From assembly GCA_947591215.1 (NCBI GenBank), contig CANQCZ010000016.1:1-33149 (forward strand): a DNA stretch of 33,149 nucleotides, read 5' to 3'. The translations under genes and the position numbers were made by a program. Below are positions 1 through 33,149 of this stretch, piece after piece (position 1 is the first letter of the stretch; every line of letters begins with the position of its first letter). The notes beneath the pieces are model-generated. The model searched no databases. It had not been told where the DNA came from and was given only the letters and a program-made list of their open reading frames with translations. This DNA is from an uncultured Bacilli bacterium. Its GTDB lineage: Bacteria; Bacillota_I; Bacilli_A; RFN20; CAG-449.

Positions 1-122
1 ATTTGTTGTCCAGTTTTCAAAGATCGATTTCAGCCCGTTTCTCTCGCTTTTTTTGTCACTCTTTTTAGCGCCGTTTTCCGGACTGCTTTGTTATCTTATC
101 ACTTTACCTTTTTATACGTCAA
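1..122 (-). promoter_or_regulatory. rRNA-operon promoter and leader (reads out of window to the left)
   Basis: Read on the minus strand, a -35 TTGACG (117-122), an 18-bp spacer and a -10 TAAGAT (93-98) are followed by a transcribed leader. The leader contains CTTTGAAAACTGGACAAC at 6-23, the boxA-like sequence found before and within rRNA operons of Bacilli. Upstream of the -35 (123-150) are A/T tracts like an UP element. The rRNA genes themselves would lie left of position 1 and are not visible. A stable-RNA operon of another kind with the same leader cannot be excluded. Confidence 0.6.
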
Positions 123-529
123 GAACTTTTTTAGTTTTTTTAGTTTTTATTTGTCGCTTATTTTCTCTTTGAGTAATTAATTATTTTTAGAGAATTTACA
201 AGCAAAAATTTTCACTAATTTATTAAATTCTTTTTTACAATGATTATTCATAAAATATAAGGATAACAAATCTGTTACACTAATATATCACATCTCACGA
301 TAAAGCTAGCACTGTTGGTTTTAAACTGAATCCCATTAATTACAATGAAATAGATATCGATTTGACAATACATGTATTCTTCCAAAAATATCCTTTTCTA
401 CATATTCAAGTTAATATTATTTCCAAAAATTTCACGATAAATGTCGAAGAGATAATATATAAGTTTAAATTTAAAAATATTTACTGTCATCTTTATTTAT
501 GCTATTCTTTTTTGGCGAGGATATTTAAA
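123..529. other. Intergenic region between the rRNA promoter and the first CDS
   Basis: About 400 bp of AT-rich sequence without a convincing gene. A reading frame open from a TTG at 362 runs into the ATP-grasp gene, but this part has no ribosome binding site and an atypical composition, so I treat it as non-coding. A 12-bp perfect palindrome, AATACATGTATT, lies at 367-378 directly after a TTGACA; no matching -10 was found. Confidence 0.5.
480..508 (+). promoter_or_regulatory. Candidate extended -10 promoter for the ATP-grasp gene
   Basis: TTTACT (480-485), a 17-bp spacer and TATTCT (503-508), preceded by TG at 500-501 (extended -10). The predicted start near 515 falls at the ribosome binding site GGCGAGG (514-520), which would give a very short leader. 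Moderate support only. Confidence 0.4.
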
Positions 530-1630
530 ATGTTGCATCAATTAAAAAATATTTTAATAAAAATAAATAAATTCCGTTTAACAAAAAACTTTCAAAGAAA
601 CGAAATCAAAAAGATAAAGCAAAAGCGACGAATTCAAATACAAAAGCAAGTAACTCTAACCAAAGAACAAAAGAAACAAATTGATGATTTATATAAAAAA
701 TATTATGGCAAAAAAATAAAATATAATTGGCATAAAGAATATTATGCGATAAGTGGTGTTTTTGATTATAGATATTTTCCAGAATTGCTATATATTCCTA
801 AATTTGAGGACTTATTAAATTCCCCAAACTATTATAATTGTTTACAAGATAAGAATATTATTGAATTTGTTAGTCGTTCATGTGACGGAGTAAGATCACC
901 TCTAGTATATGTTAGATGCGCCAATGGCTTATTATTAGATGGTAATTATAATGTAATTTCAAAAGAAAAAGCAGTTGATATTTTATCTAAAATTGATAGT
1001 TTTTTTATTAAACCTAGCGTTGGTTCTAATTCAGGAAAAGATTGTAAGATTATTAACCAAGATGAATTCAACAATTTGAAAGAACGTTTATTTGAACAAT
1101 ATGGAAAAGATTTTATAATTCAAGAACTGCTTCATAATAGTGAAGATATCGCAAAATTAAATAAAACTAGTTTAAATACTTTTAGAGTCATCACTTACAT
1201 TTTAGATGGAAATATTTATCATATGCCGTTAGCATTAAAAATCGGAAGAAATGGACACTTTTTAGACAATGCACATCAAGGCGGAATGTTTATCGGTCTT
1301 AACGACGAAGGATATTTGGATAAACAGGCAGCTACTGAATTTGGCGAAAAATTCTTAGAACATCCAGATAGTAAAGTCAAGTTTGAAAATTATCATATCG
1401 AAGGTGTAGACAAAATAATTGAAGTTGCTCATAAATTGCAAGGAATGATTCCGCATGTCGGTTGTATCAACTGGGATTTAACAATAAATGATAAAAATGA
1501 AATTATTTTAATCGAAGCTAATATTCGTGGTGGTGGTATTTGGATAGTAGAAATGACTGGTAAAGCAGCATTTGGAAATAACACTGAAAGAGTTTTAGAG
1601 TTAATTAAGGAAAATAAAGAATTATTTTAA
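530..1630 (+). CDS. Sugar-transfer-associated ATP-grasp protein
   Basis: 366-residue soluble protein of the ATP-grasp superfamily, resembling the 'sugar-transfer associated' branch (ATPgrasp_ST) found near exopolysaccharide genes. These enzymes are expected to activate a carboxylate with ATP and ligate it to an amine or similar acceptor; the substrate here is unknown. The visible family block is IAKLNKTSLNTFRVITY, then a DNAHQGG metal/substrate loop, and INWDLTINDKNEIILIEAN near the C-terminus, where the acidic and Asn residues bind ATP-Mg. The N-terminal ~60 residues are Lys-rich and basic. The start at 530 is chosen because GGCGAGG lies 9 bases before this ATG; an upstream TTG at 362 has no such site. 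A paralogue lies at 18719-19780. The gene stands alone, with its own terminator directly after the stop. Confidence 0.75.
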   Translation: MLHQLKNILIKINKFRLTKNFQRNEIKKIKQKRRIQIQKQVTLTKEQKKQIDDLYKKYYGKKIKYNWHKEYYAISGVFDYRYFPELLYIPKFEDLLNSPNYYNCLQDKNIIEFVSRSCDGVRSPLVYVRCANGLLLDGNYNVISKEKAVDILSKIDSFFIKPSVGSNSGKDCKIINQDEFNNLKERLFEQYGKDFIIQELLHNSEDIAKLNKTSLNTFRVITYILDGNIYHMPLALKIGRNGHFLDNAHQGGMFIGLNDEGYLDKQAATEFGEKFLEHPDSKVKFENYHIEGVDKIIEVAHKLQGMIPHVGCINWDLTINDKNEIILIEANIRGGGIWIVEMTGKAAFGNNTERVLELIKENKELF

Positions 1631-1663
1631 AGGATGGGTGTTTTGAAATCATCCATCCTTTTT
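1630..1663 (+). terminator. Rho-independent terminator after the ATP-grasp gene
   Basis: AAGGATGG (1630-1637) pairs perfectly with CCATCCTT (1653-1660), followed by a T run. It starts at the last base of the stop codon. Confidence 0.85.
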
Positions 1664-1681
1664 AATTAATAGAATAGTTGG

Positions 1682-2416
1682 TTAAAACCAACCGCATCCA
1701 CAGCCATAGATTCTATAGCAACATGGTCTACAAGGATTGTAGCAACTATAGGAGCAATAACTACCATTATTGTTGCCATTTCCATTTGTAATAGTTACAA
1801 GAGTCGGACCTAATACTGCAGTGCCAGTCGTAGTCACTACTTCAACAATGTAGTAATAGTTATTGGTTGTAGCATTTCCATAATTGCTACCATTCTGTCC
1901 ATTAACTAAACTACAATCTAAATAGTTTGTAACTCCAGTTGGATATGTTGCTAATGTTACATATGGTCCTGCCATATTTTGACTTCTTAATATTCGATAC
2001 AAAACCGGAGTTCCTTCACCAGTGTAATTCCACGTTAACTGTACGCATCCACTAGTTAAAGCAACACCTGTAAGCGTTCCTTCGGAAGTTTGAGTAGGAG
2101 TAGTTACCGCTACCGCAGTCGATGCAGGACCAGGTCCTGATTCATCATATCCTGCAACAGTAAAGTAATAGGTTGTTCCAGGTGTCAAATTAGTAGCAAC
2201 AAATGTTCCATCGACTGTGCTTCCAATTTGTGTAAATGGTCCAGAAGCGGATGTCGATTGAGAAATATTGTACCCTGTAGCCTCTGGGATTCCAGTCCAA
2301 GTAATTGTAGCTTGTGTAGGCGAATTGGCAGTGGCTTGAACATTAGTTGGTGCTTGCTCAACTGCTAACACCATCGGTTGATCTTGAGCCACTAACTTAT
2401 TAACTTCTTGATTCAT
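1682..2416 (-). CDS. Fibronectin type III protein with Cys-rich tail, no signal peptide
   Basis: 244 residues. Two FN3-like domains are visible: about 22-107 (VQATANSPTQATITW, then NLTPGTTYYFTVAGYD) and about 113-210, more diverged. An Asn/Gly linker (211-219) leads to a 24-residue tail with seven cysteines (221, 225, 229, 232, 233, 239, 241) that ends in GCGCGWF. FN3 domains usually mediate binding on extracellular proteins, yet no signal peptide or transmembrane segment is present: the N-terminus is MNQEVNKLVAQDQPM. The tail resembles Cys-rich ends of cross-linked coat or surface-layer proteins, which is inference only. The start is supported by GGAGG four bases before the ATG. It lies just downstream of the histidine phosphatase gene but beyond a terminator hairpin, so it is probably transcribed separately. 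Confidence 0.75.
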   Translation of the reverse strand: MNQEVNKLVAQDQPMVLAVEQAPTNVQATANSPTQATITWTGIPEATGYNISQSTSASGPFTQIGSTVDGTFVATNLTPGTTYYFTVAGYDESGPGPASTAVAVTTPTQTSEGTLTGVALTSGCVQLTWNYTGEGTPVLYRILRSQNMAGPYVTLATYPTGVTNYLDCSLVNGQNGSNYGNATTNNYYYIVEVVTTTGTAVLGPTLVTITNGNGNNNGSYCSYSCYNPCRPCCYRIYGCGCGWF

Positions 2417-2447
2417 AGTACCTCCATTATGATCATTAGATACTATG

Positions 2448-2480
2448 AAAAAAAAATAGGGTCACCTCCACGTTCGACCC
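2448..2480 (-). terminator. Terminator after the histidine phosphatase gene
   Basis: On the minus strand GGGTC (2476-2480 complement) and GACCC (2459-2463 complement) form a short GC stem, followed by TATTTTTTTTT. It lies between the phosphatase stop and the FN3 start, so it could also act as a leader attenuator of the FN3 gene. Confidence 0.65.
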
Positions 2481-2515
2481 TTATTTCAATATTTTATGCA
2501 AATTTGTTTAATTGC

Positions 2516-3238
2516 CTAATGCCTTTCATCAGAATCGTAAATCTCACAAAACCTACCATGAAAACTCGGAATGATTTTAGCTTGCTTTAAATGATCGACA
2601 TTTCCGTACTCCAAGCAACGAAATTGTGCAATTCCTTTTTCTCGTTCTTCGGTTACGATGGTTGTAACACCACTTGGAAGACAAATGAAACTTTGAGTTA
2701 AAACTACGTAAGGAATTCCCATTAAATGTGACATAATAACGCTCATTATTCCTAAATGACAAACGAATACTAATGTATCGGTCGATGATTCTTTGACTCG
2801 ATAATATCGTCCTTCGCGAATATAACCATGTTTCGCTAGAAGTTGATCAAAAGAATCAACCACTTCTTGATAATATTTTTTTATATCAGCGGATTTCATT
2901 ACTTCAGTATTTAAATAAAGATCATTACGATAGAAAGCTTCTTGCTTAGTAAAAAAACTCGGTAAAAAATCCCAATTTTGAACTTTGTTTTGATCATAAG
3001 GTACTTTGACCATATGCGAAAATTCTTGAAGCCAATCAAGGTAGATAGGTTCTCTATGATGATATTTTAAAAAAGCTTCGGCAGTTAATTTCGCACGTTC
3101 TAAAGGAGAACAATAAACTTCTTTAAATTTTAATGTTTTATACGCATTCGCTAATGCCTCAACTTCTTTAAAGCCTTGTTCGGTTAAAGTATTATGAACA
3201 TGATCCGGTTCTCCATGTCGAATAAATATCAATTTCAT
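2516..3238 (-). CDS. Histidine phosphatase family protein (phosphoglycerate-mutase-like)
   Basis: 240-residue cytoplasmic protein of the histidine phosphatase superfamily (branch 1). The catalytic RHGE motif is at residues 7-10 with His8 as phospho-acceptor. Arg48 in SPLERAKLTA, Glu72 in the QEFSH segment and His161 in VCHLG complete the usual phosphate pocket. The family removes phosphate from small metabolites or proteins; the substrate cannot be read from sequence. A longer middle segment (about 75-125) than in small cofactor-dependent mutases suggests a broad-specificity phosphatase rather than glycolytic mutase. A TATAAT-like -10 lies at 3270-3275 and an AGGAG/AAGGAC ribosome binding site precedes the ATG. 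Confidence 0.85.
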   Translation of the reverse strand: MKLIFIRHGEPDHVHNTLTEQGFKEVEALANAYKTLKFKEVYCSPLERAKLTAEAFLKYHHREPIYLDWLQEFSHMVKVPYDQNKVQNWDFLPSFFTKQEAFYRNDLYLNTEVMKSADIKKYYQEVVDSFDQLLAKHGYIREGRYYRVKESSTDTLVFVCHLGIMSVIMSHLMGIPYVVLTQSFICLPSGVTTIVTEEREKGIAQFRCLEYGNVDHLKQAKIIPSFHGRFCEIYDSDERH

Positions 3239-3347
3239 ATTGTCCTTGCTCCTATAAAAAGTTTATTTAATTATAGCAAAAATACTAAAATTTTAATAGT
3301 CTTTTCAACGCCTCTAGGAACTTACATAATGAATTGTAAAAATATTA

Positions 3348-3376
3348 TTGACATTCATGTTTATACGACTTAAAAT
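3348..3376 (+). promoter_or_regulatory. Promoter of the 646-residue lipoprotein gene
   Basis: TTGACA (3348-3353), exactly 17 bp, TAAAAT (3371-3376). The ribosome binding site AAAGGAGG follows about 20 bases later. No operator-like repeat is obvious. Confidence 0.8.
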
Positions 3377-3408
3377 CTAAGCAAAAAATTTTTAAAGGAG
3401 GAAAAAAC

Positions 3409-5349
3409 ATGAAGAAAAAGGCTATTTTTACTTTACTCGCACTTTTGAGCTTAGGTGCTTGTACCAATTCGGAAGTTAATTATTCTGATGACTACTCTTT
3501 GGGACAGTCGTCCGATACGTCTCAAAGCAATCTTGATTCATCTATGGAAAGTCAATCCTCAGATGCATCTTCAGTAAATCAAAATGAAGATTCTGTATTA
3601 AAAGATTTTTTAGTTAAAATTAAACAAGACGTTCAATTTGATGGTACGTATGAATTAGAAGACTCAGAGTATACTTATGTTCATGAAATACGTACGGTTT
3701 TTACTACAACAAAATATCTTTCTAGAGAAGATTACTATAGAGAAGATTTACCAGAAGTAAAGTATCAACAATTTAACGATATATTATCTTATGAAGACAA
3801 TAAAGTTTATTACATCACTCATAATTTAGACAATACGGTGACTAAAACTATCGCCACCGACCAAAATCAAACTCCTTTTAGTTGGGATGTCTTTCAAAAT
3901 CCTTTCTTAAATGTGAATGAAGCAGATTTTACTTTTATAGATGCTGGAAAATATAGTTTAAATCCTGAGATTGGATTAGATATCGGCATCGCTATTACCG
4001 GGTGGAATCATAGTGCTTGTATAACATTTGAAATCGAAATTTTAGAAAATAGCGTCAATTTAGAATTTGTTTTAGACAGTTTGGACGGAGAAATAGCTTA
4101 TAGTTTTGTCGCCAGCAATTTCGGAACTGCCACAATCGACACCGAACCATTTGAACATACTTCCGATCACGAAAAACTACAGACCGCTTTACAATCAATT
4201 CAAGAGAACTATACCATACAGATGTTAGATCATGCTTTTGAAGAAGATTCAGAGGATATAACTATTACTTTATATAAAACAGAAACGCATTATTTTGATG
4301 AATTTAATCAAGTCGGATATTTAAAAATCGATGATATAGTAAAAGCTTATGAATTAACTGATGAGGCTATCAGTAAATATGAAGACGCCGAAGCAGAAAA
4401 TCCATTTGTCGCTCATCTTGATTTAACAAGTTTTGCCGCAGAAATATTTGAAGAGACCGAAGCTAATGTTTTCACTCTTAAAGATCGAGATTTAGCAGGT
4501 GCAGTCGTAGCTGCATTTTCAAATAACAGTGACGATAAACTTATCGGTCAATACCTAGCCATTGATGCCAAAATTACCTTAACCGATGAGGGGCAACTCG
4601 ATAAATTTGAATATTACTATGATGCTTATGGTTTGGTGGCAAAGCGCACAGTTACTTTTGAAAATATCGGAACCACCGACATTCCGTCATATGTCTTAAA
4701 TGCTTTAGAGGCATATGATGATGATAAAAAAGATGATTCGTTAATCCCTAACAAATATATCGGTATTTATGAAGGAGCATTGAATGATGAAAATCAAATA
4801 AATGGCTTAAATACTATAACGATTGAAATTACAGACAGCACAATTACTATTAACGAAATAGTTGCAGTTATCGTAAGTTATGACGATTATGAAGGATTTA
4901 CTTTAACTCTTGATGGAAAAACATATTATATGTGTACCAATTCTTACGATGAAGAAGAAAGTGTACAAAGTATGTTTCTTGCTTCTGAGGATTACGCAAT
5001 ATATAGTTTTAGCATAGTTAGAAAAGATAATGAAGGTGAAGATACTTCTATAATTCCAAGTAAATTTATCGGTAAATTCGAAGGAATACTATGTGATGGA
5101 GATAACCCCAATGCACAAATTAATGGATCAAACAATTTGCAAGTCGAAATTACTAGTACTTCGATTACTATTAATGGATTAACTGCTACTATTGTAGAAT
5201 ATGATCCATACGAAGATTTCACTCTTAACATCGACGGAATTACTTATTACTTATGTTCTAACGATAATAATGATCCAACAAATGAATTATTTTTTGCAGA
5301 CGAAGATTATGAAATTTATTGTTTTAGTTTAGTAAGAGTTGAAGAATAA
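3409..5349 (+). CDS. Large surface lipoprotein with two C-terminal tandem repeats
   Basis: 646 residues. A lipoprotein signal with lipobox LGAC makes Cys18 the lipidated residue; a Ser/Asp/Gln-rich linker follows (about 20-60). Residues about 65-430 form a β-rich region clearly related to the lipoprotein at 7242-8510: NPFLNVNEADFTFIDAGKYS here matches NPFSLLNENDFTSLNNGKYN there, and DHEKLQTALQSIQENY matches DQKKLSVALANVGNSY. The C-terminus carries two ~95-residue repeats (about 445-540 and 548-646), each beginning IP.K(Y/F)IG...EG and ending EDY.IY.FS(I/V)VR. The protein is acidic and probably surface-exposed. I recognise no catalytic motif and assign no function. The start is fixed by AAAGGAGG seven bases upstream of the ATG. 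Confidence 0.8.
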   Translation: MKKKAIFTLLALLSLGACTNSEVNYSDDYSLGQSSDTSQSNLDSSMESQSSDASSVNQNEDSVLKDFLVKIKQDVQFDGTYELEDSEYTYVHEIRTVFTTTKYLSREDYYREDLPEVKYQQFNDILSYEDNKVYYITHNLDNTVTKTIATDQNQTPFSWDVFQNPFLNVNEADFTFIDAGKYSLNPEIGLDIGIAITGWNHSACITFEIEILENSVNLEFVLDSLDGEIAYSFVASNFGTATIDTEPFEHTSDHEKLQTALQSIQENYTIQMLDHAFEEDSEDITITLYKTETHYFDEFNQVGYLKIDDIVKAYELTDEAISKYEDAEAENPFVAHLDLTSFAAEIFEETEANVFTLKDRDLAGAVVAAFSNNSDDKLIGQYLAIDAKITLTDEGQLDKFEYYYDAYGLVAKRTVTFENIGTTDIPSYVLNALEAYDDDKKDDSLIPNKYIGIYEGALNDENQINGLNTITIEITDSTITINEIVAVIVSYDDYEGFTLTLDGKTYYMCTNSYDEEESVQSMFLASEDYAIYSFSIVRKDNEGEDTSIIPSKFIGKFEGILCDGDNPNAQINGSNNLQVEITSTSITINGLTATIVEYDPYEDFTLNIDGITYYLCSNDNNDPTNELFFADEDYEIYCFSLVRVEE

Positions 5350-5382
5350 AAAAGTGTCAAGGTATCTAGCCTTGACTTTTTT
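5347..5382. terminator. Bidirectional terminator between convergent lipoprotein genes
   Basis: GTCAAGG (5356-5362) pairs with CCTTGAC (5370-5376), with an A run on the left and T6 on the right, so it can end transcription from both convergent genes. Confidence 0.85.
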
Positions 5383-5403
5383 ATTTGCAATTAACTTTTA
5401 TTT

Positions 5404-7245
5404 TCACATCTGATGATTATAATGGACAATTGTTTCGGAGGTTAAGGCACAGATTGAAAGACCTTTAATTGTGTGCCAAGTATCCTCACTGCCGGTATAA
5501 TAAATATCATCTAACATGTTACAAGCAGCGAATACATCTTTTCCAAACTCTAATAACCCCTCATAAATCGTTAAAGCAGGAAGATTAATGCAATTGTAAA
5601 AAACTTCATTACTTATTTTTGTGACGCTACTAGGAATGTTTACTTCTTGAAGAAGAGCACAATTTTCAAATAAACTATCTTCTAAAACCACTAAATTCGG
5701 GGGTAAATGAATACTTATCAAGTTTTCCATACCCTCAAATGCCGACTCTCCAATAGATAAAACAGAGTCTGGAATATCTAATTCATAGACATTTTTGCAA
5801 AAATAAAAGGCATATCCTTCAATTGTTTCAATCGTCTCTGGTAAATCGATACCGGTTAAAGAACTACACCAATAAAAAGCATCTTCCTTAATGATCTTTG
5901 TTTGGCTATAAATATTTATTTTTGTTTTTGTTTGCGGTATGCGAAACAACGAACTATAATCTTTGCTATATAATGCTTCGTCATAAACACTATAATGGTC
6001 ATTTTGATCAATGATAAATTTTTGTAAATTATCTAATTGAATTAACGCTCCTTCACCGATTTCTTTCAAAGCGTCGGGAATGTAAAATTCTTTTAACGAT
6101 ACACAATAAGCAAAAGCAAAGTCGCCGATGGTTTCAATTTGATTTGGCAATTTAAGATCAGTCAATTTACGGCAATTATAAAAGGCGCGCGATCCAATCA
6201 TTGTAATGGTATTCGGTAAATCTAAAGTTTCTAAATCTTGGCAAAACTCAAAAGTTTTATTCGGAATTTCAGATATCTTACCTAAAATTTGAATTTCTTT
6301 TAATTTGGACTCAAAGAAGACTTTTTCTTCCAACTCTTTTATAGATGGAGGAAGAATAATCTTATTACAATTTGCTAGTCTAGAAATCGATTCTGATTTT
6401 ACTTTTTCCACTGTGTCTTTAATTGTTACCTCTTTTTTTCCTTCCGGTACTTTTATTAAGATTCTTTCATTTTGTGAATATAATATTCCGTCATATGCCA
6501 TATATTGTTCGTTTAACGCGTTAACTGAAAAAGCGTTTAATTTTTGACAAAGATGAAAGTTATCTTCACGTATAAAACTTACATTATTTATGGAAAGATT
6601 AACTAAACTTGGATCATAATAAAAAGCTGCTCGTTTTAATGAGTAAGTAGCACTTGGAATATTAACGCTACATAAATTTGAACAACTATTAAAAGCGTAT
6701 TGATCGATTACTTGTACTGTTTTTGGGAGAACTACTTCTTTCATATTACATTCCATAAAACAAGCTTCACCAATTCTTAAAATTGGTAAATTATTAAACG
6801 TTTCAGGAACAATCAAGGTATCAATAAAATCGAAGTTGTTATACTTATATATTTCATATCCTATAGTTTTTAAACTATCATTCTCTATTTCATACATTGC
6901 CCGATATGTGAAATCGCCACGATTGATGGGATTTTTAGTTTCGATAATATGAAATATCGGCTTAATTTCTTTATCTTCACCAATATTGCTTAGAGATTCA
7001 TTCCATTTATAAAAATCATAATAATATGTCTTTGTGTTTGGAGCTTTCCGTGTCGGCTCCTCACCTTCATAAAATACACTTTCGTGATCTTTTACCATAG
7101 TAGAAAATAGTATCGAACCATCGTAATCAAAAAAAGTTACATTATGGGTGTTTGTCGAGAGAATTGATGTCATACTTGAATCTGTACTATTTTGACAAGA
7201 GCATAATAGTAAAAGTAAAATTCCGGTGTTTAAAATCTTTTTCAT
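5404..7245 (-). CDS. BspA-like leucine-rich-repeat lipoprotein
   Basis: 613 residues. The signal peptide MKKILNTGILLLLLCSC gives lipidated Cys17. Residues about 32-100 resemble the Listeria-Bacteroides (InlB B-type) repeat (VTFFDYDGSILFSTMV...). From about 140 to the end run LRR_5 repeats of the BspA type, each with a variant of ..I...AF..C..L..I.LP..., for example IGSRAFYNCRKLTDLKLP and IEGYAFYFCKNVYELDIP. BspA-like proteins of oral and gut bacteria and of trichomonads bind host or bacterial surfaces; a binding role here is inference. The ATG overlaps the stop of the upstream lipoprotein gene (ATGA, 7242-7245), so the two are translationally coupled. GAGG lies inside the upstream gene about 13 bases before the start. 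Confidence 0.88.
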   Translation of the reverse strand: MKKILNTGILLLLLCSCQNSTDSSMTSILSTNTHNVTFFDYDGSILFSTMVKDHESVFYEGEEPTRKAPNTKTYYYDFYKWNESLSNIGEDKEIKPIFHIIETKNPINRGDFTYRAMYEIENDSLKTIGYEIYKYNNFDFIDTLIVPETFNNLPILRIGEACFMECNMKEVVLPKTVQVIDQYAFNSCSNLCSVNIPSATYSLKRAAFYYDPSLVNLSINNVSFIREDNFHLCQKLNAFSVNALNEQYMAYDGILYSQNERILIKVPEGKKEVTIKDTVEKVKSESISRLANCNKIILPPSIKELEEKVFFESKLKEIQILGKISEIPNKTFEFCQDLETLDLPNTITMIGSRAFYNCRKLTDLKLPNQIETIGDFAFAYCVSLKEFYIPDALKEIGEGALIQLDNLQKFIIDQNDHYSVYDEALYSKDYSSLFRIPQTKTKINIYSQTKIIKEDAFYWCSSLTGIDLPETIETIEGYAFYFCKNVYELDIPDSVLSIGESAFEGMENLISIHLPPNLVVLEDSLFENCALLQEVNIPSSVTKISNEVFYNCINLPALTIYEGLLEFGKDVFAACNMLDDIYYTGSEDTWHTIKGLSICALTSETIVHYNHQM

Positions 7246-8510
7246 GATAATGTAACAGCCTCATCTACTAAATTAAACGGCAGTGAATCAAATGAACTGA
7301 TCACCATTTCAATATCAATGTTTTCATTTAAAAAACAAACTTTTTCTAACTGATTATTATCATTCAAGTTTATCTCAATTGTTAAATTTGATTCATAACC
7401 AACACTATTATATAGCATCTTAGGAACAAAACTACCCGCGACAATATCTGCATATTCACTACTTAACTGGTAAAGATTAGTCGCTTTTTCATAATTGAAT
7501 AAAGCACCAGATATGATATTAAATTGTGGAATAGCTTTAGTATAATCATCATAACTATTGCCATTATCTCCCCAACTATTTGAATCTTGGATGTAATATA
7601 GTTCAATCAAACCAGATTCACCCTCAACTGTATTCCACCAGCTATCTTGCCATTCATCAATTTCATCAGCTTCAAAATCATGTTGAACAAAAATCGATTT
7701 TCCAGAAAGATATATTTTTTGATGTTCAGCTTCTTGATGATCAATAAAGTCGATAACATATGAATTTCCAACATTTGCAAGGGCTACTGATAATTTTTTC
7801 TGGTCACCACTTTCAGGCAAAGGTTGTAAATGATTTAATTCAATATCATCATAAGAAAACGTGCCTCTCATTTCAGAAATATAATTGTCTTCTTCAAAAA
7901 ATGCCTCCGATTCTATTTCAAGTGAAACAAATTTTTTATCTTCAATAGTCATCGTGGCAGATGTAATTTTTGACCCATTAGGAAAAAACTTATCTAAGAC
8001 ATAGGCCATTTTATGTAAATTAACATTATATTTGCCATTATTTAAAGAAGTAAAATCATTTTCATTAAGTAAACTAAATGGATTGATATAAACGTTATCG
8101 TAAAGATAATCATTATCATATGTCTTTTTGATCAAATTATCTAAACCTAAAGTTTCTTGATATATTTTTCCTTCTTCATCTCTAAAATATGTTTCATCGA
8201 AAACTATATCAGACGGATTATCTTTATAAACATATGATAATTTAGAATGAAAGCCTTCTTCTGTTTCATTTAAATAATCATAGTCAAATTGGAAATTTAC
8301 TTCTTCTGTTTGAATTATGGTACCTAAAACCTTTAACTTAAATCCCTTATTAATATTTTTAAGAGCAGAATTAACTTCCGACAATAAGTTTTGTTCGACA
8401 TGAGAAGAATTATTTTCACCGGAAAAATTATTAAAGTTATCATTACATGAACATAGAGATCCTGTTATAAAAGTTATTAAAAATAATTTAAAGCAAAATT
8501 TGTTCTTCAT
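7242..8510 (-). CDS. Surface lipoprotein, paralogue of the 3409-5349 product
   Basis: 422 residues. Lipobox LCSC gives lipidated Cys22. The body (about 50-415) aligns along its length with residues 65-430 of the lipoprotein at 3409-5349 but lacks that protein's C-terminal tandem repeats. Shared blocks include NPF..(L/N)NE.DFT....GKY and (D)..KL..AL..........DH. No enzyme motif is visible. It is the first gene of a two-gene operon with the LRR lipoprotein, sharing a 4-base ATGA overlap, which suggests the two act together at the surface, one perhaps presenting or chaperoning the other (inference). GGAGG four bases before the ATG supports the start. Confidence 0.8.
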   Translation of the reverse strand: MKNKFCFKLFLITFITGSLCSCNDNFNNFSGENNSSHVEQNLLSEVNSALKNINKGFKLKVLGTIIQTEEVNFQFDYDYLNETEEGFHSKLSYVYKDNPSDIVFDETYFRDEEGKIYQETLGLDNLIKKTYDNDYLYDNVYINPFSLLNENDFTSLNNGKYNVNLHKMAYVLDKFFPNGSKITSATMTIEDKKFVSLEIESEAFFEEDNYISEMRGTFSYDDIELNHLQPLPESGDQKKLSVALANVGNSYVIDFIDHQEAEHQKIYLSGKSIFVQHDFEADEIDEWQDSWWNTVEGESGLIELYYIQDSNSWGDNGNSYDDYTKAIPQFNIISGALFNYEKATNLYQLSSEYADIVAGSFVPKMLYNSVGYESNLTIEINLNDNNQLEKVCFLNENIDIEMVISSFDSLPFNLVDEAVTLS

Positions 8511-8546
8511 AATACCTCCTTGTTCTAATTTTAAAATATTTTTATT

Positions 8547-8575
8547 ATCTTAACATATATCATTTTTATTATCAA
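8547..8575 (-). promoter_or_regulatory. Promoter of the lipoprotein/LRR operon
   Basis: On the minus strand TTGATA (8570-8575), 17-bp spacer, TAAGAT (8547-8552). Leader of about 30 bases to the GGAGG site. Confidence 0.7.
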
Positions 8576-8932
8576 AAGAATTAATGATGAATATTAGTAA
8601 TCGCATATTTATAAATAAAATTAAGTTAAGCAAATTTACTTAGAAATATCGAAATTTTTTTATAAATATATTAATCATTAGATAATATTATGATACACCT
8701 TAACATAACAACATTTAATTTTGCAAAAATACTGTTATAATTTATTACATTCTATTAAAAGATAGTCAATGAATTTTTTCTCTATCTTGAAAATCGAACT
8801 TACCTTTGCATAAATTTTTGTTTTTCAAATTTTTCTACTTTAAAGCACTAAAAGAAATTTTTAATCATATATTATTTTTTTTATCCCTTTTTTACTATAA
8901 GTAGGCATATAATGTTTAAGGAAGTGTCATCA
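8576..8932. other. Divergent intergenic region with a candidate MATE promoter
   Basis: About 350 bp of AT-rich DNA. A perfect extended -10 (TGT TATAAT, hexamer 8736-8741, plus strand) is the best promoter for the MATE gene; its -35 is weak. The resulting leader of about 180 bases contains a 7-bp hairpin, AAGATAG (8759-8765) with CTATCTT (8782-8788), lacking a T tail, so it is not a terminator. A second TATAAT lies at 8908-8913. No gene was seen. Confidence 0.45.
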
Positions 8933-10384
8933 GTGAAACAAAGTTTTTTTAGAAAAATATTTACTCCGATAAATTTACGTGAAGGTAAGGAATGGAAAAG
9001 TATATTAATCTTCAGCATTCCGATTATTATCTCCTTTATTTTGCAACAATTATATGTATTAAGCGATGCAATGATTTGTGGTCAAGCTTTATCTAGCGAT
9101 GAAGTTGCCGGAGTGAATGATGTTTATTCGTTAACTTTTGTATTTTTGCAATTTTCTTTCGGATGCACTGCCGGATTTTGCGTTATCACTTCTTCACGAA
9201 TTGGAAAAAACGACGAACAAGGCATTCGCCATTCGTTTGCGTCTCAAATTATTTTGTGCATCTTAATTTCAATCTTTTTAATGATAACTGCAACTTCTCT
9301 CCTTAATTATCTTTTATCAATAATTAACGTAACCCCTCAAAACAAAGGTGTTTACACTGCCGCTTATCAATATTGCTTTGTAATTTTTATCGGAATATTT
9401 GCCCAAATTTTTTATAACATGATCTGTTCTATTTTGAGAAGTATCGGCGATTCTATTACTCCGCTTTTGTTTTTATTGATGTCAACAATTCTCAATATTA
9501 TTCTCGATATTATTTTTATTGTATCGTTTAAATGGGGCGTAATCGGTGCTGCCTTAGCTACTATCTTTGCTCAAAGTTTAAGTACAATACTTTGTTTTAT
9601 TTATACATTTAAAAAGTACAAACAATTTAGATTGCACAAAGCAGATTTTATGTTTCCCATAAATGAATTATGGATTCACTTTAAGCAAGGATTTCCTTTA
9701 GGTTTTCAGTTTTCTCTCTTAGCAATCGGAATCATCTTTATGCAAGGATCGATTGTTTCTTATGATCTTTTACCAAATGGTGATATGGTTTTTAATAATC
9801 CGGCACAAAATGGATTTGGAGCCGCTAATAAAGTCAAAAGTTTTATGATGTCGCCAATTAGCGCTTTAGGAACGGCGTTAGTCAGTTTTAATGCTCAAAA
9901 TTTAGGCGCTAAAAATTACGATCGCATCAAAAAAGGAACTTTGCAAAGTATCCTTATTGTTTTTGTAATGTATATCATTATTCTTCTTTGCGGTTTATTA
10001 TTTACTATTAACGGTAACTATCAATACATATTTTTAAGTCCCGACAAAATTTCTAATGAATCAATTAAATTCGGAAATTATTTTCTCTATATCGATTTAT
10101 CTTTATTTTTTATTCTTGGCATCATGTTCGTCTTCCGGAATGGGGTACAAGGTATTGCTAAATCACACTACACTTTATTGGCAGGATTATTTGAATTGAT
10201 CGCGAGAATTGCGTTATGTCTCACTCTACCTCCTTTAGTAAATGGAGGAAGCATCAATGCCTATGCATCCGATTGGTCATATTTAGTTCTTTGCTTAGCT
10301 GATCCTTTAGCTTGGTCCATGGCAATAGTTGCTCTTATTTATCCTTTTGTTCATTATATTATTTTAAAAAAATATGACAATTAA
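8933..10384 (+). CDS. MATE-family multidrug/cation exporter
   Basis: About 483 residues with roughly twelve transmembrane segments of the MATE (DinF/NorM-like) fold. MATE proteins export drugs or toxic metabolites in exchange for Na+ or H+. Typical features are an N-terminal IFSIPIIISFILQQLY helix, the GCTAGFCVITSSRIGKND loop in the first half and the matching FGAANKVKSFMMSPISALG...SFNAQNLGAKN segment that opens the second half. Start choice: AAGGAAG (8919-8925) sits seven bases before GTG 8933. An in-frame ATG at 8912 is possible (490 residues), but it overlaps a perfect TATAAT and has only a weak ribosome site. No regulator is adjacent and the substrate is unknown. Confidence 0.88.
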   Translation: MKQSFFRKIFTPINLREGKEWKSILIFSIPIIISFILQQLYVLSDAMICGQALSSDEVAGVNDVYSLTFVFLQFSFGCTAGFCVITSSRIGKNDEQGIRHSFASQIILCILISIFLMITATSLLNYLLSIINVTPQNKGVYTAAYQYCFVIFIGIFAQIFYNMICSILRSIGDSITPLLFLLMSTILNIILDIIFIVSFKWGVIGAALATIFAQSLSTILCFIYTFKKYKQFRLHKADFMFPINELWIHFKQGFPLGFQFSLLAIGIIFMQGSIVSYDLLPNGDMVFNNPAQNGFGAANKVKSFMMSPISALGTALVSFNAQNLGAKNYDRIKKGTLQSILIVFVMYIIILLCGLLFTINGNYQYIFLSPDKISNESIKFGNYFLYIDLSLFFILGIMFVFRNGVQGIAKSHYTLLAGLFELIARIALCLTLPPLVNGGSINAYASDWSYLVLCLADPLAWSMAIVALIYPFVHYIILKKYDN

Positions 10385-10444
10385 AAATTTTTGGCATTCA
10401 AAATACTTGTTTTATATATTAAAGTTTTTTTATTTTGCATAAAA

Positions 10445-10490
10445 AAACTGTTAAGAACTTTAGTCACTATAACCAATACCTTAACAGTTT
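10445..10490. terminator. Bidirectional terminator between MATE and GH16 genes
   Basis: AAACTGTTAAG (10445-10455) pairs with CTTAACAGTTT (10480-10490), an 11-bp perfect stem with a 24-base loop. An A run lies left and T run right, serving both convergent genes. Confidence 0.8.
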
Positions 10491-10498
10491 TACAATAA

Positions 10499-11938
10499 TT
10501 ATTGATAAACTCTTACATAATCAACGCTCATTGCTTGTGGAAAGCAATCATCAATATTGTAACCAGGCCATTGGCCTCCTACTGCCACATTTAACAAAAA
10601 GAAGAAATCCTTTTGAAATGCTTGACGTCCATCGTTTGTTGCAATTCCAAATGTAAAAGTTTTCACATTGTCGAGATAAAACACCATTTGTTTTTCATCC
10701 CATTCCATTCCATAAACATGATAATCAGTTCGATAATCGATATCATATCCGTTATTGCTTGAACTTTTATGCGATGCGTCATTCCAATGAACTGTGGTAT
10801 GTACCTTTTCTTCAATGTTAATTGCTTCCATAATATCAATTTCACCACATGATGGCCAATTTACTTGATCGATGTTAGCGCCTAACATCCAAAAAGCCGG
10901 CCAAATCCCCATCATTCGCGGTAATGCAAGACGGGCTTCAACATAACCATAATGGAAACTGAACTTTCCTTTGGTAATCATACGGGAAGAAGTATAATTA
11001 AAATTTCCGAATCGTTCGTTTAAAGCCGTAATTTTTAAAGAACCATTATTAACTGTGGCATTTTCTTTACGATAATATTGCTGTTCATTATTGCCCCAAC
11101 CCCAATTGCCGTTTCCTAATTCAAAAGTCCACTTACTTTCATCAACGCTATTTCCGTTAAATTCATCGTTCCAAACGAGAGTTCGATTATGACTGGTTGT
11201 CGGTGCCGGAGTAATGGTTCCATCTAACCCTACACAGGGAACAATTTTAGCATTATATCCTAGTAAAGACGGATTGCTGATTGTAATTTGATGTAGGGCA
11301 TTTGTTTCTCCATCGATTTTACCAAGCATAAAACCATAAAGATATGGAAGATGATTGGTTCCCGGCGTTGCAATGAATTCCTTTCTATAATGGTATTGCA
11401 CGTTGGCTAAAACTTCAAAGGTTTCATTAATTAAATATCGTGAATAATATATAGCTTCTTGAATGATAAAATTGATCTTTCTTGAAACTGAACTAGTAAT
11501 TAAAAAGTCTACTATGTAACTTTCATTATCAACAAGGATTATTCCATCTTGTTTTACTTGAACGGAATAATTTTCTTTTGCATTGTTATTATCAACTTGT
11601 AATTTTAAAATACCTTCGCCATTTTCAATGGTATTCAAAACACAATCATCATCACTTGAAATAACCCATGAATCTAAAGTTGTAAAACTAGTATTTTCCA
11701 AAAGTTCATCTTTTCTTTCTTCTTTAATTGAAGTATCTGAAAGATTATTTGAATCTGAGGTATTTTCTTCTAAAGAACTAGAAAATCCGCTGGATATTTC
11801 TCCATTTAAAGAAGAATCAAATGAATTTGAAGTAGAATTTGATAAGATAGAAGTAGGATTTAAATCAGATTTACACGAGCCTAAAGAACCTAATAGAATT
11901 GCTATCGGCATCAAATTTTTAATTAATCTTTTAATCAT
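10499..11938 (-). CDS. GH16 endo-β-glucanase (laminarinase-type) lipoprotein
   Basis: 479 residues. Lipobox GSLGSC gives lipidated Cys22; a Ser/Asn-rich linker follows. Residues about 85-240 look like a CBM4/9-type β-sandwich. The GH16 domain (about 253-479) begins LVWNDEFNG and has the catalytic motif GEIDIME, with Glu366 as nucleophile and Glu371 as acid/base, then HTTVHW and the closing VDYVRVYQ. Such enzymes cut β-1,3 or β-1,3/1,4 glucans; the insertion GIWPAFWMLG and the short motif spacing favour the laminarinase side. The start at 11938 is chosen because AGGAGG lies six bases before it; an upstream TTG (11944) abuts the Shine-Dalgarno. It is the second gene of a locus with the CBM lipoprotein and likely degrades glucan at the cell surface. 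Confidence 0.93.
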   Translation of the reverse strand: MIKRLIKNLMPIAILLGSLGSCKSDLNPTSILSNSTSNSFDSSLNGEISSGFSSSLEENTSDSNNLSDTSIKEERKDELLENTSFTTLDSWVISSDDDCVLNTIENGEGILKLQVDNNNAKENYSVQVKQDGIILVDNESYIVDFLITSSVSRKINFIIQEAIYYSRYLINETFEVLANVQYHYRKEFIATPGTNHLPYLYGFMLGKIDGETNALHQITISNPSLLGYNAKIVPCVGLDGTITPAPTTSHNRTLVWNDEFNGNSVDESKWTFELGNGNWGWGNNEQQYYRKENATVNNGSLKITALNERFGNFNYTSSRMITKGKFSFHYGYVEARLALPRMMGIWPAFWMLGANIDQVNWPSCGEIDIMEAINIEEKVHTTVHWNDASHKSSSNNGYDIDYRTDYHVYGMEWDEKQMVFYLDNVKTFTFGIATNDGRQAFQKDFFFLLNVAVGGQWPGYNIDDCFPQAMSVDYVRVYQ

Positions 11939-11963
11939 ATCCAACCTCCTATTTTATATTCAT

Positions 11964-11995
11964 AAAGGCTTAGAGAAAGGATTCTCTAAGCCTTT
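11964..11995 (-). terminator. Strong intercistronic hairpin upstream of the GH16 gene
   Basis: AAAGGCTTAGAGAA (11964-11977) and its perfect complement (11982-11995) form a 14-bp stem with a 4-base loop. On the minus strand the T tail is short (TTT then ATGAA), and no clear promoter fits in the 20 bp between it and the GH16 ribosome site. It may be a leaky terminator or mRNA-stabilising stem that sets GH16 expression below that of the upstream gene. Confidence 0.75.
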
Positions 11996-12024
11996 TTAAT
12001 TAGTAAAAGCGACTTAGTTAAAAA

Positions 12025-14052
12025 CTAAGCAATGGTAATATAATTACTATAGTCAGACCATTCAGAATCTAAAGTCGTAACTCCATCTCCTTTGGCACGA
12101 ACTCTAACGGCATATTCTCCGCTTCCTAATTCATTGAAATCGATCACTCCGCCATTACCGATTTCCGAAATTGTCTTTAAAACAGATTTTTCTTGATTGA
12201 CAATTTCAACTTCAAATGTATTTGCGCCGGTGACTGGAGCAAATGCCACAACATATTTATTTGGTTGATCAGGAAGTGGATTTAAAACTAAACCAACTGG
12301 AGTTTCGAATTTTACTGCTGTTTTAGGCTCACTCCATTGAGGATTTTTAATTTTCAAGGTCACTTCTTGACTCAAAGCATATTCGGAACTAACGACTAAT
12401 TTGAAAGACGCATTATAGGAAGGACCTTCCGTATATTCTACTTCAATTTCATTTTCACCAACTTGAAGTGTTTTTTCAACGCCGTTAATTGTTACATTAC
12501 CGGCAAAACTTGAATCTAATTTAAAACTTAATGCGTAACGTGTACCTTCCGTTAAAGTAGTATTTTTATAAAAAACTTGGAATCCATAAGAACTACTTGG
12601 TCCTGTAGCTTGGAATTTAAATGTTGCGGTATCATTTAAAACCGAGGCTTCATTGACTGTAACATATGAAGCTTCTTGGATATTCCAATATGAATAAGTA
12701 TTCAAAAGCAATAAATCTTTATTTGGAAGATAATCCATGCCTTCGACACCGAAAGGAATATCTTCTTGTTCAGCTGGAGCTTGGAAAGTAATATCGCCGA
12801 CATTAGCGAATCCTTGTCCCATTTTCCAATCAGAATCAACTGAATCTTCACCATTACCTTTAGCGCGAACCTTAACTTTGTAGGCTCCGTCTTCTAAATC
12901 AGAAAAATCAACAGTTTCGCCCGGAGCTGAAATGCTAACTGGATCACCGACCGGCTCATTATTTTTGCCATCTAAAATTTGAACATCATAGCCATTAGCG
13001 TCTTGTACCGGAGCAAAAGCCACAATGTAATGATCCGTAGCATAATTCAAAACAACGCCTTCTGGAGCGGCGAGTTTTGTAGGAGCCAAGCTCCAATTGA
13101 GTTCACTAATTATAAAACTACCATTTTCAATCATTGTAACGGGGTCAGCCGTACCATTTATAAGATGCAACGATCCATTGTTACCACCTTTTTCGGTATA
13201 AGTCACCGCGATGTTATTGTCACCTTCTTCGATATCGAAAACTTGATCATTAACACGAATTTTTCCGGCAACCGATGAATTTAATTTAAAGGTCAAATTG
13301 TATGATTTACCGGCAGTTAATGAAGTATTCTTGTAGAATAATTGCATACTAAATCCGTTTGGCGCAGCATGTGATACCGATGACCAAGTGACATAGTAAA
13401 CGCCTGCTTGTTCATAAGCTTTTTCCATCGTGACATAGGAACAAAGCCAACCTTGATCATTCCAATAAGACATTTGATCATCCGGTAATGGATTATCGAC
13501 ATTATCACCTTGTTCCGCAAATACCATCTGATTCTTTTTAGCTTCTTGGTCAAGGACGGTAATGGTCTTAGTAGCAAATTTTGTATTATCTTCAACAGAA
13601 GTCGCTTTAATTACTACTTCTCCTGGAGCAACACCGGTGACACTACCGGTAGCAGAAACTGTAGCGGTCGTTGACGATTCACTTGTCCAAGTGACGCCTT
13701 GTGTAGATCCTTCAACATTCGCGGTCAATTGAATTGATTCACCGACTCTAACTGAATCATCACCGGAAATCGTAACACTAATCTCTATGGTAATTGATTC
13801 AGAAATAGAAGAATCTTGATCATCACTAGTGGTGTCTCCTTCAGTGCTATTTTCGCTAGAAGTCGTCTCTTCTATAACGGAAGATTCCACTTGACTATCG
13901 CTTTCACTACTAGTGGCTTGCGAGTGTGATTCGCTTGTTTCTTCATGAGAAGAATTTGAAGATGTGCTTCCGGTTTCGTTATTACAACCTGTTAAGGCTA
14001 CTCCCGCAAGCATCGTAACTGCTAATATCGAAAGCAGTTTTTTGTTTTTCAT
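12025..14052 (-). CDS. Multidomain glucan-binding-type lipoprotein (Ig-like, CBM-like, FN3)
   Basis: 675 residues. Lipobox LTGC gives lipidated Cys23; a long Ser/Glu/Thr linker runs to about 85. A bacterial Ig-like (Big_2) domain follows at about 88-166 (VRVGESIQLTANVEG...GVAPGEVVIKAT). Two copies of a two-part unit make up the rest: a CBM4/9-like β-sandwich (about 175-322 and 433-575) and an FN3-like domain (about 326-415 and 585-675). The copies share LFYKNTSLTAGKSYNLTFKL against VFYKNTTLTEGTRYALSFKL. No catalytic residues are evident, so a carbohydrate-binding scaffold is the likely role, delivering glucan to the GH16 enzyme encoded next. Its promoter carries catabolite and local control sites. 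Confidence 0.8.
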   Translation of the reverse strand: MKNKKLLSILAVTMLAGVALTGCNNETGSTSSNSSHEETSESHSQATSSESDSQVESSVIEETTSSENSTEGDTTSDDQDSSISESITIEISVTISGDDSVRVGESIQLTANVEGSTQGVTWTSESSTTATVSATGSVTGVAPGEVVIKATSVEDNTKFATKTITVLDQEAKKNQMVFAEQGDNVDNPLPDDQMSYWNDQGWLCSYVTMEKAYEQAGVYYVTWSSVSHAAPNGFSMQLFYKNTSLTAGKSYNLTFKLNSSVAGKIRVNDQVFDIEEGDNNIAVTYTEKGGNNGSLHLINGTADPVTMIENGSFIISELNWSLAPTKLAAPEGVVLNYATDHYIVAFAPVQDANGYDVQILDGKNNEPVGDPVSISAPGETVDFSDLEDGAYKVKVRAKGNGEDSVDSDWKMGQGFANVGDITFQAPAEQEDIPFGVEGMDYLPNKDLLLLNTYSYWNIQEASYVTVNEASVLNDTATFKFQATGPSSSYGFQVFYKNTTLTEGTRYALSFKLDSSFAGNVTINGVEKTLQVGENEIEVEYTEGPSYNASFKLVVSSEYALSQEVTLKIKNPQWSEPKTAVKFETPVGLVLNPLPDQPNKYVVAFAPVTGANTFEVEIVNQEKSVLKTISEIGNGGVIDFNELGSGEYAVRVRAKGDGVTTLDSEWSDYSNYITIA

Positions 14053-14068
14053 GTTTTACCTCCATTGA

Positions 14069-14088
14069 AACGGAAATCGATTTCCGTT
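14069..14088. promoter_or_regulatory. Perfect 20-bp palindromic operator
   Basis: AACGGAAATC followed by its exact reverse complement, with a central CG, as in LacI-family operators. It covers about +2 to +21 of the predicted transcript, between the -10 and the ribosome site, where a bound repressor would block transcription. No LacI-family gene is in this window. Confidence 0.75.
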
Positions 14089-14096
14089 CTAAAATA

Positions 14097-14125
14097 ATAA
14101 TATCCCTAAGTAGAAAAATTGTCAA
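14097..14125 (-). promoter_or_regulatory. Promoter of the glucan locus
   Basis: On the minus strand TTGACA (14120-14125), exactly 17 bp, TATTAT (14097-14102); predicted start near 14090. Confidence 0.88.
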
Positions 14126-14131
14126 TAAATA

Positions 14132-14147
14132 ATGTAAGCGATTACAT
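14132..14147. promoter_or_regulatory. CcpA catabolite-responsive element (cre)
   Basis: ATGTAAGCGATTACAT fits the cre consensus WTGNAARCGNWWWCA at every position. It is centred about 50 bp upstream of the predicted start, just beyond the -35. CcpA bound here could activate or repress depending on helical phasing; carbon-source control of a glucanase locus is the expected outcome. Confidence 0.75.
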
Positions 14148-14228
14148 CGAAGGACTTAACTTGCAACCAATGACTTATTTTAATAGTTAATTTCAGTTAA
14201 TTTAAATTTTTATACTTAAAACAAAAAG

Positions 14229-14254
14229 CGAGAGACATTTTTAATTATCTCTCG
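14229..14254 (-). terminator. Terminator of the ABC exporter operon
   Basis: CGAGAGA (14229-14235) pairs with TCTCTCG (14248-14254); the minus-strand RNA then reads CTTTTTG. It lies 30 bp after the stop of the second ABC gene. Confidence 0.75.
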
Positions 14255-14283
14255 TTTTGTAGGCAATATTTAAATTAATATAT

Positions 14284-16209
14284 TTATTCTAATTCAAACA
14301 TACCAGTATACAATTGATAATATTTACCTTTTTGTTTTATTAAATCCTCGTGGTCTCCTCGTTCAATGATGCGCCCGTGTTCTAACACCATGATTGCATT
14401 AGAGTTTTGCACAGTCGATAATCGATGGGCAATTACTAATACCGTACGTCCTTCCATCAATTTGTCGGTTCCTTTTTGAACTAATAATTCTGTTCGTGTA
14501 TCGATTGAAGAAGTCGCTTCATCAAGAATCATCACTGGAGTGTCAGCAACAGCGGCTCGAGCAATCGACAATAATTGCCGTTGTCCTTGAGAAAGATTAG
14601 CGCCGTCACCGCTTAACATCGTATTAAAGCCTTCCGGGAGTCGCATGATAAAATCGTAAGCATTGGCTATTTTAGCGGCTTCATATACCTCTTCATCGGT
14701 CGCATCCAAGCGTCCATAACGAATATTTTCCATGACCGTTCCCGTAAATAGGTTAGTGTCTTGCAAAACGATACCTAATGATCTTCTAAGATCATCTTTC
14801 TTGATTTTATTAATATTAATTCCGTCATATCGAATTTTTCCATCTGCAATATCGTAAAAACGATTTATTAAATTAGTAATTGTCGTTTTACCTGCACCCG
14901 TAGCGCCGACAAAGGCTATTTTTTGACCAGGACGCGCATAAATAGAAACATCATGCAGAACAAGTTTTTCCGGTACATATCCAAAATCAACGTGATCTAA
15001 AACGATATCACCCTGAAGTTTTACATATTCTAAAGTACCATCCTTGTGTGGATGCTTCCACGCATAAAATCTTGTTCTTTCATCGGTTTCTTCAAAAGTT
15101 CCATCATCGTGATATTTTATATGCACTAAAGTTACATATCCATCATCAACTTCGCTTTGTTCATCAAGTAACTCAAAAACTCTAGAAGCACCGGCAAGTC
15201 CCATAACAATAAATGTTACCTGTTGCGCAAAGTTATTGATATTGTTTGTAAACATTCTTGCCATCATTAAAAACGAAACAACAACACCATATCCGATGGG
15301 ACTAAATCCTGTAATAGTTAGATTCTGAACATTATCACTGTAAATTATAAGAATACTTCCGACGATAGCTACCAAAACATAAAGGAAATTCCCAATATTG
15401 CCCATAATCGGACCGACAATGTTACCATTGATATTACCTGTTGTCGCCACATCACACAAATGGTCATTCAATTTTTCAAAATCTTCGATTGATTTTTCTT
15501 CGTGACAGAAAACCTTGATTACTTTAAGACCATTGATTGATTCTTCAATCGACCCTTCGACAATTCCCAACGCTCTTTGTTGCTTGACAAAAAATTTTGC
15601 CGATTTTCCTCCGATAAATTTAGTATTTAAAAACATCATGACTGAACCGAGTAAAACGATTAATGTCAACCACACAGAATAAGAAAGCATAATAATCAAC
15701 AACGCCATCACCGTGAAAGATGTCTGAAATAAACTTGGTAAAGATTGACTCACTAATTGACGGATAGTATCCGTATCGTTAGTATAAATAGACATGATGT
15801 CGCCATGAGCATGGGTATCAAAATATTTAATTGGCAAGGTTTCCATGTGATCAAACATTTGAATTCTGATTGAATTCATAAATTGCTGAGTGGTAATTGC
15901 CATAATATAGTTCCAAAAGAAAGATCCTAGTAAGCTAGCAACATAAAATCCGCCCATTAAAATTAAAAGGGTTGAAAGCGGCAGATATCCCTCTTGTGAC
16001 AAAGTCCACGGATTTTGACCATTACGAATAGCAAATTCAATCGTATCGGTAATGTTTTTTACAAAAACCGATGAAGCAAAATTTCCAATGGCCATGACCA
16101 CAATACAAAACATCGAAATGATGATACGGCCTTTATACTCTTTGAAAAGCATTTTAATAAGACGCATTAAAGTCCCTTTTTTAGCTTTTGGTGTATTATA
16201 CTTTGCCAT
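14284..16209 (-). CDS. ABC exporter subunit with canonical ATP site (MdlB-like)
   Basis: 641 residues: six transmembrane segments (about 20-345) fused to an ATPase domain (about 400-641). Walker A GATGAGKTT (435-443), Q-loop VLQDTNLF, signature LSQGQ (539-543), Walker B MILDE with catalytic Glu564, and the switch His595 in IAHRLST. A 45-residue insertion (about 352-398, with ERTRFYAWKHPH) lies between membrane and ATPase domains; I recall this insertion from other Firmicutes exporters of the pair type. It forms a heterodimer with the product of the preceding gene and contributes the intact Walker B glutamate. The non-canonical signature LSQGQ faces the partner's degenerate site. The start at 16209 is preferred: GGAGG is 11 bases before ATG, whereas the GTG at 16221 overlaps the Shine-Dalgarno. 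One base separates it from the upstream stop. Confidence 0.92.
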   Translation of the reverse strand: MAKYNTPKAKKGTLMRLIKMLFKEYKGRIIISMFCIVVMAIGNFASSVFVKNITDTIEFAIRNGQNPWTLSQEGYLPLSTLLILMGGFYVASLLGSFFWNYIMAITTQQFMNSIRIQMFDHMETLPIKYFDTHAHGDIMSIYTNDTDTIRQLVSQSLPSLFQTSFTVMALLIIMLSYSVWLTLIVLLGSVMMFLNTKFIGGKSAKFFVKQQRALGIVEGSIEESINGLKVIKVFCHEEKSIEDFEKLNDHLCDVATTGNINGNIVGPIMGNIGNFLYVLVAIVGSILIIYSDNVQNLTITGFSPIGYGVVVSFLMMARMFTNNINNFAQQVTFIVMGLAGASRVFELLDEQSEVDDGYVTLVHIKYHDDGTFEETDERTRFYAWKHPHKDGTLEYVKLQGDIVLDHVDFGYVPEKLVLHDVSIYARPGQKIAFVGATGAGKTTITNLINRFYDIADGKIRYDGININKIKKDDLRRSLGIVLQDTNLFTGTVMENIRYGRLDATDEEVYEAAKIANAYDFIMRLPEGFNTMLSGDGANLSQGQRQLLSIARAAVADTPVMILDEATSSIDTRTELLVQKGTDKLMEGRTVLVIAHRLSTVQNSNAIMVLEHGRIIERGDHEDLIKQKGKYYQLYTGMFELE

Positions 16210-16210
16210 A

Positions 16211-18016
16211 TTAATTGTCACCTCCGGTTCTATTTTGAGTGTAATAAACTTCTTGATAGATTTTATTACTCTTTAATAATGATTCGTGAGTACCGATTTC
16301 ATCGATCTTTCCATCATTCAAAACGATGATTTGATCTGCATCTTCAATCGAGGAAATGCGCTGTGCAATTACGATTTTAGTAGTGTTTGGAATTTCGTTT
16401 TTTAGTCCGATTCTGATTAATTTATCGGTCTTAGTATCGACTGCTGAGGTTGAATCATCGAGAATCAAAATTTTTGGTTTCTTCAAAATCGCCCGAGCGA
16501 TACATAACCGTTGTTTTTGTCCACCGGAAACATTGGTACCACCCTGTTCGATATGGGTCTCATATCCATCCGGAAAAGAATTAATAAATTCATCTGCTTG
16601 AGCGATTTTAGCGGCTTTAACAATCTCATCTTGACTTGCATTTAAGTCGCCCCAACGAAGATTTTCTTCAATAGTTCCAGAGAAAAGAACATTTTTTTGT
16701 AATACTACAGCGACGTTATTTCTTAAAACGTCAAGATCATATTTTCTAACATCTTGACCACCGACTAAAAGTTCACCATCGGTGATATCATATAAACGTG
16801 AAATTAAATTTACAAGTGAGGTTTTACCCGCTCCGGTAGAACCGATAATACCGATAAATTGACCGCTTTTAATATCTACATTGATATTTTCCAATGTATT
16901 CTTCTCCGCTGTAGCTTTATATTTGAAATCGACATTTTTAAAACTTACAGATCCATCTTTTACTTCCATTAAAGGATTATCGGGATTTTTAATTGTCGGT
17001 TCTTCTTCTAAAACTTCAGCAATACGTCTAATTGATTCCAAAGACATCGTCAACATAACAATAATCATCGAAATCATCATTAACGACATCAATATTTGTA
17101 CCCCATAAGTCAATAATGATGACAGTTGCCCAATTGATAAAGCACCCCAATCTATAACCGTTGTTTCGACTTCTCCAATGATTTCAGTATGAGTCGAAGC
17201 AGTAGTGAATATTAAATGTGCGCCAAGTGCACAAACCAAAATATTAGAAAGATGAATGGCAAAATTCATAATCGGGTTATTAAAAGCCAATACTTTTTCG
17301 GCTTTTACAAAATCCGTAACCAAAGCATTGCTAGCCGCATTAAATTTCTTTTGCTCATATTTTTCACGAACAAATGATTTTACCACACGAATTCCCGAGA
17401 TATTTTCTTGTACCGATTCATTTAGTGCATCGTATTTTTTAAACACTCTTCTAAAAATCGGCATCGCAAGTTTGATAATTAGCAATAATCCAAACACAAC
17501 AATTGGAATAATTCCAAGAAAAATCCACGCCATCGAACCTCCGCTTGCAAAAGCCATTACTACCGAAAAGAACAGCATTAATGGTGCTCTAATGACAATA
17601 CGAATGCACATTTGAAATGATTGTTGCGTATTAGTAACATCGGTAGTCATTCTTGTAACAAGTGAAGAATTCGAAAATTTATCGATATTTTCAAACGAGA
17701 AAGATTGTAATTTTTTATAAAGATCGGCTCTTAGATTTTTAGCAAGACCAGTAGAAGCTATCGCTGCAGTTCTTCCACCCATTATCCCACACGCTAAAGA
17801 TACCATTGCCATTATAACTAAAATGATAATATATGGCCATAAAGTGCTAAAACCGACTGAAGCATTAACTTTTTCGATTTCGTCAATGAATTTCGACATC
17901 ACAAAAGGTAAAGCACATTCCATCGATGCTTCTCCAATCATAAAAAGCGGTGTTAATAATGCCGGCACTTTATATTCTCTAACTGATTTTAAAATAAGTT
18001 TAATTTTACTGAACAT
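16211..18016 (-). CDS. ABC exporter subunit with degenerate ATP site (MdlA-like)
   Basis: 601 residues: six transmembrane segments (about 18-325) and an ATPase domain (about 350-600). Walker A GSTGAGKTS (392-400), Q440, and canonical signature VSGGQ (496-500). Two catalytic residues are changed: the Walker B glutamate is Asp521 (LILDDST) and the switch histidine is Gln552 (IAQRISS). This is the pattern of the non-hydrolysing half-site in heterodimeric exporters such as BmrCD, LmrCD and TM287/288. Together with the next gene it should form a drug or lipid exporter. Its ATG shares one base with the marR stop (TAATG), and the three genes form one operon. Confidence 0.92.
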   Translation of the reverse strand: MFSKIKLILKSVREYKVPALLTPLFMIGEASMECALPFVMSKFIDEIEKVNASVGFSTLWPYIIILVIMAMVSLACGIMGGRTAAIASTGLAKNLRADLYKKLQSFSFENIDKFSNSSLVTRMTTDVTNTQQSFQMCIRIVIRAPLMLFFSVVMAFASGGSMAWIFLGIIPIVVFGLLLIIKLAMPIFRRVFKKYDALNESVQENISGIRVVKSFVREKYEQKKFNAASNALVTDFVKAEKVLAFNNPIMNFAIHLSNILVCALGAHLIFTTASTHTEIIGEVETTVIDWGALSIGQLSSLLTYGVQILMSLMMISMIIVMLTMSLESIRRIAEVLEEEPTIKNPDNPLMEVKDGSVSFKNVDFKYKATAEKNTLENINVDIKSGQFIGIIGSTGAGKTSLVNLISRLYDITDGELLVGGQDVRKYDLDVLRNNVAVVLQKNVLFSGTIEENLRWGDLNASQDEIVKAAKIAQADEFINSFPDGYETHIEQGGTNVSGGQKQRLCIARAILKKPKILILDDSTSAVDTKTDKLIRIGLKNEIPNTTKIVIAQRISSIEDADQIIVLNDGKIDEIGTHESLLKSNKIYQEVYYTQNRTGGDN

Positions 18017-18504
18017 TATTTTTTCTCCTCCTCTAATTTATCGATAAGGGCTTTTAATTTTTTGTTGTTAAGATCTTTTTCATTTGAAAGGTTAATAAGC
18101 ATCCGATCAATTAATCCCTTTAATTCCATAATTTCATTTTCCGTAAAATCCTTGAAAGTCAAATCATCAATTTGATTAAATCTTTCACGACTATTTACTA
18201 AAGCTTCTTTTCCTTTTTCAGTCAAAAAAATCAAATTAGCACGCCTGTTCTTTTTATCTTGTTCTTTTTTTATTAATTTTGCCTTTTCAAGTCTTGACAA
18301 AGTTTTGGTTATTGCAACAGGTGATAGATTAAGTTCATTTGCAATTTCAATTTGAGTGCATCCATCGTGATTCTGAAGATAAGTTAAAATCGGATATTGA
18401 CCACGATAAATTCCAGTGTCACAAAAAGCACATCGAAAGTAATAATGGCGAAATAAATCTATCATTTTTAAATGAAAAAGAGTGTCTGTTTTAAGTTCAT
18501 CCAT
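18016..18504 (-). CDS. MarR-family transcriptional regulator of the ABC operon
   Basis: 162 residues. A winged helix-turn-helix of MarR type: recognition region TQIEIANELNLSPVAITKTLSRLEKAKLI (about 50-78) and wing DKKNRRANLIFLT (about 83-95). Flanking helices would form the dimer. Two cysteines, Cys25 and Cys28 (RCAFCDTG), lie in the N-terminal dimer/ligand region and could make it redox- or metal-sensitive (inference). It is first in the operon ahead of the exporter pair, the classic arrangement for autorepression relieved by exported compounds. The C-terminus is Lys/Glu-rich (about 140-162). Confidence 0.9.
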   Translation of the reverse strand: MDELKTDTLFHLKMIDLFRHYYFRCAFCDTGIYRGQYPILTYLQNHDGCTQIEIANELNLSPVAITKTLSRLEKAKLIKKEQDKKNRRANLIFLTEKGKEALVNSRERFNQIDDLTFKDFTENEIMELKGLIDRMLINLSNEKDLNNKKLKALIDKLEEEKK

Positions 18505-18535
18505 TTAGCGAGTGCACCTTTCTTTCGGTTAATCG

Positions 18536-18577
18536 TTAACTAGTTAATAGTCTATATAGATTTATTCACTCAGTCAA
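18536..18577 (-). promoter_or_regulatory. marR-ABC promoter with palindromic operator
   Basis: On the minus strand TTGACT (18572-18577), 17 bp, TAGACT (18549-18554). A perfect 12-bp palindrome TTAACTAGTTAA (18536-18547) directly follows the -10 and covers the expected start, a fitting site for MarR autorepression. A further TTAAC half-site lies just downstream (around 18528-18532). Confidence 0.65.
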
Positions 18578-18635
18578 CAAAAAAATACATAAAATAAAAA
18601 GCTTTATTTAATAAAATTATAAAACTAAAATTAAA

Positions 18636-18682
18636 TCAAAAAATAGGTTTATAAGATAACATAAATATTATAAAACCTATTT
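18636..18682 (-). terminator. Terminator after the second ATP-grasp gene
   Basis: AATAGGTTTATAA near 18642-18654 pairs with TTATAAAACCTATT (18669-18682) with one bulge; the minus strand continues with T6. Located 36 bp after the stop. Confidence 0.7.
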
Positions 18683-18718
18683 TCTAAAAGTTATCATTTA
18701 TATATAAATTCAATTTAT

Positions 18719-19780
18719 TTAAGATTTTCTTATATTAACTTCATTTAGTACGGTAAGTAATTCGTCTTCTGTTTTAAAGAGAGGGCCATTGCATAATTGA
18801 TGAAAAAATAATTCGCCATAGAAAAAATTAGATTCGATTAAAATTATGTCATCATTTTCATCAATAGCAAAATCCCATGATATAAGTCGTGAAAAATTAA
18901 TTTTGGAATGCAATTCGATTGCCTTATTAAGGATTTCTTGAAATTTTGGAACAATAATTTCATGGTAATTAACATTACTATTTTTAGTATCAATTTTTTT
19001 ATAAACTTTTGGCTTATAAACAGCTTCTTTTAATCTTCCATCTGACTCTACTCCTATAACTAGTCCTCCGCTACAAGCATTATCTACTTTCTGACCTTCT
19101 TCACCAAATCTAACAATTGTTGACAAACATTTAATACCTTGTTCACTCTTGAAGGTCATCACTCTCACAGTATTAATTGAGGATTTATTTAATTTTGCCA
19201 TTATAGGAGATTGTTTAATTACTCTTTGAATAATTAAATCACGATGATTTTTTTCGAATTCCTCAAAGTCTTTATTTAATTCATTATAAAATTTGACACC
19301 ATGTCCGCCTGCAGATTCACATGCAATTTTTACCACAAATTCTTTTTCTTTAATCAATTCTTTCTTTAAATCTGTTAAGGAGACTACTTTATCATCTAGA
19401 TACCAAAAGTTATCTACTTTCATAGCTATAGTTTCTGGAAGTTTTACATTTTTAAAATAAATGTTATAAAAACATTTATTATCCAAAACTTTCAATTTAA
19501 CCCAATTATTATAATAATAATCAATGAATCTATAATGAAAAGAATCGGGAATGTATAGTTTATTAACTTCTCCACTCATCGCATAATATTTAATATGTTC
19601 ATACCCTTTATAATTTCGATCATATTTTTTCCAAAATCTTTTAATTTCATTAAATTTTTGTTTTGGCATTAATTTCTTAGAACATTTACAAAGATTTTGT
19701 TCTCCTTCATATATCCAATTAATTCTAGTTAAATTTATTTTTTCAATAATTTTATTTTGCAAATTGCTAATTATATTCAT
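18719..19780 (-). CDS. Sugar-transfer-associated ATP-grasp protein (second paralogue)
   Basis: 353 residues, related along the whole length to the product of 530-1630: IMAKLNKSSINTVRVMTF here against IAKLNKTSLNTFRVITY there, DNACSGG against DNAHQGG, and ISWDFAIDENDDIILIESN against INWDLTINDKNEIILIEAN. Lys and acidic residues expected for ATP-Mg binding are retained (FVVKIA near residue 150; IESN near the end). A carboxylate-amine or similar ligation on an envelope glycan is the usual guess; substrate unknown. A Cys pair CKCSK near residues 30-35 is not seen in the other copy. AAAGGAG nine bases upstream supports the start. The gene has its own strong promoter and terminator, so it is monocistronic, but lies next to a flippase gene. 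Confidence 0.75.
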   Translation of the reverse strand: MNIISNLQNKIIEKINLTRINWIYEGEQNLCKCSKKLMPKQKFNEIKRFWKKYDRNYKGYEHIKYYAMSGEVNKLYIPDSFHYRFIDYYYNNWVKLKVLDNKCFYNIYFKNVKLPETIAMKVDNFWYLDDKVVSLTDLKKELIKEKEFVVKIACESAGGHGVKFYNELNKDFEEFEKNHRDLIIQRVIKQSPIMAKLNKSSINTVRVMTFKSEQGIKCLSTIVRFGEEGQKVDNACSGGLVIGVESDGRLKEAVYKPKVYKKIDTKNSNVNYHEIIVPKFQEILNKAIELHSKINFSRLISWDFAIDENDDIILIESNFFYGELFFHQLCNGPLFKTEDELLTVLNEVNIRKS

Positions 19781-19810
19781 AATATCAATCTCCTTTAATA
19801 ATTCTCAAAG

Positions 19811-19839
19811 ATTATACTAAGTATTTTTACTTTCGTCAA
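19811..19839 (-). promoter_or_regulatory. Promoter of the second ATP-grasp gene
   Basis: TTGACG (19834-19839), exactly 17 bp, TATAAT (19811-19816) on the minus strand. Confidence 0.85.
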
Positions 19840-19883
19840 CTATCATAACCTAAAATATCATTATTTTGTTAATCGTAAATTGA

Positions 19884-19914
19884 AAAAGCAACACATGCCA
19901 AGAAAAGGTGTTGT
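19884..19914 (-). terminator. Terminator after the flippase gene
   Basis: CAACAC (19890-19895) pairs with GTGTTG (19909-19914); on the minus strand the stem is followed by CTTTTTC. Lies 83 bp after the flippase stop and before the next promoter. Confidence 0.65.
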
Positions 19915-19996
19915 AATAAAAATATAATATTTAATGATAAGATTGAATTAAATGTTTCAAGCAATTATTTATATCATTAATAAATTTATCTTCATT

Positions 19997-21535
19997 TTAT
20001 TTAATAGATTTCTTTTTTACTTTAGATAAAAAAGAATTTATTATTAAAAAAAGAAATTTATCCCTTAAAATTAATAAACAAATAAAATATATTAAAATAC
20101 CTTCTAAAATAAGAAGAAAAGTATTTAAAATACTAGGAGCTAAAAAACTTTGCACCCAATAAACACAGATAAACATAATGAGTCCGCTAATAAGATATTT
20201 CCAATTATTAAATAAAATATTTTTCAAAGAAACATCTTTTCTTGCAAAATACAACATCACAAGAGTTATGGATAATTCCGCAGAGATTGTTGCAATACAA
20301 GCACCAATTGACCAATAAAAGGTTATTAAAAAAAGATTAAGTACAAGATTTACTATAGCGCCAAAAGTAACAGAAAATGTATATTTATTATCCATTTTCA
20401 AAGGTAATAAATATTGAATACCTAAAACATTACTTAATCCAATAATAATAGCAAGCGGTGATAAAATCATTATTAACATTGGCACTTTATCATATCCTGG
20501 CCCAAAAAACCAAGGCGAAAAATTTGAAGCAATGGCAGATAATCCAAACATTATTGGCACTCCAAGGAACATAACAAAATTAATGGCAAGGTGAATATTT
20601 TTTCTAAAAGTATCAAATTTTCCGTTTGAAATTATAAATGAGTTTCTTTGTATCATAACAGCTCCCATTGCTGTAATAACTGTTATAACTAATTTTACTA
20701 TTTTTTCAGACTGCACATAATAAGCGACTTCTATATCTGCCATATTTTGAATAGTTTGACTTCCATCAGATGCAATTTCTACAACTGTTTGAGGAACTAG
20801 TATTCCGATAAGTGTTCTATCTAGAATAGTATAAATAGATGTTGCTATGGTTGGAATAAATAGTTTTATGGTTGGCATAATATGTCTTTTTATATTTAAT
20901 TCACGAAAATTTACTTTTTCGATAAATTTTGGAAGATTAGGCCATAATGAAATATTTGCAACGATAGTAATCACAGAATATAAAAAAGTATATAACCATA
21001 AATCTGTTTCGTTTTTAACAAATATAAAAATTAATGTTAAGCCTAAAATTTTTATAAGAATATTTTTTACAGTAAGAATTCCAAATTTTTCTATTCCTTG
21101 AAATAAATAAGTTAGATCAAAGGCAACTGCAATAATATTAATTGATAATATACTTAATAAAGTTTTTTCACTAGAATCAAAATTTCCAAAAACGATTAAT
21201 AAAAAAAACAATATTAAAGAAATTATTACTGAAAATAATCTAGCAAAAAATATTTCCCAAAAAATTATAGTCTGCTCATGTTTATTATTTTGCTGTCTTG
21301 CAATTTCGCGTTTTGCATATGTTACAAAACCTAATGATGCAAATAATATGAAATACGAAGTAATTGAATATAGAAAAGAATATTGCCCTATCCCAACTTT
21401 ACCTAACACTCTAGAAATATAAGGAGTAGTAACTATCGGTATTAAAATTAAAAAAAGATCATTTATTAAAAAAAAGAAATAATTTTTTTTTACACCATTG
21501 TTTTTCTGTTTTGTTGATAAAATATTTCTTGCCAT
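19997..21535 (-). CDS. Wzx-type polysaccharide flippase
   Basis: 512 residues with about fourteen transmembrane segments. The N-terminus LIPIVTTPYISRVLGKVGIGQYSFLYSITSYFILFASLG is the hallmark of Wzx/PST flippases of the MOP superfamily, followed by YAKREIARQ. These proteins turn lipid-linked glycan units across the membrane for surface polysaccharide or teichoic-acid-like polymers. No polymerase (Wzy) or glycosyltransferase lies nearby, so its substrate must be built by enzymes encoded elsewhere. AGAGGTG five bases before the ATG supports the start. Neighbours are the ATP-grasp gene downstream and, after a 635-bp gap, the FkbH-like gene upstream. Confidence 0.9.
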   Translation of the reverse strand: MARNILSTKQKNNGVKKNYFFFLINDLFLILIPIVTTPYISRVLGKVGIGQYSFLYSITSYFILFASLGFVTYAKREIARQQNNKHEQTIIFWEIFFARLFSVIISLILFFLLIVFGNFDSSEKTLLSILSINIIAVAFDLTYLFQGIEKFGILTVKNILIKILGLTLIFIFVKNETDLWLYTFLYSVITIVANISLWPNLPKFIEKVNFRELNIKRHIMPTIKLFIPTIATSIYTILDRTLIGILVPQTVVEIASDGSQTIQNMADIEVAYYVQSEKIVKLVITVITAMGAVMIQRNSFIISNGKFDTFRKNIHLAINFVMFLGVPIMFGLSAIASNFSPWFFGPGYDKVPMLIMILSPLAIIIGLSNVLGIQYLLPLKMDNKYTFSVTFGAIVNLVLNLFLITFYWSIGACIATISAELSITLVMLYFARKDVSLKNILFNNWKYLISGLIMFICVYWVQSFLAPSILNTFLLILEGILIYFICLLILRDKFLFLIINSFLSKVKKKSIK

Positions 21536-22170
21536 TCTAACACCTCTTCTTTGATAAGATAAACTATTTTTTGTACAATATCTATATTTATTTTTTCATT
21601 TAAAAAAAATATGCTATCATCTCTAGCTAGAATTTTAGTTTCCTTTTAACAAAACTTCAATTATTGTTCAATCTCTATATTTTTCAATTTCCAATACATT
21701 TTTATTTTATAATTGTTTTAAATCTCATTATCACAAAAAAGTGTCATTTTTTAGCTCTTCCATTGTTTTCAAAAAAACCGCACAACTCACTTTTAAATCA
21801 TAAAAATCTATAAAAAAATATGTTAGAAAAATAATGTGCTTATACAATAGAATAAATTACTTGCAATAATATTTTTATCTATGCAACTTTCAGTGCAATT
21901 TATTTCCGTAATTCTTTGTAGCAGAGAATTTTTTTAATATCTGCAATTAATGCATATTGCTAAATTGTAATTTTTTGTTACATTTACGTTCACTGCAAAA
22001 TCGAAAAAAATAATAATGCTTTAATACAAAAAACTTTGGCAATGTTCCCTACTTATTATTTAAGTTTCATTTGAAGATAATAATTACAAAATAAAGTTAT
22101 CGCAATATTTAATTATATATTAGAGTAAAATTGACAACTTTCTTTTTATATTCAAAATTTGCTTTATTCA
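21536..22170. other. Long AT-rich gap without a gene
   Basis: 635 bp, very AT-rich, with no open frame that has a ribosome site. Several TGCAA/TTGCA words recur between 21860 and 22000. AAGTGTCATTTTTTAGC near 21740-21756 is similar to the terminal repeat of the element at 24057, so part may be a decayed copy. No clear terminator for the FkbH gene and no strong flippase promoter were identified. Confidence 0.4.
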
Positions 22171-23958
22171 TTACGATACTTTTTTCTTCTTATTAATTAA
22201 TTTTTTTAAATATCTTTTAGCTTTATAAATAAAACTAAATAATTTACTTCTCTTTTTAACTATTTCACCATTAGAATTTAAAATCTGCAGAAGTTCATTA
22301 GAAATTTTATAATAAACTTTTGGTGAATAATGGTCATAATCATATGGTCCCATCAAATCCGACATAGATTCAATATATTTTGAAACATCAATTACTTTTA
22401 TTTTATTATTTGATAAACTTAACGATTTTAAATAGTTATTAATCTCCGGATAGAAAAAAACAGCTCTTTTTCCTTTTTGAATATATTTTTCGTTTCCTAA
22501 AATGAAGACTATATTGCTATTAACCATTTTTATTAATTTTTCTATAGTGTTTATTACTAAGTTAGAACTAAAAGGTACTAGTTCAAAATTTTCTTTAAAC
22601 CATTTAAGTTGTTCTCTAGTTACACTAAAATTATAAGGATTATTGAACACCAAATTTTCTTGCTCTTCTGTTAAATTTGTTAAATCATATTCGACATTTC
22701 CCAATGTAATTAAAACTTGTAACTTTTTGTGACGATAAAAATTAAATATTTTTTCTTGCAAAACAGATACGATTATAAATTTGTTATTATCAAAGAATTT
22801 TGTATCAAAAAATGTTGGGGTTCCAAATGGCATCTTCTCAATGAATTCTTTCTTATCTTTTTCCGACAGAAGTTTTGATGCCAAAGTATTAGTTAACGTA
22901 TTAAAAAAAGTATTATTTCTTCCTTGGTCATCAATAAAAGCAAATTCAGTTTTAATATCATTGGATTTTAAAAATGTTACAATTCTATATAAATCACAAG
23001 GGCCTTTAATTAATATATCATTCATTGATTTTTCGTCGTTAAGAATATGAATTTTATCGACTAAATTAATCCATTCCGGCATACCTTCCGTACTCGAAAC
23101 ATTACAAGCAACATCTCCTACAACTTTCAAACTTGGCGATTCTAAATATTTATAAACATATTGTTCAAGTTTCATGCCAAGCGTTCTACATGAAAACAAA
23201 AAATGAATTAATTGACCATCTTTTATTGCAAAAAAGCCAACAATCCCATAATATCCATAATTATCAGCAACTTCAACATATCCTTTATCAATAGAGCAAT
23301 CATTAATAAGACTATTAAATTCTTCTTTACTTTGTCTATACTTAGTATAATTCAATTGATTACTTCTCATCATTAATTCATATAATCTATCTTCTTTTGA
23401 CTTTACATCTCTTGAGATTACACATTGAATATTTGATGCCATCAAAAATTCGTAATTTGAAGAGTAACTCCTTTCAGCAACTCTTTTTACTTCCAATGTT
23501 TTATATTGTTCTAATCGACTATGTTTTAAGTCCTTTTTAGGAGCTTTTTCAAAATAATCTGCCAAAATGTGTATATAATCTGGAGTTTCTACCATTAAAT
23601 TTTGATTATAAAATATTGCTTCTTGCAAATTTGATTCATTGTCATCCAAAAATAAAACATTAGCATCTCTTAATGACATATCAGTGATAATTTCTTTTAT
23701 TCTTTGTCCTTTAGGTTCCCAATTTATAGATTTAAATACAAAATAGTCATTCAGTCCAACTTCTTTAAGTTTATTTTCAACAACTTCCAAATTATTTTTT
23801 GAACATATAGAATTAATAACTCCACAATTTGTACTATTTTTAATTAAATTAATAACTTGTTCAGAAATTATTACTTCACCCTCAGAAATTGTCCCATTCC
23901 AAAAAGTTTGATCTAAATCCCATATTATTAATTTAATTTTTGAGATATCAATTTCCAT
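22171..23958 (-). CDS. FkbH-like HAD-IIIC protein with SGNH-like C-terminal domain
   Basis: 595 residues in three parts. (1) HAD-IIIC domain, about 7-145: the nucleophile motif WDLDQT (Asp14, Asp16), CSKNN (51-55), Lys83 and the DD pair 105-106. (2) GNAT-like middle region, about 155-285, as in FkbH proteins. (3) C-terminal region about 315-560: GPCDL (319-323) stands where SGNH hydrolases have GDS, and DYDHYSPKVYYKI (540-552) matches their terminal DxxHYS block with Asp542/His543-type residues. FkbH proteins dephosphorylate 1,3-bisphosphoglycerate while loading a glyceryl unit on a carrier protein; relatives occur in surface-glycan clusters. Here a role in glycerate or acyl decoration of a glycan is inference. 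No carrier protein gene is in the window. Own promoter; GGAGG ten bases before the ATG. Confidence 0.75.
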   Translation of the reverse strand: MEIDISKIKLIIWDLDQTFWNGTISEGEVIISEQVINLIKNSTNCGVINSICSKNNLEVVENKLKEVGLNDYFVFKSINWEPKGQRIKEIITDMSLRDANVLFLDDNESNLQEAIFYNQNLMVETPDYIHILADYFEKAPKKDLKHSRLEQYKTLEVKRVAERSYSSNYEFLMASNIQCVISRDVKSKEDRLYELMMRSNQLNYTKYRQSKEEFNSLINDCSIDKGYVEVADNYGYYGIVGFFAIKDGQLIHFLFSCRTLGMKLEQYVYKYLESPSLKVVGDVACNVSSTEGMPEWINLVDKIHILNDEKSMNDILIKGPCDLYRIVTFLKSNDIKTEFAFIDDQGRNNTFFNTLTNTLASKLLSEKDKKEFIEKMPFGTPTFFDTKFFDNNKFIIVSVLQEKIFNFYRHKKLQVLITLGNVEYDLTNLTEEQENLVFNNPYNFSVTREQLKWFKENFELVPFSSNLVINTIEKLIKMVNSNIVFILGNEKYIQKGKRAVFFYPEINNYLKSLSLSNNKIKVIDVSKYIESMSDLMGPYDYDHYSPKVYYKISNELLQILNSNGEIVKKRSKLFSFIYKAKRYLKKLINKKKKVS

Positions 23959-24003
23959 ACTAAAAATTCCTCCAATAATTTTAACAATAATAACATTATA
24001 ATT

Positions 24004-24032
24004 ATTTTAACTTGTGATAATCAACATGTCAA
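24004..24032 (-). promoter_or_regulatory. Promoter of the FkbH-like gene
   Basis: TTGACA (24027-24032), exactly 17 bp, TAAAAT (24004-24009) on the minus strand; leader about 35 bases. A transposon-like element ends 25 bp upstream of the -35. Confidence 0.88.
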
Positions 24033-24056
24033 ATTGAACATAAACATTATTGTTGA

Positions 24057-24305
24057 GTGTTAAGTGACAAATTTAGCGCAACTGAAGGGAATTATTGACA
24101 AAAAGACAATTTTATTATTTTCTTTTGAGGAAAAAGAAGTAATCAAATGAAAAGACTAAAAATTGAAGGCAGAATGTTAATTCAAGCAAAACCTTAGACG
24201 TCATCGGCATCTATAGAGTAGATAAAAAGGTCAACCTATATCAAATCTGTTGACCTATTTCATACCTAATTTCTAGCGCTTGCGTTAATTTTATTCACTT
24301 AACAC
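24057..24305. mobile_element. MITE-like element / IS remnant with terminal inverted repeats
   Basis: The left end 24057-24081 begins GTGTTAAGTGA and ends GCGCAA; the right end 24280-24305, read in reverse complement, begins with the same GTGTTAAGTGA and ends ACGCAA. With one gap, about 22 of 25 positions match. The inner ends read TG...CA (24058 to 24304), as in IS3-type elements. The interior of about 200 bp has no transposase, only a 16-codon frame (ATG at 24147) with a ribosome-site-like GAGG, and a terminator hairpin. No clear target-site duplication was found. It fills most of the gap between the FkbH promoter and the DUF2130 gene. Confidence 0.6.
24223..24256 (-). terminator. Terminator within the MITE-like element
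   Basis: AGGTCAAC (24228-24235) and GTTGACCT (24249-24256) form an 8-bp perfect stem; the minus strand continues TTTTTATC. It lies about 105 bp past the DUF2130 stop and is the only terminator available to that operon. Confidence 0.7.
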
Positions 24306-24360
24306 ATTATTTTGTTTTAATAGCTTTGATGACTTAGAAAAGTATTTAACTAAAATACTA

Positions 24361-25737
24361 CTAAACATTAACTTTTTTGTAACCTTTGTTTAACTGAATG
24401 TCAAATTTATTTAATTTCTCGGCAATTTCGAGGATATAATTAGTAATCACACTGCTGCAAGTTTCATCAATTTTACGCGCTGCTTTGGCAATTACTTCAC
24501 TATTTGATTTAATACTATCAATTTTACTTCTTAATGTATCTAAAGGTTTATCCAAATACGTTTGCTTTAATTTATTAAACAGTTCATTTAACTCAATCAT
24601 ACTTCTTAATTCAATTTTTTCTTTCTGTTCCGCAATGATAAGATTAGAAAAACGAGACGTTAAAGAAGTGAGCATATTTAAAAAGGTCATCATATATGCT
24701 GGTCTTACTACATACATATCTTCGTATTCACGAACTTTATATATCGGTAAATCGTTAGCTTTATCACTTTCTAGATTAGAAACTAAAAGTGCATATTTGC
24801 ATTGTTTCTTTTTTCGGTTTTTATCGAGGGCACCAAAATAATCTTCATTTTTCTTTTTTATTTTAGAAGTGGGGTTTTCATCTTTCATTTCTAAACATAC
24901 CGAGGCCAACAATTCCGAATCCACATGTTGATCGTTAGCAAAAATTTTAAAGATATAGTCCGCTTTGCTTCCCTTAGTTTCATCGTCCTCTTTAATTACT
25001 TCGTTATCTTTAACCCAAGTGCAATTTAATAATCCGTTTTGCATATAAGATTTGGCCTCATTATCGCACCAAATTTCCAAGTCTTCGCCGGTTTGTTTGA
25101 CATTTAAAATGGATTTTTGACGCTGTAATTCATTGATTTTGTCTTCTATGTTTTTTAGTTCTTCAATCTTATCCGCGATCGCGCGATCGTGCAACTCTTT
25201 GTTTTTGTTAATAATATTGTTATATTCTATTTCTTTATTTTTTAAAGCGAGTTCATGATCACGATTTAATCTTTCAATCGATGCTTGCAATTCTCTAATT
25301 TGACTTTCATATTTTTGCTGCAATTTCAATGATTCATTTTCAATTTCAACTTTTTTGGTATCTTCCAAAGACTTAATGCGATGATTTAAATTAGCAATTT
25401 CACTTTGATGTTCTAATTGCAATTTATTCAATCGCATATTCAATTCAACTTCCCCGTCTTTTTTGGTTTCGTTGATTTTAGCCTCTAAAGTTTCAATTTT
25501 TCTTTTATATTCTGTCTCCAATTGTTTCTCTTTTTGCTGATGAAGATTTTCTAACATCTTTTTATTTTCTTCAATCCGTTTTTGATATTCTAGTTCCTTG
25601 CCATTTTTTAAAGCTTCGTCAATCGCCGCAAAATCAATAGAATTGATCGTGGCTAGATCAATTAAGTCTCCTTCATTAGCATTTTCTTGTAAAACTAACG
25701 TATTCTTATCTCTTACAATAACCTTAATGTATTTCAT
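24361..25737 (-). CDS. DUF2130-type coiled-coil protein with PD-(D/E)XK-like domain
   Basis: 458 residues. A short N-terminal β/α segment (1-40) is followed by a long coiled coil (about 45-205) rich in Lys, Glu and Leu. The C-terminal domain fits DUF2130: GEDLEIWC (helix with Glu221), GSKADYIF (Asp260), CLEMKDE (Glu283, Lys285), then KKKNEDYFGALDKNRKKKQCKYALLVS. The spacing E...D...ExK is that of PD-(D/E)XK nucleases and recalls RmuC-like proteins. Nuclease activity is inferred, not shown; the natural role of the family is poorly known. The start at 25737 is set by AAAGGAGT six bases upstream; twelve extra upstream residues are possible but lack a ribosome site. A small acidic gene precedes it by 65 bp, probably in one operon. 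Confidence 0.8.
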   Translation of the reverse strand: MKYIKVIVRDKNTLVLQENANEGDLIDLATINSIDFAAIDEALKNGKELEYQKRIEENKKMLENLHQQKEKQLETEYKRKIETLEAKINETKKDGEVELNMRLNKLQLEHQSEIANLNHRIKSLEDTKKVEIENESLKLQQKYESQIRELQASIERLNRDHELALKNKEIEYNNIINKNKELHDRAIADKIEELKNIEDKINELQRQKSILNVKQTGEDLEIWCDNEAKSYMQNGLLNCTWVKDNEVIKEDDETKGSKADYIFKIFANDQHVDSELLASVCLEMKDENPTSKIKKKNEDYFGALDKNRKKKQCKYALLVSNLESDKANDLPIYKVREYEDMYVVRPAYMMTFLNMLTSLTSRFSNLIIAEQKEKIELRSMIELNELFNKLKQTYLDKPLDTLRSKIDSIKSNSEVIAKAARKIDETCSSVITNYILEIAEKLNKFDIQLNKGYKKVNV

Positions 25738-25802
25738 TTGATTACTCCTTTCTTTAAATCGTCGCTTTGTCAACTATTTTAAAATGAAACTTTTCAACTT
25801 TT

Positions 25803-26060
25803 TTATTTACGCTTTTTTCTTTTTTTCGGTACTTCCGGCTCATCGATTTCTTCATATCCTTTGGTTTTTTGATCCTCAGGACTCATCGCCAAGAATTCAG
25901 GTGTTAATTCATAACCTAAAATTTGAACACAATCACTCAATTCATCAATGGTTAACTTACCATCTTGAAACATTAAATAAAGGATTGCCAAAATATCGTC
26001 GTCATCGTTGCCTTCAGCTTTCAATTCATCAAAAACTTTTTTTATTTCTGTTACTGTCAT
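25803..26060 (-). CDS. Small acidic protein with basic tail, partner of the DUF2130 gene
   Basis: 85 residues, not recognised. The N-terminal ~65 residues are helical and strongly acidic (EGNDDDDILAILYLMFQDGKLTIDELSDCVQILGYEL), with the look of a small helical adaptor; it ends in PKKRKKRK, a very basic tail that could bind nucleic acid or the acidic part of a partner. AAAGGAG six bases before the ATG makes it a confident gene despite its length. It is followed at 65 bp by the DUF2130 gene with no terminator between, so co-transcription and a functional link are likely. Confidence 0.75.
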   Translation of the reverse strand: MTVTEIKKVFDELKAEGNDDDDILAILYLMFQDGKLTIDELSDCVQILGYELTPEFLAMSPEDQKTKGYEEIDEPEVPKKRKKRK

Positions 26061-26254
26061 TTTTTCTCCTTTAAATACTTTTTATTATCAAAATCAATGA
26101 TAAATATGGTGTTGATTTTATTAAAGCAAAAAAATTTAAGTAATAAAAGGGCTGGCTATTAAAATTGGTTTCAATAATTTAAAAGTTAACCATTATATAA
26201 TATATACTACGTATAATTATATAACAGATAAAGTTTTTATTCATTATGTTATTT

Positions 26255-27052
26255 TCACAAGACATTAAATAAGAGAGAATATCCCCACATTCTCGTGGGT
26301 TCAACACTGTTTTTATATTTTTCTTTTACAATTTCTAACATTTTTTGATCTATTAATTTTAAATATTTATTTAAGTTTTTTGAACCTAGTGCATCATAAT
26401 ATTTCTTTTCGCCTCTTTCAAAATATATTCTTGGGGTAATACCGAAAGCAACTTTAATTGTATTAACCTTAATGTATCCCTTTTTTGGATCCGCTTTTTC
26501 AATCGTCCACAATAATCCTTCCATATCCAACCAAAATTGCATATATGGCAATTTTATATATTTAAGACCAAGTTTTTCAGCAGTCTTTATGCATAATTGG
26601 TAATTATTTTCATCATTTGCTGAAATAAATAAAAGATCTCTAAAATTATTTTTTGAATGTGCCTTTGTCCATTTGTTATTTTCGATTATACCTAGATTAA
26701 TGAGATACTCGACTTTTAAAGCATAAATGCTTGCAAAGATCAGTCGATGATCGTTGACTTTTTTTAGATATAAAATAAGTTGTTCCGTCTTTTTTTGACT
26801 TTTTTTCGCGTTTGTTATTAGAAACGAATATTCCATAGCATCAAAAACTTTTCCGGTTTCTAAATCGATTTCAAATTTAAAACAATAACCACGATCATTG
26901 ACTACGTCGTTGATGCAATATATGAAATCACGATTAAAGTGATGTTTTTTGATTAAATTTTTGCATTTGTTACATATTGCTTTTTCCGACAAACGTTCTT
27001 CATTTTCATATATATCAAATAAAGCTGATATTTCATCATAATAGTCAAGCAT
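26255..27052 (-). CDS. Conserved-looking hypothetical protein, second of a tandem paralogue pair
   Basis: 265 residues, soluble, no signal peptide, function unknown. CNKCK near residues 27-31 is the only metal-ligand-like motif. It aligns with the product of the adjacent gene 27053-27934: KKTEQLILYLKKV...LIFASIYALKV here against KATNELISYLHDL...LIFLGMQQIKV there, and later M(E)..LL...N(T).KV.F. The ATG directly follows the stop of that gene (TAAATG) with GAGG as ribosome site inside it, so the two are translationally coupled. Confidence 0.75.
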   Translation of the reverse strand: MLDYYDEISALFDIYENEERLSEKAICNKCKNLIKKHHFNRDFIYCINDVVNDRGYCFKFEIDLETGKVFDAMEYSFLITNAKKSQKKTEQLILYLKKVNDHRLIFASIYALKVEYLINLGIIENNKWTKAHSKNNFRDLLFISANDENNYQLCIKTAEKLGLKYIKLPYMQFWLDMEGLLWTIEKADPKKGYIKVNTIKVAFGITPRIYFERGEKKYYDALGSKNLNKYLKLIDQKMLEIVKEKYKNSVEPTRMWGYSLLFNVL

Positions 27053-27934
27053 TTATTTTACCTCGCTATCCGCAATAAATGCGTAGTATAACGCCATATA
27101 GCCATTAGGATACATACCATCTACCAAATATGGGTTATCTTTTAAATGCCTTTTTAATTTAGACAACGCACCGGTCGTAAAAACTCCGCGATCTTGGTAA
27201 TTTTTTAAAATTTTTCTAGGAGATTTATGCAAATCATAATAATCGCTTTTTCGAAGATGGTCTTTACTTAAAACCAAAAACTTAACTTTCAGTGTATTTA
27301 CCTCTTTTTTAGGAAGTACATGAAGCAAGTTTTCCATTAAAAAGAAAAATTTATTAGTCGCGTCGTTTAAATCAAACCCAAGCGAATTTTCCGCTTTTAA
27401 AAAATCAATTAACTTATCCCTTAACTCCTTTTCATCCGCCAAAAAATGTGGCGAACCGATTAAATCAATCATCAAATCGTATAAATTATGAATCTTTTTT
27501 TTCTTAATATATTCCATCATTTTTTCATTTAAACGTAATTTGGTGTTTTTGACTTTGATTTGCTGCATTCCTAAAAAAATGAGATTTACTTCTTTCAAAT
27601 CGTGAAGATAACTGATCAATTCATTTGTAGCTTTGATTGATTTAGCGGCTTGTTTTGCTATCCAATAAAAATAATTTGAATTAAAAAAAACTTCTTGCTC
27701 TTCGTTTTCAAATTTTTTTGCTAGATGAACTATTGTCGATTGATATCTAAAATATCGCTTTTGCTCCGGTTTGCTTAAAAGGTAAAACTCACTAGGAAGA
27801 ATAATGTTTTTAGAATCTAATCTCTTTTTTAATTCATCGATATTGATTTTATTGTCGACGAATAATCGATAAGTATTTGTAAAAAATGATTTCATATTAT
27901 CTTTTTTTATCGACTTGTTTATCTTATTTACCAT
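27053..27934 (-). CDS. Hypothetical protein, first of a tandem paralogue pair
   Basis: 293 residues, soluble, Lys-rich, function unknown. Helical by composition; the central part (about 95-150) and the C-terminal part (about 190-275) align with the next gene's product. No catalytic motif was recognised. The start is uncertain: neither ATG 27934 nor the in-frame ATG 27895 (giving 280 residues) has a Shine-Dalgarno. It begins 23 bp after the stop of the phosphatase lipoprotein gene on the same strand without a terminator between, so co-transcription is possible. Confidence 0.7.
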   Translation of the reverse strand: MVNKINKSIKKDNMKSFFTNTYRLFVDNKINIDELKKRLDSKNIILPSEFYLLSKPEQKRYFRYQSTIVHLAKKFENEEQEVFFNSNYFYWIAKQAAKSIKATNELISYLHDLKEVNLIFLGMQQIKVKNTKLRLNEKMMEYIKKKKIHNLYDLMIDLIGSPHFLADEKELRDKLIDFLKAENSLGFDLNDATNKFFFLMENLLHVLPKKEVNTLKVKFLVLSKDHLRKSDYYDLHKSPRKILKNYQDRGVFTTGALSKLKRHLKDNPYLVDGMYPNGYMALYYAFIADSEVK

Positions 27935-27957
27935 ATGTTCTATAATCTATAAACTGA

Positions 27958-29049
27958 TTAAATTTCTTCAATAAAAATATTTTTGATATTATCGATATCG
28001 GTTTTGGAAACACCGATGCTAATTAGATGATTATATATTTTGTTAGAAAGTTTATCGCCCTCGGTTTTGTTAATGGTTTCAACATAATTGTATTTAATAT
28101 TATTTAAAGTTCTTATTCCGCCGATTAAACCAAAATTTGAAAATAAATAATCATAATACAAGTCATCTTCCGCCACTCCCAATAATCCATTTAATAAATA
28201 TGCAATCATTCCGGTACGGTCAGTTCCAATATTACAATGAAAATAAAGAGGATAATTATCTTCATGCGCTAAAATATCCGAAAAGATATGTCTTACCATC
28301 TCTTGGTTAACCAATAGAATATTATTTTGCCAATACATCGGGCAAGAAAGGTATTGAACCGCATCTCCAAGAACGCTTGAGGTAATAGAACCGATTTCAT
28401 TATCGTCAATAGTGCGTAAATCCATCTCCGATTTAATTTTTAAATCTTCAAGCAAAACTCTTTTTCCTTCCTCGGTAACCTCTTTGCTTATTTGATTAGA
28501 GAAAGAGGTATTTAGCCTACCACCTCTAAATAACAGGCCTTGTTTAACACGATGATTGCCGTCAATTTTCCATCCACCGACATCACGCACGTTAGTGATA
28601 CCATCAACTTTTAAATTCCGTGGACAATCATCGACAACTTCAAAAGTTTCAGGAGCCGTTTCAACTTCTATATCTTGAAGATCTGAAGTGACTTTCCAAT
28701 AATATTTAGTTCCGATTTTCAAATTATAAATAGAAGCAGTAGAATCCAAAGTGCGAATTGTAAAACAATTGGAAAAATCTTCAAATTCACTGATCAAAAC
28801 ATTGTAATTTGCTGTTTCATCTTTGTCTAAAGTCCATGTTAACTCTATCGGTTCCGGTTGACTTAACTCTTGTCGGCCATCAGCATATTTGGTAATATTT
28901 GAAAAATCATCATAAAGAAAATTATCTTGTACTTCAGTGTGAATGTGCACTTTTCGTGACAAATTATTGGTTGGTGAAGAGCATGAAAGCAACATCCCTC
29001 CTATAAAAAAAATTACCGATAAATATGAATGCTTTAATTGAGTTTTCAT
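27958..29049 (-). CDS. Lipid-anchored tyrosine/dual-specificity phosphatase with FN3-like domain
   Basis: 363 residues. The signal peptide ends in lipobox LLSC (lipidated Cys23). Residues about 65-138 look like an FN3-type domain (IELTWTLDKDETANYNVLIS...GTKYYWKV). The catalytic domain (about 142-355) belongs to the Y_phosphatase3 family: NVRDVGG (153-159), RGGRL (175-179), and the P-loop HCNIGTDRTG with nucleophile Cys272 and Arg278. Such enzymes remove phosphate from tyrosine residues or phosphoinositides. As a surface lipoprotein it would act outside the cell, on extracellular proteins or on host or environmental substrates (inference). AGAGG eight bases upstream supports the start. Confidence 0.88.
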   Translation of the reverse strand: MKTQLKHSYLSVIFFIGGMLLSCSSPTNNLSRKVHIHTEVQDNFLYDDFSNITKYADGRQELSQPEPIELTWTLDKDETANYNVLISEFEDFSNCFTIRTLDSTASIYNLKIGTKYYWKVTSDLQDIEVETAPETFEVVDDCPRNLKVDGITNVRDVGGWKIDGNHRVKQGLLFRGGRLNTSFSNQISKEVTEEGKRVLLEDLKIKSEMDLRTIDDNEIGSITSSVLGDAVQYLSCPMYWQNNILLVNQEMVRHIFSDILAHEDNYPLYFHCNIGTDRTGMIAYLLNGLLGVAEDDLYYDYLFSNFGLIGGIRTLNNIKYNYVETINKTEGDKLSNKIYNHLISIGVSKTDIDNIKNIFIEEI

Positions 29050-29203
29050 TTTTTATTTCCTCTTTATAATTATTTTAGCATTCTTTATATTATTTTTAAA
29101 TATGAATAAATTACAATAAAACAATTTAATTATTATTATTAAAATTGTTTAATGCCATAATATACCATTGATTAGTCACAAATTTCAAAACTATATTTAT
29201 ATG

Positions 29204-29232
29204 TTGCCGCTTAATTTAATTTTTTTTATAAT
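29204..29232 (+). promoter_or_regulatory. Promoter of the nucleobase permease
   Basis: TTGCCG (29204-29209), 17 bp, TATAAT (29227-29232). The predicted start near 29239 lies at the ribosome site, so the leader is very short and no riboswitch fits. A 9-bp inverted repeat (29119-29127 with 29142-29150) lies upstream in the divergent region. Confidence 0.7.
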
Positions 29233-29252
29233 AATTATTGGAGGTTTTCTCT

Positions 29253-30671
29253 ATGAAATTTTTCAAATTCAAAACTTCAGCGGACACTAATAACATCTAT
29301 AAGCTTGATGGACGCGTTCCGCTTTTAAAAGCCATTCCCTTCGGTTTACAGCATGTCTTAGCCATGTTTGTCGCAAATGTGACGCCTATTATTTTAATCG
29401 CTTCAGTCGCTGTTTATCAAGGACAACCATTTTCCCCTAGCGATACTGCAAGATTGATTCAAGCAGCGATGATTGTCGCCGGAATCGGCACACTTATTCA
29501 ACTTTTCCCGATTTGGCGCATCGGTTCCCGACTTCCGATTGTGATGGGTTTGAGCTTTACTTTTGTTTCGACGATGATTGCTTTAGCTGCTAAAGACTAC
29601 AGCATAATGATTGGAGCTATTCTTATTGGCGGTTGTATCGAAGGTATTTTAGGATTGACCGCTAAATATTGGAGACGTTTTATCTCCCCTATTGTTTCCG
29701 CTTGTGTTGTTACCACAACCGGATTTAGTCTTTTAGCCACGGGTGCTACTTCCTTTGCGAGCAGCGGAACTTTCGCGCTTGGGTCTTGGCAAAATTTCGT
29801 GGTGGCTTTAGTCGCACTAATCACTTGCCTTTTAGTCAATTCTTTTGCAAAAGGATTTTGGAAACAACTATATATTCTTTTTGGTTTAATCGCCGGCTAC
29901 ATTGTTTCCCTTTTCTTTGGAATGGTCGATTTCAATACTATCGGTGAAACGATCAATGAATTAGGAATAATTTCTTTTCCGCGGCTTTTTGCTTATACTC
30001 CAAAATTTGATTTAGGAGCTATTATTTCCGTTTCTTTGATATTTCTTGTCTCTGCTGCTGAAACAATCGGAGATAGTTCCGCGGTTTGCACCAGTGGTTT
30101 AAATCGTACCATTACCGAACGAGAACTTTCCGGTTCCTTATGTTGCAACGGCTTTGTATCGGCGATTTCTGGAGGCGTTTTCGGTTGTCCTCCTATCACT
30201 TCTTTTAGTCAAAATGTCGGATTAGTGGCGATGACTAAAGTCGTCAATCGTTATACGATTATGTTTGGAGCTATCGCTCTTATTTTAGCAGGTCTATTTC
30301 CGCCAATTGGTGCATTCTTTTCTACTCTTCCCGATTGTGTCCTTGGAGGATGCTCTATCATCATGTTTGGGGCCATTATCGTATCGGGATTAGGAATGTT
30401 TCGCGATATTAAAATGACCACTCGAAATACGATAATCGTTGCTTGTTCTTTTTGTTTAGGCATCGGTGTCACACAGGTTCCGGGATTCTTTGATTCAATG
30501 CCCGATATTGTTGGAGAAATTTTTGCCAATAATCCGATTGCCGGAGTTTTTGTTATTTCAATGATACTATCTATCATTCTTCCTAAAGATAAGGGCATCA
30601 ATAGCCATCAAGAAATCAAAATACAAGAAAATACTGATTCTAATCAACAAATTAACGATAGCAATTCATAA
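29253..30671 (+). CDS. NCS2-family xanthine/uracil permease
   Basis: 472 residues, about fourteen transmembrane segments. It belongs to nucleobase:cation symporter-2. Seen motifs: PFGLQHVLAMFVANVTPIIL at the N-terminus, SAAETIGDSS (TM8, with the substrate-binding Glu), FGCPPITSFSQNVGLVAMTKV (TM10; the NxGxxxxT signature) and a final stretch with IPG-like VTQVPGF. Gln before NxG points to purine (xanthine/uric acid) carriers rather than uracil, where Glu is usual; this is a family tendency. The start at 29253 has GGAGG eight bases upstream; the upstream in-frame TTG (29238) overlaps the Shine-Dalgarno. It is monocistronic, without a clear terminator before the convergent operon. Confidence 0.9.
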   Translation: MKFFKFKTSADTNNIYKLDGRVPLLKAIPFGLQHVLAMFVANVTPIILIASVAVYQGQPFSPSDTARLIQAAMIVAGIGTLIQLFPIWRIGSRLPIVMGLSFTFVSTMIALAAKDYSIMIGAILIGGCIEGILGLTAKYWRRFISPIVSACVVTTTGFSLLATGATSFASSGTFALGSWQNFVVALVALITCLLVNSFAKGFWKQLYILFGLIAGYIVSLFFGMVDFNTIGETINELGIISFPRLFAYTPKFDLGAIISVSLIFLVSAAETIGDSSAVCTSGLNRTITERELSGSLCCNGFVSAISGGVFGCPPITSFSQNVGLVAMTKVVNRYTIMFGAIALILAGLFPPIGAFFSTLPDCVLGGCSIIMFGAIIVSGLGMFRDIKMTTRNTIIVACSFCLGIGVTQVPGFFDSMPDIVGEIFANNPIAGVFVISMILSIILPKDKGINSHQEIKIQENTDSNQQINDSNS

Positions 30672-30822
30672 ATCGCCTAGATTACAACCCGCTTTTAAAT
30701 GCATAATATTTTTAGTTTTTTAACATAAGCATTCTTCAATTTTCTATATAAAATAAAAAGTACCTCAATAATTGAAAAACTTTAAAATAATATATTAAAA
30801 ATTACATGTATTGAAATCAAGC

Positions 30823-30847
30823 AAAAAAAAGGACGCTTATGCGACCT
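30823..30847 (-). terminator. Terminator overlapping the stop of the membrane-protein gene
   Basis: AGGACGC (30830-30836) and GCGACCT (30841-30847) form a stem with one mismatch and a 4-base loop that contains the TAA stop codon; the minus strand continues with T7. Termination and translation stop therefore share the same bases. Confidence 0.75.
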
Positions 30848-31265
30848 CTTTTTCTTTTGATTCTAAATTATCGAGATTTGAAGCAAATTTTTTAAGATTC
30901 TGTTCACGAAGTTTCTTTTGTTTGGCTCTTTTATCTTCAACATCGGCTTTAAGAGAATAAACATATAAAACTATTAGTAGATAAACCATGCTTATTAATA
31001 CTAATAAAGTACCGAACCGTCTAAAATCAGAACCGAATCCAATCGCTTCAAAGAATGAAGTTTCAAACTGATATAAAGGATAGAACGGATGAGCAGTAAA
31101 AGCACCTTCCATATTATTAATAAAAGCCGATAAAATTAAAGATGCGATTCCTAATGCCATCACAATACCACCTATACTAATATAAATGATTTCAGCGATT
31201 TTACGATTTAATTTCTTTCTTTCATCAGCACTGCGGCGAATCTTTGAGCCTTTATTATCCTTCAT
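30837..31265 (-). CDS. Small membrane protein with two transmembrane helices
   Basis: 142 residues, not recognised. A Lys/Arg-rich N-terminus (1-22) precedes transmembrane helices at about 24-49 and 85-107, with a ~35-residue loop rich in aromatics (AHPFYPLYQFETSFFEAIGFG) between them. A cytoplasmic Lys/Glu coiled-coil-like tail follows (about 108-142). Positive-inside charges put both ends in the cytoplasm. AAAGGAG upstream of the ATG supports the start. It is the last gene of a three-gene minus-strand run after the HAD phosphatase and a 296-residue protein. Confidence 0.75.
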   Translation of the reverse strand: MKDNKGSKIRRSADERKKLNRKIAEIIYISIGGIVMALGIASLILSAFINNMEGAFTAHPFYPLYQFETSFFEAIGFGSDFRRFGTLLVLISMVYLLIVLYVYSLKADVEDKRAKQKKLREQNLKKFASNLDNLESKEKEVA

Positions 31266-31328
31266 ACTCTATTCTCCTTTTTATATCTACATAAATATAT
31301 CACTTAAAAAGTTTAAGTTCAATTAAAA

Positions 31329-32219
31329 CTAATTAATGTTTTTTCGGTCTTCGCTGTTTTCTTGATCTTTGATATTTTCTTGATCTTTTTTAGCAAACAT
31401 TTGTTTTTCAAAGTCGATTAACACTTGCCATTCTTTAATGTAAAGTTGTCTCCAAGCCGGTTCATAGGCTGCACAACAATCTTGCCATGTCTTATGCAAA
31501 GCATCAATCATCGACTTCAAATTTTGACCGGATTCAAGCTTTTTGCTTCCTTCCATATAATATAAAACTTCCATGGTATCATCGGTTGCTTTTTTAAACA
31601 ATGGATCTTCAATCTTAGAGTGCGTGACAACAAATTTATAGAATCCGACATAGCGTTTTATTTCATTTAAAACAAAGTTTGATTGCGGATTAGCTTGTCC
31701 TTTAGCTTCATTCATCGTTTTATTGAATTCTACAAAAGAACGATGAATTTCGTCAGTAATTGTAAGGCAAGCCAAAGAACGATAAAATTTATCGTCGGCA
31801 TCAATTAGATCTTTAACTTCGTGTTCACCATTGCCTTCTTTTTCGGCATTGGTATAATGACCATCTAAAATATCCTTTAAAGTTTCATGGATTCCGACTA
31901 TGTAATCATATAAGCGCACAATCGAAGCACGATCGACGATTACTTTATCATCTTCGATTTTGACGATATTTGATTCGTCTCCGTAAATATCACCGATAAA
32001 TTCTTGGAGCTGAGAGCGAATCTTTTCTCCTACTTCTCCGTTATTTTTTAAAAAGAAACTTAAAGGTGATCCTTCCTCCAACCCATGATTGATGTGGGCT
32101 TTACGTTGTAAATAGACATCCTTATTATACGTTTCTTTAACCATTCCGTATTCAAGTGTATCTCTTACCATTAAACTCACTTGATAGATTCCAAGAATGT
32201 ATCTCGATACTTGATTCAT
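31329..32219 (-). CDS. Hypothetical soluble protein, probably all-helical
   Basis: 296 residues, not recognised. Composition suggests a helical bundle with no signal peptide or membrane segment. Blocks such as RYILGIYQVSLMVRDTLEYG, HTEWQDCCAAYEPAWRQLYI-like (about 240-262) and a low-complexity tail with repeated KDQEN (about 277-296) stand out. AAGGAAG upstream of the ATG is a good ribosome site. It is flanked by the HAD gene (19 bp upstream) and the small membrane protein gene (63 bp downstream), so it is probably in one operon with them. Confidence 0.7.
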   Translation of the reverse strand: MNQVSRYILGIYQVSLMVRDTLEYGMVKETYNKDVYLQRKAHINHGLEEGSPLSFFLKNNGEVGEKIRSQLQEFIGDIYGDESNIVKIEDDKVIVDRASIVRLYDYIVGIHETLKDILDGHYTNAEKEGNGEHEVKDLIDADDKFYRSLACLTITDEIHRSFVEFNKTMNEAKGQANPQSNFVLNEIKRYVGFYKFVVTHSKIEDPLFKKATDDTMEVLYYMEGSKKLESGQNLKSMIDALHKTWQDCCAAYEPAWRQLYIKEWQVLIDFEKQMFAKKDQENIKDQENSEDRKNIN

Positions 32220-32238
32220 AAATTCTTCCTTCTTTCTT

Positions 32239-33075
32239 TTAATCTAGAAATTTTTCAATTTCATGCACTGCTTTAATTTCATTTTTAGCATATTTTTTTA
32301 CTTCATCCGGAGCATTTTCCATCACGAAGCTGTTAGCGAAACTTTTAAACATCGGAATATCGTTTCCCGAATCACCGACCACTGCCACTTCATCTTTATC
32401 GATATTGCGATCGGAAGCAAATCTTTCAAGAGCATTTGCTTTATTAACGCCTTTATTCATGAACTCTACCGAATCATGAGACCAAAGAATTTCAAAGTCA
32501 GAGCCATACTTTTCATTAAAGATCTTTGAATATTCCTGGGCTTTTTGAACCGCATCTCGATGATATCCAAAATATGGCATCACTTTGTAAAAATGGCAAT
32601 TTTGATCATTTAAACATTCTTCTAGTTTTTCTTCTCCGAAAACATAGTCTTCGCTATATACTCCTTGGATATGATAACCAAAGTACAGCAAGGCATACTG
32701 ATGTTTTTTTATGTTAGGCGCGGTAATTAAAAGTGGTACTTTATCTGTCATTATTAATATGGCAAAAACCGATTTTAATTCTTTTAGTTCATAGTAGAGT
32801 TTACGTACTTTATCATGAGACATACAATTTTCATAGACGATTTTATTATCAACCGAAACAAATGCTCCGTTGCAGCCAATCATCGTCGGAATATGATCGA
32901 TTTTTTTTGCAATTTTTAATAATATCGGATAATTACGCCCTGAGACTAAGACCAACTTTTTTCCATTTTTGATAGCTCGCCTTAAGAAATCCTTATTTGA
33001 TCTAGTTAAAAGACGAGCTTTTCGTTTTGGATAAAATAAAGTTCCATCAAGATCAGAAGCGATAACTTTCAACAT
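32239..33075 (-). CDS. Cof-type HAD phosphatase
   Basis: 278 residues, a cytoplasmic phosphatase of the haloacid dehalogenase superfamily, Cof/YbiV type (IIB cap). Motif I is SDLDGTLF (Asp8 nucleophile, Asp10), motif II VLVSGRN, motif III Lys in VNKANALE, and motif IV GDSGNDIPMF. The cap domain between motifs II and III (about 85-190) gives specificity. The family dephosphorylates sugar phosphates, FMN or thiamin intermediates, and the substrate is not predictable here. AAAGG with a TATAAT-like -10 (about 33099-33104) upstream suggests that this is the first gene of the operon; its ATG lies 75 bp from the window end. Confidence 0.9.
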   Translation of the reverse strand: MLKVIASDLDGTLFYPKRKARLLTRSNKDFLRRAIKNGKKLVLVSGRNYPILLKIAKKIDHIPTMIGCNGAFVSVDNKIVYENCMSHDKVRKLYYELKELKSVFAILIMTDKVPLLITAPNIKKHQYALLYFGYHIQGVYSEDYVFGEEKLEECLNDQNCHFYKVMPYFGYHRDAVQKAQEYSKIFNEKYGSDFEILWSHDSVEFMNKGVNKANALERFASDRNIDKDEVAVVGDSGNDIPMFKSFANSFVMENAPDEVKKYAKNEIKAVHEIEKFLD

Positions 33076-33149
33076 AGAGTATCACCTTTCGTAATTATAA
33101 TATAATTAAGGTCAAAAAAAAATATAAATAACCCGAAAATTAAATTTAC

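Follow-up and report, generated by a model that had tools for sequence, protein, structure and literature searches.

A tightly coupled pair of paralogous genes from an apparently undescribed family, candidate subunits of an accessory heteromer in Bacilli

Translational coupling of neighbouring genes requires overlaps or very short distances between them, and short overlaps are enriched among genes for the subunits of heteromeric complexes, as reported by Huber et al. (2023; PMC10666635). The title of a further study (PMC6941341) presents the conservation of adjacency as an imperfect predictor of interaction. The gene pair analyzed here lies within a 33,149-nucleotide stretch of DNA from an uncultured Bacilli bacterium, the whole of which is referred to as the window. 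Its arrangement is of this known kind, whereas the family that it encodes is apparently undescribed.

Both genes are located on the minus strand. The upstream gene P0001 (27053..27934) encodes a protein of 293 amino acids that consists of a small N-terminal domain and a helical core, and the downstream gene P0002 (26255..27052) encodes a protein of 265 amino acids, in which an unrelated N-terminus of its own precedes the common helical core. Homologues of both are present in the same four other genomes, the weakest P0001 homologue being that of G036 (E 6.8e-8). The TAA stop codon of P0001 occupies positions 27055-27053 and is directly followed, in the same frame, by the ATG of P0002 at 27052; positions, lengths, and the abutting start and stop codons are exactly as an earlier, sequence-only reading of this DNA had given them. 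Inside the 3' end of P0001, eight nucleotides ahead of the P0002 start, a GAGG motif can be read (27061..27064, minus strand), which resembles a ribosome-binding site for P0002, and a purine-rich stretch upstream of the P0002 start can be read in all five carrier genomes. The distances between the two genes in these genomes amount to 0, 0, +1, -20, and -8 nt, which in every case is short enough for termination-reinitiation. Comparison with the congeneric copies of G003 yielded dN/dS values of 0.19 for P0001 and 0.21 for P0002; both genes are under purifying selection. A weak hairpin at 26284..26299 (minus strand), within the 3' end of P0002, may be due to chance; it is included in the three terminator-like sites that were found, compared to 1.7 expected from shuffles, and the 3'-end motif around it is single-copy in the genome. 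The region 25700-28100 gave no match in Rfam.

As far as the searched libraries show, P0001 and P0002 represent an undescribed, rare family. The best Pfam hits reached 14.5 bits against a cut-off of 25 for P0001 and 15.3 against 27 for P0002, NCBIfam yielded no hit and PHROGs no convincing match for either protein, and PADLOC matched neither of them nor the product of the next gene downstream, P0003. The sequence-only reading had likewise recognized neither protein, and its alternative that the two belong to distinct known families found no counterpart in Pfam or NCBIfam. A sequence search against solved structures (PDB) gave a single, unconvincing match for the P0002 family (E 0.035) and none for P0001, and the full-text literature returned no paper on this family, which has no name to search by. 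AlphaFold2 predicted P0002 to be all helical, with a mean pLDDT of 76.5 and a pTM of 0.65 from a six-row alignment, the five models spanning 41 to 76; the model of P0001 is poor (mean pLDDT 59.7, N-terminus below 50). Foldseek and VIA-align searches with both models led to no convincing match to a known family and neither identify nor exclude a fold. For the P0002 model, the best Foldseek hit had an E-value of 1.2 (prob 0.09), and the best VIA-align hit (Z 6.4, rmsd 2.6, 63 residues aligned) covers the N-terminal residues 1-64 only. Armadillo, HEAT, and TPR solenoids were among the matches listed for the core models but cover parts of these models only.

A tandem duplication had been proposed for this locus, with the two products aligning over most of their length. 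BLASTP of P0001 against P0002 gave an E-value of 8e-6 over 164 columns, and the profile-profile alignment of the two five-member families, which had been suggested as a check, proved significant with an E-value of 2.4e-10 over 184 columns, aligning residues 83-284 of P0001 (27083..27688, minus strand) with residues 68-262 of P0002 (26267..26851, minus strand). In whole-genome searches the P0002-family profile recovers P0001 in its own genome (E 3.1e-9), and the P0001-family profile recovers P0002 (E 7.5e-6). When the pairs within each genome were compared with shuffled sequences, the real score exceeded all 300 shuffles in four of the five genomes, whereas in G036, which has the most diverged pair, the observed score was reached by 9 of 300. 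In both cores 12 helices are predicted, which could be matched by eye in the same order; the core of P0001 is modelled at a pLDDT of about 70-90 at residues ~91-180 and less well toward the C-terminus, and profile self-comparison detected no internal repeats in either core. The N-terminal 67-82 residues of the two proteins show no detectable relation in the profile comparison (E 0.26). An assignment of the P0002 N-terminus as another copy of the small domain found at the N-terminus of P0001 was considered as well and found no support in the profile comparison (prob 10%, E 0.0033). The proposed duplication is thus borne out, and the alignment claimed for it holds for the core of about 200 residues but not for the N-termini. 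Judged by these comparisons, P0001 and P0002 are true paralogues over the helical core, beyond what chance would produce. Since the paralogy is limited to the core and the N-termini are unrelated, the event was a duplication of the core with different N-termini.

The small N-terminal domain of P0001 is also made alone, which was absent from the earlier account. P0003 (25803..26060, minus strand), which follows P0002 after a gap of 194 nt, encodes an acidic protein of 85 amino acids that is a stand-alone copy of the helix-loop-helix domain at residues ~12-60 of P0001 (27755..27901, minus strand). In hhalign comparisons with the P0001 N-termini, P0003 alone gave an E-value of 1.8e-5 and a seven-member small-domain family one of 7.5e-9. 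In G006, whose pair is 32-43% identical to that of the window, the gene directly downstream of the pair (L018 7323-7550) encodes the small domain as well; in G057 the small gene and the pair are on different contigs, and G036 yielded no such gene. The link between P0003 and the pair is a loose one, since many genomes that lack the pair have relatives of P0003 and the small gene does not stand beside the pair in G057 and G036. Within the order, 15 of 274 genomes contain the small domain at E <= 0.001, or 13 if two doubtful matches are set aside, namely an HMA-like ORF in G029 and a match inside a large helicase-like ORF in G038, both of which look false on reading. Small-domain genes were found in three of the four genera with the pair versus 12 of 56 (p 0.028), an enrichment that we do not lean on, as some of the sequences in the profile came from pair genomes and the two doubtful matches are counted among the 12.

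Against the PDB, the small-domain profile matched myosin regulatory light chain (E 3.5e-4) and, more weakly, sorcin, troponin C, and calmodulin, but designed helical repeats outscore these EF-hand proteins. The single-sequence search was weak, with troponin C as the best EF-hand match (E 0.066), and the P0001 N-terminus is modelled at a pLDDT below 50. A canonical EF-hand loop is 12 residues long, and its positions 1, 3, and 5 are acidic; in a gapless alignment with troponin C, read by eye, the small domain has non-acidic residues before the DG. Similarity to the SHOCT domain stayed below the Pfam cut-off and concerned one of the seven family members (E 0.072). The small domain might be a degenerate EF-hand-like helix-loop-helix without being a member of the EF-hand proteins. 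At other loci of the order (L075, L076, L077, L079, L080, L081, and L085), small-domain genes are often clustered with genes for macro-domain proteins, at 7 of 11 grouped loci in a count made without a background control, and some small-domain loci also hold genes for ADP-ribosylglycohydrolase (in one case fused to DUF1810), SIMPL/DUF541, UvrD helicase, and DUF2130 proteins. These clusters could be an ADP-ribose-related accessory island.

In the window, P0003 is followed after 29 nt by a gene for a DUF2130 protein (24361..25773, minus strand; Pfam E 9.4e-34), an order that is preserved in G001 and G003, and a gene for a protein of the tyrosine phosphatase family (27958..29049, minus strand; Pfam Y_phosphatase3, E 3.7e-26) ends 23 nt before P0001. 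The window also encodes a BspA-type leucine-rich-repeat protein (5404-7245; Pfam LRR_5, E 6.6e-86) and two sugar-transfer-associated ATP-grasp proteins (362-1630 and 18719-19780; Pfam PF14397), the second of which adjoins a polysaccharide flippase-type gene (19997-21535).

Among 147 related genomes, P0001 was found in five and P0002 in six, whereby the sixth (G001) holds a remnant of 29 codons. The P0002-family profile matched 6 of 279 genomes of the order, the G001 remnant included, and 7 of 395 genomes of the class sample, where two extra matches were spurious; the P0001 profile matched 4 of 392 genomes of the phylum sample. No new credible carrier was obtained at either of the two wider levels. 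The spurious class-level matches (G297 and G400, E ~4e-4) lie near a LytTR-like ORF in one case and near or in ABC-transporter ORFs in the other. In all five carriers, two of which are congeneric, both genes are adjacent and in the same order. A search for single-copy relatives, as had also been suggested, yielded no intact one in the order and class samples with the P0002 profile, nor in the phylum sample with the P0001 profile. G001 was not counted as lacking the pair, its contig C35 ending within the upstream phosphatase gene. What remains of P0002 in G001 and on contig C39 of G003 are truncated copies and not intact single genes: the last 29 codons persist at G001:C24:8254-8340 and G003:C39:8206-8292 (L020 and L021), upstream of the P0003-DUF2130 block and beside leucine-rich-repeat ORFs. 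By eye, the large repeat ORFs flanking these remnants resemble the leucine-rich-repeat gene of the window. The intact pair of G003 is located on a different contig from the remnant, so that a rearrangement must have broken the block, and the position of the remnant ahead of P0003-DUF2130 in both genomes shows that P0002 and P0003 were formerly adjacent there, too.

It could be that P0001 and P0002 form independent homo-oligomers, or are lineage-specific proteins, which stay together only through a common promoter and inheritance as a block. The high divergence within the family and the differing N-termini would be compatible with this; however, neither gene was found intact alone in the genomes searched, although the pair seems to pass from family to family and has been disrupted in places, and the coupling is retained in four different geometries, so that we consider such independence unlikely. 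A heterodimer, as proposed in the sequence-only reading, can reasonably be inferred, as all five carriers have both genes, in an unchanging order and coupled. Of that proposal, the duplication, the tight coupling, and the absence from known families stand as observed, and the dimer itself is a plausible candidate.

The pair and ribosomal protein L1 have discordant histories. By L1, the window is closer to G006, a member of the same family, than to G057 from another family (80% versus 70%), whereas P0001 is 50% identical to its homologue in G057 versus 32% in G006, and P0002 63% versus 43%. This conflict makes it most likely that the pair moved horizontally as a unit; an old duplication followed by differential loss would be a less likely but still tenable history. 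Between G000 and G003 the pair is 88% identical versus 99% for L1, which means that the pair changes faster. In P0002, residues 41-80 are especially divergent from G003 (23 of 40 identical), and residues 201-265 are identical. These features, together with the patchy distribution and the presence of the small domain in phage head modules (see below), would also suit an unrecognized anti-phage defence module located in variable regions, consisting either of a sensor and an effector or of two structural subunits. In G036, moreover, a gene for a UvrD-like helicase of 953 amino acids with an HRDC-like N-terminus (L083 5238-8099), which scores against the PADLOC GajB models, lies just upstream of the pair, but UvrD-like helicases are common and such scores therefore unspecific. 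Neither the pair of the window nor those of G006, G036, and G057 gave a PADLOC match, no nuclease or other effector family was matched, and no defence neighbours common to the five loci were seen. The phage and plasmid collections contained no match to the pair either, and scans of viral contigs with degenerate patterns from both family alignments revealed no relative of P0001 or P0002. We therefore regard a defence module as an improbable explanation. The G036 locus further encodes, near the pair, a stand-alone RNA polymerase alpha C-terminal-type domain of 98 amino acids (L083 393-689; Pfam E 1.3e-15).

A coupled small operon with a patchy distribution and an acidic neighbour might also suggest a toxin-antitoxin-like system, in which P0001, P0002, or P0003 neutralizes another of the products, and the pI of P0003 is indeed 4.5 compared to ~9-9.5 for P0001 and P0002. 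This charge difference is not conserved, however, as the homologues in G036 are acidic, and relatives of P0003 exist without the pair. The partners of usual toxin-antitoxin pairs are not paralogues of similar size, whereas P0001 and P0002 are, and no toxin family was matched in Pfam or NCBIfam. Such a system thus appears very improbable.

P0003 itself had no match in the phage and plasmid collections, and viral contigs contain relatives of it (57% over 75 residues). In the three contigs with sufficient sequence (L047, L052, and L074), a scaffold-type ORF lies on one side of the small gene and a major-head ORF on the other. For L047 and L074, PHROGs identified the flanking genes as those for the head scaffolding protein (phrog_2303) and the major head protein (phrog_422), whereas those of L052 were assigned by similarity only; in L048 the scaffold side is present and the contig ends within the small gene. 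That a domain is common to the bacterial pair and a phage head-assembly block is the unexpected part of this analysis. The small domain might be a head-assembly domain that is traded between phages and bacteria, and a P0001-P0002 complex could, together with P0003, dock on assembling heads and block or sense them, which would amount to a capsid-assembly-directed defence without a known family. We consider this idea a long shot.

Our preferred explanation, to which we give a probability of about 0.5, is that P0001 and P0002 form a fast-evolving accessory heteromer whose ratio is set by coupled translation and for which the fold of P0003 serves as a docking domain. Duplication of the all-helical core would have given rise to the two subunits of one complex. 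Both would be translated from one message, P0002 by termination-reinitiation at the stop codon of P0001, which would fix their ratio, presumably at 1:1. The shared core would hold P0001 and P0002 together, while the differing N-termini would bind differing partners, that of P0001 acting as a putative small docking domain. P0003, as a free copy made alongside, may share the partner of the P0001 N-terminus or act as a regulator of the complex. As a whole, the module would be accessory, as it is rare and fast-evolving and was probably passed between families as a unit. If this is right, an undescribed family joins the known pattern of duplicated subunits that are kept as a coupled heteromer, and a bacterial accessory module would be tied to a small domain retained by phages within the gene block for head assembly. 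If it is wrong, the locus nonetheless offers a clear-cut case, from Bacilli with small genomes, of a paralogous pair that is mobile and evolves fast.

Compared with known systems, P0002 is like the designed armadillo, HEAT, and TPR helical-repeat folds in being all helical, but the matches are weak and its core, in contrast to these folds, shows no internal repeat. The link of the small domain to helix-loop-helix proteins of the EF-hand and troponin C type consists in its profile matches, the calcium ligands in the first half of the loop being missing. The phage head module with phrog_2303 and phrog_422 encodes a relative of P0003 between these two genes, but the phage small proteins have a long acidic tail, unlike P0003, and phage sequences yielded no P0001-P0002 pair. 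Known counterparts also include the coupled gene pairs for heteromeric subunits described in PMC10666635. From these, P0001 and P0002 differ in being paralogues of an undescribed family with a putative complex, and they share with them the zero or near-zero distance, the common strand, and the conserved gene order.
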